Notes under the pieces: model-generated
Database searches by the model: none
What the model saw: only the letters and a program-made list of their open reading frames with translations
What the model was told of the DNA's origin: nothing
Shown: positions 1 to 64,000 of the stretch, one piece after another
How positions within the stretch are numbered: the first letter of the stretch is position 1
Layout: each line of letters starts with the position of its first letter
Program-made: the position numbers and the translations under genes
Origin: Defluviitaleaceae bacterium
GTDB taxonomy: Bacteria; Bacillota; Clostridia; Lachnospirales; WRAX01
Length of the DNA: 64,000 nt
Assembly (NCBI GenBank): GCA_009779935.1
Contig: WRAX01000002.1
Coordinates: forward strand, 52,428 to 116,427
Direction: 5' to 3'

Positions 1-2
1 TG

Positions 3-962
3 GAAGGGGTTGGCCGTGTGGCAGCCCAAGCCGCCAAACAGGTAGTTGTACAAAAACTGCGGGAGGCGGAGCGCAGCAAGGTTGTAAACCAATTTAAGGA
101 TAGAGAGTTGAAAATTTTAAGCGGCGTGGTGGATAGGATTGACAAGCGCAATGTACACATCATAGCCGACAAAACCGACCTTGTGCTGTTGCCTGTGGAA
201 CAAATACCGGGTGAGGAATACTTCCAAAACCAGAGGCTGAAAGTTGTAGTGCTGGATGTGCGGGAGGGGGGCAAAGGCTCGCCTACCATCAGCGTTTCCC
301 GCTCCCACCCCGAGCTTGTAACAAGGCTTTTTGAACAGGAGGTGCCCGAGGTTGCTGATGGTACTGTGGTTATCCGTGCTGTTGCCCGCGAGGCAGGCTT
401 TCGCACAAAAATTGCCGTTTCCAGTGAGAATGAGAATGTGGATGCGGTGGGTAGCTGCGTTGGCGGCAGCGGCCAGCGTGTAAATATGGTGGTAAACGAG
501 CTTAATGGAGAAAAAATTGACATAATCCACTTTTCTGATGACCCGAGGGAGTTTATAGCCGCCGCCCTAAGCCCTGCCCAAGTACTTGCTGTTGTGCTGG
601 AAGAAGGCGGAAAGATGGCAAAAATCGTCGTACCTGACAACCAACTGTCATTAGCCATTGGTAGGGAGGGGCAAAATGCCCGCCTTGCCGCCAAGCTTAC
701 AGGCTACCGCATTGATATTAAAAGCGAAACAAAGGCGGCGGCCGAAGGCTTTATTACCAAGGCGGACTATCTTGCTAATATGACCAAAGAAGCACCCGTT
801 AGCGTTTCGGAATATGCCGAGGCTGCTGCGGAGTATTATGAATACAACATCAGCGACGAATATTATGACGATTACTACGATGATGAATATGACGACGACT
901 ATGAATACGAATATGGCGATGAAAACAGCAACCCGTCTGTGGGGAGTGGTAACAATCAATAA
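3..962 (+). CDS. nusA: Transcription termination/antitermination protein NusA (5' truncated by window edge)
   Basis: Frame open to window start (EGVGRVAAQAAKQVVVQKLREAER), KH-domain sequence IGREGQNARLAAKLTGYRIDI; followed by ylxR-ylxQ-infB. Confidence 0.95.
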   Translation, partial: EGVGRVAAQAAKQVVVQKLREAERSKVVNQFKDRELKILSGVVDRIDKRNVHIIADKTDLVLLPVEQIPGEEYFQNQRLKVVVLDVREGGKGSPTISVSRSHPELVTRLFEQEVPEVADGTVVIRAVAREAGFRTKIAVSSENENVDAVGSCVGGSGQRVNMVVNELNGEKIDIIHFSDDPREFIAAALSPAQVLAVVLEEGGKMAKIVVPDNQLSLAIGREGQNARLAAKLTGYRIDIKSETKAAAEGFITKADYLANMTKEAPVSVSEYAEAAAEYYEYNISDEYYDDYYDDEYDDDYEYEYGDENSNPSVGSGNNQ

Positions 963-987
963 AAGCAAAGGAAGCCCAAAAGGTAAG

Positions 988-1233
988 ATGACAAGCTTGC
1001 GACGATGTGTTGGTTGCCGCCAAATGGTTGATAAAACCCGGCTTTTGCGTGTTGTGCGCAATCCCGAAGGCAACTTTGTGCTGGATGCCACAGGCAAAGC
1101 TAATGGGCGGGGGGCATATATGTGCAAAACTGCCGATTGTTTGGCGGCAACCATTAAGCGTAATGCCTTTAACAACTCATTCAAAACAAAAGTGCCGGCA
1201 AATGTTTATGAGGAGCTTAAACAATGGATATGA
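988..1233 (+). CDS. ylxR: YlxR family RNA-binding protein
   Basis: MTSLRRCVGCRQM...RLLRVVRNPEG...GRGAYMC motif; ATG at 988 chosen over the upstream ORF start at 814, which overlaps nusA. Confidence 0.9.
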   Translation: MTSLRRCVGCRQMVDKTRLLRVVRNPEGNFVLDATGKANGRGAYMCKTADCLAATIKRNAFNNSFKTKVPANVYEELKQWI

Positions 1234-1544
1234 TGGAAAAACGCTTATTGTCCATGGTTTCGCTGGCGAAAAAGGCAGGCAAGTTGGTAACGGGGGAGGA
1301 AGGTTGCGAAAAAGCCATACAAAAAGGGCAAGCCACCCTTGTGCTGATAGCAACGGACGCATCTGCCAACACCAAAAAGAAATTTACAAATAAAACGAAT
1401 TTTTATAAAGTGCCGATGATTAGCCTTTTTACCAAGGATGAAATGGGAGGGGCAATTGGCACCCACAGCAGGGCAACCATTGTTGTTGCCGACGAAGGAT
1501 TTGGAAAAAGCATATTGGAAATTATAGCGATGATGCAGTCGTAG
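1224..1544 (+). CDS. ylxQ: L7Ae/L30e/S12e/Gadd45 family protein (YlxQ)
   Basis: SLAKKAGKLVTGEEGCEKAI pattern; position between ylxR and infB. Confidence 0.88.
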   Translation: MDMMEKRLLSMVSLAKKAGKLVTGEEGCEKAIQKGQATLVLIATDASANTKKKFTNKTNFYKVPMISLFTKDEMGGAIGTHSRATIVVADEGFGKSILEIIAMMQS

Positions 1545-1561
1545 AAAGAAAGGGTGGCTAA

Positions 1562-4465
1562 ATGGCCAAAAAACGCATACACGAACTGGCAAAGGAGCTT
1601 GGGGTGGGCTCATCAGACATAATGAAATTTTTACCCCAATTAAACATAGAAGCAAAAACCCACTTTTTAGGGCTGGATGCGGATGTGGCGCAGAAGGTAG
1701 CAAACCATTTTGGTAAAGCTGTCCCGGTTGCCACAGACGGCGAAAAAAAGGTTAAACAGCAGGCGGAAAAGCCTGTTGTTTCTGCGCCTGCTGAGAAGAA
1801 ACCTGCACCCGCCCAGAAAGCGGAGGAAAAACCTGCCGAAAGACCTGCGGCAAGGGCGGCAGAACGCCCTGCGCCAAGGCAGGACAGGGAACGCCCCGTG
1901 CGTTATGATAAAGACGGCAATGTGGTGCCATACCGCCCACGCCCCGTGGATGAGCATGGCAACCCATTGCCACGCAAACGCCCTGTGGGGCCGGATGGTA
2001 AGCCATTGCCGCCGCCTGTATATTATGATGCACAAGGCAACCCAATACCCCGTAAACCCCGCCCGATAGGAGCAGACGGTAAGCCAATGCCCCGCCCGCC
2101 ACGCCCCTTGGGGCCGGATGGTAAGCCTGTGCCGCCCCCTGTACGCTATGATGCACAAGGCAACCCAATACCCCGCAAACCCCGCCCATTAGGGACGGAC
2201 GGCAAACCACTACCAAGACCCGACAGACCCCATGGAAGCGGAGACCGCCCACAAAGACCTTACGGCGACCGTCCGCCACGCCCACAAGGAAGCAGTGATA
2301 GACCTCACAGCGACCGCCCACGTGGGCAATTTGGTGACCGCCCGCCACGCCCACAAGGCGATAGACCCCAGTACGGCAACCGCCCGCAAGGCGATAGACC
2401 ACCCCGCCCCGGTGGTGACAGGCCTTCTTTTGGCGGCCGTCCGGGAGGTGGCGGACAAGGCGGCTTCCGTCAAGGCGGCCATGGCAGCGGCAGAGCGGGT
2501 GGTAGCGATATTCCCGCTGTTGGAGGCGGTGGCTTTAACAAAGGCAAACAAGGTGGCGGAAAGACCGCTGAAGCTCCCGATAAGCAAGGGCGCAAGCAAA
2601 GACTTGAAGCTGGTAAAAAAGACCGCAGGCACGACCGTGGCGGCGTTGACAGGGAAAAGGACTTGGATTTCAGACCGCAAGTAAAATCCTATGCCAAGCC
2701 GGAAGCCCCAAGCATTATTCAAATTCCGCCACAAATCACCCTTAAAGAACTGGCGGAGCTTATGTTAAAACAAGGCTCGGAAGTGGTTAAGGCACTTTTC
2801 AAAAAGGGTGAGATGATAAAGATAACCGATACCATCTCCTTTGAAAAGGCCGAAGAAATTGCCATGGATTACAATATCCTTGTTGAAGAAAAAATTGAAA
2901 TCGATATACTTGAAGAGGTTTTTGCTGAGGAAGAAGAAGCCCATGCTGTTTTAGCGGAGCGGCCCCCGGTTGTGGTGGTTATGGGCCACGTAGACCATGG
3001 TAAAACATCGCTGCTGGATGCCATACGCAAAACTGACGTGGTTGTGGGTGAAGCCGGCGGCATAACCCAGCATATCGGCGCATACCAAGTTAATATTAAC
3101 GACCGTCAAATAACATTCCTTGATACACCCGGCCACGAAGCCTTTACAGCAATGCGTATGCGTGGTGCCCAGGTGACGGATATTGCAATACTTGTGGTTG
3201 CGGCGGATGACGGGGTTATGCCGCAAACCATCGAGGCCATAAGCCATGCCCGTGCCGCTGGTGTTGAAATTATTGTTGCCATCAACAAAATTGATAAACC
3301 GGCCGCCAATAAGGATCGTGTAATGCAGGAACTTACCGAGTATGAGCTGGTTGCAGAAGATTATGGCGGCGAAACCATTATGGTGCCTGTTTCTGCCCAC
3401 ACCAAAGAGGGGCTTGATACCCTTTTGGAAATGATAATGCTTGTAACCGATATGAAGGAATACAAGGCAAACCCCGACAAAAACGCCCGTGGCACGGTAA
3501 TAGAAGCCCAGCTGGACAAAGGCCGGGGGCCTGTTGCCACAGTGCTTGTAAAATCAGGCACTTTGGAAGTTGGCCAGCCCATTGTGGCGGGCACAGCCCA
3601 TGGCCGTGTACGTGCCATGGTAAACGATAAAGGGCAAAAGGTTAAAGCGGCAGGCCCATCCATGCCTGTGGAGATTTTAGGCTTAACCAGTGTACCTTCT
3701 GTTGGTGACTTGTTTTTTGCAGCAAAATCCGAAAAAGAAGCCCGCTATGTGGCGGAGCATATTATCGCCAAAAACCGTGTTAAGATGATAGAGGAAACCC
3801 CTCAAAAAGTGTCCCTTGATGATTTGTTTAACCAAATCCAAGCAGGAAAGGTTAAAGAGCTTAATGTTATCATCAAAGCGGACGTGGGCGGCAGCGTGGA
3901 AGCCATGAAGGCGAGCTTAGAGAAGCTTTCCAATGAAGAGGTGCGCATACGCACCATCCTTGGTGGCGTAGGTGCCGTTACGGAAAGCGATGTAATGCTT
4001 GCCTCTGCATCCAATGCTATCATCATCGGTTTTAATGTGCGCCCCGAAAATGCCGCAAAAAGTGTGGCGGAGGAGCAACAAGTGGACATCCGCTTGTATC
4101 GTGTAATTTACAATGCCATTGATGATGTTAAAGCCGCTATGATTGGTATGTTAGACCCGATTTTTGAAGAAAAAGTTATCGGCCACGCCAATGTACGCCA
4201 AATCTTTAAGGCATCGGGCATTGGCACGATTGCCGGCTGCTATGTAACCGATGGTAAAATTACCCGATCTGCGCAAGTGCGTGTGTTGCGTGATAATATT
4301 GTTGTTTACGAAGGCGAGCTTGCAAGCCTTAACCGCTTCAAAGACCAAGTGCGGGAGGTTTTGCATAACTACGAATGTGGTATTGTGCTTTCCAAGTTTA
4401 ACGATGTTAAAGAAGGTGACGTAATTGAAGCCTTTGTTATGGAAGAGATTAGGCGTACGGAATAA
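1562..4465 (+). CDS. infB: Translation initiation factor IF-2
   Basis: GTPase motifs [35 protein letters not shown]; long low-complexity N-terminal region. Confidence 0.98.
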
Positions 4466-5036
4466 GGCATTGTGGGTTTTGGCGGCGGCGTTGCTTGCAT
4501 TAACGGGTTGTGCCACGGTGTACGAGGTATTAGAGTATCAGCGTTGCGGTTGCGATGGCTGGTATTTAAGCGAAATTGCCCGCCGCCCCACGCCGCCCCT
4601 AAATTTTCGTGAACTGTTCTGGGAAAGTGTGGATTTGGACGGTTTTAACACCGTGCACCAATTTACCTTCATCGAATGGGAAAATCACGCCGCCCATTAT
4701 GTTACCGATTGGGAATATGCCTTCATCCTCTTTCCGGATCAAAATTTACGGGATTTCTCTCTGCATCATCTTGGACTTAATGGTGGTGGAGACGAAATGG
4801 CGTTTTACACCAAGGAAATCCTGCTAACGATTCCGGAATTTGCAGCGGGCGATGCGCTTGCCCTAAATTTACACCTTTCCCATTACCTAATTCCAAGGGC
4901 TGGCTTCACCTTTGTTGATGAAAGTGGCCAGATGCACAGAATGTTAGTACAAGACGGCACACCCCGTGGCGGCTGTGGACCGCATTTTGGGATAAGCCAC
5001 CACGACCCCCAGTGGGGCTTTGGCTGGGCAGATTAA
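4425..5036 (+). CDS. Putative lipoprotein of unknown function, located between infB and rbfA
   Basis: Hydrophobic signal with lipobox LALTGC; 203 aa ORF overlapping the infB 3' end; start codon uncertain. Confidence 0.65.
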
Positions 5037-5049
5037 AGGAGGAGTATAC

Positions 5050-5400
5050 ATGAAAAACCGAATGATTAGAATAAACGATGAAATTATGAAAGAACTAAGC
5101 GAAATTTTGCGTGGCGGCATTAAAGACCCACGCATGACTGCCATGGCAAGTGTTGTGCGTGTGGAAACCACACAGGATTTGAAATTTGCCAAAGCATTTA
5201 TCAGCGTGATGGGTACGGATGAAGAAAAGCAAAAAACTATGGCGGCATTGGAAAACGCCAAGGGTCACATCCGCTCTCAGGTAGCAAAGGCAATTGACTT
5301 GCGCCAAACCCCCGAATTTACCTTCATCTTGGACGATTCCCTTGACCATGGCATGAGAATTGACCAAATTTTGGATGATGTGAATAAGTTGGAGGAATAG
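5050..5400 (+). CDS. rbfA: Ribosome-binding factor A
   Basis: MKNRMIRINDEIMKELSEILRGGIKDPR; SD aaaggagg upstream of ATG 5050; position after infB. Confidence 0.95.
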   Translation: MKNRMIRINDEIMKELSEILRGGIKDPRMTAMASVVRVETTQDLKFAKAFISVMGTDEEKQKTMAALENAKGHIRSQVAKAIDLRQTPEFTFILDDSLDHGMRIDQILDDVNKLEE

Positions 5401-5403
5401 CCT

Positions 5404-6360
5404 ATGGCATTTTCCACAAAAGAAGCCTGGGATAATATGACCAAAAACGGTGAAAACATTGTAATCGTCACCCATTACGGGCCCGATGGCGATGCTGTGG
5501 GGTCTTGTTTTGCTTTGGCTTATGCCCTTAAAAAAGCAGGCTTTTCACCCAAAGTTGTGTTGGATAATTATAATGATAAATTAAATGTTGTAGATGGTAG
5601 CGAATTTATTTTCAAAGGCGATACCCGTATTATGCCCATAGACTTGTTAATTTGCCTTGATTGCGGGGATTTTGCACGTGTTGCCGCCCCCGGGGATTTG
5701 TTTGCCCGTGCCTTTGTAACCATTAATGTGGACCACCACATGGGTAATGACGGTTTTGCCACCCACAATTATGTGGATACAACGGCCCCCTCTACCTGCG
5801 AGATAGTTTTTAGCATCATAAACCCCTTTGTGCCTATGACAAAGGACATGGCATCGGCACTTTATTTGGGTATGGTTACGGATACAGGCGGTTTTCGCTA
5901 TTCCGCCACCACCCCCAAAACTATGGAAATTGCGGGCAAACTAATGTCCGTGGGTATTGATTTTACCACAATCCAGCAACGAGCCGTTTATACCCGAAGC
6001 AAAGTAGAAAATGCCATTTTTTCCAAAGCCTTGCAAAATTTGGTACATATGCCCAATGGGCTAACCTACACCACCATAACACAAGTGGAAATGGCGGAAG
6101 CTGGTGCAGATTACAGTGACTTGGAAGGTATTGCGGAACATATGTTAAGCATAGAAGGCACAAAAATTGCCGCATTTTTTAATGAGAGGCCTGTGCGTAC
6201 AAAAGTTAGCTTCCGTAGTAAGGAATATGAGATAAACACCATTGCGGCGAAATTTGGCGGCGGCGGGCATAAATTTGCGGCAGCTGCCAGTTTTGAAAGT
6301 AATTTTGATGAAGGCGTGGCGGCTGTTTTAGCGGCGACGGAGCGGTTTTTGGATGCTTAA
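5404..6360 (+). CDS. nrnA: DHH/DHHA1 family phosphoesterase (bifunctional oligoribonuclease/PAP phosphatase NrnA)
   Basis: THYGPDGDAVGS, CLDCGD, DHHMGN and GGGGHKFAAAA motifs. Confidence 0.92.
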   Translation: MAFSTKEAWDNMTKNGENIVIVTHYGPDGDAVGSCFALAYALKKAGFSPKVVLDNYNDKLNVVDGSEFIFKGDTRIMPIDLLICLDCGDFARVAAPGDLFARAFVTINVDHHMGNDGFATHNYVDTTAPSTCEIVFSIINPFVPMTKDMASALYLGMVTDTGGFRYSATTPKTMEIAGKLMSVGIDFTTIQQRAVYTRSKVENAIFSKALQNLVHMPNGLTYTTITQVEMAEAGADYSDLEGIAEHMLSIEGTKIAAFFNERPVRTKVSFRSKEYEINTIAAKFGGGGHKFAAAASFESNFDEGVAAVLAATERFLDA

Positions 6361-7231
6361 TGGTGTGCTTAATATATATAAACCAAGGGATTTTACATCC
6401 AATGATGTGGTGCAGGTTGTTAAACGCCTAACCAAATCCAAGGCGGGGCACACAGGCACACTGGATCCGCAGGCCACGGGGGTTTTGCCCATTTGCTTGG
6501 GCCGTGCCACCAAAATTGCGGACTATATCATGAATGGGGATAAGGAGTATATTGCGCAAGTTGTCTTGGGAATAGCTACCGATACAGGCGATGCCCATGG
6601 TGCAGAAATTGCCCATGGGGGACTTGTAGACGACAAAGCCCGCATACAAGGGGCTTTATCCCGTTTTGTAGGCGAAATTAACCAAATGCCGCCCATGTAT
6701 TCCGCTATAAAAGTTGGGGGGAAAAAACTGTACCAATACGCCCGTGAAGGGGTGATGGTGGAGCGTAAAACCCGCCAAATCACCATTTTACAGCTGGATG
6801 TGCTGCACTGGGATTTGCCCCAAAGTTTCGTTATGCGTGTTAAATGCTCCAAAGGCACATATATCCGCACTTTGTGCGAGGATATTGGGGTGGCACTGGG
6901 AACGGTTGCCCATATGGGCAAGCTATTGCGTACCGAAACCGGGGGATTTGCCACACAGGGCAGTATTAGCTTGGCTGTGCTGGAAAAAGCCGTACCGGCG
7001 GGCAATTTAGGTGATTTGCTAATCCCAATCGAAAGGGCTTTGGCGCATATGCCAAAAATTTACATTGCGGAAGATGCCCAAAAACTTCTGATAAACGGCA
7101 ACAAAATCCCATTGGAATATGTTGCGGGCTTGGTTGGTGGACCATCCTTAGCATTTGACCATACAGGGCGGCTGGCAGGTATTTTCCACGCTGACGGTGT
7201 TTTTTTGCGGCCATTAACAATGTTGCTATAA
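6353..7231 (+). CDS. truB: tRNA pseudouridine(55) synthase TruB
   Basis: GVLNIYKPRDFTS, KAGHTGTLDPQATGVLPICLG. Confidence 0.96.
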   Translation: MLNGVLNIYKPRDFTSNDVVQVVKRLTKSKAGHTGTLDPQATGVLPICLGRATKIADYIMNGDKEYIAQVVLGIATDTGDAHGAEIAHGGLVDDKARIQGALSRFVGEINQMPPMYSAIKVGGKKLYQYAREGVMVERKTRQITILQLDVLHWDLPQSFVMRVKCSKGTYIRTLCEDIGVALGTVAHMGKLLRTETGGFATQGSISLAVLEKAVPAGNLGDLLIPIERALAHMPKIYIAEDAQKLLINGNKIPLEYVAGLVGGPSLAFDHTGRLAGIFHADGVFLRPLTMLL

Positions 7232-7242
7232 CGGGGTGCCGA

Positions 7243-7986
7243 ATGAAACAATTTACTAATGAAAATGTGAACATCCACAGGCCGACTGCCATCACCATAG
7301 GCAAGTTTGATGGCCTGCACCGTGGGCATGTAACTTTGATTGAAGAAATGAAGAAAATGGCGACCTTACAAGGTCTGGCAACCGCTATTTTAACTTTTTC
7401 CCCCCATCCCATGGCATTTTTTACCAAAACCCATATGCCCCTTATTTTGGATCCCCACGAAAAGGCGGAATTGTTTGGGCAGTTAGGTATTGACTACTAT
7501 ATCCAATATAAATTTGACGAAAACTTTGCCCACACCACACCCCGGGACTTTATAGAGAAAATTTTGTGCACCCAATTAAACGCTAAAATGCTGGTGGTTT
7601 CTTCAGATTATCGCTTTGGCAAAGGTGGGGCCGGGGATGTGGATTTTGCTCGAAAAGCAGGCAAAGATATGGGCTTGGAGGTTCATGTTATCCAAAACCT
7701 GCTAAACCAGCAGCAACAAAAAATCAGCTCCAATTTATTACGGGGGCTGATTATGGATAAGGAATTTAAGTTGGTTGCCCAGTTGTGCGGCAGGCCATTC
7801 TTCATCAGCGGCAAAACTGATGAAAACGGCATAATAACCCCCCACCCTGACAAAATTTTGCCGCCTGACGGGGTGTATGAAGTGGACATTCATGGTCACG
7901 GCAACACCGTCATCAAAATCGGGGGCGGCGTTGTCAAATCGGATATCAAGCAGAGTCAAGCCCTAAAAATCCATTTTATGGTATAG
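7243..7986 (+). CDS. ribF: RibF-like FAD synthetase with shortened/degenerate riboflavin kinase domain
   Basis: ITIGKFDGLHRGHVTLI, LTFSPHPM, VVSSDYRFGKGGAGD; 247 aa, lacks the usual GxTxGxPTxN riboflavin kinase motif. Confidence 0.85.
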   Translation: MKQFTNENVNIHRPTAITIGKFDGLHRGHVTLIEEMKKMATLQGLATAILTFSPHPMAFFTKTHMPLILDPHEKAELFGQLGIDYYIQYKFDENFAHTTPRDFIEKILCTQLNAKMLVVSSDYRFGKGGAGDVDFARKAGKDMGLEVHVIQNLLNQQQQKISSNLLRGLIMDKEFKLVAQLCGRPFFISGKTDENGIITPHPDKILPPDGVYEVDIHGHGNTVIKIGGGVVKSDIKQSQALKIHFMV

Positions 7987-8616
7987 GTTTCTGGTTATAA
8001 AATAGGATATGATGAAAACCACTGCTGATATCCCAAAAGCTGATAATGGCAGGATGTATGGTGCAAAATCCAGTCGCTCGCTTAACATGGGCACAATGAC
8101 GTTGATACCAACAGCAAAAAGCAGACACATACTGGAAATTAACTCATCCCTACCCTTACCGATTTTGGAGGATGCAAGGGGAAAGCACAAACCCGCAAAC
8201 CACAATGGTGTGCTAAACGCATGGGCGGAAGATGTTAAGGCGGCAAAAAGGTTATCGCCGAATGCTTCCGGGTGCAGGACGACGTTTGCGGCAAAAACAA
8301 TTGTTGCCAACACCCAGCCAAACAAAGCGCAAATGGCTATGGTTATATATTGTGCCGCAAGCAAATCCCCCCTTTTGATGGGCATGGACAGCTGATAACG
8401 CTCCCAAAGCCCATTTTTGCTTGCCATTGTTGTAACAAGCAGCAAGGGTAGGCTTGCCATGGCAATCAACAAAGACATGTTAAAAATAAACAGGTTTCCT
8501 GTGATTACACTAACAACAGCCGCCGCTATGGCAATGAAGGCAGCGGGCAAAGCGTTGCCCCGTGATGCTTGAAATTGAAAGTACAACAAACCCCGTATTG
8601 GTGCGGTTTTAGCCAT
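7963..8616 (-). CDS. ABC-2 type transporter permease
   Basis: Multiple hydrophobic segments; adjacent to ABC ATPase and YtrA-type GntR regulator. Confidence 0.75.
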   Translation of the reverse strand: MAKTAPIRGLLYFQFQASRGNALPAAFIAIAAAVVSVITGNLFIFNMSLLIAMASLPLLLVTTMASKNGLWERYQLSMPIKRGDLLAAQYITIAICALFGWVLATIVFAANVVLHPEAFGDNLFAALTSSAHAFSTPLWFAGLCFPLASSKIGKGRDELISSMCLLFAVGINVIVPMLSERLDFAPYILPLSAFGISAVVFIISYFITRNLYHKMDF

Positions 8617-9478
8617 TACTTCTCCCCCTTACCATCATAAGCATAATTTCTTCAATTGTTACATTATCAGTGGCAATGCCACGGTATTTTTGCTCCATTG
8701 CCTGCCTGTCTATCACCAACACATCGGTTTGATAGTCGTGTTTGCGATATGCCAGCATATCTGCTTTGTCAATTTCTGCAAACTGGGCGGCTGTGCAGCG
8801 CATAATGCCATACTTGTAAATCAAAACATCCTTACTTTCGCTGAAAATTATCTGCCCGTCGTGGATAAATGTGATATAATCCGCCACCTTTTCCAAATCC
8901 GAAGTGATGTGGCTTGATAGTAGGATTGAGTTATTTTCGTCCTGCACAAAATCCAGAAAAACATCCAAAATATCATCCCGCACGATAGGGTCCAGCCCGC
9001 TGGTGGCCTCGTCTAAAATCAGCAGTTTTGGGCGGCGGGCAAGGGCTGCTGCCACCCCCAATTTCATGCCCATACCACGGGAAAATGACTTAACCTTCTG
9101 CTTTTCGGGTAATTTGAATTTTTGCAAATAATTTTGAAACAAGGTATCGTCCCATTTGCTGTACATATGGCGCATGGCAGAAGCGATTTTGTCAGGTGTT
9201 AAATGGTCGGGAAAAGCATTACTGTCGTACACAACCCCCAAATCATCACGGATATTTGTTGCGCCATCACCCATCTCTTTCCCGAAAATTTTTACCATGC
9301 CACCATCTTTTACCAGTGTATTAAGAATGCAGCCTATGGTTGTGGACTTGCCCGCGCCATTTTCCCCAACAAAGCCCATAATTGCGCCGGCCGGCAGGTT
9401 AAAAGACACGTCCCGCAGCCCGAAAGCAGAGTTTTCGTATTTTTTGTGCAAACCCTGCACTTCTAAAATCGCACCCAT
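8609..9478 (-). CDS. ABC transporter ATP-binding protein
   Basis: Walker A GENGAGKSTT, Walker B LLILDEATSGLDP. Confidence 0.95.
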   Translation of the reverse strand: MGAILEVQGLHKKYENSAFGLRDVSFNLPAGAIMGFVGENGAGKSTTIGCILNTLVKDGGMVKIFGKEMGDGATNIRDDLGVVYDSNAFPDHLTPDKIASAMRHMYSKWDDTLFQNYLQKFKLPEKQKVKSFSRGMGMKLGVAAALARRPKLLILDEATSGLDPIVRDDILDVFLDFVQDENNSILLSSHITSDLEKVADYITFIHDGQIIFSESKDVLIYKYGIMRCTAAQFAEIDKADMLAYRKHDYQTDVLVIDRQAMEQKYRGIATDNVTIEEIMLMMVRGRSNG

Positions 9479-9862
9479 CTAATCATCCCCCTCATAAAAT
9501 AATTTCAAAATTTCCACTAACTTGTCGATTGCAATATGGTATGTTCTGCCAATCTCAGCGGCTTTTTGCAGATATTCTTCTGCTTGCCTTTGCTGCTCTT
9601 CCTGCACAAAATCCTTGTTGCGGGCGGATACAAAACTTCCACGCCCCACAGTGGTTTCAATAAACCCATCCCTTTGCAAATTTTCATATGCCGTTTGCAC
9701 AGTGATAACACTTACATGGATTGATTTTGCCAATGCCCGCATGGACGGTAATGGCGCACCTGTTTCCAATTGGCCGCTCATTATCATCGCTTTTATTTGG
9801 CTTGCTATTTGCTCATAAATAGGTTTGCCTGTGTTGCTGGTGATTATAATATCCAAAGCCAC
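9479..9862 (-). CDS. GntR family (YtrA-like) transcriptional regulator
   Basis: PIYEQIASQIKAMIMSGQLETGAPLPSMRALAKSIHVSVITVQTAYENLQRDGFI wHTH; short effector domain. Confidence 0.92.
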   Translation of the reverse strand: MALDIIITSNTGKPIYEQIASQIKAMIMSGQLETGAPLPSMRALAKSIHVSVITVQTAYENLQRDGFIETTVGRGSFVSARNKDFVQEEQQRQAEEYLQKAAEIGRTYHIAIDKLVEILKLFYEGDD

Positions 9863-9881
9863 CCCCCCTTACGTCTTATAT

Positions 9882-9929
9882 GTACTTATTGAATAAGTAC
9901 ATTATATCAGGTGCGGTTTAATTTGTCAA
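9882..9929 (-). promoter_or_regulatory. Sigma-A-type promoter with overlapping/adjacent palindromic operator for the GntR-ABC cassette
   Basis: Minus strand TTGACA-N17-TATAAT (9929..9901), immediately followed by the 19 bp palindrome GTACTTATTgAATAAGTAC (9882-9900). Confidence 0.85.
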
Positions 9930-9990
9930 GAAGTTTTTTCATATTGCAAAAATGTCGCCGCCATGGTATAATTATGTGGGAGGTGGTGGC

Positions 9991-10200
9991 ATGAAGCCAA
10001 CACAAAAATATGTTCCGCTTACAAAACAATCCAAACGCAAACAAAGGGAGTTTTATGCAAAACAGCGGCAAGATTGGGGCAGCATAAACCCTGCAACCAA
10101 GCAAGCACCAAATGGCAAGGCATATAACCGAAAAAAATCCAAACACCGCCACTCGTCAGATTTTGAGCCGTGTTTGGATTTTTATTTACTTAAATTTTAG
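9991..10200 (+). CDS. Small conserved-looking hypothetical protein
   Basis: SD gggaggtgg before ATG 9991; MKPTQKYVPLTKQSKRKQREFYAKQRQDWGSINPATKQAPNGKAYNRKK. Confidence 0.6.
   Translation: MKPTQKYVPLTKQSKRKQREFYAKQRQDWGSINPATKQAPNGKAYNRKKSKHRHSSDFEPCLDFYLLKF
10133..10183. terminator. Strong hairpin/terminator overlapping the 3' end of the small ORF
   Basis: AAAAATCCAAACAC ... GTGTTTGGATTTTT perfect 14 bp inverted repeat ending in a T-tract. Confidence 0.75.
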
Positions 10201-10322
10201 GGTTCCTCCTCATTGCCTTTTTGGTATTATCTGACTGCATTTGGTTTTGAAAATACTTTGCACCCGTTATATTAATAATCACAAGGCTTTCTGGGTCAAA
10301 TACCGCCCTTCTCTATATTATA

Positions 10323-10480
10323 CTCAAACAACCCCAAAACAGTATCACTAAACTTGTCTTTTTATCCGATTTACTGCGTCCCAAGAACCCGCACATACCT
10401 CTGGGTATGCACGGGAACCTCGCTCCTTGCAATCGAATAAAAATCCTGCGTTTTCTGATACTGTTTTGGGGTTGTTTGAG
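10323..10480. repeat. Nested palindromic element with 25 bp perfect terminal inverted repeats (MITE-like or structured RNA)
   Basis: CTCAAACAACCCCAAAACAGTATCA (10323-10347) / TGATACTGTTTTGGGGTTGTTTGAG (10456-10480); inner TTTTTATCCGATT/AATCGAATAAAAA; apical CCCGcaCATACCtctgGGTATGcaCGGG. Confidence 0.85.
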
Positions 10481-10572
10481 CATAACAACCAATGCGTGAG
10501 TATTGAGACAAGTGCATCCCCGAGCATGATTAGGGTTACAGCACCTTAGCGATAGTTGCTTGGCCGTTACCG

Positions 10573-12024
10573 TTATGAGCGACCCTCCATTTTAGCTTTA
10601 CGGGCGGCGGCTTTGGCCTCCCGCACCGCCTTCATGCCCCGCCATTTGCCGCTGTTGAAACGATGTTTAACTACAATAGAGCGCACGGTTTGATCCAGGA
10701 AAAAGGCAAACCAGCCGCCGGCAACGCCCATGTTAAATACGAACACGAACAGGGCGGTAAGCAACAGGCGGGTGCCCCAAATACCCACAATGGACGCATA
10801 AAGGGGGTACATGGTATCACCGCTGCCCCGCAATGCCCCTGCCGTGGACATATTGCTGGACTGTACAAATTGAGTCAGCGCCATAAAGTAAAACACAGGT
10901 ATGCCGTATTGGATGACGACGGGATTATCCGTATAAATACCCAAAATCGGGCGGGAAAATACGATGAAGGAGATGGTGACAACGGATGTTACCAGCCTTG
11001 CCGTGCGTGCGGAAAATATTGCCATGCGATGGGCTTCGTCATAATCATCCCGCCCAACGGCTTGCCCAACAAGGGCAGTGGTGGATACGCCAAAGGCAAA
11101 ACTGACGGCAAAGGCCAGCATATTAATGTTTATGGCAATGGTGTGTGCGGCAAAGGCGTAATAGCCCAGCGATGCCAACATGGCAGTGTATACCATAAGC
11201 CCCGTTTGTATTGCAAACTGTTCCCCTGCCGACGGCAGGCCTATGGAGAAAATATTACGCACCGTGCGGAAATTGGGCTTCCAGCTGGACAGTAATTTTA
11301 GGCGTATTGGGGATTTTTTCCAAAACAGCAGCAGGGACATTGCCGCCAAAAAGGTTACACCACGGGCGATGGATGCAGAAATTGCCGCACCCTGCACCCC
11401 AAGGGCGGGAAAGCCCAAATTGCCGTGGATAAGCATAAAATTAAGAAGCAGATGCAGGGCATTGCCTGCCAAATTGTAAAACATGGAAATTTTTGTTTGC
11501 CCAGCCCCGCGGAATGCTGCCGTAATACCCATGGAAACAGCATGAAAGGCAAGGCTTAATGTTATAATTTGGAAAAAGTTTGTGGAATAGGCTATTACCT
11601 GCGCATCATCAATCATCAACGGGAAAAAGTGGCGTGCACCAAAAAAGCCCACGGATGAAACAATAATACCAAGGCCAAAATTAAATATAATAGCTTGGCG
11701 GGTAATTGCCGCCGCCTTTTTATGGTCGCCTTTGCCCACATTCCAAGAAACAAGGGCGGTTGTACCCACGTTTACAGCATTAAAAATTGCGATAAGCAGA
11801 AAAAATGGCTGCTGGGTAAGCCCGACGGATGCAACAGCCTGCTCGCCTAAATTGCTTACCATTATCATATCCACAACGCCTTTTAGGGAAATCAAAAACA
11901 GCTCGAAAAAAGCGGGCAGGGTAATTTTGCGGATTTTACCGTAGGTTTCCCGACCCTCTTTTGTGCGAAAGCTGTCAAAAAAGCTTATCATGCTATTTTT
12001 TATGTAAAGGAATGGGTTGCGCAT
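10573..12024 (-). CDS. MATE family efflux transporter
   Basis: 12-TM-type protein; ALPAFFELFLISLKGVVDMIMVSNLGEQAVASVGL and GAGQTKISMFYNLAGNALHLLLNF. Confidence 0.92.
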   Translation of the reverse strand: MRNPFLYIKNSMISFFDSFRTKEGRETYGKIRKITLPAFFELFLISLKGVVDMIMVSNLGEQAVASVGLTQQPFFLLIAIFNAVNVGTTALVSWNVGKGDHKKAAAITRQAIIFNFGLGIIVSSVGFFGARHFFPLMIDDAQVIAYSTNFFQIITLSLAFHAVSMGITAAFRGAGQTKISMFYNLAGNALHLLLNFMLIHGNLGFPALGVQGAAISASIARGVTFLAAMSLLLFWKKSPIRLKLLSSWKPNFRTVRNIFSIGLPSAGEQFAIQTGLMVYTAMLASLGYYAFAAHTIAININMLAFAVSFAFGVSTTALVGQAVGRDDYDEAHRMAIFSARTARLVTSVVTISFIVFSRPILGIYTDNPVVIQYGIPVFYFMALTQFVQSSNMSTAGALRGSGDTMYPLYASIVGIWGTRLLLTALFVFVFNMGVAGGWFAFFLDQTVRSIVVKHRFNSGKWRGMKAVREAKAAARKAKMEGRS

Positions 12025-12076
12025 AATTCTATTTTATGCTATTCTAATAAAAAAAGCAAGTGTTAAAGGAGAATTT

Positions 12077-13081
12077 ATGAATAAACATGTGACCACTCCC
12101 ATGTGGCCCAATATATTTATGCTTTCCATCCTTATTTTTTCCATAATTGTTATGGCGGTTATTTTGCCCGTTGTTAGCTTTATGTTTTTCTTTACAACGG
12201 GGGAGGAGATGCGGATGCCCGCATGGGCGGGGCTTGTGCTGTCCCAGGCAGGCATAATTGGCATACCTTGTGCTGTTTATCTGCTTATCCACCGCAAAAA
12301 CATTAGGGAAATTTTGCCAATGCGCAAGCTTGGCTGGCAAAATTGGTTGATGGTTATTGCCATGTCCATTGCGATTTACCCTGTGGTGCAACTGTTAAAT
12401 GTGGCAACGGGTATGATTTTTGGCACACCCATACAAGATACTATGGACGAGATTATGGGCACGGGCGGTATTTGGCTTATGCTTGCCCTTGTACCCATCC
12501 TTCCATCTATTTTTGAAGAGGTGGCTTTGCGTGGCATTGTTTTTGCGGGCTACCGCAAGGTTAAAATTTTTGCAGCCGCCATGGTAAATGGGCTGTTTTT
12601 TGGCATTCTGCATCAAAACTTTAACCAGTTTTCTTATGCTTTTTTGCTGGGTGTGTTTATGTGCTATTTTGCTTATTACACTAAGTCCATTTGGGCACCG
12701 GTTATTTCCCATGTGGTGATTAACACTATAGGCTCCATACTAATGTTTGTAGTGTTTAACACAGATTGGTATGCTTTGGAAGCCGTGTACGACCCTTATG
12801 CAACGGCACCGCCTGATATGGTTGTGCATATTATAACATTTCTAATTTTGGGCTTTATCGCTGTTGCATCGGCCGGGATTTTTATTGCGATTTATATAAA
12901 ATTCCGCAACCACAACCTGCGCAGGAATGAGGCAGAAGGCATAATTACCGACGAGCATGCTGCTGCCGTTAGTGCGGGCGAACCCATACCAAAAGTGTTT
13001 AATGTAAGTTTTTTGCTGGTATGTGTCACGGGTTTTACAGTGATGATTGGTATGCAAATTTTGATGGCGGTGATGCTTTGA
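12077..13081 (+). CDS. CPBP family intramembrane metalloprotease
   Basis: FEEVALRGIVFAGYR (EExxxR) and GILHQNFNQFSYAF motifs; SD aaaggag before ATG 12077. Confidence 0.88.
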   Translation: MNKHVTTPMWPNIFMLSILIFSIIVMAVILPVVSFMFFFTTGEEMRMPAWAGLVLSQAGIIGIPCAVYLLIHRKNIREILPMRKLGWQNWLMVIAMSIAIYPVVQLLNVATGMIFGTPIQDTMDEIMGTGGIWLMLALVPILPSIFEEVALRGIVFAGYRKVKIFAAAMVNGLFFGILHQNFNQFSYAFLLGVFMCYFAYYTKSIWAPVISHVVINTIGSILMFVVFNTDWYALEAVYDPYATAPPDMVVHIITFLILGFIAVASAGIFIAIYIKFRNHNLRRNEAEGIITDEHAAAVSAGEPIPKVFNVSFLLVCVTGFTVMIGMQILMAVML

Positions 13082-14514
13082 TGAAGTTTGTGGTAAGTGA
13101 CAATATTTCCCATAACGATGTGCAGGTGATGGCGCAGGTGTTTTTCCATCACATAGGCTTTGATTTGGTGGAGAAAGTGCCGGCGGAGGGGCTTTGTCTT
13201 GCGGTGGAAAAGGTCCCTGACGGGGCTGTTTTTGCCGGGTTTTTTCAAAATGGGGCAATGATAAACCATGCCCAAACCCCGCCGAAAGGGGAGGGGGATA
13301 ATGATGCAAAGCCTGTTGCATTGGCAATTTATCGGGTTTTATCCGCATTTACGGGTTATGTGCCGCCCTGGGGGCTGTTAACTGGTATACGCCCCGCAAA
13401 GCTGATAACGGCAGGCTTGGCCGCAGGTTTGACTAAGGAGCAAGCGGCGGTGGATATGACCGAGAGATATTTAGTGGACCCGGCAAAAGCCGCCCTTTGC
13501 GCTGATGTGGCGCAGGCGCAGGGCAAAATAATGGCAACAAGCCCGAAAAATGCCATAAGCATCTATATCGGCATACCCTTTTGCCCAACAATTTGCCATT
13601 ATTGTAGCTTTTCAGCTTATCCGCTTGCCAAATTCCAAAACCGCATGGATGGCTATATGGCGGCACTTATCAAGGAAATTAACTACCTTGGGCATATTAG
13701 CCAAGGAAAATTTGTGGAAAATATTTACATAGGCGGCGGTACGCCTACGTCCCTAAATGACAGGGATTTTGAATTGTTATTAACGGCAATTGCCCGCAAT
13801 TTTAACGTAACAAAAGCCCTTGAATATACAGTGGAAGCCGGCCGCCCCGACACAATTACCCAAAATAAACTTGCCCTGATGAAAACCCATGGCGTTGCAC
13901 GCATTTCCATAAACCCCCAAACGCTAAAACAGACCACACTAAATAAAATAGGAAGAGGGCACAGTGTGGAAGATTTTTTTGAAAAGTATGCCATGGCACA
14001 ACAAATGGGCTTTGACCACATTAATATCGACCTTATTTTAGGGCTGGATGGGGAAACCCCGCAAGATGTGGCACAAACCCTGGAAGGCATAACCGCCCTT
14101 GCCCCAAATTCTGTTACTGTACACACATTGGCAATAAAACGGGCATCCAAATTACATGAAGATTTGCAAAGCCTTCCCAAAGCCGATTATGCAGATTTGG
14201 AACAGATGCTGACAATAACTGCACAAGCCATGAAAAACGCCGGGCTTGCCCCCTATTACCTTTATCGACAAAAAAAATCCCCGGGAAATTTTGAAAATGT
14301 GGGGTATAGCAAAGCGGGATACGAAGGGCGTTATAACATACATATGATGGAGGAGCAACGCTCGGTTTATGCGGCGGGTTGCGGCTCCATCACCAAATTG
14401 GTGGATAATGCAAGCGGCAGGATTGACCGCATTGTAAACCTGCGTGGCTTAGATGAATACATAGCACGTATTGATGAGATGACCCGGCGAAAGGTGGTGG
14501 CGATAGGTGAATAG
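13081..14514 (+). CDS. hemZ: Coproporphyrinogen III dehydrogenase-like radical SAM protein (HemZ-like)
   Basis: IGIPFCPTICHYCSFSAYPL radical SAM CxxxCxxC; YIGGGTPTSL; N-terminal extension typical of HemZ. Confidence 0.85.
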   Translation: MKFVVSDNISHNDVQVMAQVFFHHIGFDLVEKVPAEGLCLAVEKVPDGAVFAGFFQNGAMINHAQTPPKGEGDNDAKPVALAIYRVLSAFTGYVPPWGLLTGIRPAKLITAGLAAGLTKEQAAVDMTERYLVDPAKAALCADVAQAQGKIMATSPKNAISIYIGIPFCPTICHYCSFSAYPLAKFQNRMDGYMAALIKEINYLGHISQGKFVENIYIGGGTPTSLNDRDFELLLTAIARNFNVTKALEYTVEAGRPDTITQNKLALMKTHGVARISINPQTLKQTTLNKIGRGHSVEDFFEKYAMAQQMGFDHINIDLILGLDGETPQDVAQTLEGITALAPNSVTVHTLAIKRASKLHEDLQSLPKADYADLEQMLTITAQAMKNAGLAPYYLYRQKKSPGNFENVGYSKAGYEGRYNIHMMEEQRSVYAAGCGSITKLVDNASGRIDRIVNLRGLDEYIARIDEMTRRKVVAIGE

Positions 14515-15019
14515 TGGATTTTCCACTTGCTTTTCGGGGCATCGCTTTGCCCCTTTTGATTGGACAAGTTCTTACGACGGGCATGTGTTTCAAATAATGC
14601 TGGCAAAAGCCGTAGAAGATGCCGTAAACGATGGTTGCAACTGCTTCTACAATGGCATGGCAATGGGTTTTGATATTATTGCCGCCGAGGTGGTAATTGC
14701 CCAAAAAGCCTATCATAACGCCAATGCGGCTTTGGTTAGCGTTATCCCCTTCCGTGGGCAGGAAGCTAAGTGGACAAAGGCGTGGAAAGCCCGCCATGAT
14801 GCAGTTTTGCAAGCTGCGGATGAGGTGATAATACTAAACGAAAGCTATGTAACCGGTTGCTACCACGAAAGAAACCGATACTTAGTGGACAATAGCCAAC
14901 GGCTTATTGCTTTTTACAGCGGAAAAGCAGGCGGCACACAGCATACCTATGATTATGCAGAGGAAAAGGGGCTTAACATCATCAATCTTTGGGGGGAGGT
15001 GGCAGGCATTGGAAAATAA
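14507..15019 (+). CDS. SLOG-domain (DUF1273/YpsA-like) protein
   Basis: CFSGHRFAPF, FYNGMAMGFDIIAAE, LNESYVTGCYHERNRYLVDNSQRLIAFY. Confidence 0.85.
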   Translation: MNSGFSTCFSGHRFAPFDWTSSYDGHVFQIMLAKAVEDAVNDGCNCFYNGMAMGFDIIAAEVVIAQKAYHNANAALVSVIPFRGQEAKWTKAWKARHDAVLQAADEVIILNESYVTGCYHERNRYLVDNSQRLIAFYSGKAGGTQHTYDYAEEKGLNIINLWGEVAGIGK

Positions 15020-15689
15020 ACGAATAGACTATAAAAAATATAAGTTAAACGTTAAAAAGAAATCCAAAGTGGGCAGCAAAGAGGATTTGGTAAAAATGGC
15101 AGCCCCCAAGGCGGCGCAAGTGTTGTATAATATTGTTACCATTGGCCCACGGCTTATTTTGCGCTCGGCCTTTCAGTTGTTGCGTGCCAATATTATCACC
15201 CGCATCCTGTCCGCTATTGTGCTGGTATCCATTGATACATATCTGTTTGTACGCAAGCGCATCTCCCTTAAACAATATCTGATAAATGTGGCATTGGCTG
15301 CACTTTTGCTTGTGGGGGGCACTGCCGGCTGGTATGCCGGGCAAAATGTGGGCTACATCCTGTTTCAAAACGCTGTAATTGGTATAATTGCAGGGGTTAT
15401 TGGCGCAGGTGTTTTGGGCTTTGGTTTTGGTGCGGTTTTTGAAAAAATCATCGGCAAATTTGTAAAGGATGACACAGCGGATATGCTGGAAATTTGTAAT
15501 GGCGTGTTTTGCAACCTTGCCGAAAAATATGACCTTACTGAGGAGCAGGCGGAAAAAGTTGTAGAAGCCCTTCAATTGGACCCGCCTACCATACGTAAAA
15601 TGTATGCCAGCCCGGACAAAACCACCTTCGCCTGTGAGCTTATTGAGCCCTGTTTGAAAGAAATAATTTCGCCGCCCTGTCACAAATAG
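15009..15689 (+). CDS. Hypothetical membrane protein
   Basis: TTG start at 15009 overlapping the upstream gene; several hydrophobic glycine-rich segments; soluble C-terminal helical region. Confidence 0.6.
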   Translation: MENKRIDYKKYKLNVKKKSKVGSKEDLVKMAAPKAAQVLYNIVTIGPRLILRSAFQLLRANIITRILSAIVLVSIDTYLFVRKRISLKQYLINVALAALLLVGGTAGWYAGQNVGYILFQNAVIGIIAGVIGAGVLGFGFGAVFEKIIGKFVKDDTADMLEICNGVFCNLAEKYDLTEEQAEKVVEALQLDPPTIRKMYASPDKTTFACELIEPCLKEIISPPCHK

Positions 15690-15741
15690 GGCGGCTTGCT
15701 CGTTATATAGGTATAATAACCGAAAGGGGGACGAAAAAGAA

Positions 15742-16269
15742 ATGGATATTTCAGCAAACGCAGATATGGCTGCCAAGATGGATTTAGAGCAGATGGTTGA
15801 TAGCCACGGCGGAGCCATTCTGCGATATTGCCACCTGCTGCTAAGGGATTACCACGAAGCGCAGGATGTGGTGCAAACCACATTTATTAAGGTTTTTTAT
15901 CATACCAAATACACGACCGACAACCTTTCCCCACTATTGCACAAAATCGCTTACAATCAGTGTATTGATGTACTTCGCAAACGCAAGCGGCTTTTTAGCT
16001 TTTTGGAAAAGGAAAAGCGGGAATTGCACCAGCATTATGAAATGGATGATGGCATTAGTGAGGAACTTAACAATGCCCTTGGTGCCTTAAAGCCTGACGA
16101 CAGAGCATTGATAATAAGCCGGGTGGTAGGCGGCTTTGATTATGAGGAGTTAAGCCGAATTTACGGCCTACCCAGCACAACGCTACGTACAAGATACAGG
16201 CGTGCGAAAAAGAAATTAGCAGACGCATTACGTGAACAAGGATTTGGAGGTGGGGATGATGAGCGATAA
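15742..16269 (+). CDS. RNA polymerase sigma factor, sigma-70/ECF family
   Basis: RYCHLLLRDYHEAQDVVQTTFIKVF (region 2) and LGALKPDDRALIISRVVGGFDYEELSRIYGLPSTTLRTRYRRAKKKL (region 4). Confidence 0.93.
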   Translation: MDISANADMAAKMDLEQMVDSHGGAILRYCHLLLRDYHEAQDVVQTTFIKVFYHTKYTTDNLSPLLHKIAYNQCIDVLRKRKRLFSFLEKEKRELHQHYEMDDGISEELNNALGALKPDDRALIISRVVGGFDYEELSRIYGLPSTTLRTRYRRAKKKLADALREQGFGGGDDER

Positions 16270-18307
16270 ACAAAACGTTTTAGACCAAAACACCTTAGAC
16301 CAAGACGAAAAGCTGATTCAGAACGCCCTTGGCGGTGTAATGACCCCGCAATTTGACATTTTGAAAGGGATTGAGGAAAAGATGAAACCAAAAAAATCAA
16401 TTAAAAAAGGGCTTGCGGTTGCTTTTGCGGCAACGCTGGCACTGGGCACAACGGCATTTGCAGCCCAGCAAATGGGGGCTTTTGACCGCTTGCGTGGCAT
16501 TGTGGGATATCAACACGCAAACACCCTAACCCCGCTGGAAATTGTTGCGCAACAGGATGATATGCTGTATGACGGCATAAGGGTGGAGCTTGTCGCCATT
16601 AACATGTCTGACCGCATTGGCGGCGGGCTTGATGTGTATTTTACCCTGGAAGACACAAGGGGCAACCGCCTTGACGGGGATTTTAGTGTGGATACCGCAA
16701 TTACACCTGTCGAGCATGGGCGCGGCACTTATGCAGGTACACAAATCGTTAATCGTGATGGAAACGGGGTTGTAACCATGCGCACCAGCCGCCACCTTCC
16801 CATACCCGCAGAAGGGATGGAGCTAACCTTCTTCCTTAACGAAATCACCTTCGAGGTGCAGGAAGAACAGTTTGTGCCAATGCCCATAAAACTGGCGGAT
16901 TTCTTAGTGGAAGCCGACCGCATGATTTACCAAGAAGCCGAGCCCAACCCATGGGGAACAAGCCTGCAATTTGGAAATATAACAGATGTGAGCGACTTTG
17001 TAACACTTAACGAAAAATATACAAATCGTATTATTAATGAAGGTGTGCCTGTGCTTGCCCTTGGCAACCTTAACCACCCACTTGCCCCCCATTTTAACTT
17101 TGCCGATGCAAGGGCGCAAATATCCAGTGTTGGGCTGGTGGATGGCAATTTACATGTGCAAATTGCGCACCCCACACGCCGTTCGTTGGAAGAGGCGGGA
17201 TGGGAAGGCTTCTCACACGTTTCCCTGTTTAGAGGGACTGCGGAAGAGTTAAGCCACCTGCGTAATGCAAGGCAAGCCCAAATTGATGCAGGCTACCAGC
17301 CATGGGAAATTGACAGCCAAGAACTTTGGGAGCGCACACAAAATGCTGATGTAAATATCGCTTTTTATTCGGATGGACTGGGTAATGCCTTCAAATTAAA
17401 CACTTGGGGGGTGGATGAAAACCAACACACATATTATCGCCATGACCCCCGTGCATACACTGGTTTTAGGGTGGATGAACACATTTTCCGCCTCGACCTA
17501 AACAATATTGATGATTATATTTTAATTGCACGGACATTTAGCTACCAAACCTTGCCCGTGGGCTGGAATGTCACATTCCACGCCGAGCCGCCGGCTATCC
17601 AAATGGCGGATGGGGCAATGGCCATGGAAGAAGCGGCACTGCTTGGCATCCAATATATTTACGATGTATTTGGCGAAAATGTTGACGATATGTATTTGGT
17701 AATGCAATATATGGATTGCTGGTTAGTGGAAGGCAGAGGCATTTGGATGGGCAGTGCTGCACTTGGGGCGGATGCGCCAGCCAGCCAAAATGTGGTAATG
17801 CTTTCCCCTGGTGATAGCTGGCAGTGGGGTGTTGCGCCCTTCTTCTTCAAAATCGATGCCGCCACAGGTGAAAGGTTGGAAATTGCCTATCATCCGGTGG
17901 ATGCGCCCGCCAGCTTTGTCGCCCATGATACACAACCCCTATGGGAATCCCCCCAAGGGCAAGCCATATTAGCCATGAGCAATGAAGAATTGGCAGAATT
18001 TGTAGGTCTTACACAAGAACAGCTGGATACCTACAAAAAAGAAGTGGCGGAGATTGCGCAGGCGCATTTTAACAACAGCACCCTGCAAAGCGTACGGTTG
18101 GGCAGAATTATATCCACACCAAGCGGATATGAGGAGTTGCAAGGCATAAATGTGCTGGTGGACACCGATGAAAACGGCGATATTACCGCTACCCGCATAG
18201 GTTTAGTATTTACCGCCACCGACCATACAGGCAGAACAGTTACAATAAATTTGGATGAATTTCACAAGGGCTATCGTTCCATTCGTATTTGGCAGTGCAT
18301 CACATAA
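16256..18307 (+). CDS. Membrane-anchored DUF4179-like protein, candidate anti-sigma/regulatory partner with large extracytoplasmic domain
   Basis: Short N-terminal cytoplasmic region, single TM (GLAVAFAATLALGTTAFA), overlapping start with the ECF sigma gene. Confidence 0.7.
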   Translation: MMSDKQNVLDQNTLDQDEKLIQNALGGVMTPQFDILKGIEEKMKPKKSIKKGLAVAFAATLALGTTAFAAQQMGAFDRLRGIVGYQHANTLTPLEIVAQQDDMLYDGIRVELVAINMSDRIGGGLDVYFTLEDTRGNRLDGDFSVDTAITPVEHGRGTYAGTQIVNRDGNGVVTMRTSRHLPIPAEGMELTFFLNEITFEVQEEQFVPMPIKLADFLVEADRMIYQEAEPNPWGTSLQFGNITDVSDFVTLNEKYTNRIINEGVPVLALGNLNHPLAPHFNFADARAQISSVGLVDGNLHVQIAHPTRRSLEEAGWEGFSHVSLFRGTAEELSHLRNARQAQIDAGYQPWEIDSQELWERTQNADVNIAFYSDGLGNAFKLNTWGVDENQHTYYRHDPRAYTGFRVDEHIFRLDLNNIDDYILIARTFSYQTLPVGWNVTFHAEPPAIQMADGAMAMEEAALLGIQYIYDVFGENVDDMYLVMQYMDCWLVEGRGIWMGSAALGADAPASQNVVMLSPGDSWQWGVAPFFFKIDAATGERLEIAYHPVDAPASFVAHDTQPLWESPQGQAILAMSNEELAEFVGLTQEQLDTYKKEVAEIAQAHFNNSTLQSVRLGRIISTPSGYEELQGINVLVDTDENGDITATRIGLVFTATDHTGRTVTINLDEFHKGYRSIRIWQCIT

Positions 18308-18308
18308 C

Positions 18309-18340
18309 AAAAAGGGCGGCCATGTGTGGCCGCCCTTTTT
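18309..18340. terminator. Bidirectional intrinsic terminator
   Basis: AAAAAGGGCGGCCA tgtg TGGCCGCCCTTTTT between convergent genes. Confidence 0.92.
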
Positions 18341-18350
18341 GTTTGGTTTA

Positions 18351-19193
18351 TTATCTTCCATGATTAAATGCCTGCATAACAGCACTTTGCATCTGTTGCT
18401 CATAATTGCGGTTGCCGTTGTGGGTGCGTGATTGGTAGAAATGCAAACACATATGCCCGCCAAAATTATTGTTGTGGATGGTGGAGCCCCCATGGGGCAT
18501 GGTGTTAATGGCGGCTGCAAAGGTGCGTCCGTTCCAAGTGACCAATACGGGGCGGGAATCCCAAGACCATCTACCGACGATACTGCGCATAATTTCCGTA
18601 TCAGCGGCGGTTAGCGGCTCCACATCTGCATGGTTGCCATTGGAAAAGTTGCGTACGGTAAATGTGCGCCCGCTCCAAATATCATAAACTTGGATATGGG
18701 TGTGCATTGGTAAAATACCATTGTTGCGAATATCCCACCAGCTTACAAGTTCCACATTGCCGTTTCTTTGCACATATGCTGTTGTATGGGTGGTGGGTGC
18801 TGATGTTGCATTTTGTGGTGCTGCCTGTGCCTGTGCGGCGGTGGCAGGGATTATGTAATTTGTTGCGGCATATCCTCGCAAATCCCCTAAAATGATAGGG
18901 TTAAACAGGCTGTAAGGGTTAAAACTGGGCACTTCCACAATTGTACCTGCGGGCATTACCAAAATAATATCATGGTTAGTGGAAGGGCCGCTGCGTAAAC
19001 GCAAAGGGTCGGTTGTGCGGAATTTTTGTGGTTGTTCAAACTCCTCCGCATATTCATTTCCTATGTAAAAGTTGTAATAATCGTACTCATCCGCCAGTGC
19101 GGTTTGTGCCGTTGCTGCCATTATGGTAAGCGATGCGGCAGCGGCCGCAAAATATTTCATTTTCTTTACAAATTTTGTCTTTTGTTTTGTCAT
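18351..19193 (-). CDS. Secreted SH3-domain protein with C-terminal domain of uncharacterised cell-wall/secreted type
   Basis: Signal peptide (AAAAASLTIMAATAQTALA), SH3b-like LRLRSGPSTNHDIILVMPAGTIVEV, C-terminal NHADVEPLTAADTEIM...GRWSWDSRPVLVTWNGRTFAA. Confidence 0.75.
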   Translation of the reverse strand: MTKQKTKFVKKMKYFAAAAASLTIMAATAQTALADEYDYYNFYIGNEYAEEFEQPQKFRTTDPLRLRSGPSTNHDIILVMPAGTIVEVPSFNPYSLFNPIILGDLRGYAATNYIIPATAAQAQAAPQNATSAPTTHTTAYVQRNGNVELVSWWDIRNNGILPMHTHIQVYDIWSGRTFTVRNFSNGNHADVEPLTAADTEIMRSIVGRWSWDSRPVLVTWNGRTFAAAINTMPHGGSTIHNNNFGGHMCLHFYQSRTHNGNRNYEQQMQSAVMQAFNHGR

Positions 19194-19374
19194 AATTTCC
19201 CTCTTCCGGCAGTATTTGTCATATTTGTAAGGTAATTGTTAATATTTCGTAAAAGCTACTGGGGATATTTTAATACTTTTGTAACATCTTGTCAAGACTT
19301 TTTTTCAAATTTCTTCAAATTTTTTTTGCGGTTCCAAAGGTGATTATTTTTTACAAAAAAATTTCAAAAAAAGC

Positions 19375-19403
19375 TTGACAAAGGTTGGAAGGTGTTGTAA
19401 AAT
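19375..19403 (+). promoter_or_regulatory. Sigma-A promoter of the S10 ribosomal operon
   Basis: TTGACA (19375-19380) - N17 - TAAAAT (19398-19403). Confidence 0.85.
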
Positions 19404-19409
19404 GGATAA

Positions 19410-19672
19410 ATGTGTGCAACATCTAAGCGATGAAGCGGGAGGTTGCTGATGGCTTTGCTATCAGGTTTTTCCGTGGAGCGATTTGGGCTAATCCCGAGCG
19501 GTGTTTGCGCTGTGCAACGGTTTTATTTTGCAAAATGCAATATGAAACACTCGGTTGCGTGTGCGCCTAACAATCCTTCGGTAAGCCAATGCTGCTTGAT
19601 GTTTAACAACATTGGTTATTAAGGAAGGGTTTTTTTATACCCACAAGATTTAAGAATGAAGGAGGTTGTAAA
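19410..19672 (+). promoter_or_regulatory. S10 operon 5' leader (putative structured r-protein leader/attenuator)
   Basis: ~260 nt untranslated; stem CCTT..CCAATG / CATTGG..AAGG followed by GGGTTTTTTT (19575-19636); looks like a structured rpsJ leader but class not verified. Confidence 0.6.
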
Positions 19673-19990
19673 GTGGCCGACAAAAGCAACAAAATCCGTA
19701 TCTGCCTAAAAGCGTATGACCATAAGATTATCGATGCTTCTGTGGTGCAAATTATTGATGCCGCCAAGAAAAATGGTGCAGAGGTAAAGGGGCCAATCCC
19801 CATGCCCACAAAGCGTGAAGTTATCACCATCCTACGCTCTGTCCACAAACACAAGGACAGCCGTGAGCAGTTTGAGCAACGTACCCACAAGCGTCTTATC
19901 GACATTTTAGGAACAACACCAAAACTTGTTGATGCACTTGCCCGTTTGGACTTACCTGAAGGTGTGGGCATCACAGTAAAAACAATGTAA
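19673..19990 (+). CDS. rpsJ: 30S ribosomal protein S10
   Basis: [21 protein letters not shown]; operon position. Confidence 0.97.
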
Positions 19991-20053
19991 ATTAATTTCA
20001 TGAATCTCTTCCATAACTAATGGGGGACATTCCGCTGAGGAGGAAGTTTATAA

Positions 20054-20704
20054 ATGATGAAAAAAGCGATTTTAGCCAGAAAAATCGGCATGACGCAAGT
20101 TTTTGCGGAAAATGGCGAAGTTGTGGCTGTTACTGTTTTGGAGGCGGGGCCATGCTCTGTCATCCAAAAAAAGACAATGGAAAATGATGGTTACGAGGCC
20201 ATAAAAGTAGGCTTTAAGGATGCCCGTGTAAATGTGCGTGGCAATGCTTACCTTAATAAGCCTGACAAAGGGCAGTTTGACAAAGCCAAGGTAGGCTACA
20301 AAAAGTTTATCAAAGAATATCGCCTTGAAGATACCGGCGGCTACGAAGTTGGGCAGGAATATAAAGCTGACATCTTTGAAGCCGGTGATAAAGTGGATAT
20401 CAGTGGCGTTTCCAAGGGTAAAGGCTTCCAAGGCGCAATCCGCCGCCATGGTTTTAGCCGTGGCCCCGAAACCCATGGTTCTAAGCACCATCGTGCTGTT
20501 GGTTCTGTTGGCCAAGGTACTTGGCCCGGCGAAACCTACAAAGGGCGTAAAATGGCAGGCCATATGGGCAACAAAAAAGTTACCACTGCAAACCTTGCCG
20601 TGGTTAAGGTAGATGCAGAGCGCAACCTGATTTTGGTAAAAGGCGCAGTGCCCGGGCCAAAGGGCGGCCTTGTAAGCATTAAAAATACAACGAAGAATAA
20701 ATAG
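20054..20704 (+). CDS. rplC: 50S ribosomal protein L3
   Basis: [40 protein letters not shown]. Confidence 0.97.
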
Positions 20705-20728
20705 TAATTTTGGAAAGGAGGAATTATC

Positions 20729-21349
20729 GTGGCAAGTGTTGATATGTACAAAATGGACGGCAGCAAGGCCGGCACAATTGAATTGAATGATGAGATTTTT
20801 AATATCGAACCCCATGACGATGTGGTGCATCAAGCAGTTGTGCTGTATCTGGCAAACCAACGTCAGGGCACACAATCCGCTAAAACCCGTGCAGAAGTGC
20901 GTGGCGGCGGTGCAAAGCCAAGGCCGCAAAAGGGTACCGGTCGCTCTCGTCAGGGCACCACACGTGCGCCCCAGTGGACGGGCGGCGGCGTGGTATTTGC
21001 CCCAAAACCACGGGATTACAGCTTTAAGCTTAACAAGAAAGTTAAACGTCTTGCGATGAAATCTGCTTTGTCCAGCAAGTTGCGTGCCGGCAAAATCCTG
21101 GTTGTGGACGAGCTTAAAATGAGCGAAGTCAAAACCAAAGAAATGGCAAAGGTGCTTGGGAACCTTAAAGCTGTTAAGCCCCTTATCATAATGGGTGAAA
21201 ACAGCAATAAAGAGGTGCTGAGCGCAAGAAATATCCCGGGTGCAAAAACCAGCGGCATAAACACCATTAATGTTTACGATATCTTAAAGCATGATAATTT
21301 GGTGATAACCAAAGAAGCCGTTGAAAAGATACAGGAGGTGTATGCGTAA
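20729..21349 (+). CDS. rplD: 50S ribosomal protein L4
   Basis: RGGGAKPRPQKGTGRSRQGTTRAPQWTGGGVVFAPKPRDY. Confidence 0.97.
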   Translation: MASVDMYKMDGSKAGTIELNDEIFNIEPHDDVVHQAVVLYLANQRQGTQSAKTRAEVRGGGAKPRPQKGTGRSRQGTTRAPQWTGGGVVFAPKPRDYSFKLNKKVKRLAMKSALSSKLRAGKILVVDELKMSEVKTKEMAKVLGNLKAVKPLIIMGENSNKEVLSARNIPGAKTSGINTINVYDILKHDNLVITKEAVEKIQEVYA

Positions 21350-21651
21350 TGGCAGACCTTAAATATTACGACATTATCCAAAAGCCCGTTATTACGGAAA
21401 AATCCATGAACGAGATGGCGGATAGAAAATACTACTTCTATGTGCACCCCAGTGCCACCAAAAACCAAGTGCGTGAAGCCGTTGAAAAGATGTTTGAAGG
21501 CACAAAGGTTGAAAAGGTGAACACCATGAATGTGGGCGGCAAGCGCAAGCGCACAAGAAGCTTCAAATACGGCAAAACAGCCGACCGTAAAAAGGCGATT
21601 GTTAAATTAACTGCGGAAAGCAAGGAAATCGAGCTTTTCCAAGGCATGTAA
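21349..21651 (+). CDS. rplW: 50S ribosomal protein L23
   Basis: YDIIQKPVITEKSMNEM; KNQVREAVEKMF. Confidence 0.97.
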   Translation: MADLKYYDIIQKPVITEKSMNEMADRKYYFYVHPSATKNQVREAVEKMFEGTKVEKVNTMNVGGKRKRTRSFKYGKTADRKKAIVKLTAESKEIELFQGM

Positions 21652-21665
21652 AGGATGTGAAATAA

Positions 21666-22496
21666 TTGGGAATTAGAAGATATAGACCCATTACCCCCTC
21701 CCGCCGCCACATGACCAGCTTGGATTTTTCGGAGATAACAACCAATAAGCCCGAAAAGTCCCTTACTGTGCATTTGAAGAAATATTCGGGGCGCAACAAC
21801 CAGGGTAAAATAACCGTGCGCCACCGTGGCGGTGGCCATAAGGTAAAATACCGTATTATCGATTTTAAGCGTTTTAAGGATGATATCCCTGCAACGGTTA
21901 AAACCATTGAGTATGACCCGAACCGCACAGCAAACATTGCATTGCTTGCTTATGCAGACGGGGAAAAGCGTTATATCATCGCCCCTGCCGGCTTAAAAGT
22001 AGGCGACAAGCTGATGAATGGCCCAAATGCGGAAATCCATGTAGGTAACTGTTTGCCAATGGTAAACATCCCATTGGGCTCCACCATTCACAATATTGAG
22101 ATGAAGCCCGGTAAAGGTGCGCAAATGGTACGTTCTGCCGGCGGTTCTGCTCAACTGATGGCGCGTGAGGGTAAATATGCCACCGTGCGTCTACCATCCG
22201 GCGAAACCCGCATGGTGCCTGTAAATTGCCGTGCAACCCTTGGGGCAATCGGCAACAGTGACCATGAGCTTGTTAAGATTGGTAAAGCCGGACGCAAACG
22301 CCATATGGGCATCCGCCCAACGGTGCGTGGTTCTGTAATGAACCCTAACGATCACCCCCATGGTGGTGGTGAAGGTAAAGCACCAATCGGACGCTCTGCA
22401 CCATCTACCCCATGGGGCAAACCTGCACTTGGCTACAAAACCCGCAAAAAGAACAAGCAATCCAACAAATATATTGTTAGTAAGCGCAAGAAGTAA
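21666..22496 (+). CDS. rplB: 50S ribosomal protein L2
   Basis: [39 protein letters not shown]. Confidence 0.98.
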
Positions 22497-22503
22497 AATA
22501 TGA

Positions 22504-22665
22504 GATCAAGGTCATCCCAACATTGATATCACAAGTGTTGTAAGAGCAGAAACTGTTGATGAAGCGTATGCCATAATAAAAATGGCTGCAAATGTAGAGG
22601 GGTTGAAATTGCCCTCCCGTGAAGAGGTTTTGCGGGAATTGGCAGAAGAAACCAGCGACAAGTAG
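22504..22665 (+). pseudogene. Orphan C-terminal coding fragment (53 codons, no start codon or RBS)
   Basis: Stop-to-stop frame DQGHPNIDITSVVRAETVDEAYAIIKMAANVEGLKLPSREEVLRELAEETSDK* with protein-like composition between rplB and the inserted paralogs. Confidence 0.45.
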
Positions 22666-22672
22666 GTGACTT

Positions 22673-23137
22673 ATGGAACCGAGAGTTGTTAAGGTAGAAC
22701 CCATGCGGATGGTGGGAGTGGTGCTTAAAACCTCCATGGAGGAAGTGGCGCAAAACAACCCCATCCCTACCCTTTGGAGCCAGATTTTTACAGACGGCCG
22801 CAGGGATATCCTAAATAAGCTAAAAGGCAATAACCGAGCGGAATATGGTGTGTGCATAGTACATGACGACGACAGCATGGAATATGTTATAGCCGTGGAG
22901 CTTGAAAAGTTTAGGTTTGCGCCCAAAGATTTTTATAAATGCGAAATACCCGGAGGGGAATATTTGGCGGTGGAAACCACCACAACCACATTGGGTGAAG
23001 CTTGGATGAAAATCACCAAATGGCTTGATGAAAATGGCTACGAAATTGCCCACGGCACATCCTTTGAGTATTATGACCAGCGTATGAATGAGGAAGAAAT
23101 GAAGTTTGACATTTATGCGCCAATTGTTAAGGCCTAA
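22673..23137 (+). CDS. GyrI-like/effector-binding-domain protein, copy 1 (no HTH)
   Basis: 154 aa: VVKVEPMRMVGVVLKT...CEIPGGEYLAVETTTTTLGEAWMKITKWL...GTSFEYYDQRM...DIYAPI, pattern of stand-alone AraC effector-binding/GyrI-like domains; not a ribosomal protein. Confidence 0.75.
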   Translation: MEPRVVKVEPMRMVGVVLKTSMEEVAQNNPIPTLWSQIFTDGRRDILNKLKGNNRAEYGVCIVHDDDSMEYVIAVELEKFRFAPKDFYKCEIPGGEYLAVETTTTTLGEAWMKITKWLDENGYEIAHGTSFEYYDQRMNEEEMKFDIYAPIVKA

Positions 23138-23156
23138 AAGCTTTGGAGGTAATACT

Positions 23157-23609
23157 GTGTCAAAAATTGTTAAGGTGGAACCTATGCGTTTTGCCGGATA
23201 TCCGTTAAAAGTAAGGCTTGGTGGCGAAAACCCATTCCCCAAGTTTTGGGAAGAGGTTTTTGCAGATGGCAGGCATGAAAGGTTGCAGCAACTAAAAGGG
23301 CGCTGCAAAGCCGACTACGGCATTTGCATTATGCATGATGAAGTTAATATGGATTATGTAATTGCAGCGGCTTTGGAAGAAGATGCCATTGTGCCTGATG
23401 GGCTTTTCGCTTGCGAAATACCCGGTGGCGAATATTTGATGGTAGAAACCACAATTGCCACCCTTGGTGAAGCTTGGAACCAAATTACCGGCTGGCTGGA
23501 TGACAATGATTACAAAATAGCCCATGGCACATCCTTTGAATTTTATGATGAGCGGATGGGTCAGCCTGAAATGAAATTTGATATTTATGCACCGATTGTT
23601 AAGAAATAG
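23157..23609 (+). CDS. GyrI-like/effector-binding-domain protein, copy 2 (paralog of 22673..23137)
   Basis: GTG 23157 with SD ttggaggt; IVKVEPMRFAGYPLKV...CEIPGGEYLMVETTIATLGEAWNQITGWL...AHGTSFEFYDERM...MKFDIYAPIVKK. Confidence 0.75.
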   Translation: MSKIVKVEPMRFAGYPLKVRLGGENPFPKFWEEVFADGRHERLQQLKGRCKADYGICIMHDEVNMDYVIAAALEEDAIVPDGLFACEIPGGEYLMVETTIATLGEAWNQITGWLDDNDYKIAHGTSFEFYDERMGQPEMKFDIYAPIVKK

Positions 23610-23624
23610 GGAAGGAGGAACACC

Positions 23625-23906
23625 ATGGCAAGGTCCCTGAAAAAAGGCCCATTCTGCGATGACCATCTAATGAAAAAAGTTGATGCGCAAAATGAGGCAA
23701 ACACCAAAAATGTGATAAAGACTTGGAGCAGACGCTCTACAATATTCCCACAGATGATTGGGCACACAATTGCAGTGCATGACGGACGCAAGCACGTGCC
23801 TGTGTATATCAGCGAAGATATGGTAGGCCATAAGTTAGGCGAGTTTGCACAAACCCGCACATACCGTGGACACACCAAAGACGAAAAGCGTTCCCGCGTG
23901 CGGTAG
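23625..23906 (+). CDS. rpsS: 30S ribosomal protein S19
   Basis: [34 protein letters not shown]. Confidence 0.98.
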
Positions 23907-23963
23907 AGCGAGGCCTCGGCCCCGCTGATTACAGCAAGATGTATTTGAAAGGAGGAAGTTGTT

Positions 23964-24383
23964 GTGCCTAAAGGACAATCCAGAACCCAATATAAACGCA
24001 CCCGCAACAAGGAAAATAAGGATTTGCGCCCGCAAGCCCATGCAAAATATGTGCGCCTTGCGGACACAAAGGCAAAAATTGTGCTTGACCAAATCAAGGG
24101 CAAGCAGATTGCAGAAGCCCGTGCGCTATTGCTGTTTAACCCACGTTATGCGGCCAGCGTTGCCTTGAAAGTGCTTGATTCTGCTGTGGCAAATGCCGAG
24201 CATAATCTGGGCATGGACACAGAAAATTTGTATGTGCAGGAAGCCTATGCAAACCGTGGCAGCAGCCATTATTCCAGATGGCGTTTACAGCCACGTGCAA
24301 GAGGGCGTGCTAACCGCACAGAAATCAAGTTTAGCCATGTAAGCATTGTTTTGAATGATGTTTCCACTAAGAAGAAAAAGTAG
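23964..24383 (+). CDS. rplV: 50S ribosomal protein L22
   Basis: AKYVRLADTKAKIVLDQIKGKQ; RAFKPRARGRANR-like LQPRARGRANRTEIK. Confidence 0.96.
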   Translation: MPKGQSRTQYKRTRNKENKDLRPQAHAKYVRLADTKAKIVLDQIKGKQIAEARALLLFNPRYAASVALKVLDSAVANAEHNLGMDTENLYVQEAYANRGSSHYSRWRLQPRARGRANRTEIKFSHVSIVLNDVSTKKKK

Positions 24384-24400
24384 AAGGCAGGTGAAAAAGT

Positions 24401-25189
24401 TTGGGACAAAAAGTTAATCCCCATGGCCTGAGAGTGGGCGTTAATAAAGAATGGGACAGCGTATGGTATGCCGAAAAGGGCTTTGGCGATATTTTGGTAG
24501 AAGACCATAAGATACGCAAATTTATCAAAGAAAAGCTGTATTTGGCAGGTGTTTCCAAAATCACAATTGCCCGCACATCAAGCCGTGTGCGTGTTACTGT
24601 GCACACTGCCAAACCGGGTATTGTTATAGGTAGAAGCGGCCAAGCCATTGCAGAGCTTGCTGCGCAAGTGCAAAAATTTGTAGCAGACCCCAAGCAAAAA
24701 GCTGTTGTTAATGTGGAAGAAATTAAACGCCCAGAAATTGCGGCACAACTTGTGGCAGAAGATATTGCACGCCAACTGGAAAACCGTGTAACCTTCCGCC
24801 GTGCCATGAAGGGTGCCATGACCCGTGCCATGAAATTTGGCGCAAAGGGCATCAAAACCCAAACCAGCGGCCGCCTTGGCGGTGCAGAAATTGCAAGAAC
24901 AGAAACTTATCACGAAGGTACAATCCCGTTGCAAACCCTGCGTGCCGATATCGAATACGGCTTTGCAGAAGCAAATACAACCTACGGCAAATTAGGCGTT
25001 AAAGTTTGGGTGTACAAAGGCGAAATTTTGCCGGGTATGACATCTGCACCAGAGCCAACAACCCCAATCCCATCCCGTGACAGAGATGGCAGACGTGGCG
25101 GCGGCCGTGGTGGTGACAGAAATAACAACCGCAGCGGCGCACCAAGAACGGGCGGCCAAGGCGGCGGCAACAAAGGAGGCAGAAGCTAA
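24401..25189 (+). CDS. rpsC: 30S ribosomal protein S3 with RG/GG-rich C-terminal tail
   Basis: [40 protein letters not shown] start. Confidence 0.98.
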
Positions 25190-25677
25190 TGTTAATGCCA
25201 AAAAGAGTTAAGCGGCGCAAGCAGTTCCGTGGTCGCATGAAAGGGCAAGCTATGCGGGGCAACCGCATCCAGCACGGCGACTTTGGTATTGTTGCCAAAG
25301 AGCCTGCTTGGATAACCTCTAACCAAATAGAGGCTGCCCGTATCGCCATGACACGTTATATAAAGCGTGGCGGTAATGTATGGATTAAAATTTTCCCTGA
25401 TAAGCCTGTAACGGCAAAACCTGCCGAAACACGGATGGGTAAAGGTAAAGGTGCGCCCGATTATTGGGTGGCGGTTGTAAAGCCCGGGCGTGTGATGTTT
25501 GAGCTGAACGGTGTAGCAGAGCCTGTAGCACGTGAAGCCTTGCGCCTTGCCATGCACAAACTGCCTCTAAAATGCAAAATCTACTCCAAGGAGCAATTGG
25601 AAAGAGATTTAGCTGAAAAAGAGCAACAAATTCAAGAAAAAGCGGCCGCCCGTCGTGCCGCCCGTGAAAATGCTTAG
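25189..25677 (+). CDS. rplP: 50S ribosomal protein L16
   Basis: [42 protein letters not shown]. Confidence 0.98.
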
Positions 25678-25682
25678 GAAAG

Positions 25683-25904
25683 TTGGTGATAGTGGTGAAA
25701 AGTAAAGAATATTTGGATGGTCTTTTGGGTATGACCGGGGCCGAACTCCAAACCGAGCTGGTTGACGCTAAAAAGGAGCTTTTTAACCTTAGGCTTCAAA
25801 ACGCCACAAGCCAGCTGGAAAACACCGCAAGAATTAAAGAAGTTAGACGCAATATAGCCAGAATAAGAACAGTTATGACCCGCAAAGAGCGGGGCTTGGC
25901 ATAG
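25683..25904 (+). CDS. rpmC: 50S ribosomal protein L29
   Basis: [35 protein letters not shown]. Confidence 0.96.
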
Positions 25905-25914
25905 GAGGTAAGGC

Positions 25915-26169
25915 GTGGAGCGTAATCTTAGAAAAACCAGGGTTGGCAAGGTAACCAGCAACAAGATGCAAAAGACCATTGTTGTAGCTGTTGAAACCAG
26001 CGTGCGCCACCCCCTGTACAAAAAAATTATTAAGCGCACATACAAATTAAAAGCCCATGATGAAAATAATGATTGTGGCATTGGCGATACCGTGCGTGTT
26101 ATGGAAACCAGGCCACTTTCCAAAGAGAAAAGATGGCGTTTGGTAGAAATTCTTGAGAGAGCAAAGTAG
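25915..26169 (+). CDS. rpsQ: 30S ribosomal protein S17
   Basis: [48 protein letters not shown]. Confidence 0.97.
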
Positions 26170-26188
26170 ATAGTAGGAGGACTGCAAA

Positions 26189-26557
26189 ATGGTTCAACAG
26201 CAATCCAGATTGGTTGCGGCTGATAACTCCGGTGCCAAAGAAATCATGTGCATCCGTGTCCTTGGCGGCACAAAGCGCAGGTATGCCGGTGTTGGTGATG
26301 TTATCATCGCAAGCGTAAAAGATGCAACACCCGGGGGCGTTGTTAAAAAGGGCGAAGTTGTAAAGGCTGTTGTGGTGCGCACCAAAAAAATGGTGGGCCG
26401 CCCTGATGGCAGCTATGTCCGCTTTGATGACAATGCAGCCGTTATCATAAAAGACGACAAAAACCCCAGAGGAACAAGAATTTTTGGCCCGGTGGCGAGA
26501 GAGCTTCGTGACAAGCAATACATGAAGATTTTATCCCTTGCTCCCGAGGTTTTGTAA
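26189..26557 (+). CDS. rplN: 50S ribosomal protein L14
   Basis: [27 protein letters not shown]. Confidence 0.98.
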
Positions 26558-26569
26558 GGAGGGTTTAGA

Positions 26570-26902
26570 TTGGCAAGCAAAATTAGACGTGGCGATAATG
26601 TGATGATAACCACAGGCAAGGACAAAGGTAAAGAAGGCCGTGTGCTGGAAGTGGACCACAAGCGTGGACGGGTTTTGGTAGAAGGCTACAATATGGTCAA
26701 AAAGCACCGCAAGGCCAGCCAACAAAACCCCCAAGGCGGCATAGTGGAAAAAGAAGCCCCCTTGCACATCTCCAATGTGGCATATATGCACAAAGGCAAG
26801 CCCACCCGCATTGGCTTTGTGGTTGAAACTGCCGAGCGTGGCGGCAAAACTGTAAAAGTTAAAAAGCGTGTGGCAAAGTCTACCGGAGATATTATTGACT
26901 AA
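26570..26902 (+). CDS. rplX: 50S ribosomal protein L24
   Basis: [27 protein letters not shown] motif; [18 protein letters not shown]. Confidence 0.97.
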
Positions 26903-26922
26903 ACAGCGGAAGGAGAATTCTT

Positions 26923-27465
26923 TTGACAAGATTTAGAGATATGTATGAAAAGGAAATTGTCCCCGCTATGATGGAGAAATTTTCCTATAAAAACAAAATG
27001 GCTGTGCCAAAGATTGATAAAATTGTTGTCAACGTTGGCCTTGGCGAAGCTAAGGAAAATGCCAAAGCAATGGATGCCTGCCTGGGGGATATTACCACAA
27101 TTACAGGACAAAAAGCCGTGCAAACCCTTGCACGCAAGTCTGTTGCAAACTTTAAGCTGCGTGAGGGTATGCCCATAGGCGTAAAAACTACCTTACGTGG
27201 GGATAAAATGTACTCTTTCATCGACAGGGTTATAAGCGTTGCTTTGCCACGTGTGCGTGACTTTCAAGGTGTTTCTGCTAAGGCCTTTGATGGACGTGGC
27301 AACTACACCCTTGGGATTAAAGAGCAAATTATTTTCCCAGAAATTTCTTATGAAAAAATTGACAAAATCCGTGGTATGAACGTGATTATCGTTACAACGG
27401 CAAAAAGTGACGAGGAAGCCCACGAGCTTCTAAGGCTATTCGGAATGCCGTTTAAACGCAGTTAG
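26923..27465 (+). CDS. rplE: 50S ribosomal protein L5
   Basis: [46 protein letters not shown]. Confidence 0.98.
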
Positions 27466-27479
27466 GAGGCTGATTATCT

Positions 27480-27665
27480 TTGGCTCGCAAAGCGATGATA
27501 GTAAAGCAACAAAGAAAGCCAAAATTCACAGTTAGGGGCTATAGCCGCTGCAAAATTTGTGGCAGACCCCACTCTGTTTTGCGTAAATATGGCATTTGCC
27601 GTATTTGCTTCAGAGAATTGGCTTATAAGGGACAGATTCCAGGCGTGCGTAAAGCAAGCTGGTAA
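27480..27665 (+). CDS. rpsZ: 30S ribosomal protein S14 type Z (zinc-binding)
   Basis: 61 aa with [24 protein letters not shown] (CxxC...CxxC). Confidence 0.96.
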
Positions 27666-27685
27666 TTTGGAAGGAGGTTATAGCT

Positions 27686-28087
27686 ATGGCAATGAGCGAC
27701 CCAATTGCTGATATGCTCAGCAGAATTAGGAACGCAAATTCCGCAAGACATACAACCGTGGACATCCCATCATCCAAAACCAAAGAAGCCATCACCAAAA
27801 TTTTGGTGGAAGAAGGCTATGTTAAAGGTTATGAGATTGTTGGCGATGCGGTTAAGAAAAATATTCGTATTACATTAAAATATGGGCGCACCAAAAATGA
27901 AAAGGTTATTACCGGTATTAAGCGGATTTCCAAGCCCGGCTTGCGTGTTTACGCTGGCAGCGGCGAAATTCCAAGGGTGCTTAACGGCCTTGGCTGCGCT
28001 ATTGTATCAACCAACCAAGGCATTTTAACCGACAGGCAAGCCCGAAAGGCCGGCGTTGGCGGTGAAGTTTTAGCATTTGTTTGGTAA
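27686..28087 (+). CDS. rpsH: 30S ribosomal protein S8
   Basis: [53 protein letters not shown]. Confidence 0.98.
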
Positions 28088-28145
28088 TTGAAATAATAGT
28101 CGCTAATTGACAGAAAAGGCGGCACAAAAATTAAAGGAGAATTAT

Positions 28146-28688
28146 ATGTCAAGAATTGGTAAAGAGCCTATCGTGGTACCGGCGGGTGTTACCGTGGATT
28201 TAAGCGAAGGCAATTTCATTAAAGTAAAAGGCCCGAAGGGCGAACTTGCCCGCCAATTGGTGGCAGAAATGGAAATTTCTGTGGAGCCCGGCTTTGTAAA
28301 AGTTGCAAGACCCAATGATTTGAAGCGCTTTAAGGCCCTACATGGTTTAACCCGCACCCTAATTTCCAATATGGTAGTAGGTGTGACTGAGGGATATAGA
28401 AAAGACCTTGAAATTATCGGCACCGGTTACCGTGCCGCCAAAGCGGGCAAGGAGTTAACCCTAACCTTGGGCTACTCCCATCCCGTTGTGATGATTGACC
28501 CTGACGGGGTAGAATCTGCTGTGGATGGCAACACCAAAATAAGCATAACAGGAATTGACAAGGAAAAAGTTGGCCAATACGCCGCAAACATAAGGGCAAA
28601 ACGTGCGCCGGAGCCATACAAGGGCAAAGGTGTGCGCTATGCCGGCGAACATGTACGCCGTAAAGCAGGTAAATCCGGTAAGAAGTAA
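28146..28688 (+). CDS. rplF: 50S ribosomal protein L6
   Basis: MSRIGKEPIVVPAGV; PEPYKGKGVRYAGEHVRRKAGKSGKK. Confidence 0.98.
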   Translation: MSRIGKEPIVVPAGVTVDLSEGNFIKVKGPKGELARQLVAEMEISVEPGFVKVARPNDLKRFKALHGLTRTLISNMVVGVTEGYRKDLEIIGTGYRAAKAGKELTLTLGYSHPVVMIDPDGVESAVDGNTKISITGIDKEKVGQYAANIRAKRAPEPYKGKGVRYAGEHVRRKAGKSGKK

Positions 28689-28727
28689 TAATTTTGAATG
28701 CAGACTTATCTCAAAATTACTTCACAC

Positions 28728-28794
28728 AATTTCTTTTGAAGCTTGCTTACGCAGTTTCTGCGAAACCGCTGCCGGCTATCACTTCAAAGAAATT
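28728..28794 (+). other. Inverted-repeat/hairpin insert in the rplF-rplR intergenic region
   Basis: AATTTCTTTTGAAG (28728-28741) / CTTCAAAGAAATT (28782-28794) enclosing inner hairpin GTTTCtgcGAAAC. Confidence 0.55.
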
Positions 28795-28838
28795 GGTTCA
28801 GTATATTCCGATATAAGTCGGGGAAGGAGCATAGCCAT

Positions 28839-29201
28839 ATGATAAAGAAGCCTGCTCGCAAAATTGCGAGAAAAAGAAGGCATCTGCGGATACGGAACAA
28901 AGTGTCAGGCACGGCAGCCATGCCAAGGCTTACAGTTTTCCGTTCCAATAAGCATATGTACGCACAAATTATAGATGATGTGAAACATCACACCCTAACA
29001 GCTGTTTGCACCCGTGACAAGGATTTGGGCCTTACCAAAACTTGGGATGTGGATGCCGCCAAAGCCGTAGGCGAGGCGATTGCGAAAAAAGCCCTTGCTT
29101 TGGGTGTTAAAGAAGTTGTTTTCGACAGGGCAGGGTATAAATACCATGGCAAGGTCGAAGCCTTAGCAGATGCGGCCCGTGAAGCCGGTCTTGTATTCTA
29201 A
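28839..29201 (+). CDS. rplR: 50S ribosomal protein L18
   Basis: [40 protein letters not shown] at 28839. Confidence 0.97.
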
Positions 29202-29221
29202 GAGGATTCTGAGGAGGTAGT

Positions 29222-29728
29222 ATGAATAAAAAAATAGATGCTAATGCCTTAGAGCTGATGGACAGATTGGTAACAGTTAAGCGTGTTTCCAAAACTGTAA
29301 AAGGCGGCCGCACCATGAGCTTTTCCGCACTTGTTGTTGTGGGTGACGGTAATGGCCATGTGGGCTATGGACTTGGCAAAGCAGGCGAAACTGCCGAAGC
29401 TATCCGCAAAGGCCGTGAAGATGCCAAAAAGAACATGATTTATGTGGATAGAAACGAAAATGATTCCATCTACCACAGACAAATTGGGCATTTTGGCGCA
29501 TCCAATGTGGTTATGAAGCCGGCCCCTGCCGGTACCGGTATTATTGCGGGTGGTTCCGTACGTGCGGTGCTGGAAATGGCTGGCATTAAAAACATTACCA
29601 CAAAATGTATCGGCTCCCGCACTAAGCACAATGTGGTTGCGGCTGTGTTTGAAGGGCTGAAAGGCCTTAAAACACCCGAGCAGGTTGCCCGCTTGCGTGG
29701 CAAGTCTGTTGAAGAGATAACATCATAA
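29222..29728 (+). CDS. rpsE: 30S ribosomal protein S5
   Basis: [37 protein letters not shown]. Confidence 0.98.
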
Positions 29729-29742
29729 TTGGAGGGATTATC

Positions 29743-29922
29743 GTGGCCGAATTAAAGATTACACTTGTTAAATCCTTAATTGGCACCAAACCGGGGCAAA
29801 GGCTTAACGCCAAGGCTTTGGGATTGGGGAAGGTAAACTCCTCCGTGGTGCAAAAGGACAACCCAGCCATACGTGGCATGATAAAAAAAGTTAGCCACTT
29901 GGTTAAAGTGGAAAATGCGTAA
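29743..29922 (+). CDS. rpmD: 50S ribosomal protein L30
   Basis: 59 aa GTG-start [60 protein letters not shown] ggaggg. Confidence 0.95.
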
Positions 29923-29944
29923 CAATTAACAGGAGGTGAAGAAA

Positions 29945-30385
29945 ATGCAACTGGGTCAACTTAAACCTGCGGAAGGCTCCAAATTCAAAGCCTGGCGCAA
30001 GGGCAGGGGACATGGCAGTGGCAACGGCAAGCTGGCAGGCCGTGGACGGGACGGGCAAAAATCCCGTAGCGGCGGCGGTACACGCCCCCTTTTCGAAGGT
30101 GGACAATTGCCGCTTTTCCGCCGTTTGCCAAAACGTGGCTTCAAAAACAGAAACAGCCTTGATATTGTAACACTAAACATCTATCACCTTAATGTGTTTA
30201 ACGCTGGCGACATCGTGGACATTGATGCCCTAAAATCCAAAGGCTTGGTATCTAATATCAGGGATGGTGTAAAAATTTTAGGCGAAGGCGAGCTTGAAAA
30301 AAAGCTGGATGTTAAGGTGCATTACTTTAGCGAAAGTGCCGTTAAGAAAATTGAAGCAGCAGGCGGCAAGGCAGAGGTGATTTAA
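29945..30385 (+). CDS. rplO: 50S ribosomal protein L15
   Basis: LKPAEGSKFKAWRKGRGHGSGNGKLAGRGRDGQKSRSGGG. Confidence 0.97.
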   Translation: MQLGQLKPAEGSKFKAWRKGRGHGSGNGKLAGRGRDGQKSRSGGGTRPLFEGGQLPLFRRLPKRGFKNRNSLDIVTLNIYHLNVFNAGDIVDIDALKSKGLVSNIRDGVKILGEGELEKKLDVKVHYFSESAVKKIEAAGGKAEVI

Positions 30386-31632
30386 TGTTTAGTACATTTG
30401 CAAATGCTTGGAAGGTTAAAGACATACGCAAAAAGATTTTGTATGTTGCGCTTGTGCTTTTCATTTTCCGCATAGGCTCCTTCATCCCTGTGCCTGGCTT
30501 GGATATTGATATCCTTAGACAAGAGATGGTTGGGGATTTTGGTGTAATTGGTATGCTTGTGGGTGGCGAGCTGGGTACAATATTCGGCATGGGTATTGGA
30601 CCGTATATTACCGCAAGCATTATCATGCAACTACTTACTGTTGCTGTACCTTCCCTTGAACGCATGAAAAAAGAAGGTGCAGAAGGCCGCAAGAAAATTG
30701 ATGCCATAACCCGTTATTTGGCGGTTGGTATGGCGGCTTTTCAAGCGATAGGTATGACATTTTCGTGGAGAAGTATGTTTGTACATCAAAACATCTTTGT
30801 ATATGCGGTGTCTGTACTTACCATGATGGCCGGTACTATGTTTATCCTTTGGCTTGCGGAATTTTTGACGGTTAAAGGTTTTGGACAGGGTACATCCTTT
30901 ATCATTTTTGCTAATATCCTATCAGCTTTGCCGGGGGGCGTTATAACCCTTTACAACGCTTCTTTGGGAAGTGTGTGGAATGCAATTTCCGTTATCATCA
31001 TAATTTTATCTATTGCGTTTATCGTTGCGTTTGTTGTTTTGATGAACGAAGGACAAAGGAAGCTGCCCGTACAATATTCCAAAAAAATGGTGGGACGACA
31101 GATGTTTGGCGGCCAATCCTCCTTTATACCTATAAAGGTTAGCGTTGGCGGCGTTTTACCACTCATCTTCGCCATGTCTATTTTGGGGGTTTTTGGGCAA
31201 GCACTTATGTTCTTCCCTGATTCGGAATGGCTGGCGAATGCATCTGCTTTCTTTAATATGTCCAGCTGGACGGGTGCGCCAATTTATATTGTATTAATTT
31301 TTGCCTTTACTTTCTTCTACGCCTCGTTTAGCATCAATACCAACGAAATGGCGGAAAACTTGAAGAAAAACGGCGGCTTTATCCCTGGCATCAGGCCGGG
31401 CAAGCCCACCAGCGATTATATTCAGCGCACTGTTAGCCGCATGTCTTGGATTGGTGCTTCTTTCCTTGCTGCAATCGCTATGATACCTATTGCGCTGGAA
31501 TGGATTTTTGGTATACCTGTGGGCTTTGGCGGTACATCTGCCATCATCGTTGTAAGCGTTGCGCTAAAAATCATCAAAGACTTGGAAGCGCAACTTCTTA
31601 TGCGTAACTACAAGGGCTTCTTGTCCAATTAA
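30385..31632 (+). CDS. secY: Preprotein translocase subunit SecY
   Basis: FRIGSFIPVPGLD; GFIPGIRPGKPTSDYI; operon position. Confidence 0.98.
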   Translation: MFSTFANAWKVKDIRKKILYVALVLFIFRIGSFIPVPGLDIDILRQEMVGDFGVIGMLVGGELGTIFGMGIGPYITASIIMQLLTVAVPSLERMKKEGAEGRKKIDAITRYLAVGMAAFQAIGMTFSWRSMFVHQNIFVYAVSVLTMMAGTMFILWLAEFLTVKGFGQGTSFIIFANILSALPGGVITLYNASLGSVWNAISVIIIILSIAFIVAFVVLMNEGQRKLPVQYSKKMVGRQMFGGQSSFIPIKVSVGGVLPLIFAMSILGVFGQALMFFPDSEWLANASAFFNMSSWTGAPIYIVLIFAFTFFYASFSINTNEMAENLKKNGGFIPGIRPGKPTSDYIQRTVSRMSWIGASFLAAIAMIPIALEWIFGIPVGFGGTSAIIVVSVALKIIKDLEAQLLMRNYKGFLSN

Positions 31633-31643
31633 TAGGGGGACTT

Positions 31644-32297
31644 ATGAGAATTGTAATCTTAGGGCCATCGGGTGCCGGCAAAGGCACCCAGGCCCAAGCC
31701 CTAACCAAACATTTTGGGCTAAAGCATATTTCCACCGGCGACATTTTAAGGGAAGAAACCAAAAAAGAATCTGCCATTTGCCGTGCGGTTAAGCGGCTTA
31801 TGGATAGGGGCGATTTGGTGCCTGATGAGCTGATGTTATCCATTGTGGAAGGCATAGCCGCTGAAGAGGACCACTTTATCCTTGACGGCTTTCCCCGCAC
31901 CTTCTCCCAATCCCTTGCTTTGGATGCTATTTGCAAGCGTATTGGTGCGCCAATTGACATTGCCATTAGTTTTTCCGTGCCGGATAATGAAATTATACAA
32001 CGCATTGTTGGCCGCCTTGTTTGCCCAAAATGCACGGCAATGTTCCATATCCATTTTTTGCCGCCAAAGGCTGAGGGTATCTGCGATAATTGTGGTGCGG
32101 AGTTGATACAGCGTGTGGATGACACTGTAGATACAGTAAAGCGCCGCTTGCAACTTTATCACGACCTTACAGCACCCGTTGTGGATTTTTACCGCCGCTC
32201 GGGGATACTTTTGGATATTAACGGGCAAGGGGATGCACACGAAATAACAAAAGATTTGATTAAGGTGTTGGAAGAAAAAGGCTTGGAGAAAAGGTAA
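31644..32297 (+). CDS. adk: Adenylate kinase (zinc-binding lid)
   Basis: IVILGPSGAGKGTQA; FILDGFPRTFSQ; CPKC...CDNC lid. Confidence 0.98.
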   Translation: MRIVILGPSGAGKGTQAQALTKHFGLKHISTGDILREETKKESAICRAVKRLMDRGDLVPDELMLSIVEGIAAEEDHFILDGFPRTFSQSLALDAICKRIGAPIDIAISFSVPDNEIIQRIVGRLVCPKCTAMFHIHFLPPKAEGICDNCGAELIQRVDDTVDTVKRRLQLYHDLTAPVVDFYRRSGILLDINGQGDAHEITKDLIKVLEEKGLEKR

Positions 32298-32299
32298 AC

Positions 32300-33052
32300 A
32301 TGTCAATAATCCTTAAAAATGCGGCACAAGTGGAAAAAATGCGAAAAGCCAGCCGTGTTGTGATTGAGGCTTTTGAGCTTTTGGAAAGCATCATAGCCCC
32401 GGGCATAACCACCCGGGAGATGGACAATGCGGTTGAAAAATTTATTAAAATGAATGGCGCACGCCCCAGTTTTAAGAATTATCGGGGTTTCCCCAAATCC
32501 GCCTGTATATCTGTTAATGAGCAGGTTATACATGGCATACCCGGCTCCCGTAAATTAGCCGAGGGGGATATTGTCAGCATTGACATTGGTGCGTATAAAG
32601 ACGGATACCACGGGGATGCTGCCCGCACCTTTGCCGTTGGCAAAATTTCTGATGATGCCCAGCGGTTGATTGATGTAACACGCCAAAGTTTTTTTGAAGG
32701 TATGAAATATGCCAAACAAGGACATTTTCTGTTTGACATTTCCGGAGCCATTCAGGAATATGTTGAAAGACAGGGCATGTCCATTGTGCGGGAATTTGTT
32801 GGCCATGGCGTTGGTGCTGCATTGCACGAAGCCCCCGAAATACCTAATTTTAGGGAAAAAAAGCGGGGCCCAAGGTTGCAGGCGGGCATGACCCTTGCCA
32901 TCGAACCCATGGTAAACCAAGGCACCCACGAAGTGGTTATTTTGGAGGATGAGTGGACAGTGATAACGGCGGACAAGAAATTATCTGCCCATTACGAAAA
33001 CACAGTACTCATCACCGATGGGGAGCCTGAAATTTTGACATTGGGTAATTAA
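32300..33052 (+). CDS. map: Type I methionyl aminopeptidase
   Basis: NEQVIHGIPGSRKLAEGDIVSIDIGAYKDGYHGDAARTF; GHGVGAALHEAPEIPNF. Confidence 0.97.
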   Translation: MSIILKNAAQVEKMRKASRVVIEAFELLESIIAPGITTREMDNAVEKFIKMNGARPSFKNYRGFPKSACISVNEQVIHGIPGSRKLAEGDIVSIDIGAYKDGYHGDAARTFAVGKISDDAQRLIDVTRQSFFEGMKYAKQGHFLFDISGAIQEYVERQGMSIVREFVGHGVGAALHEAPEIPNFREKKRGPRLQAGMTLAIEPMVNQGTHEVVILEDEWTVITADKKLSAHYENTVLITDGEPEILTLGN

Positions 33053-33053
33053 A

Positions 33054-33344
33054 ATGGATTTACAAATTGGTCAAATTGTTTTTTCAAAAGCCGGCAAAGA
33101 TAGGGGTTGTGCCTTTATAGTTGTTGGCGTGGATAGTGAGAAAGGCAGTGAATATGCCCTTTTGGTGGATGGCAAAAGCAGGCGGGTGGAAAACCCCAAA
33201 CGCAAGAAAGCCAAGCATCTGCAACCCACAAACATAGTGGATGCGGGGATTGTTCAGCTTATCACAAGCCAAACCCAGTTAAAGGATGCGGATTTTCGAA
33301 CTGCCCTTAAAAGGTGGAATAAGGAGGAATGTTCTCATGGCTAA
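33054..33344 (+). CDS. KOW-domain RNA-binding protein (L14e-like)
   Basis: [27 protein letters not shown]...[24 protein letters not shown]; between map and infA. Confidence 0.88.
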
Positions 33345-33555
33345 AGACGGCGGTATTGAGGTTGAGGGTATTGTTGTGGAGAAGCTTCCCAACGCCACTT
33401 TTAAGGTGGAGCTGGAAAACAAGCATATCATAACCGCCCATATATCCGGTAAATTAAGGATGAACTTTATTAGAATTATCCCCGGCGATAAAGTGCTGGT
33501 GGAGATGAGCCCTTACGACCTGACCAAAGGACGTATTATTTGGCGGGATAAGTAG
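33337..33555 (+). CDS. infA: Translation initiation factor IF-1
   Basis: [53 protein letters not shown]. Confidence 0.98.
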
Positions 33556-33592
33556 GGAGATAGCAGGCTGGCTGGATATACAGACGTTACGA

Positions 33593-33672
33593 TTCAAAAT
33601 CAGCCGAAGCGAGCAATAAAATGCAATACTTCAATGCGTTTTATTGTGCAGCCTGAGGTTGACTTTTGAACG
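33593..33672 (+). other. Hairpin-rich intergenic insert between infA and rpmJ
   Basis: GCAATAAAATGCA...TGCGTTTTATTGTGC inner stem and TTCAAAATCA...TGACTTTTGAA outer stem. Confidence 0.5.
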
Positions 33673-33687
33673 AAACATCTATACATT
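33659..33687 (+). promoter_or_regulatory. Candidate internal promoter ahead of rpmJ-rpsM-rpsK-rpsD-rpoA-rplQ
   Basis: TTGACT (33659-33664) - N17 - TACATT (33682-33687). Confidence 0.45.
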
Positions 33688-33720
33688 CGGCATCGGCTAC
33701 GGTATAAGAGGAGGATTACC

Positions 33721-33834
33721 ATGAAGGTTAGACCATCGGTAAAACCCATGTGTGAAAAATGTAAAATTATCAGAAGAAAAGGCGCTGTGCGTGTTATTTG
33801 TGAAAATCCCAAGCACAAGCAAAGACAAGGATAA
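33721..33834 (+). CDS. rpmJ: 50S ribosomal protein L36
   Basis: [37 protein letters not shown]. Confidence 0.98.
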
Positions 33835-33845
33835 GGAGGTAAGAC

Positions 33846-34214
33846 ATGGCTCGTATTGCTGGAGTGGACCTGCCCCGTGAAAAACGGGTGGAAATTGGGC
33901 TTACTTACATTTATGGCATTGGGCGTTCGTCCGCCGGTAAGTTGCTTAACATTGCTGGCGTAAGCCCCGACACCCGTGTGCGGGATTTGACGGATGACCA
34001 AGTTGCAAAAATCCGTGAGGCCATTGAGAAAAACCAAGTGGTTGAGGGTGACTTGCGACGTGAAATTGCCCTTAATATTAAAAGACTTACAGAAATTAGT
34101 TGTTATAGAGGTATTCGCCATCGTCGTGGTTTGCCTGTGCGTGGGCAGCGTACCAAAACCAATGCCCGCACCAGAAAAGGCCCAAGGCGTACCGTTGCCA
34201 ATAAGAAGAAGTAG
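33846..34214 (+). CDS. rpsM: 30S ribosomal protein S13
   Basis: [46 protein letters not shown]. Confidence 0.98.
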
Positions 34215-34231
34215 AGGAGGAGTGTCGCTTA

Positions 34232-34633
34232 ATGTCTAAACGTGTGGTAAAAAAGGGAACAACCCGCCGCCGCCGTGAAAAAAAGGTGGTAAACTTCGGG
34301 CAAGCCCATATACAAGCAACATTTAACAACACCATTGTAACCATTACCGATGCCAACGGCAACGCCCTTTGCTGGGCAAGTGCCGGGGGGCTGGGATTTA
34401 GGGGCTCTCGCAAATCTACCCCATATGCGGCCCAGCTTGCGGCGGATTCGGCTGCAAATGCAGCTAAGGAATTTGGCTTAAAGTCGGTAGAAGTTTTTGT
34501 AAAAGGCCCCGGCGGCGGCCGTGAGGCGGCAATACGTGCATTGTCAGCAGCGGGATTGGAAGTATCCATGATTAAGGATGTTACGCCTGTTCCCCATAAT
34601 GGTTGCAGGCCGCCAAAAAGACGTAGAATCTAA
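34232..34633 (+). CDS. rpsK: 30S ribosomal protein S11
   Basis: [38 protein letters not shown]. Confidence 0.98.
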
Positions 34634-34655
34634 TGAGAGTGGAGGTATAGTATAG

Positions 34656-35252
34656 ATGGCAATTGATAGAACACCCGTAATGAAGCGTTCTCGCAGCCTC
34701 GGCATCGAAGCATCCTTCACTGGGTCCAGCAAAAAAAGCAAGAAGAAGCCGCCAATGAGCCGCAAAAAGGTAAGCGAATATGGCGCACAAATGAAAGAGA
34801 AGCAAAAAGCCAAATTCTGCTACGGCGTTTTGGAGAAGCAGTTCCGTGGGTATTATGACAGGGCATCCAACATGCGCACAGGTATTACAGGCGAAAACCT
34901 ATTAATGCTTTTGGAGCATCGCTTGGATAATGTGGTGTATCGCCTTGGCCTTGCCCGCACCCGCATGGAAGCCCGTCAACTGGTAAGCCACAAGCTTATC
35001 ACCGTAAATGGCAGGAAGGTGAATATCCCATCTTTCCACACCAAGCCCGGTGATGTGGTGGAGGTTTCCCAGTCCCGCAAGGAATCTGTGCGGTTTAAGG
35101 ACATTGTTGCCGCAACAGGCGGCAGAAGGGTGGAAAGTTGGCTGGAAGCTGATGCTGCCAATCTTAAAGGCAGAATTATTACCAGCCCAACTAGGGAGCA
35201 AATTGACACGCCTGTGAATGAAACCTTTATCGTGGAGCTATACTCTAAATAA
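34656..35252 (+). CDS. rpsD: 30S ribosomal protein S4
   Basis: RLDNVVYRLGLARTRMEARQLVSHKLITVNGRKVNIPSF. Confidence 0.98.
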   Translation: MAIDRTPVMKRSRSLGIEASFTGSSKKSKKKPPMSRKKVSEYGAQMKEKQKAKFCYGVLEKQFRGYYDRASNMRTGITGENLLMLLEHRLDNVVYRLGLARTRMEARQLVSHKLITVNGRKVNIPSFHTKPGDVVEVSQSRKESVRFKDIVAATGGRRVESWLEADAANLKGRIITSPTREQIDTPVNETFIVELYSK

Positions 35253-35301
35253 GAATTGGTAGCTATTGACAAAATATTATATTTAGAGGGAGGTTTACGT
35301 T

Positions 35302-36261
35302 TTGGTTGGATTTCAAAAGCCTCATATAGACATTGCAGAAATAAGCAGGGATGGTGCATATGGCCGCTTTGTTGTGGAACCCTTGGAGCGTGGCTATGCT
35401 ACAACCCTTGGCAACTCTTTGCGCCGTATATTGCTGTCGTCCCTGCCGGGCACTGCAATTTCCAATATTAAGTTTGATGGTGTTTTACATGAATTTAGCG
35501 TTATCGAAGGTGTTAAAGAGGATGTTTGCGAAATTATCCTTAACCTTAAAGATGTTGCCATAAAAAACACATCGTCCAGTGATGAGCCCAAGACGGCTTA
35601 TATTGATATTAGCGGCGATGGGGTGCTTACCGCCGGCGATATTAAATCCGATCCGGACATAGAAATACTAAACCCCGACTTGCACATAGCCACCCTATCC
35701 GGTAAAGATGCCCGCATTTATGCGGAAATCACCATTACTAACGGCAGGGGATATGATGGTGCTGAAAAAAATAAAAAGCACGGCACGGGCATTGGTGTTA
35801 TCCCTATGGATTCCCTTTACACCCCTGTTAAGCGGGTTAACTTTCAAGTGGAAAACACCCGTGTGGGGCAGGTTACAGATTTTGATAAACTAGTGTTGGA
35901 AGTGTGGACCAACGGCACAATCAGTCCGGACGAGGCCGTGTCCCTTGGTGCCAAAATTTTCAGCGAGCACCTTAATCTGTTTATCAACCTTAGCGAAAAC
36001 GCCAAAGAAACCGTCATCATCCAAGAAAAAGAGGACAACAACAAGGAAAAAGCCTTGGAACTGTCCATTGAGGAGATGGATTTGTCCGTACGCAGCTACA
36101 ACTGCTTAAAGCGGGCGGGCATAAATACCGTTGGCGACTTAGTTGCAAAAACCGAAGACGAAATGATAAAAGTGCGCAATTTGGGTCGCAAGTCTTTGGA
36201 AGAGGTGCTAAAACGCCTTGATGACTTTGGGCTTGCCCTGCGCCCTAACGAGGAAGTTTAA
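35302..36261 (+). CDS. rpoA: DNA-directed RNA polymerase subunit alpha
   Basis: [29 protein letters not shown]-terminal [21 protein letters not shown] start. Confidence 0.98.
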
Positions 36262-36313
36262 CCACCATAGCAACACGTAATTTTAGTAATTTACCGACGA
36301 AGGAGGTATAAAA

Positions 36314-36850
36314 ATGCCTGGCTATAGAAAACTTGGCCGCACATCCTCCCAGAGGAAGGCCATGCTGCGCAACCTTGCCACAAACCTGCTGTACCACGGG
36401 CGCATCAAAACCACCGAAACCCGTGCAAAAGAGGTGCGCAAGGTGGCAGAAAAACTTATAACCCTTGCAATTGCAGAAAAGGACAACTTTACAGAAGTTT
36501 CCAAAACCTTCAAAGTGCCGAAAAAAGATGCAGAAGGCAAGCGTGTTAAAGAAGATAAAAACGGCAAGCGTGTAACCGTGTATGATACGGAAGAGCGCAC
36601 AGTTAAAGTAGATAACCCATCCCGCCTTAACGCCCGCCGCAAAATGCTTGCAACCCTGTACCCTGTGACAGAGGTGCCGGTAGATGGGCGCAAAAAGCGT
36701 AGCCTATCCAAGCCCGTAAACATGCCTGAAAAGCTGTTTAACGAAATTGCCCCTAAATACGAGGATCGCAAAGGCGGCTACACCCGTATAATCAAAATTG
36801 GCAAGCGTAAGGGCGATAATGCGGAAGAAGTTTATATTGAACTGGTATAA
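36314..36850 (+). CDS. rplQ: 50S ribosomal protein L17 (extended form)
   Basis: [39 protein letters not shown]. Confidence 0.97.
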
Positions 36851-36883
36851 CCCACAAACCCTGCCATTTGGTGGGGTTTTTAC
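36811..36883. repeat. Direct repeat copy 1 (authentic rplQ 3' end plus terminator)
   Basis: gggcgataatgcggaagaagtttatattgaactggtataacccacaaaccctgccatttggtggggtttttac; matches 38550..38620 with ~6 mismatches and one 1-nt gap. Confidence 0.9.
36858..36881 (+). terminator. Intrinsic terminator of the alpha operon
   Basis: accCTGCCAtttGGTGGGGTTTTT. Confidence 0.75.
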
Positions 36884-36908
36884 TTGCAAAAATTTATGAA
36901 GGTTTTGG

Positions 36909-36938
36909 TTGACAAAGCGGCGGCCTGCAATATATAAT
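36909..36938 (+). promoter_or_regulatory. Sigma-A-type promoter
   Basis: TTGACA - N18 - TATAAT. Confidence 0.75.
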
Positions 36939-37118
36939 GACTATGCAAGTGGTAAATAAATAGGTTGAAAAATGTCTAAATTTTTTTCCTTGATATATAT
37001 GTATATATATGATACAATTAGATTGCGGTTAAGTGAATATGAGTGTGCACACAACCTTTACTCCGCCAGCGCAACCACAAGGTTGCTAAAATTACATCAG
37101 TGATAGGAGGAATTTGAA

Positions 37119-37675
37119 ATGAAGAAAATGAGAAGTGCTTTTATGGCTGTTTTGGCTATTGTGATGTTGTTTATGGCAATGCCTGTTGGCGCATCTACAA
37201 TTGTTAGTGAAGAGTTTTTTGACATTATTAATTTAGAAGACTTTTTAGAAAATGACAACTTTTCAATTCTATCCATAACGCCCGTATACTACTTGGACCA
37301 TGATGGTGTAGAAGGAAGAACCATTGCCCATGATGTTGTATGGGGAGGCGTACATCCAACTCGGGATATACCTTTTCACAGAACCCATGTTCTCGCGGGA
37401 TACCTTATAGGCACAGGGCAGAGAGTAGATTGGGCGGGCGAGCGAATCTCGATATTCTTAGGGGGCACAATCAGACTTAACGCCAACGGAACTACAGATT
37501 ATTAAACCTAACAATGGTGTTGCTCCCGGAGGCTCATGGGCATGCCGGCGTTAGTTTTCACAACCAACATGTTAGGCACGACCCTAATGATATTAGATAT
37601 GTTGTAGGCGGCTTCAATCCTCGAACCGAAGCAATTGATTTTCGTACATACAATTTTAGAATTAGGGTTATTTAA
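37119..37675 (+). pseudogene. Secreted protein gene, probably frameshifted (128 aa ORF 37119-37505 followed by a continuing frame 37514-37675)
   Basis: Signal peptide MRSAFMAVLAIVMLFMAMPVGAS; SD ataggagg; downstream frame MVLLPEAHGHAGVSFHNQHVRHDPNDIRYVVGGFNPRTEAIDFRTYNFRIRVI* appears to be the lost C-terminus. Confidence 0.5.
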
Positions 37676-37747
37676 TCTTATGCCATATAATTAAATTAAA
37701 ATTAGGAGTGTGACTAATGTTGTTATTAACCATAGGGTGTTTTAAGC

Positions 37748-38533
37748 ATGAGTAGAAGCAATAGCAAATTTCTTATCATTGTCTTCGGTTTAGCGGCTCT
37801 TCTTGTTAGCTTAACGGGATGCGCTTTGAATGAACCCGAAGACAAGCAAGAGTACCCCACGTTTTCAAGCGTGGTGTGGGAATTTGAATCAATAACTGAC
37901 GAAATTAGCCCCGAAGCAATTACATATGAAGAGGCCGCACTAATACTTGCACAATATATCGAGACCCATTTTGGACGAAGTGCAGGCGACTTGGTGGTGT
38001 TGGTACAATTTACTAATGAGAGCTGGCAAAAGCGAAGAGAAGGCGAATTTTGGAGGCTAATGATTTCCACCACCTTTACAGCCATACATTTTAATGAAGT
38101 TATCTATTTTGCTGAGGTAGACGCAATAACTGGCGGGGTTAGGTTTGTGCAGTTACAAGGACAACTTCTTAGTGAATTTCCTGAGAGAGGCTTCAACCCC
38201 TTTCGTGCAGCAGGAGAGTCGATACCGTGGTGGGATGGTCGCTTTACTTTTGATGAGATGGTGAATAGCGAAAATGTGTTCAAATTACAACAGCAGGATT
38301 TTGTGGATGACTTTCTAAGTATAACTGTGAATTTAGCTGATATTAAGGGTGAGGCGCATGAGGGGCGCCTTAACCTTTTGTGTGCTGATACTGGCGAAGT
38401 GATACCCGTAGTGGTGCGTGGCATGGATACGGGTATCACGAGAATAATTTATAGCAGAATTAATCGAGAAGATGGGACGATAGTTGCTGATTTTGGAATG
38501 GGTGTTTTGGTTGGAGTGCACCCGCCAAATTAA
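37748..38533 (+). CDS. Putative lipoprotein of unknown function
   Basis: Signal peptide with lipobox LVSLTGC; 261 aa. Confidence 0.75.
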   Translation: MSRSNSKFLIIVFGLAALLVSLTGCALNEPEDKQEYPTFSSVVWEFESITDEISPEAITYEEAALILAQYIETHFGRSAGDLVVLVQFTNESWQKRREGEFWRLMISTTFTAIHFNEVIYFAEVDAITGGVRFVQLQGQLLSEFPERGFNPFRAAGESIPWWDGRFTFDEMVNSENVFKLQQQDFVDDFLSITVNLADIKGEAHEGRLNLLCADTGEVIPVVVRGMDTGITRIIYSRINREDGTIVADFGMGVLVGVHPPN

Positions 38534-38549
38534 AAAGACGAGAACTGCT

Positions 38550-38620
38550 GGGCAATAATGCGTAAGAAGTTTATATTGAATTGGTATAACCCACAACCCT
38601 GCCATTTGGCGGGTTTTTTA
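38550..38620. repeat. Direct repeat copy 2 (vestigial rplQ 3' end plus terminator)
   Basis: gggcaataatgcgtaagaagtttatattgaattggtataacccacaaccctgccatttggcgggttttttat; GAA to TAA nonsense relative to rplQ. Confidence 0.9.
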
Positions 38621-38760
38621 TTGGTAAATCTTGTTAAGCTTTTTATTGACTTGGAAGCCCCGCTGTGACCATATAAGCATAGATGATGCTAAAGATAGGA
38701 GTGTGTTTGCAGCTGCCCGGTAAGACAGAAGAAGCACCTACTTTTCGAGTATCCACAATC

Positions 38761-39064
38761 CCACTATTTGGGCGAGGAGCATAATAATGCACGCCATAAC
38801 CGGTGAAGTTGATCGTGTTTGGGCGGCATGGCTTTTACCTCGTACGGCGATGCCTTTCGATTCATTGGCATAACATTCCAAGTGGAGGTGGCAAAACCGC
38901 ACTAACCTATGTACGCATGCATATGAGGTGATTCTCGTGCCGGTTATCGGCATGGACAGACCTTGCAAGGGCTAATTTTGAAGCAATTTGGAAAGATGAT
39001 ATTAGTGAAGTTGCTGTTTTTTCAAGGGGCGAAAGCATGAGAACTTATGCAGGGATACATTAAG
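38761..39064 (+). pseudogene. Decayed coding remnants
   Basis: Short protein-like frames such as MAFTSYGDAFRFIGITFQVEVAKPH* (38828-38905) and NFEAIWKDDISEVAVFSRGESMRTYAGIH* (ending ~39063), no intact gene. Confidence 0.35.
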
Positions 39065-39065
39065 C

Positions 39066-39100
39066 AAAAAACCGCAACTTGGGTTGTGGGGATTTTTTTA
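39066..39100 (+). terminator. Intrinsic terminator
   Basis: aaaaaCCGCAACttggGTTGTGGggaTTTTTTT. Confidence 0.7.
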
Positions 39101-39109
39101 TTTTTTGCT

Positions 39110-39140
39110 TGACAAAAGTTGGCTGGTGGGTGTATAATAT
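39110..39140 (+). promoter_or_regulatory. Sigma-A promoter upstream of the sodA leader
   Basis: TTGACA - N18 - TATAAT (tttgcTTGACAaaagttggctggtgggtgTATAATa). Confidence 0.8.
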
Positions 39141-39144
39141 AAAT

Positions 39145-39610
39145 ACCATCTTATCCGAGTGGATAGGTAAGAATTAAATTGTAGATTTCTTCTAATTTGC
39201 ATGTGAGCTCGCTTTTTAACATGCCCGGTTTATGCGGGTGCTGCGCTACAACACGTAGTAAGTGTGCAGGGTGGTTTGCATAATCCAAAGGAATCTTGCA
39301 CTGTCATGCTCTTGTTCTTTATGCAATCAATGGAGTGGCTTGGGGCGGTTGCCCCTGCAAAATTGCCCCCGGCGGCGCATTTTACATGCCTTATACTATA
39401 TAGTTATTGCGCCAAAGCATAGAGGGCAGGACTGCATAGTAGAATATAGGGTGAAGGTGCGTATATTTTCCCTTATACTTTGGTTAGTTATTTCGCTAAG
39501 TTTTAGGATATCATTTAGGCATCCCATGCATTCCGAAAGGCGATGTTCCACATAAATACCCCTCCTTAGGCAAGCATAGCATGGGATGGGACTTGAATAC
39601 AATAAAAATT
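39145..39610 (+). ncRNA. Putative long structured 5' leader or independent ncRNA upstream of sodA
   Basis: No convincing ORF; many local stems incl. GGGGCggttGCCCC, GGCGCA..TGCGCC, and CATCCCATGC (39520-39529)/GCATGGGATG (39579-39588). Confidence 0.4.
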
Positions 39611-39625
39611 TTTGGAGGTATTGTT

Positions 39626-40243
39626 ATGAATTACAAGTTTAAGTTAAAGCCATTGCCATACGCATATGATGCGTTGGAACCTTTTATTGATGCAAAGACC
39701 ATGGAAATACACCATGGCAAGCATTTGCAGGCCTATGTTGACAACCTAAATGCCGCATTGGAAAAGTATCCGGAACTTCAAAATTGGCCGCTGGAAAAGC
39801 TTTTAGGCAATTTGGAGCAATTGCCCGAAGATATTAGAGCGGCAGTGCGCAACAATGGCGGCGGTGTTTATAACCACGATTTGTTTTTTGCTTATATGGC
39901 ACCCGGCGGCAAGCCATTAAATGACGGAGCTTTGAAAGCTGCCATTGAAAGCGAATGGGGCAGTGTGGATGAGTTTTTGGCGCAGATGAAGGCGGCGGGG
40001 CTGTCGGTTTTTGGTTCCGGCTGGGCGTGGTTGGTTAGTGATGCTAATGGCAAATTATCCATTTTCAAAACCCCTAACCAAGACACACCGATACCTGCCA
40101 ATTTGCATCCCGTGTTAAACTTGGATGTGTGGGAGCATGCCTACTATCTATTGCGCCAAAACCGCAGGGCGGAGTATATTGATAATTGGTTTAATGTTAT
40201 AAATTGGGAAAAGGCGGAAGAGTGCTACGCTGCCAGTATGTAA
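39626..40243 (+). CDS. sodA: Superoxide dismutase (Fe/Mn family)
   Basis: LPYAYDALEPFIDAKTMEIHHGKHLQAYVDNLN; FGSGWAWLV; LDVWEHAYYL; SD tggaggt. Confidence 0.95.
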   Translation: MNYKFKLKPLPYAYDALEPFIDAKTMEIHHGKHLQAYVDNLNAALEKYPELQNWPLEKLLGNLEQLPEDIRAAVRNNGGGVYNHDLFFAYMAPGGKPLNDGALKAAIESEWGSVDEFLAQMKAAGLSVFGSGWAWLVSDANGKLSIFKTPNQDTPIPANLHPVLNLDVWEHAYYLLRQNRRAEYIDNWFNVINWEKAEECYAASM

Positions 40244-40245
40244 AT

Positions 40246-40284
40246 AAAAACACCGTTGCCCAATTTGGTGGCAACGGTGTTTTT
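40246..40284. terminator. Bidirectional intrinsic terminator
   Basis: AAAAACACCGTTGCC caatttggt GGCAACGGTGTTTTT. Confidence 0.92.
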
Positions 40285-41308
40285 ATATGCCTGCTTCATT
40301 AACAAAATGACGCTGGTTAAAATCTTGGAAAAACATGGATATGGCTTCGTATTTGCCACGTTGGGTCGGGGTGCCGTCGAAGGAGGAGAGCAGGGCGAGG
40401 GTGTAGGGCGACGGGGCGAAGATGATTGCCATATCGTGGTATGCGCCGCCAAAACTGGCCGCCCAGCCGCTTTTGCTGGCCACGGGATAATCGGCGACGA
40501 TAAAGGGGTAGCGGTTGGCGAGCATGTTTCGCCTAAATTCATCACTATACCGCCCGCCTGATTGTATATAATTAAAGCTTTCCCGCATGAAAAGGCCTGC
40601 ATCATAGGCATTTAGGTAGCTGTATGTTAGGTTTTGCACAAAATGGGCATCGCCGCCGATGGATGTTATAAACTCCCGATAACCGGCAAGTCCGTGGTGC
40701 CTGCGTAAAATACGTGTGGCAATATTGTCGCTTGGGGCAAGCATTAGGTGTAGCAGTTGCCGCTGGGTAAAGGCTTGGCCATATTCATAGCGGTGGCGTA
40801 TAAAGCCGCTACCCTCCCAAAAATCTGCCTCGGTAAAGTGCATGGTTGTGTTTAGATTTGTTCTGCCTTGCTCGGCTTTATGGTATATGTACAGGGCGAA
40901 GGGCAGTTTTGTGGCAGATGCGCCAAAAAACACCCTATCGCCTTGATAGCTGAATGTGAAGCCTGTTTCCAAATTTTCAAAGTGTATGGCGATTTGGCTG
41001 TCAAATTGTTCCAAAAAGGCGTATATTTCTTCTGTTATGCAGGGCTCCGGTTCAGGTTCCGGTGTGGGTTCAAGCTCCGGCTCCGGTTCGTCTTTGGGCT
41101 CTGGCTCCTGTTCCGGTGGATAATATTCATCCTCATAGTGGCCATTGCTTATGTTTTCGTCGTTTTCATAGTAACCGGCGGGCTGGTTGTCCGCATTATC
41201 AAGGGCAAGGGCTCTTGGTGCAACAAATAGGATTGCGATAGCAACCCCCGCAACGGCCACTGCCGCAATCCCCATGGATATTAAGAAAACAAGCCAAGTG
41301 CGCTTCAC
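40283..41308 (-). CDS. Class A beta-lactamase-related serine hydrolase, membrane anchored via Pro/Glu-rich linker
   Basis: SATK (SxxK), SDN (APSDN) and KSG motifs; N-terminal TM followed by PEQEPEPKDEPEPELEPTPEPEPEP. Confidence 0.85.
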   Translation of the reverse strand: MKRTWLVFLISMGIAAVAVAGVAIAILFVAPRALALDNADNQPAGYYENDENISNGHYEDEYYPPEQEPEPKDEPEPELEPTPEPEPEPCITEEIYAFLEQFDSQIAIHFENLETGFTFSYQGDRVFFGASATKLPFALYIYHKAEQGRTNLNTTMHFTEADFWEGSGFIRHRYEYGQAFTQRQLLHLMLAPSDNIATRILRRHHGLAGYREFITSIGGDAHFVQNLTYSYLNAYDAGLFMRESFNYIQSGGRYSDEFRRNMLANRYPFIVADYPVASKSGWAASFGGAYHDMAIIFAPSPYTLALLSSFDGTPTQRGKYEAISMFFQDFNQRHFVNEAGI

Positions 41309-41355
41309 TAAACCACCTCAAAACCATTATACACTAATATCTTAACCGCATCAAG

Positions 41356-41568
41356 TTACATTTGCGTGACTTGGGTGGAAAGGGTTATGCCTGTGCGGAT
41401 TTGGGAAACACCATCCATGGTTTTTATTTGGTTTAGTTGGTTTTTGCCCACCTCTACCACATAAACGCCGATGGCGGGCAGGCGATATTTTATTTTTGCA
41501 ATTTGGGCAATTTTGCGCTCCTGTTCCGCATTTTGGCGGGCTTCTATCATAATTTCTATTCTATCCAT
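41356..41568 (-). CDS. Small hypothetical protein (70 aa)
   Basis: ORF MDRIEIMIEARQNAEQERKIAQIAKIKYRLPAIGVYVVEVGKNQL...; ggaggtggc SD on minus strand. Confidence 0.55.
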   Translation of the reverse strand: MDRIEIMIEARQNAEQERKIAQIAKIKYRLPAIGVYVVEVGKNQLNQIKTMDGVSQIRTGITLSTQVTQM

Positions 41569-41699
41569 AAAGCCACCTCCTAAATATTCAACCTACCCCA
41601 TAATATGATAGCATGGAAATTTTTGCCATATTTGTTTAAGAAATAGAAAAAATGTCCAAGCTGTTACCATAAACTGGTAAAAAGGACGGGGGTAATAAT

Positions 41700-42014
41700 A
41701 TGCGGGACAGCCAAAGGAAAGTTGTAATGTTGCGTGGCAATAAGGATAAATGGTATGAACAGGCGATTTTTATTTTAAGGGAAGGGGCGGCACAAGGGGA
41801 AATGGATTGCATAAAAGAAGCGGAACGGATTGTAAGCGGCGGAGCCATGCCTGTGGCACTACCCTATGTGCAACCACAGGCGCAGATGCAAACAAAAAAA
41901 GACGGTGCAACAGCACCGCCTAAAAAAGGCAAAAAACTTGATGGTATGCTAAATGTAGCTTTGTTGTTAACGGGGGTTGCCCTTGTGGCACTTATTGCCT
42001 ATCATTTTTTGTAA
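41700..42014 (+). CDS. Small hypothetical protein with C-terminal TM
   Basis: 104 aa; C-terminal MLNVALLLTGVALVALIAYHFL; upstream gggggtaa. Confidence 0.6.
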   Translation: MRDSQRKVVMLRGNKDKWYEQAIFILREGAAQGEMDCIKEAERIVSGGAMPVALPYVQPQAQMQTKKDGATAPPKKGKKLDGMLNVALLLTGVALVALIAYHFL

Positions 42015-42023
42015 ACCAATATG

Positions 42024-42713
42024 TTAATTCGCCACAAACCGGCCAAAATCACCGGTGCGTATGTTTGTGGTATCCGGGTTTGAAAGTATGTTTGTTGTGT
42101 TTATTGTGCCAAATTCGATTTGCACATCAAAGGTACCCGCAACCACAAGGTTTGTTAAAAACACATCCCCGTATGGGCTGTTAATCCTTAAATTTTGCAG
42201 GGACGGGTCGGAGGAGGACGGTAATAAAATTACAAAATTACCAAATACCCCGTCCAGCCACAATGTGCCGCTGTTTTTATCGTGATTATGGGCGGCGGTT
42301 TGGGTGCTGTGCACGCTGATAAAATCTTCATCATGCAGACCAATGGTAATGTCGCCGAATTGGGTTGTGATGTGCATGGAAGTAACATCTTCTGCGGCGA
42401 AACGTAAATTATTTACATCTGTGGAAGTGAGGGGTGTAAGGGCGGCTATTGCTGTAATGGTTTCGATGGGTGCTTGTATTTCCTGCACAACGTCAAACAC
42501 TGTATCATAATGTGCCACGAGAGATGTGTGTTGCACATCACTGCTTTGGGAAAAACCAATGCCGATGGTAAAAGCTGCACCACCCACAAGGGAAGCAAGC
42601 AAAAAGCCTGCCACAAAGTAGAGGATGGGCTTTTTTGCCGGTTTCGGGTCATGGATTGGTATGGGCTTAAAATCCGGCCTTGGGTCATTGCTTCTTGGGT
42701 CGTGTTTGTCCAT
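42024..42713 (-). CDS. Membrane-anchored DUF4097-like beta-repeat protein
   Basis: N-terminal TM; repeated ITTQFGDITIGL / INSPYGDVFLTNL / IEFGTINT segments. Confidence 0.6.
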   Translation of the reverse strand: MDKHDPRSNDPRPDFKPIPIHDPKPAKKPILYFVAGFLLASLVGGAAFTIGIGFSQSSDVQHTSLVAHYDTVFDVVQEIQAPIETITAIAALTPLTSTDVNNLRFAAEDVTSMHITTQFGDITIGLHDEDFISVHSTQTAAHNHDKNSGTLWLDGVFGNFVILLPSSSDPSLQNLRINSPYGDVFLTNLVVAGTFDVQIEFGTINTTNILSNPDTTNIRTGDFGRFVAN

Positions 42714-42782
42714 AATCTTCCTCCTTAAATTACGCCTTTTGTTAAATATACGCAGGCGAGGATGAAAAGTCTGATAATAAAA

Positions 42783-43670
42783 TTATGACATGCAACCCAT
42801 GGCAAGCAACAACTCCTCCTCCTGCTTTTCCAGTTGGGTTAGCTGGGCACAAAGTGCATTATGAACCTTGCTAAGGTCGTGTTTTAAGCCTTCCACTTCC
42901 CGAATGCTATCTTCTATTTGGCTGTGGACGGAAATGCTGGTAAAAATATTGTTAAACCAAAAATCCACCCCACGCTGGGTGCGGCTGATGGTTGTAAGGT
43001 TGGGTATGTGCAGATGCGCCATCCCCTCTAATTTAGTTACAAGGCTTTTTAGTTGGGCAGAAAGGGCGCAAAAGGCCTGTTCTGCTTCATCCAGATGGGA
43101 ATATTTTGCCATATGGGTTAAAATACCGCCACGGGTAAATATATCCCATGTGGCCCACCCCTTAGCGGAGCCCAACGACTTCAAAACACCATCAATGCAG
43201 GATTGCACCCGTTGCACAGCACGCTGCGCATCCTGTACATCCGCCATATGGTTTACAATTTTGCAATGTTCGGTGGCACGGCCTGCAAGCTTTTTGCGCC
43301 TTGCATCAAATTCCGCTGTTAGCAGTTTTTCCTCGTCTTTAAGGCGGGTGATAAGTTGGTGGAGCTCAAGCTCCTCCTCCGCCAATTGCTGGCGGCGGGC
43401 TTTTGCTTTGTCGTAGGTTAGTTTGGCTTCTATTTCCTGTTGCTGTCCTTTTTCCAACTTATCTTCATAACGCCCAACAAGGCGCAACAAAAATGCGGAT
43501 AGGCCATCCCGCTCTATACGCTCCACATCCCGCTTTTCCCGCTTATATTTCTGCAAAAGCTGGGTTATTTCTTTGTCGGTATCTTCCAGTACACGGCGGG
43601 TGGCCGTTAGCCGCTCCTCATGCCGTGGCAAGGCGGCTACACGGGCATATTTTTCACGCAAATCGCTCAT
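42783..43670 (-). CDS. Coiled-coil hypothetical protein
   Basis: 295 aa highly charged heptad-rich sequence. Confidence 0.65.
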   Translation of the reverse strand: MSDLREKYARVAALPRHEERLTATRRVLEDTDKEITQLLQKYKREKRDVERIERDGLSAFLLRLVGRYEDKLEKGQQQEIEAKLTYDKAKARRQQLAEEELELHQLITRLKDEEKLLTAEFDARRKKLAGRATEHCKIVNHMADVQDAQRAVQRVQSCIDGVLKSLGSAKGWATWDIFTRGGILTHMAKYSHLDEAEQAFCALSAQLKSLVTKLEGMAHLHIPNLTTISRTQRGVDFWFNNIFTSISVHSQIEDSIREVEGLKHDLSKVHNALCAQLTQLEKQEEELLLAMGCMS

Positions 43671-43673
43671 ACA

Positions 43674-44231
43674 CTATGCCCTGCCACGATATTCGCCTGT
43701 GCGTGTATCAATTTCCAGTACATCCCCGATGTTGATGAACAACGGCACATTAACCACCACGCCGGTTTCCAATGTGGCCGGTTTGGTAGCCCCTGATGAT
43801 GTGTTGCCTGCAAAGCCGGGCTCGGTTTCTGTTACGGCAAGTTTTGCAACAATTTCAGGCTCTATGGCGAAAACATTGCCATTGTGGCTAAGCACCTTAA
43901 CCATATCGTTTTCCCGCACAAATTTAAGGGCATCGCCCACCTCAGATTCGTTTACGGGCAGCTGTTCAAAACTACTCATATCCATAAAATAAAACACGGT
44001 GCCATCTTGGTACAAATACTGCATATCCTGTGTTTCTATTTGGGCACGTGGCATTTTTTCCTGTGGGCGAAAGGTTTTTTCCACCACCGCCCCTGTGATA
44101 ATGTTTTTTAGCTTAGAGCGCACAAAAGCCGCACCCTTGCCCGGCTTAACGTGTTGAAACTCCACAATCCTGTAAATAGAGCCTTCGTATTCGATTGTTA
44201 AGCCATTTTTGAAATCGCCTGCTGATATCAT
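43674..44231 (-). CDS. efp: Elongation factor P
   Basis: MISAGDFKNGLTIEYEGSIYRIVEFQHVKPGKGAAFVRSKLKNIITG. Confidence 0.97.
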   Translation of the reverse strand: MISAGDFKNGLTIEYEGSIYRIVEFQHVKPGKGAAFVRSKLKNIITGAVVEKTFRPQEKMPRAQIETQDMQYLYQDGTVFYFMDMSSFEQLPVNESEVGDALKFVRENDMVKVLSHNGNVFAIEPEIVAKLAVTETEPGFAGNTSSGATKPATLETGVVVNVPLFINIGDVLEIDTRTGEYRGRA

Positions 44232-44677
44232 TGCTCTCTTCCTCCTAAATTTATCAAGTAAATTAATGCTAAAAGGTAACTTTCTGCTCCAAGGCCGGAA
44301 ATTTGACCAATGCAAGATGAAGCCACAACGGATTTTGACCTAAACTCCTCCCTTGCGTGGATATTGGACAAATGCACTTCCAATGCGGGCATTTTAACCG
44401 CCGCCACCGCATCTGCTATGGCGTGGCTGTAATGGGTTAGGGCACCCGGGTTTATTATTAAACCATCAAAATCCTCAAAATGGCATTTGTGGATAAAATC
44501 CAAAATCTCCCCTTCGTGGTTGCTTTGGAATTGGGAAAGCTGCAAATTTGAGCCCAAATCCTTTGCACAATCATCAATATACGCCATCATTTCTTCAAAG
44601 GACATGGTGCCGTAAATGCCTATTTGGCGCACGCCTGCCAAGTTAAGGTTTGGGCCGTGTATAACAGCAATTTTCAT
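44228..44677 (-). CDS. aroQ: 3-dehydroquinate dehydratase type II
   Basis: GPNLNLAGVRQIGIYG; FQSNHEGEILDFIH; GLIINPGALTHYSHAIADA. Confidence 0.96.
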   Translation of the reverse strand: MKIAVIHGPNLNLAGVRQIGIYGTMSFEEMMAYIDDCAKDLGSNLQLSQFQSNHEGEILDFIHKCHFEDFDGLIINPGALTHYSHAIADAVAAVKMPALEVHLSNIHAREEFRSKSVVASSCIGQISGLGAESYLLALIYLINLGGREQ

Positions 44678-44863
44678 CAAAATCACCTCTACATAAATTT
44701 TACAACATATTGGCGTAAAATGCAATAGACTTTTGCGAAAACAGCTAATTCGATTTTTCCTTTACTCAGAACTATCGCTGTAATTTCGCAATAAGTTTAA
44801 TAGCTTGAATCAATTAAGTTTTTGGTGCATAAATTTTTATGACACATATGGCTGGGGGCTTGT

Positions 44864-45139
44864 ATGGATAAATTTTACATAAAACGCAAAATTAGTGCCG
44901 CTTTGGAGTTGCCAAGGGATGTGACGCTGGGCTTGCCCACTGTGTTGATGACAGGGGATGAAGAGGTTGTTATTGCGGGGCATAAGGGGCTTTTAGAATA
45001 TTCGGAAGGTTTTGTGCGCCTTGCAACCGGCTTGGGGGGGCTTAAAATTTTTGGTATAAATTTGGCCTTGCGGGAAATTAGTGCCGAAAATGTGATTGTT
45101 GCCGGCAAAATCCACCAAGTTACTTGGGAGGGGAATTAA
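44864..45139 (+). CDS. yqfC: Sporulation protein YqfC
   Basis: LELPRDVTLGLPTVLMTGDEEVVIAGHKGLLEYSEGFVRL; upstream of yqfD. Confidence 0.9.
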   Translation: MDKFYIKRKISAALELPRDVTLGLPTVLMTGDEEVVIAGHKGLLEYSEGFVRLATGLGGLKIFGINLALREISAENVIVAGKIHQVTWEGN

Positions 45140-46350
45140 TGTTCATAAAAATATGGAATTTTATTGCAGGTTATGTTAAAATAGAGATTGCCGGATTTTC
45201 CGTGGAGCGGTTTGTTAGCCGTGCTGTGGATGCCGGGCTAACTTTGCGGGACTTAAGGCGGGATGGGGGTAAATTTTATACAACCCTTTCCCGTGAGGAT
45301 TTTTTGCAGGCTTTGCAGCTTGCAGAGAAGACGGGTACAAGGGTTTTGCCCGCATCCTTCCACGGCTTGCCTGTTATTGTTGCAGGGCTTAAAAAACGCC
45401 CCCTCCTGCCCATTGGTGCGCTGGTTTTTGCCGCTTTTATGTTGGTGATAACATCATTTATATGGCGCATTGATATTGAAGGTGCAGAGCGTGTAAAACC
45501 CGCTGAAATACTAACGTTTTTGGAAGGGAAGGGCTTTGCGGCAGGGCATACCCGGCATGGAATAAGTTATCGGGAGATTGAAAACCTTATTTTACTGGAA
45601 TTTGATGATATTGCTTGGGTCTCCCTTTCTATTACCGGCACAAGGGCATTAATACAGGTGGTGGAAACTATACAGCACAGCCCTATAACCCACCAATTTG
45701 AAGGGCTTGATATTGTGGCGGCAAAGGATGGTGTTGTTGTGCATATGGCCACAGCCGCCGGCACGCCCCTTTTTGCCCCCGGTGACGTGGTTGCCGCCGG
45801 CGAAACCATTGTAACAGGGCGTTTGAATATTGAAACTGCCGAAGAAGGGTTAATTGCAACCCGATACATACAAGCGGATGCCCAAGTGTGGGCAAGGGTG
45901 TATTATACCATGCAATTTAACATTCCCCTTACATATTTTGAAAAAAGCTTTACAGGACAGCATAAAAAAGTGTATAGTATAAACATGGGCGGGCGGGAAT
46001 TTGTTTTGCCCCATGCGCCCCATAATTTTGTTTATTACGAAGCTGTGGAAAACCACCGCCAAATGGCTTTTGGGCGCAACCTACCCATGCCCTTGGCAAC
46101 CACCGTTACCACCAATTACGAACTGACCCGCAACCTGCGAAGCCGCAGCCCGGAAGCGGCGCAGGAAATGGCGCAGGAACTTGCCGCAAGGCGCATTTTA
46201 GAGGAGCTTGGCGAAGATGCAGACATTATCGAAAAGCAAATCAGCTTTACCCAAAATTATAGGGATATGGCGGTGGAAGTGTTTTTAACGGTGATTGAGC
46301 GGATTGATAAAATACAGGAATTGATACCCGAGGCCGATTTGCAGCCATAG
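45139..46350 (+). CDS. yqfD: Sporulation protein YqfD
   Basis: GYVKIEIAGFSVERFVSRAVDAGLTLRDLRRDG; FIWRIDIEGAERVKPAEIL; ATG 45139. Confidence 0.92.
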   Translation: MFIKIWNFIAGYVKIEIAGFSVERFVSRAVDAGLTLRDLRRDGGKFYTTLSREDFLQALQLAEKTGTRVLPASFHGLPVIVAGLKKRPLLPIGALVFAAFMLVITSFIWRIDIEGAERVKPAEILTFLEGKGFAAGHTRHGISYREIENLILLEFDDIAWVSLSITGTRALIQVVETIQHSPITHQFEGLDIVAAKDGVVVHMATAAGTPLFAPGDVVAAGETIVTGRLNIETAEEGLIATRYIQADAQVWARVYYTMQFNIPLTYFEKSFTGQHKKVYSINMGGREFVLPHAPHNFVYYEAVENHRQMAFGRNLPMPLATTVTTNYELTRNLRSRSPEAAQEMAQELAARRILEELGEDADIIEKQISFTQNYRDMAVEVFLTVIERIDKIQELIPEADLQP

Positions 46351-46389
46351 CCGCCGACCCACAGCCCAAGCAAAGGAGAATTAACACCC

Positions 46390-47376
46390 ATGATAAACCC
46401 AGACCATTTGCCCATAATATTCGGCAAACTTGACGAAAATATAATAGCCATAGAAGCCGCCCTTGGTGTGTCCATCATCAACCGGGATGGGCAGATTTTT
46501 GTAACGGGGGATAATAGGGAGCAAGCCCTGCAAGTGCTGCGCAAGCTGGCGGAAAAGGCGGAAGATGGGCAGGATGTGGATTTAACCGCAGTTACCTATC
46601 TGCTGGAAAGCCAAAGTGATGGCACGATAGCCCAAGTGGGCAAAACAAATGGCGGTGCCGTGGCCATAACCCAAGGGGGCAAGGCCATAAAGCCCAAAAC
46701 CTTGGGACAAGAAAAATATGTGGAGCAGATTGGCAAAAACACTGTCATTTTTGGCGTGGGGCCTGCGGGCACAGGTAAAACCTATCTTGCCATGGCAATG
46801 GCCATAACCGCCTTTAAGAAGGGGGATGTTGCCCGCATAATCCTAACCCGCCCTGCTATTGAGGCCGGGGAAAAGCTTGGCTTTTTGCCCGGGGACTTGC
46901 AACAGAAAGTGGACCCCTATCTGCGCCCGCTGTATGATGCTTTGTTTGAAATTATGGGGCAGGAGGCTTTCCACCGCAACATGGAAAAGGGGCTTATAGA
47001 GGTTGCCCCGCTGGCGTATATGCGTGGGCGTACGCTGGACAATTCCTTCATAGTGCTGGATGAAGCCCAAAACACCACCCCTGCCCAAATGAAAATGTTT
47101 TTGACCCGCATTGGATACGGTTCTAAGGCGGTTGTTACGGGGGATATTACCCAAATTGACCTGCCCGACGGCACAAAATCCGGCTTAAAAGAGGCACTTA
47201 CCATTATCAAGGGCATTGACGGCATTGGCATTTCCATGTTAACCAAAAAAGATGTGGTGCGCCACCCCTTGGTGCAAAAAATTATAGAAGCTTATGAAAA
47301 GCAGGAAAATAAGCAAGAGGTTAGAAGGCAACGGATAATAACAAAAGCAAAAGCAAGAGAGAGAAGGCAGAGGTAG
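46390..47376 (+). CDS. phoH: PhoH family protein (PhoH-like ATPase)
   Basis: FGVGPAGTGKTYLAMAMA; RPAIEAGEKLGFLPGDLQQKVDPYLRPLYDAL; SFIVLDEAQNTTPAQMKMFLTRIG. Confidence 0.97.
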   Translation: MINPDHLPIIFGKLDENIIAIEAALGVSIINRDGQIFVTGDNREQALQVLRKLAEKAEDGQDVDLTAVTYLLESQSDGTIAQVGKTNGGAVAITQGGKAIKPKTLGQEKYVEQIGKNTVIFGVGPAGTGKTYLAMAMAITAFKKGDVARIILTRPAIEAGEKLGFLPGDLQQKVDPYLRPLYDALFEIMGQEAFHRNMEKGLIEVAPLAYMRGRTLDNSFIVLDEAQNTTPAQMKMFLTRIGYGSKAVVTGDITQIDLPDGTKSGLKEALTIIKGIDGIGISMLTKKDVVRHPLVQKIIEAYEKQENKQEVRRQRIITKAKARERRQR

Positions 47377-47382
47377 CGGCGG

Positions 47383-49449
47383 ATGAACGGACAAAACCAA
47401 AGAAAAAGGCGCAAATTGCCCTTATATGTGGTGGTGCTGGTTGCTGTGGCGTTTTTTGCCACGGCTGTGCTTGCCGGGCTTGATTTTATTTTGCCTTACA
47501 CCCATGACGATTTGGCGGTTGGGGACGTTTCCCCCGTACATTTTAGGGCGCATATACAAGTGGAAAATATTTACAGGACAAGCCTTGCAAGGGAAGAGGC
47601 CGCAGCCGCCGTGGAAACCCAATTCCAATACGACCCTGCTGTAACCGAAAGTGTTTTAGCGGATTTTGAAGGTTTTTTTGCGGATGCAGGGGCATTGCGC
47701 AGCGAGTTTATGCCAATACTGCGGCCTTTTGAGCAGATGTATGAACACGAAGAGGATAGACCCCTGCCGGACACTTCCCGCCTTAATATAAACTTAACAG
47801 ACCAGCAGTTTAGGTATTTGATAACAGGCGGCTCGCCTACATTTGCGGCGTTTTACACAGCCTTAATGGACTTGGCGGAAGTGGAGCTTAGCGAAAACCG
47901 CACCAGCGTTGCGGAGGTGGAAGCGGGCCTGCGAAACCAAGGTTTTGACGAGGTTTTTGTGGAAATTGGCGGCATTGTGGCAACACAATTTTTGCGCACC
48001 AATATGGTGGTTAATGAGGTGGAAACCGAGCGGCTGCGCCAAGTTGCAAGGGATGAAGCCGATATAATATGGTACAGGGCAGGCGAAACCATAATCCTGC
48101 AAGGCTCCATTATCCAAGAGGAGCATTATTTGGTGCTGGTGGAGCTGGGCTATATCGGCATATCCGCCGAGGTGATACTTACAGGGCTTGCGGGCAGTTT
48201 GCTTACTGTTACGCTGGTTTTTCTTGTTAGCCTTGTTTATATCCGCATGTTTATGGGGGATATTGTTTTTAACAAAAAGCGTGCCATGTTGCTGTTTGCG
48301 CTGTATATGATGGTTATCATACTAATGCGGTTGATGGTGTTTTTGCCCTTCTACTTCACGCCCATACTGTTGTTTGCCATGCTTGTGTCTATTTTGATAG
48401 ACATGCGCTTGTCCGCCGTGCTTACGGTGGGTGTATCCATCATTGCTGTGGTGATGAACCCCATGGATGCCATGTTTGTTACCTATGCCATCATAAACGG
48501 CATTTTTGCCGCTATGATAGCCCAGCGTATTGTGGTGCGCAGAAATATGCTGTTGGCGGCGGGGGTGTTTATCCTTGTAAACGCCATTACGGTGTTTGCC
48601 AATTACTTCCTTTTTGCGGGCGGGTTTGGTGAATACAGCCTAAATGCCGCATTGTTTGCTATGATAGGTGGTGTTATGACCATTACACTTGCATACGGCT
48701 CGCTACCTTTATGGGAGGGGCTTTTTGGGGTTGTTACCCAAAATACGCTGTTGGAGCTTACGGACCCCAACAATGCCTTGTTGCGCCGATTACTAATAGA
48801 AACGCCGGGCACATACCACCATGCCCTTGTGGTTGCCAATTTAAGCGAAGCCGCTTGTTATGACATTGGCGCAAACCACGTGCTGGCAAGGGTTGGGGCT
48901 TATTACCATGATATTGGCAAAATGCGATATCCCCACTATTTCGCCGAAAACCAAACAGATTTTAACCCCCATGACAGTATGGAGCCGCTGGAGAGTGTGG
49001 AGGTGCTAAACAGCCACATTACCAATGGCATGGAAATGGCAAAGGAATATAAATTACCAACAATTGTAAGCGACTTTATTTATGAGCACCACGGCACATC
49101 CATCATGGGCTTTTTTTACAGCAAAGCCCAAAAGGACAGCCTTATTTTGAAGGTGGATGACAAAGATTACCGATACAAAAACCGCATACCCCAAACCCCC
49201 GAAACAGCAGTGGTAATGCTTGCCGATACCTGCGAGGCGGCTGTGCGTTCGGTTTTTGGCAAAGGGGACAAGCCTGTTGAGGAAATGGAAGCATTTGTAA
49301 AAAGATTGATTAAAGATAAACTGGATGATGGGCAACTGGATGACAGCAGCTTAACATTAAAAGACCTAAACACCATCACCAAAGCATTTATGCGTGTTTT
49401 CAAAGGCATGCACCACGAGCGTGTGCCATACCCCACCAAGAAAGGATAA
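47383..49449 (+). CDS. pgpH: 7TM receptor with intracellular HD hydrolase (PgpH/YqfF family)
   Basis: N-terminal extracytoplasmic region, 7 TMs, HD domain: ETPGTYHHALVVANLSEAA...YYHDIGKMRYPHYFAENQ. Confidence 0.95.
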   Translation: MNGQNQRKRRKLPLYVVVLVAVAFFATAVLAGLDFILPYTHDDLAVGDVSPVHFRAHIQVENIYRTSLAREEAAAAVETQFQYDPAVTESVLADFEGFFADAGALRSEFMPILRPFEQMYEHEEDRPLPDTSRLNINLTDQQFRYLITGGSPTFAAFYTALMDLAEVELSENRTSVAEVEAGLRNQGFDEVFVEIGGIVATQFLRTNMVVNEVETERLRQVARDEADIIWYRAGETIILQGSIIQEEHYLVLVELGYIGISAEVILTGLAGSLLTVTLVFLVSLVYIRMFMGDIVFNKKRAMLLFALYMMVIILMRLMVFLPFYFTPILLFAMLVSILIDMRLSAVLTVGVSIIAVVMNPMDAMFVTYAIINGIFAAMIAQRIVVRRNMLLAAGVFILVNAITVFANYFLFAGGFGEYSLNAALFAMIGGVMTITLAYGSLPLWEGLFGVVTQNTLLELTDPNNALLRRLLIETPGTYHHALVVANLSEAACYDIGANHVLARVGAYYHDIGKMRYPHYFAENQTDFNPHDSMEPLESVEVLNSHITNGMEMAKEYKLPTIVSDFIYEHHGTSIMGFFYSKAQKDSLILKVDDKDYRYKNRIPQTPETAVVMLADTCEAAVRSVFGKGDKPVEEMEAFVKRLIKDKLDDGQLDDSSLTLKDLNTITKAFMRVFKGMHHERVPYPTKKG

Positions 49450-49898
49450 TGCCTTGTATGTCGCATCCACTTTACCCAAAATACAAAAAACTGGCGCAGA
49501 AGGCGTTTTTTGCCACCTTGCAACAGGAGGGTATCGTATTTTCCGTTGGCGTATCCGCCCGTATGGTGGGGGATTTGCGTATGCGGGAGATAAACAAGGA
49601 AAAACGGGGCAAAGATGCCACGACGGATGTGCTTAGCTTTCCCATGCTTGGCAGGGCGGATATTTTGAGGGCAAACCATCCCGAAGTGCATGTAAACCTT
49701 GGTGATATTGTGGTAAATTTGGAAAAGGCTCATCAGCAAGCCCGTGAATATGGGCATAGCATGGAGCGGGAGGTGGCTTTTTTAACCGTACATGCCACCC
49801 TGCACCTGCTGGGTTATGACCATGATACAAAAGAAGCAGAAGAGGATATGAAAAGGCGGCAAGAAGCGGTTTTGGAAGGGATGGGGCTAATACGATGA
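49449..49898 (+). CDS. ybeY: Endoribonuclease YbeY
   Basis: TDVLSFPM; HATLHLLGYDHDTKEAEEDM (HGxLHLLGYDH). Confidence 0.96.
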   Translation: MPCMSHPLYPKYKKLAQKAFFATLQQEGIVFSVGVSARMVGDLRMREINKEKRGKDATTDVLSFPMLGRADILRANHPEVHVNLGDIVVNLEKAHQQAREYGHSMEREVAFLTVHATLHLLGYDHDTKEAEEDMKRRQEAVLEGMGLIR

Positions 49899-50077
49899 TA
49901 TACCTGTTTATGGGACTGTCCCTTTTGCTTTTGGCAGTGGCCACCTATTTTACCCATAGAGATTACCGCCGTGGCAAGGTGGTGCGGCAAGTTTTTACAA
50001 AAATGCTTGCTATTACCATCCTTATTGCTGTTTTGATGGTTATTGTGCTGGTTGTGGATTTTGCGATAGGAGGATGA
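49895..50077 (+). CDS. Small two-TM membrane protein
   Basis: 60 aa hydrophobic ORF translationally coupled to ybeY. Confidence 0.55.
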   Translation: MIYLFMGLSLLLLAVATYFTHRDYRRGKVVRQVFTKMLAITILIAVLMVIVLVVDFAIGG

Positions 50078-50218
50078 TGCGTATATTGGCCAGTGTACCG
50101 GCTCTTAAAAGTTGCTACACCCAAGCAGGCATAATATCTGACATTACCGAAAAAATTAGGTAAGTTGCCGTACTTTGTTTGGAAGCGGAAGATGGAAAGT
50201 TTTTAAGGATGTGATTAA

Positions 50219-51670
50219 GTGAAAAAGCTGCTTTATTTCTTGCTTTTTACGGTCGCCTTAATGCTTATGGCTTGCGGGGGCGGTGATGAGCATTATGCGG
50301 ATGACCCGGGAGCGGCAGAAGGGTATGAAGAAGAATATTTGCCCGAGCCGCAGGACGGCATCCTTAGCTTTGAGCCGGTTATACCCTTAAATATTGCAGC
50401 AGATTTATTTGCACAAGTACATGCAATTTGGGATGCGGATGATGGGGATTTATGGGGTGTGCCCCTTCACGCCCCGCTGATAATCGGCTGCCCCATAACC
50501 CGCCACGCCGTGTTAAGCGAACCTGTTAACCACCCCGATTTTGTGCGGCAAGGTGATGTTTATGTGGGCATTATGCCCCATCCGCCCCAAGGTGTTTTGC
50601 TTGGCAGTACCGCTGATAGCTTTGATGGCAGAAGGTGGGGTATTTTGGGATGGGATGGCCATGTACAACAAAACCATGACCTTGCCGTGCAAATTTTAAT
50701 ACACGAGGCATTCCATGCCATACAATTTGGGCGCATTGGTATTGGCGGCCTTAGCTATTTTGCCAACTGGAATTTTATGAACCTGTCGGCGCAGGGTCGC
50801 ACCGCCCTTTTAATGGAAGCGAAAGCCTTGGAAGCGGCTGTGCTAAGTGAGGGCGAGGAGCGTGATAAAGCCATACGTGATGCCCTGTCCATAAGGGCGC
50901 ACCGCAGAAACCTTTTGCCGGGTGCCGCCAATGCCGAAAACGAGCGGGAGATTTTTGAGGGCACAGCATTGTTTACGGAAATTTTGGCATTTGGTGATGC
51001 CCGCACCCTTTTAGCCACACATCTACCACGGTTTTTTGGCTGGGCAGATACCGCCTTTTTAAGCGGTGGCTTTGGCTATTATTCAGGTGCAATGTATGCC
51101 ATTTTGCTAACGGAAGCGGGGGCAAGCTGGCAACAAAACCTTACCCTGCAAACGGATTTGGGGGCATTGCTTCAACAGGCCCTTGGTGTGGAATTGCTAC
51201 CTATCGAGCAGGTGGATTTGGAACGTTTTGGATATTCCGATTTAGCCCCGGCGCAGCAGGCGTGGGTGGATGAATTTGCAGTATTACAAAAACGGGCGGA
51301 GGAGTTTTACTTTGGCCCCAAAATGTTAATCCGTGGCGAATCGGTTTTAGAAGACCCTTTTGCGCCCCATTCCTTCCTGCATGTAAACATTCCCGATGAC
51401 AGCCCCACAGGGCGGTGGTGGATGGTGTTTTACGGTGATTTTGCTCATATTGGTGATAATTGGCGTTTGGAAATAAATGGCGGCTTTTCGACCCACATAT
51501 TACGCTCCCGGGAGCCGGGCGGCGGCGTGCAAGTTAAGCTTTATGACCATATACAAATAAGCGAAGATGGCATGACTGCCACAACCCCCACATGGACGTT
51601 AGAAATAACCAATCCCGCATATTATATTTGGATAAATAACTGGGGTCATATCCATATTAGAGAAAGGTAG
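50219..51670 (+). CDS. Putative zinc metallopeptidase-like lipoprotein
   Basis: Lipobox LMLMAC; HExxH motif in LIHEAFHAIQFGR with downstream FEGTALFTEIL. Confidence 0.65.
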   Translation: MKKLLYFLLFTVALMLMACGGGDEHYADDPGAAEGYEEEYLPEPQDGILSFEPVIPLNIAADLFAQVHAIWDADDGDLWGVPLHAPLIIGCPITRHAVLSEPVNHPDFVRQGDVYVGIMPHPPQGVLLGSTADSFDGRRWGILGWDGHVQQNHDLAVQILIHEAFHAIQFGRIGIGGLSYFANWNFMNLSAQGRTALLMEAKALEAAVLSEGEERDKAIRDALSIRAHRRNLLPGAANAENEREIFEGTALFTEILAFGDARTLLATHLPRFFGWADTAFLSGGFGYYSGAMYAILLTEAGASWQQNLTLQTDLGALLQQALGVELLPIEQVDLERFGYSDLAPAQQAWVDEFAVLQKRAEEFYFGPKMLIRGESVLEDPFAPHSFLHVNIPDDSPTGRWWMVFYGDFAHIGDNWRLEINGGFSTHILRSREPGGGVQVKLYDHIQISEDGMTATTPTWTLEITNPAYYIWINNWGHIHIRER

Positions 51671-51678
51671 CGGCCACC

Positions 51679-52782
51679 ATGAAAAAATACGGACTGTTAG
51701 TTATATACCTGTTGTTAATTGTTGCTTTAACATTTGTGGCCTGCGGCGGCAGGGAAGAACCGCAAATGGCGGAAATTGACCATGATATGTTTGCGGAGGC
51801 CGATGAGCCTGATGAGCCCGAACCAGAACCGGAACCAGAACCTGACCAGTCCCCGCCTGCGGGCATGGCGGTTAGTTTGCTTACGGGTTTGTACATAGAC
51901 GAGCAAGCCGCCGCCCGCCGCCCATTTGCCGTGGTTTTTAACAACGAAAGCCGTGCCATGCCCCAATCGGGTTTAATGCAGGCGGATGTTATTTACGAGG
52001 TGCTGGCGGAAGGGGTTACAACCCGCCTTGTGGCCATTTTCCAGGATTTTGATGCGGGGATGATTGGGCCTGTGCGTTCAAGTAGGGATTATATGGCGCA
52101 AATTGCCAATGACCATGGTGCGGTGTTTGTGCACCATGGGGCAAGCCCTACGGGTTATAGCAGGATAACAAGCCTTGGCCTTATGGCTTTGGACGGGATG
52201 CGTTATGACGGTACGGTGTTTTGGCGGGATCCGGACAGGCGCAGGGATAGGGGTTTGGAACATTCCAGCTACACAGCTGCCCCAAATTTGCTGGAAATTG
52301 CCGAAACAAGGGGTTTTAACATGGATGCCCCCGCCAATTTGGGTATATTTGAGTTTTTTGACCAGCCCACAGAGCTTGCGGGCGCACAACCTGCTGTGGA
52401 GCTAACCATTGCCGCCCATAGTGCAATTTTTCGCTATAATCCCGAAAGCGAGGCTTATTATAAATACATTTGGGGCAACCCCCATATGGATGATTATGTG
52501 GGGGAGCAGGTTAGTGTGACCAATGTGTTGGTGCAGGTGACAAATATCCACGTAATTGCGGGGGATGAAGCCGGCAGGCGCAATGTTGCCATAATTGGCA
52601 GCGGGCATGGTTACCTTGCCACCCTTGGCGGCTATACCCGTGTTTACTGGGAAAAGCCCGATGCCACCACCCCAACACGCTGGATGAATGAGGATGGCAG
52701 CACCTTGCAACTAAACCGTGGCAGAACTTGGATTTCGATTGTAAACACCAGCCCTATATTTGAAGGCGCAATGTCACCTTAA
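51679..52782 (+). CDS. DUF3048 domain-containing lipoprotein (YerB-like)
   Basis: Lipobox LTFVAC, PEPEPEPEP linker; RPFAVVFNNESRAMPQSGLMQADVIYEVLAEGVTTRLVAIFQDF. Confidence 0.88.
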   Translation: MKKYGLLVIYLLLIVALTFVACGGREEPQMAEIDHDMFAEADEPDEPEPEPEPEPDQSPPAGMAVSLLTGLYIDEQAAARRPFAVVFNNESRAMPQSGLMQADVIYEVLAEGVTTRLVAIFQDFDAGMIGPVRSSRDYMAQIANDHGAVFVHHGASPTGYSRITSLGLMALDGMRYDGTVFWRDPDRRRDRGLEHSSYTAAPNLLEIAETRGFNMDAPANLGIFEFFDQPTELAGAQPAVELTIAAHSAIFRYNPESEAYYKYIWGNPHMDDYVGEQVSVTNVLVQVTNIHVIAGDEAGRRNVAIIGSGHGYLATLGGYTRVYWEKPDATTPTRWMNEDGSTLQLNRGRTWISIVNTSPIFEGAMSP

Positions 52783-52815
52783 CATTAAACGGACTTGGAT
52801 TAAAGGAGGTAATTT

Positions 52816-53721
52816 ATGGAAAAAACGTATAAATCAGGCTTTGCTGCTATTGTGGGCCGCCCTAATGTGGGCAAATCCACCCTGCTAAATTCGTTGCTGG
52901 GGGAAAAGGTTGCAATTATCACCAACAAACCCCAAACCACACGCAATATGGTGCGCGGCATAATAACAACAGATGAGGCGCAAATTGTTTTTGTGGACAC
53001 ACCAGGCATGCACATTGCCAAGGACAAGTTAAGCGAAAATATGGTTAAAATGGCGGAAAACAGCATTAAAAACGGGGATGTGGTGCTGTTTATGACAGCC
53101 CCTGCGGAGAAAAGTGACATACACCCCGCTGATGTGGAAATTCTTAAGGGGCTTGCCAAGGTATCTGCTGCAAAATTTTTGTTAATAAATAAAGTGGATT
53201 TGGTGGATAAAGGGCGGCTTTTGCCCATCATGGAAGCCTATAACAATGCCTGCCCTTTTGATGAAACCATTCCCATATCCGCCCTTAAAGGCGAAAACCT
53301 GCTAAACCTACGGGAGACTATTGTGAAATATTTGCCGGCAGGCCCTAAATTTTTCCCCGATGATATGATGACTGATGCGCCTGACAAATTCATCATCAGC
53401 GAGATGATACGGGAAAAAGCCTTATATTTGCTGCAAGAGGAGATACCACATGGCATTGCCGTGGAAATTACCCAGCTTAAAAAGCGGGAAGGCAAGGAAA
53501 TTGTGGACATTGAAGCCACCATTTACTGCGAAAAAAACAGCCACAAAGGCATCATTATCGGCAAAGGCGGTGCTATGCTTAAAGAAATTGGTATACGCAG
53601 CCGTAAGGACATACAAAGGATTTATGAAGAGAAGGTTAACCTGCAAATGTGGGTGAAGATTAAGGAAAATTGGCGGGATTCGGATTTCTTTATGCGCAAC
53701 TTTGGGTTTAAGGCAGATTAA
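52816..53721 (+). CDS. era: GTPase Era
   Basis: GRPNVGKSTLLNSLLGEKVAIITNKPQTTRN; KH motif KGIIIGKGGAMLKEIGIRSR. Confidence 0.98.
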   Translation: MEKTYKSGFAAIVGRPNVGKSTLLNSLLGEKVAIITNKPQTTRNMVRGIITTDEAQIVFVDTPGMHIAKDKLSENMVKMAENSIKNGDVVLFMTAPAEKSDIHPADVEILKGLAKVSAAKFLLINKVDLVDKGRLLPIMEAYNNACPFDETIPISALKGENLLNLRETIVKYLPAGPKFFPDDMMTDAPDKFIISEMIREKALYLLQEEIPHGIAVEITQLKKREGKEIVDIEATIYCEKNSHKGIIIGKGGAMLKEIGIRSRKDIQRIYEEKVNLQMWVKIKENWRDSDFFMRNFGFKAD

Positions 53722-53803
53722 GAGATAGTGTGCTGTTGGTTTTTGCCAGCATAACCTTTTGGTGGCTGGATATGCTATTTTTAACAAGTATTGCATTGGG
53801 GGG

Positions 53804-53929
53804 ATGAAGGTGCAGGACAAGTTGTGGCAGGATTTTTTGGCAACGGGCAGCATTAATGCCTTTTTGGATTACAGCAACTTTGTAAAGCTGGGATTTACCC
53901 CAAACGAGGGTGAAAATGCCTACATTTAA
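53804..53929 (+). CDS. yqzL: YqzL-like small protein
   Basis: 41 aa MKVQDKLWQDFLATGSINAFLDYSNFVKLGFTPNEGENAYI between era and recO. Confidence 0.65.
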   Translation: MKVQDKLWQDFLATGSINAFLDYSNFVKLGFTPNEGENAYI

Positions 53930-54620
53930 GGACAAAGGCTTGGTACTGCGGGAAGTGGAAACGGCCGAAAACAGCAAGCGGCTGTTGTTGCTAACACAAG
54001 GGCGGGGCAGGATTTGGGCTTTTGCCCGTGGGGCGGCGGGTGTAAAAAGCAAGCTTAAAGCCCCCAAAATGACCTTTTGTGAGTTTGTGCTGTATGACGG
54101 GGGGCAGTTTTTAAGCCTTGCCCAAGTGGCGCAAATACGGGCGTTTCCTAACCTGGTGGGGGATTTTGATGCCTACTGCATTGCCAACTTTTTGCTGGAA
54201 GCTGTGGACAGAATGTTATTGCCCGCCATGCCCGCTGATGAGGCGTTAAAGCTAATTTTGCTGACATTTGCCCGCCTTGATGGGGGCTGCGACCCTTGGC
54301 TGGTTTTTTCTGCCGGCACCTTTAAGCTTTTGCAACAGGAGGGGTTTGTGCCAATAACCGACAATTGCAGCGGTTGCGGCGACAAATTTCCCGGGAAATA
54401 TTTTTTTGCGGTTGACGGCATAACCTGCCAAAATTGCGGAGGCCTGGCCTTTTCCGATGAAGCCCGCCTTGCCCTTGAATACATATTGGAAGCACCCCTT
54501 GCTAAAATTTTCAACTTCAAAGCATCCCCTGATGTGCTTATGGGGCTTAAAACTGCCGCTTTGATGTTTTTTAGCCATCATGTGGATGTGGAATTAAAGT
54601 CCATGGCGTTTATAAAATAG
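53910..54620 (+). CDS. recO: DNA repair protein RecO
   Basis: KDKGLVLREVETAENSKRLLLLTQGRGRIWAFARGA; zinc motif CSGCGDKF...CQNCGG. Confidence 0.95.
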   Translation: MKMPTFKDKGLVLREVETAENSKRLLLLTQGRGRIWAFARGAAGVKSKLKAPKMTFCEFVLYDGGQFLSLAQVAQIRAFPNLVGDFDAYCIANFLLEAVDRMLLPAMPADEALKLILLTFARLDGGCDPWLVFSAGTFKLLQQEGFVPITDNCSGCGDKFPGKYFFAVDGITCQNCGGLAFSDEARLALEYILEAPLAKIFNFKASPDVLMGLKTAALMFFSHHVDVELKSMAFIK

Positions 54621-54640
54621 GTTATAAAAAAATTACATAT

Positions 54641-54676
54641 AGCGAATGCCTCTCAATCTTTCGAGGTGCATTCGCT
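54641..54676 (+). promoter_or_regulatory. Stable hairpin in the leader of the ECF S-component gene
   Basis: AGCGAATGCcTC...GAggtGCATTCGCT immediately 5' of the SD aaaggagag. Confidence 0.5.
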
Positions 54677-54694
54677 GAAAAAGGAGAGTTTTGA

Positions 54695-55234
54695 ATGAAC
54701 AGACCAGTACAAAACCTTGTGATAGCGGCACTTTTGCTATCCATAGGCATTATTTTGCCCAATGTTGTGGGCAACACCCATTGGACGGGGGCAATGCTTT
54801 TGCCAATGCACATACCGGTGCTTTTGGCGGGCATTTTGCTTGGGCCCCGCTATGCTGCCATTATCGGCGCACTTTTGCCCATTACAGCCTTTTTGCTGGG
54901 GCATACCCCGCCTTTTACCCATGTTATCATTGCAATGTCTTTCGAATTGCCCGCATATGGCCTTGCCATTGGCATCCTTTACGGCAAATTGCCTAAAACC
55001 TTCCCGTTTTTAATGGTTTCGCTGGTGGGGGCAATGCTTATTGGGCGGGTGGTTTCCGGCATTGCCAATACAATTATGTTTTTTGTGATGACGAATGTTA
55101 ACTTCTCGTTTGAGATGTTTATTACAGGGGCATTTGTGACGGCTTTGCCCGGCATTATTATCCAAATTGTGCTTATACCCGCCATTATCCTTGGCTTGCA
55201 AAAAGCGGGTTGGCAGGGCGGCACCCGGTCTTGA
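54695..55234 (+). CDS. ECF transporter S component
   Basis: LLSIGIILPNVVG...MHIPVLLAGILLGPRYAAIIGALLPITAFLLGHTP; six hydrophobic segments. Confidence 0.88.
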   Translation: MNRPVQNLVIAALLLSIGIILPNVVGNTHWTGAMLLPMHIPVLLAGILLGPRYAAIIGALLPITAFLLGHTPPFTHVIIAMSFELPAYGLAIGILYGKLPKTFPFLMVSLVGAMLIGRVVSGIANTIMFFVMTNVNFSFEMFITGAFVTALPGIIIQIVLIPAIILGLQKAGWQGGTRS

Positions 55235-55800
55235 TACCCCAAAAGCTGCTTGACTTAATAGACCATGCCATGGCAAAAAGCGATGGCATGGTTGTTTTGG
55301 TTGGCATAGACGGGGACGCAGCGGCAGGTAAAACCACACTTACAAAGCAGCTGGCGGCGCATTATAACTGCCCCGCCATCCATATGGATCATTTTTTTCT
55401 GCCGCCTGATTTGCGGACAGAGGAGAGGTTGGCGGAAGCCGGGGGCAATGTGGATTACCAGCGGTTTGATGAGGAAGTTTTGCAACCGCTGATTGGGGGC
55501 AAAACTTTCACATACCGCCCTTTTGATTGTGCTGTTGGGGATTTTGGGCAGGTTATTACTGTCCGTTCCGATGGGGCAGGGGTTGTTGTTGTGGAAGGGG
55601 CTTATGCCCTACATCCAAGGCTGGCGCACGCCTATCATGTAAAGGTTTTTATGGCAATTAAGCATGAGGAGCAGATGAAGCGCATTATTGCCCGCAATGG
55701 GGCTGAAATGGCTGAAAAGTTTAGGGATATTTGGATACCCATGGAAAAACGATACCATGCCACTTTCGGGGTGAAGCAAAGCTGCCATATTGCTATGTAG
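55231..55800 (+). CDS. Uridine kinase-like P-loop protein
   Basis: GIDGDAAAGKTTLTKQLA Walker A; IHMDHFFLPPDLRTEERLAEAGGNVDYQRFD. Confidence 0.85.
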   Translation: MIPQKLLDLIDHAMAKSDGMVVLVGIDGDAAAGKTTLTKQLAAHYNCPAIHMDHFFLPPDLRTEERLAEAGGNVDYQRFDEEVLQPLIGGKTFTYRPFDCAVGDFGQVITVRSDGAGVVVVEGAYALHPRLAHAYHVKVFMAIKHEEQMKRIIARNGAEMAEKFRDIWIPMEKRYHATFGVKQSCHIAM

Positions 55801-55820
55801 GGTGGGGTCTTGACCCCACC
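55801..55820. terminator. Palindromic hairpin between convergent genes
   Basis: GGTGGGGTCttGACCCCACC; lacks a T-tract so terminator function uncertain. Confidence 0.4.
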
Positions 55821-55871
55821 CCCCCGAAGACGCACAAACGCAAATAGCAACCGTCCGCCACCCCACCCGCC

Positions 55872-56627
55872 CTACATGTGCGGGATGGCGAGCTTGTGGA
55901 TTATTTTATTAATTTCCTCATAAGCTTCGGGGGTACCTATGTCGAAGCATTCGCCTTCAAATGTGTAACAGTATAGGGGCTTTTGCTTGTACAGCCACAT
56001 GGGGAAGTTGCCGGGGGCATCCGGGTTGCCACCCCCTGATAGATATTGCCTAAACATTGCCATGGTATCCCTTGTGTAAATATATGTGCCAAATACTGCT
56101 AAATTAGACTTGGGCACCAGGGGCTTTTCCACAAAATCCACCACCACATTGTTTTGGTTAATTTGTGCCACAGCAAAGGATTTTAGCTTTTCCCTATCAT
56201 CAATTTCTTTGGCGCAAACACAGTCCCCCCCCACTTTTTTGTAAAAATCCAAATAATCCCGCAGGTTGAATGTAAACAGGTTGTCCCCGCATAGGATTAT
56301 GGTTTCTTCATCAATTCCCATTTCATCCATGGCAAAAACAATGCCGCCAATTGCCCCCCGCCGTGTATCGTTGCAAACAGAACCGTCATCCAGCACGGTT
56401 ATTTTTTTGTTTGTGGCAAAACCCTTCGCCCACACCCTAAAATGCTCCGCAAACCTGTGGTTGGCCACAATTGATACTTGGTCCACCTCGTCAAGCCTTT
56501 CTAATTGCTCCATTATATAATTTAGCAGGGGTTTGCCGCCAATGGGCAAAAGGGGCTTGGGCTTGTCCTTTGTTAGGGGATATAGGCGGGTGGCGTATCC
56601 TGCCGCTAAGATTATTGCTTTCATCAA
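55872..56627 (-). CDS. Sugar/choline-phosphate nucleotidyltransferase (NTP transferase family)
   Basis: KAIILAAGYATRLYPLTKDKPKPLLPIGGKPLLNYIME. Confidence 0.9.
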   Translation of the reverse strand: MMKAIILAAGYATRLYPLTKDKPKPLLPIGGKPLLNYIMEQLERLDEVDQVSIVANHRFAEHFRVWAKGFATNKKITVLDDGSVCNDTRRGAIGGIVFAMDEMGIDEETIILCGDNLFTFNLRDYLDFYKKVGGDCVCAKEIDDREKLKSFAVAQINQNNVVVDFVEKPLVPKSNLAVFGTYIYTRDTMAMFRQYLSGGGNPDAPGNFPMWLYKQKPLYCYTFEGECFDIGTPEAYEEINKIIHKLAIPHM

Positions 56628-57094
56628 ACCAGCTCCTTTAATGCGGCATATGTGCTAATGAAGTTTTCGGATGGTGCGGTGATAAGGCTCGTTAGGCTCT
56701 TCCTGCCCAATTGCCTGTCTATTACCTTTGCCATGTGGGGGTTGTTTGCAAAATATTTGTAAATTTGAAAATATTCCTCTTCATCACCTGATAGTAAAGG
56801 GGGTGGGTTGCCGTTAAATTGGGCAAATGTTGCCATACCCTCCAAATGGGATAGATATGTAATTATATGTGCCATTTCTTTACGGGTGGTAACTTGAAGG
56901 GATGGCATATATCCGCCTTCAAGGGCAACAAAGCCCACATGGTGCATTTCGTGGGTTGCCCGGTGTATGAGCTTTTCTGCATCCATTAATTCTAAGTTTT
57001 TAATCACTTGCGGCAACTTGCCTTTATGTTTGTGGGTTGGTGTAAGCAAATGTGCCACCAAATTTATTGGATTAAAATCATAAGTTAAACCCAT
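56624..57094 (-). CDS. Hypothetical protein with HExxH-like motif
   Basis: 156 aa; IHRATHEMHHVGFVALEGGYMPSL. Confidence 0.55.
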   Translation of the reverse strand: MGLTYDFNPINLVAHLLTPTHKHKGKLPQVIKNLELMDAEKLIHRATHEMHHVGFVALEGGYMPSLQVTTRKEMAHIITYLSHLEGMATFAQFNGNPPPLLSGDEEEYFQIYKYFANNPHMAKVIDRQLGRKSLTSLITAPSENFISTYAALKELV

Positions 57095-57105
57095 AACCGC
57101 AGGCT

Positions 57106-58143
57106 TTAAGAATGCTTTGACAGTATTTTGCGTATGGCCGCCAAAACCCTATCAATATCACTGCGGGTGATGCCGTTGTGGATGGCAAAGCGATAGGTCC
57201 AGTCACTGGCGATGGGGTTTATTTTAATATCCTGCTCGGCAAGGGCTTGCACAAACTTTGTGTGGTTAAACCCATGCCTGTTGACGGTGAAGAAGATTAG
57301 GTTAATATCCAGCTTGCTGTAATCCACTGTAAAACCATGTAGTATATTTAGCCTTTCCGCCATATTCTTGGCATTTTCATGGTCTTCCGCCAACCTGTCC
57401 ACATTGTTTTTTAGGGCATATATGCCTGCCGCCGCTATTATGCCTGCTTGGCGCATGCCCCCGCCCAGCATTTTGCGGTAACGCCTTGCCCTTTCAATAA
57501 ACCTTTCTGTACCGCATAAAATGGAGCCGGCAGGTGCGCCCAGCCCCTTGGACAGGCAAAACATCAGCGCATCACTGTGCCAAGCAATTTCGCTGACGGG
57601 CACGCCTAAATGCTGGGCGGCATTAAACAGCCTTGCCCCGTCCAAATACACGGGCAGGCCGTGTTTTTTGGCCTCGTCATAGGTTGCCTTCATCTGGTCG
57701 ATGGTTACAACCCTGCCGGATGATGTGGCGTTTTCCAGGCACACAAGCCCTGTATCAGGGAAATGCACATCCTTACCCCGCACCCGGCTGGATATGTCGT
57801 AGGGGCTTATCATATCATCACCACCATCCACGGTGTTGTAGCTAACGCCTGCAAGTACGGCGGCCGCCCCTGCCTCGTAAGCCACAATATGGCTGCGCCT
57901 GCTTAAAATAATCTCGTCCCCCCGTTTTGTAAGGGCCATAATAGCTATTTGGTTTGCCATTGTGCCGCTGGGGCAAAACAATGCCGCTTCCTTACCGCAA
58001 AGCTTTGCTGCAAGCTGTTCCAGCTCTGTCACTGTTGGGTCATCCCTGTAAACATCATCACCCACTTGGGCATTGCGCATGGCATCCCGCATACCATCAC
58101 ATGGCTGCGTTACCGTGTCCGAACGTAGGTCTATTACCTTCAT
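57106..58143 (-). CDS. ltaE: Low-specificity threonine aldolase
   Basis: IDLRSDTVTQPCDGMRDAMRNAQVGDDVYRDDPTV; LDGARLFNAA; CLSKGLGAPAGSILCG. Confidence 0.95.
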   Translation of the reverse strand: MKVIDLRSDTVTQPCDGMRDAMRNAQVGDDVYRDDPTVTELEQLAAKLCGKEAALFCPSGTMANQIAIMALTKRGDEIILSRRSHIVAYEAGAAAVLAGVSYNTVDGGDDMISPYDISSRVRGKDVHFPDTGLVCLENATSSGRVVTIDQMKATYDEAKKHGLPVYLDGARLFNAAQHLGVPVSEIAWHSDALMFCLSKGLGAPAGSILCGTERFIERARRYRKMLGGGMRQAGIIAAAGIYALKNNVDRLAEDHENAKNMAERLNILHGFTVDYSKLDINLIFFTVNRHGFNHTKFVQALAEQDIKINPIASDWTYRFAIHNGITRSDIDRVLAAIRKILSKHS

Positions 58144-58500
58144 TTCAATCTCCCCTTAAATATTTACTTAGCACTTGCCCCAAAAGCCGTTTTGGGGGTA
58201 TATCATGCCCATTATGCCTTGCCACCCGTTTTATGGACAGTTCCACATTATCCAAGCCCCAAAAGCTACCTCCCAACCATGCTGTTGGTTAATGCTTACC
58301 ATATGGGGATGATGCCAATTAACTATGGTGTGCTCACATTAATGTTAGCACACTCTAATTATAACCCAAAACCCCCACCACCGCAAGGGGAATTTGATTG
58401 GCTTATGGGATAGGGGGGCAAGGCGCACGGGTGCGCCGTTATACCTCTGTCTCGTTTTGTTTTGTTTGGTATTGTATTGTTTATTAATGGTGAAACATCT

Positions 58501-58612
58501 TGTGCAAGACCCTGTGCAAGACCCTGTGCAAGACCCTGTGCAAGACCTTGTGAAATAACCTGTGCAAGACCCTGTGCAAGACCCTGTGCAATACCATGTG
58601 CAACATTGGCCC
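58501..58612. repeat. 12 bp tandem repeat (TGTGCAAGACCC), about nine units
   Basis: Units at 58501, 58513, 58525, 58537, 58549 (diverged), 58561, 58573, 58585, 58597. Confidence 0.95.
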
Positions 58613-58722
58613 CATTAAATTATCTTATGTAATTCATGGACAAGGCTGTATTGTATTGGCAAACCTAATATTATTATAACATATCTTTAACCAACATTTA
58701 ATATACACTTTGCCAAAAAGGC

Positions 58723-58751
58723 TTGAAAAGTTTGCAAGGGGGGTGTATAAT
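58723..58751 (+). promoter_or_regulatory. Sigma-A promoter of mreB
   Basis: TTGAAA - N17 - TATAAT. Confidence 0.8.
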
Positions 58752-58785
58752 ATAGATAGGTGCACATGAGAGGAGACAACTTAAT

Positions 58786-59817
58786 ATGTTTAGCAAAGAT
58801 TTAGGGATAGATTTGGGTACGGCCAACACACTGGTTTTTGTAAAAGGCAAAGGTATAGTGATGAGCGAACCATCAGTAGTAGCAGTAAATACCGAAAACC
58901 AAGAGGTTTTAGCAGTGGGTAATGAGGCGAAGATGATGATAGGGCGCACCCCTGGCAATATTGTTGCCATACGCCCCATGAAGGATGGGGTAATTGCCGA
59001 TTACGAAACAACACAGGCAATGCTAAAATATTTTATACGTAGGGCCATTGCAAAATCGGCATTTTCCAGCAAGCCACGTGTGGTGGTGTGCATACCCGCA
59101 GGGGTTACGGAGGTGGAAAAACGTGCCGTAATGGAAGCCACCATAACAGCAGGTGCCAAACCCACAGGTGCCTTTTTGATAGAGGAGCCCATGGCCGCAG
59201 CCATTGGTGCCGGCCTGCCCGTGGAGGAGCCCACGGGAAGTATGGTGGTGGATATTGGCGGCGGCACAAGCGAAATTGCTGTAATCTCGCTGGGGGGTAT
59301 TGTTGCAAGCAAATCCCTACGGGTGGCGGGGGATGAGCTGGACGAGCATATAATATCTTATGTTAAAAGGGAATACAGCCTTGCCATTGGCGAGCGCACA
59401 GCGGAAGATATAAAAATTAAAATAGGCTGCGTGTTTAACCCGGACCCTAATGTGAAAATGGACATACGTGGGCGGGATTTAATAAGCGGCCTGCCAAAAA
59501 CCGTAACCATTTCCAGTGACGAGGTGGGCCATGCGGTTTACGAGCCTGTAAACGCCATTTTGGATGCCATTAAGGTAACGCTGGAAAAAACCCCGCCCGA
59601 ACTTGCCAGTGATATTATGGAAAGCGGCATTATGCTTACAGGCGGCGGCGCACTTATCGGCGGCCTTGATAAGCTAATAAGCGTGGAAACAGGCATGCCC
59701 GTGAATATTGCAGACGAGCCGCTAAATTGCGTTGCCCAAGGCACAGGTATGGTGTTAGACCATATAACCGACCTTAAAAATAATGTGCTAATCAGCTCCA
59801 AAAAACTACGTATGTAA
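58786..59817 (+). CDS. mreB: Rod shape-determining protein MreB/Mbl
   Basis: [49 protein letters not shown]. Confidence 0.97.
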
Positions 59818-59866
59818 GCAGGCTATAAAACCCACAAACGTAACGTAGCGTAACGAAAGGAAAACC

Positions 59867-60718
59867 ATGGACTTTCTGCAAAAACACAAAAAGTTTTTTA
59901 TAATAGGCCTTGCAGGGCTATCCTTTATTATGATGGCCTTTACAGGGCGGGGCGGCTACCAGCAGGGGGCTATGCGCTCGTCTGTTGGTTTTGTTTTGTC
60001 CCATGGGCAGGCTTTTTTTGCAGGCATTGGCAACTGGTTTGCCGATAGATGGGATTTTTTAACAACCATGAATGATTTGCATGCAGAAAACACCCGCCTG
60101 CAAGATGAAAATAACCAAATGCAAATGGAGCTTGACAGGATGCTGCACTTAGCAAACGAAAACCGCATGCTTGCCGAAATGCTGGATTTGCACCTGCATT
60201 ATGACAATTATACAACCATGGGTGCAAACATAATTGCCCACGATACAACCAACTGGTACAACAACTTTACCATAGACAGGGGCAGGAATGACGGTATCAC
60301 CGTCAACATGGCTGTGCTTGCCCCCGGTGGGCTTGCCGGGCGCATTTCCGCCGTGGGTTTTAATTATGCCGTGGTAACGCCGCTTTTTGAGCATACATCC
60401 TTTGTGGCAGGGCAAGGCCTGCGCACGGGGGATTGGGGCATGGTGCAAGGGGATATAAACCTTAGCAGCCAAGGCTTGTTGCGTATGAATTATTTAGGGG
60501 CAGATGCGGATTTGATAGTGGGGGATTATATTATAACAAGTTCGGTTTCCTCCATCTTCCCGCCGGGTATACGTATTGGGCAAATTACGGATATTAGGCA
60601 GGGCAGCGGGGGTTGGCGCTATGCAACCATACAGCCCGCTGTGGATTTTGGTAACTTGTCCGCTGTTTTAATAATTACTGATAATTTTGAATTTATTTTT
60701 GAGAGTGAAAATGACTAA
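59867..60718 (+). CDS. mreC: Rod shape-determining protein MreC
   Basis: N-terminal TM plus coiled coil; VLAPGGLAGRISAVGFNYAVVTPL; follows mreB. Confidence 0.93.
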   Translation: MDFLQKHKKFFIIGLAGLSFIMMAFTGRGGYQQGAMRSSVGFVLSHGQAFFAGIGNWFADRWDFLTTMNDLHAENTRLQDENNQMQMELDRMLHLANENRMLAEMLDLHLHYDNYTTMGANIIAHDTTNWYNNFTIDRGRNDGITVNMAVLAPGGLAGRISAVGFNYAVVTPLFEHTSFVAGQGLRTGDWGMVQGDINLSSQGLLRMNYLGADADLIVGDYIITSSVSSIFPPGIRIGQITDIRQGSGGWRYATIQPAVDFGNLSAVLIITDNFEFIFESEND

Positions 60719-61233
60719 TGCGAATTGCCATATATTCTGCAATAATTTTATTTAACTTTTTCATATCATCCACATGGATGCAGCATTGGGCAATTGGCGG
60801 CATTGTGCCCAACACCACCCTAATAATTTTGGTATGCTATGCCCTTTTGCGGGATGATGTGGAAGGGGCAATAATGGGCTTTGCCGCAGGCCTTTTGTAT
60901 GATATTTTTTTTGGGCGCATTATTGGCGTATCCGCCCTGCTGTTAATGCTTACAGGTTTTTTTGCAGGCAAACCGTTTAGGGACTTTTTTAAGGATAATT
61001 ACATTGCCCCAATCATCATGGTGGCCGTGGCAAGCTTAACTTACGAATTTGCCTTTTACATCCTTAACTTTTTACTGTTGGGGCGCACCAACTTTATCCG
61101 CTACCTTGGTATGGTTATTTTACCAAGCACCGCCTATAATTTGGTGCTGGCCATATTTATATATCGGGCAATTTATTTGCTGGATGGGGCAATAAGCAAG
61201 CGAGAAGAGCGCAAACGAGGATTTATGAAATAA
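60718..61233 (+). CDS. mreD: Rod shape-determining protein MreD
   Basis: 171 aa polytopic; GFAAGLLYDIFFGRIIGVSALL; follows mreC. Confidence 0.93.
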   Translation: MRIAIYSAIILFNFFISSTWMQHWAIGGIVPNTTLIILVCYALLRDDVEGAIMGFAAGLLYDIFFGRIIGVSALLLMLTGFFAGKPFRDFFKDNYIAPIIMVAVASLTYEFAFYILNFLLLGRTNFIRYLGMVILPSTAYNLVLAIFIYRAIYLLDGAISKREERKRGFMK

Positions 61234-61294
61234 CTCTCCCGTAGGGCGGGGGCAAGGCGCATAACATACACCCCAAGGAAAGGAGCAAAGCATA

Positions 61295-63805
61295 ATGAAT
61301 GAATACAAAGAAAAAATTATAGATACACTAAAATTCTTCACAAACCGCATGTTTGTTTTAGCGGCAATTTGCATAGTGGGCTTTGGTGCCTTGGTTGTCA
61401 TCCTTTTCCAAAGGCAGATTGTGGAAGGCACCTATCACGTACCCACCGTAAGCACCTTTGCCCGCACCATCTCCGCCAATGCCCCAAGGGGGCAAATTTT
61501 TGATGTAAATGGCCGCCCGCTTGCTGTCAGCATCCCCGTATTTACCGTAATGCTGGACCCATCAGTAGTATTTAGCGAAATTTGGGGGCAGGATTTTGAT
61601 TTGAACGAGGCTTTTTTGCTGTTTATGCAGATAATGCAAAGGGGCGGCGAAGAAATACGTGTAGATGCCGAATTTATCATATCCCAAACCACCCCACGTA
61701 TCTTTACCGTATCCAGCGAAGCCACCATACGCCGCTGGCTTAACGATTTTCATCTGGATGGGGATTTAACGGCAACACAGGCATACACAGCTCTGCTGGC
61801 TTACTTCAACATACCCCAAACCTTAAATAGGGATGACCAGCACACGCTGCTCCTACTGCGCTCTGCTTTATATCTGCAAAGGTTTAATGTGGCACAAATC
61901 GGGCTGGCTATTGATATAGACCGGCGAACAGTAGCTGCCTTAGAGGAATTTAGCCACGCCATGCCCGGCGTTTATGTGGCAAGCGACTATATGCGCTATT
62001 ACCCCATGGGCAAATACCTTACCAATATCATCGGCTACCTAACCCGCATTTCTGCCGGGGATTTGGAGGCGAACCAGCACCTTGGCTACACCGCAAACGA
62101 CCTGTTTGGTGCCGCCGGCATAGAAAGGACAATGGAGCATTACCTGCGGGGTACCCGTGGCATAACCACCATAGAGGTGGATAACAACCGCCGCCGTGTA
62201 GGTGTTTTGGACAACCAAAACCCCCAATCAGGGCATGATATTTTTTTAACAATTGATGCAACCTTACAACGTAATTTGTACTATATTTTGGAAGATTATT
62301 TATCGGAAATATTGGTGCGTCGCCTGCGCAGTTTGGGCGCACCCTTCGCCCGGGATGTGCTAATATCCACCTTGGAATCTAATAATATCAACAGTTTGTT
62401 GATTATGGATGCGGATGACGCAGAAGTGTTTCCCGCTTCCTACACCGTGCGGGCATTTGTGCTTAATAATGGTGATATAGACCATGACGGAGATCACTTC
62501 CGCCGCAACCTTAATGAATTTATTGGGGAAAATATCGGCAATGGCCGCATAACCCTTGTAACCATGCTGGAAGTGATGGAAGAGCAGGGGGTTATCCGGT
62601 TTGCAACCTACGATAGGGCCAGGTTGCGGGCAGGGCAAATAACGCCGGCCAACTTCATCATCCATTTAGTGGAAACCCGCCAGCTAACCCCCCAAATGGT
62701 TAATATAGACCCGGCAACGGGCAGTATCGTCATCAGCTGTGTGGAAACAGGCGGCATTATTGCCGCTGTAAACTACCCCACCTTTGATGGTAACAATTTC
62801 CTACCCCACAGCCGTGATAATGCCTATATAACCAATTTGATGATAGACCCAACCCGCCCCCAACTTGCCCGCACGTTTACAGAGGCTATCGCCCCCGGCA
62901 GTACATTTAAGATGATAACAGGGCTTGCGGGCGTTTCCCAAGGGGTTATAACCCCCGAAACACGGTTTTTTTGCAGCGGTGTTTTCCGTGAAGCGGGCAG
63001 GCCGTACCTGCGTTGCCATAGCCACCACGGCAGCCTTAACCTTACACAGGCCATTGCCGCATCCTGCAACTACTTTTTTAACCGTGTAGCTTGGCAATTG
63101 GGCAACCCCCGTGATGGGCGCACCGTAGAAGGCATAACAACCCTAAATTACTACATGCAGGCTTTGGGGCTTGGCGCACCAACAGGCATAGAAGTGGAAG
63201 AAAACCGCATGTTTTGGGGGCTTAATAATGACATACCTGCGTTAGCATCCCCTGCATTGCGCATGGCGCAAGGCAACCCCGGCAGCTGGACGGCAGGTAT
63301 GACAAGCCATGTATCCATAGGCCAAGGCTACAATGCCTATTCCCCCACATCCATGGCAAAGGTGATGGCAACACTGGCAACCCAAGGCACAAGAATGGAA
63401 ATGACCCTGATAAACCGCATACAAGCGGCAGATGGCACAGTTACCCTAATACAGCCCGTGGTGGAATATCAAATGAATATAAGTGATACCCATTGGAATG
63501 CCATACACGAAGGCATGCGCATGGTTACACGCAGCAATATCGGCACGGGACGGGGCATTTTCGCAGGCTTTCCCATGGATGTGGGCATAAAATCAGGCAC
63601 AGCGGAAATTAGCGGGCGTGCCAGCCACTCCTCCTACGGCGGCTTTGCACCACTTGATAACCCCCAAATCGCTGCTTATGTGATGATACCCCACGGGGAC
63701 CAGCGGCTGATGTCCGCCATATCAGGCCACATACTGCGTGCCACCTTGGAGGAGTATTTTGGAATTAACAATACCACAACGCAAACCAATAACGGGATAA
63801 GATAA
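61295..63805 (+). CDS. mrdA: Penicillin-binding protein 2 (transpeptidase)
   Basis: PRGQIFDVNGRPLAVSIPVF dimerisation domain; PGSTFKMITGLAG (SxxK), SCNYFF, IKSGTAE (KSGT). Confidence 0.95.
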   Translation: MNEYKEKIIDTLKFFTNRMFVLAAICIVGFGALVVILFQRQIVEGTYHVPTVSTFARTISANAPRGQIFDVNGRPLAVSIPVFTVMLDPSVVFSEIWGQDFDLNEAFLLFMQIMQRGGEEIRVDAEFIISQTTPRIFTVSSEATIRRWLNDFHLDGDLTATQAYTALLAYFNIPQTLNRDDQHTLLLLRSALYLQRFNVAQIGLAIDIDRRTVAALEEFSHAMPGVYVASDYMRYYPMGKYLTNIIGYLTRISAGDLEANQHLGYTANDLFGAAGIERTMEHYLRGTRGITTIEVDNNRRRVGVLDNQNPQSGHDIFLTIDATLQRNLYYILEDYLSEILVRRLRSLGAPFARDVLISTLESNNINSLLIMDADDAEVFPASYTVRAFVLNNGDIDHDGDHFRRNLNEFIGENIGNGRITLVTMLEVMEEQGVIRFATYDRARLRAGQITPANFIIHLVETRQLTPQMVNIDPATGSIVISCVETGGIIAAVNYPTFDGNNFLPHSRDNAYITNLMIDPTRPQLARTFTEAIAPGSTFKMITGLAGVSQGVITPETRFFCSGVFREAGRPYLRCHSHHGSLNLTQAIAASCNYFFNRVAWQLGNPRDGRTVEGITTLNYYMQALGLGAPTGIEVEENRMFWGLNNDIPALASPALRMAQGNPGSWTAGMTSHVSIGQGYNAYSPTSMAKVMATLATQGTRMEMTLINRIQAADGTVTLIQPVVEYQMNISDTHWNAIHEGMRMVTRSNIGTGRGIFAGFPMDVGIKSGTAEISGRASHSSYGGFAPLDNPQIAAYVMIPHGDQRLMSAISGHILRATLEEYFGINNTTTQTNNGIR

Positions 63806-63828
63806 TCCCGTTTTGTTTGAGAGTGATT

Positions 63829-63855
63829 AAAAAGCCCTGTATACAGGGCTTTTTT
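63829..63855. terminator. Intrinsic terminator after PBP2
   Basis: AAAAAGCCCTGTATACAGGGCTTTTTT perfect palindrome with T-tract. Confidence 0.93.
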
Positions 63856-63893
63856 GTTTGAGTATAAGTAATTTGATTATATACCCCTTTAAC

Positions 63894-64000
63894 TTAAAAA
63901 ATCCCACACAAAGCCTCCATAAAATCATCATACTCTGGTAGTATTTTTCTCAACCTACCTTTCAGCCATGCCCAGTATTTTTCGATTTTATTGAGGTCTG
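63894..64000 (-). mobile_element. IS630-family (Tc1/mariner-like) transposase, C-terminal fragment running off the window edge
   Basis: Minus-strand translation ..DLNKIEKYWAWLKGRLRKILPEYDDFMEALCGIF* matches the IS630-type D(L)NxIExxWxxLK C-terminus. Confidence 0.8.

Follow-up and report, generated by a model that had tools for sequence, protein, structure and literature searches.

The element and its surroundings

The window, a stretch of 64,000 nt from a Defluviitaleaceae genome, contains a nested palindrome at positions 10319-10484, between a small plus-strand ORF (9952-10200) and a MATE-family gene on the minus strand (10573-12024). A sequence-only reading of this DNA had described a 158-bp nested palindrome with perfect 25-bp terminal repeats. 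The palindrome is real and lies where that reading placed it; its extent is larger, with outer arms of 29 bp that are complementary at 28 of 29 positions. The same reading found no ORF in the element, and indeed none of at least 60 aa overlaps it. It also judged the structure too elaborate for a simple terminator; no terminator-like site (a GC-rich stem followed by a T run) occurs on either strand between 10200 and 10620. Promoter-like sites are absent from the element, and the two that were found lie outside it. The minus strand, which folds better than the plus strand, is sense with the MATE gene, and the element lies about 88 bases past the MATE stop codon. A MATE paralogue elsewhere in the same genome (contig C48:1737-3182, 86% identical) has no element downstream. 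The element and its ends are as follows.

10319-10484, minus strand: whole mobile element; its ends are those common to the copies, and the strand is the better-folding one, which bears the conserved RNA
10319-10347, plus strand: left terminal inverted repeat TATACTCAAACAACCCCAAAACAGTATCA, 29 bp, beginning TATACTC, an IS630-type tip; its first 26 bases are the right tip of the IS630 relic on contig C19
10456-10484, minus strand: right terminal inverted repeat TGATACTGTTTTGGGGTTGTTTGAGCATA, 29 bp, with one mismatch to the left repeat (CATA for TATA on the plus strand)

Copies in the genome and an IS630 relic

A BLASTn search of the genome for copies and flanking duplications, which the sequence-only reading had proposed, returned about 12 copies or part-copies of approximately 165 bp in the element's own assembly, at 96-99% identity. 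Several copies end at contig ends, as expected for a repeat. Most of the intact ones have TATA at both sides, which could be either tip or TA duplication, given that there is no clean empty site. The window copy has TATA at its left and the one-base variant CATA at its right, a candidate flank duplication where the earlier reading saw no clear target-site duplication. Allowing up to 3 mismatches, the genome has 18 occurrences of the tip TATACTCAAACAACCCCAAAACAGTA and none of the pattern read backwards. Two congeners conserve the left flank of one copy (L002) up to about 13 bases from where it is inserted, and both lack the element there. The search for clean empty sites in these two congeners gave only flanks whose alignment stops near the element, because the spacers beyond the L002 flank have diverged.

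A degraded IS630-family element is present on contig C19 (1181-2066), with HTH_Tnp_IS630 and DDE_3 domains in a reading frame that is interrupted by stops. Its right end is the exact tip of the palindromic element (26/26), and its other end, TATACTAAAACAACTTGCAAAAAGTA, matches that tip at 20 of 26 positions. Another IS630 fragment, from the 3′ end, lies at the start of contig C11; its tip matches at 24 of 26 positions. Because the TATA...TATA tips match the tip of this resident broken IS630-family element, the palindromic element is, judged by its ends, a non-autonomous IS630-type MITE. The MITE candidate of the sequence-only reading is thereby strengthened by copy number, TATA flanks, and the tip shared with the C19 relic. 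That reading had staked its proposal on the element being neither single-copy nor unconserved; it is multicopy and its fold is conserved.

Two loci have features of their own. At L073 (2939-3080, contig C7 of this genome), an 82-bp derivative belongs to the same tip family, and its end is the exact start of another element with a TATACCCATTTCC tip, so that these are adjacent or composite insertions. At L039 (1315-1507, minus strand), one copy has apparently inserted at the edge of a cobalamin riboswitch, the match to which overlaps the copy's tip.

A predicted RNA fold on the minus strand

Folded as RNA, the plus strand of the 158-bp segment first reported reaches -66.9 kcal/mol, against -28.7 +/- 3.5 for shuffled sequences (z -11). 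Over the whole element, the minus strand reaches -92.2 kcal/mol and the plus strand -68.0. The minus strand folds better because several apparent mismatches are G-U pairs on it. These include positions that the sequence-only reading had written in lower case as mismatches (ca/ca in the apical hairpin), which pair on the minus strand. The parts of the predicted RNA, given in window coordinates, are listed below.

10349-10454, minus strand: conserved structured RNA core; matched by covariance models R1 and R2, 97.5 bits; double changes at 34 of 35 pairs across the family
10444-10449, minus strand: outer loop module, 5′ side, GCAGGA in the RNA; GGA 80-94% conserved in alignment A2
10353-10358, minus strand: outer loop module, 3′ side, GACAAG in the RNA; GAC 80-96% conserved in alignment A2
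10424-10430, minus strand: inner loop module, 5′ side, GCAAGGA in the RNA; A-GGA 90-98% conserved
10374-10380, minus strand: inner loop module, 3′ side, GACGCAG in the RNA; GACG 90-94% and last G 98% conserved
10388-10415, minus strand: apical hairpin CCCGUGCAUACC-CAGA-GGUAUGUGCGGG, paired along its full length when the G-U pairs of this strand are counted, from sequence and fold

Conservation is concentrated in the internal-loop modules, where GGA opposite GAC is kept at 80-96%, and the surrounding helices vary in sequence. Two familiar motifs were considered for these modules and set aside. A kink-turn, assessed by eye, would fit the tandem G-A pairs but not the adjoining three-nucleotide bulge. 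A CsrA-like GGA sponge does not match the arrangement, in which GGA faces a conserved GAC in an internal loop and is not displayed in a hairpin loop.

Relatives with other transposon ends

BLAST revealed relatives that share the interior and end differently; one congener, for instance, has the tips TATAGTAATACCACC and TATACCCATTTCC. Covariance model R1, built from a 13-sequence alignment of the core (about 100 nt), matched in 53 of 392 genomes of the order, where the core is mostly multicopy and often found at 10 or more places per genome. A second model (R2), applied to 399 genomes sampled from the phylum at large, matched in 12, the element's own genome among them. With the element of one of two complete genomes of about 6.5 Mb as the query, BLAST also detected a relative in Paenibacillus cellulosilyticus (NZ_CP054613.1, 793605-793768), on a replicon of 2.7 Mb; a 270-base stretch there folds at -105.7 on its better strand, against -76.4. 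Beyond cellular genomes, the window element had no match in the phage and plasmid collections, and its relatives had none in the phage collection. One pattern found the core on a single 13-kb contig among viral contigs (IMGVR_UViG_3300021399_004957, L219 155-246), which is only a candidate virus, and a second pattern found nothing among the viral contigs.

In about 130 elements, and irrespective of how the tips read, the arms mostly extend close to 30 nt outwards from the core. Sorted roughly by pattern, the tips comprise 74 of TATA/ATAC type, 20 TTAGGAAC-like, 15 TAGACC/AGAGCC/CTAGGG-like, 7 TATTGCTCC, 5 CTAGT, and 8 unclassified, and several genomes have more than one tip type. The tips other than TATA may be IS5-like or of another kind. 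The finding of the same core inside miniature elements with several unrelated tips indicates that the core has changed its transposon vehicle repeatedly. A transposase was found for the IS630 tip type alone, in the broken relic. For two other tip types, no partner was found near the loci examined: inspection by eye of the first 60 residues of ORFs at those loci gave no obvious transposase near TTAGGAAC and CTAGG tips.

The long arms are missing from the core in three genomes of other families (G706, G714, and G749); one of these cases is a tandem pair, two arm-less cores 8 bases apart (L239 8541-8757, G706:C13). Strand asymmetry is weaker in these three genomes, and their arm-less copies may thus be a related palindrome or a bare form of the core. 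Many Y1 transposase fragments lie at contig ends in G706. Five very short elements (L281, L299, L317, L334, and L336; 61-107 bp) have the tips of core-bearing elements and no room for a core. At L045 (G015:C1, approximately 1340-1547), an unrelated palindromic element with TATACTAATCT tips is apparently inserted in the apical loop of an RNA-core copy.

Evidence for selection on the RNA

In the 13-sequence core alignment, 20 of 35 pairs change on both sides and the covariation score is 0.511, compared with 0.170 for shuffled alignments and at most 0.12 when the structure is slid; this MAFFT alignment was not fitted to a model, although its own sequences were the source of the structure under test. 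In an alignment of 105 distinct sequences that was fitted to the covariance model and hence leans towards it, double changes occur at 34 of 35 pairs, 89.6% of cells are paired, and the score is 0.640 (shuffled, 0.180). Covariance analysis, which the sequence-only reading had called for, yields compensatory changes at nearly every core pair.

Strand asymmetry is a stronger test than covariation. If complementarity were maintained at the DNA level only, G-U and A-C mispairs should be equally frequent, since strand-symmetric mutation would produce the two kinds at equal rates and copies are found in either orientation. Read on the RNA strand (window minus), the mispairs in the arms are G-U in 195 cases and A-C in 21; the arms lie almost wholly outside the covariance model, and their alignment gave no credit to G-U pairs. 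In the core, the counts are 209 G-U and 86 A-C. Because the copies are related, these counts are not independent and the raw totals are inflated, and a count by genome was used as a partial correction: 32 of 33 genomes lean to an excess of G-U (p 8e-9). The RNA strand also folds better in 139 of 140 elements. The three genomes in which the core is without long arms are those with weak asymmetry. Taken with the covariation, this asymmetry points to selection that keeps an RNA fold over the whole element, the transposon tips included as its outer helix. Of the candidates put forward in the sequence-only reading, a structured noncoding RNA is thus supported by compensatory changes, conserved loops, and a preference for one strand, all seen in comparisons of sequence.

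Interpretation

Leaving aside the purpose of the RNA, we regard it as probable from these comparisons that the element is an IS630-type MITE that doubles as a conserved structured RNA and whose core has switched transposon vehicles repeatedly. The IS630 transposase of the lineage would recognise the shared terminal inverted repeat and insert the element at TA or TATA, as the shared tips and flanks suggest. The window minus strand of the whole element would then specify one long structured RNA, with an outer helix of about 30 bp formed from both transposon tips, followed by helices split by loop modules and a small apical loop. Each RNA would have two loop modules (GGA opposite GAC), and some relatives three. 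Our best guess is that such an RNA would serve the element and not its host, and selection would act on the source copies that are transcribed and fold. We read a selfish RNA as the simplest account, in which a structured RNA hitchhikes on transposons much as the RNA part of an IStron would. How it might benefit the element is a more tentative matter: the GGA/GAC modules of a transcribed copy could bind a host or transposase factor and make the insertion tolerable or mobilisation likelier, a suggestion that we consider possible and rather doubtful.

MITEs are usually regarded as inert insertion-sequence debris, and the element could be an ordinary MITE without RNA function, its palindromy persisting only through the need for inverted-repeat tips and the youth of the copies. 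The copies in the genome are 96-99% alike and their tips match an IS630 element, both as this explanation expects. What makes it improbable is that the core lies outside the tips and yet its helices covary over the phylum, and that G-U mispairs in the arms are nine times as frequent as A-C, an imbalance that DNA-level constraint with strand-symmetric mutation does not predict. Constraint on one strand of a palindrome would also fit recognition of a single-stranded DNA hairpin by a Y1 (RAYT/IS200-like) transposase, as in the REP/BIME-like candidate of the sequence-only reading, and the bare or tandem cores in three genomes are in keeping with it. REP/BIME sequences are multicopy intergenic palindromes with much shorter hairpins that are moved by Y1 (RAYT) transposases. 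The present element resembles them as a multicopy intergenic palindrome and differs in its longer hairpins and in showing no association with Y1 genes, which are missing from many element-rich genomes and present in many that lack the element. Among genomes with many copies, Y1_Tnp had no match in G001, G003, G027, G037, G050, G053, G077, G091, G129, G191, and others. The long tips and TATA flanks, shared with an IS630 element of the DDE type, also suggest a different mechanism, and we consider single-stranded DNA recognition highly improbable.

A role for the host can be envisaged too, in which transposition has spread a cis-regulatory or mRNA 3′-end element (a stabiliser, antiterminator, or processing site) that here would form part of the MATE 3′ UTR. 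The RNA strand is sense with the MATE gene in the window and copies lie mostly between genes. However, between tandem genes the RNA strand runs with the genes in 23 cases and against them in 28 (p 0.58), in a count that relied on simple ORFs as gene calls and had 37 incomplete contexts, and this lack of orientation bias does not favour a regulatory or 3′-end role. The absence of a terminator-like site and the different places of the examined insertions in congeners likewise make host use unlikely.

Relation to known elements

Short IS630-type elements and structured repeats are already familiar. To our knowledge, a strand-specific RNA core that recurs through a phylum while its transposon ends are exchanged is not, and we found no description of such an element in a body of literature largely without subscription journals. 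The nearest known elements are RUP and BOX (PMC3049150) and IStrons (PMC4227781), and it is by their descriptions that RUP, BOX, and bcr1 are set apart. RUP of Streptococcus pneumoniae is likewise a short non-autonomous repeat with IS630-like tips (those of IS630-Spn1) that folds with its tips paired; it is 107 bp long, belongs to one species group, has one tip type, and is not reported to share a core behind several transposon ends (PMC3049150). BOX elements of streptococci are also mobile repeats with extensive RNA structure, and their expression has been demonstrated; the same source presents them as modular (boxA/B/C), with a different sequence and structure (PMC3049150). The bcr1 repeat of the Bacillus cereus group is another short multicopy mobile repeat without a gene, and by its description differs in having a TTTAT motif and in being limited to one species group (PMC6542083). 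IStrons, which occur in Firmicutes and Fusobacteria, offer a parallel for a partnership of RNA and transposon, as one RNA class is joined to different insertion-sequence families (PMC4227781). In them the RNA belongs to the group I introns, with an established activity, and a transposase gene is aboard (PMC4227781), in contrast to the RNA of about 100 nt plus arms, without a gene, of the present element.

We lean somewhat towards the view that the core represents an undescribed class of structured RNA, carried phylum-wide as the passenger of miniature transposons whose tips form its own outer helix, moved repeatedly between families (IS630-type and several others), and kept by selection on the RNA, which would be IStron-like without a known ribozyme. 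With a one-stranded RNA fold kept behind unrelated transposon ends across the phylum, the unit that selection maintains would seem to be the RNA and not the ends. This raises a testable question, namely what the RNA must do to be worth carrying for a transposon without genes. The covariance model can meanwhile be used to annotate many unexplained hairpins in genomes of the phylum. Existing Rfam models do not capture the element: the window searched at the gathering threshold had no match to it, and the element with ten relatives at lax thresholds had none that fits, the best weak match being a microRNA model far below its cut-off; RUP was not found among the Rfam matches. The sole Rfam match of the window at the curated threshold is an S10-Clostridia ribosomal protein leader at 19422-19497 on the plus strand.
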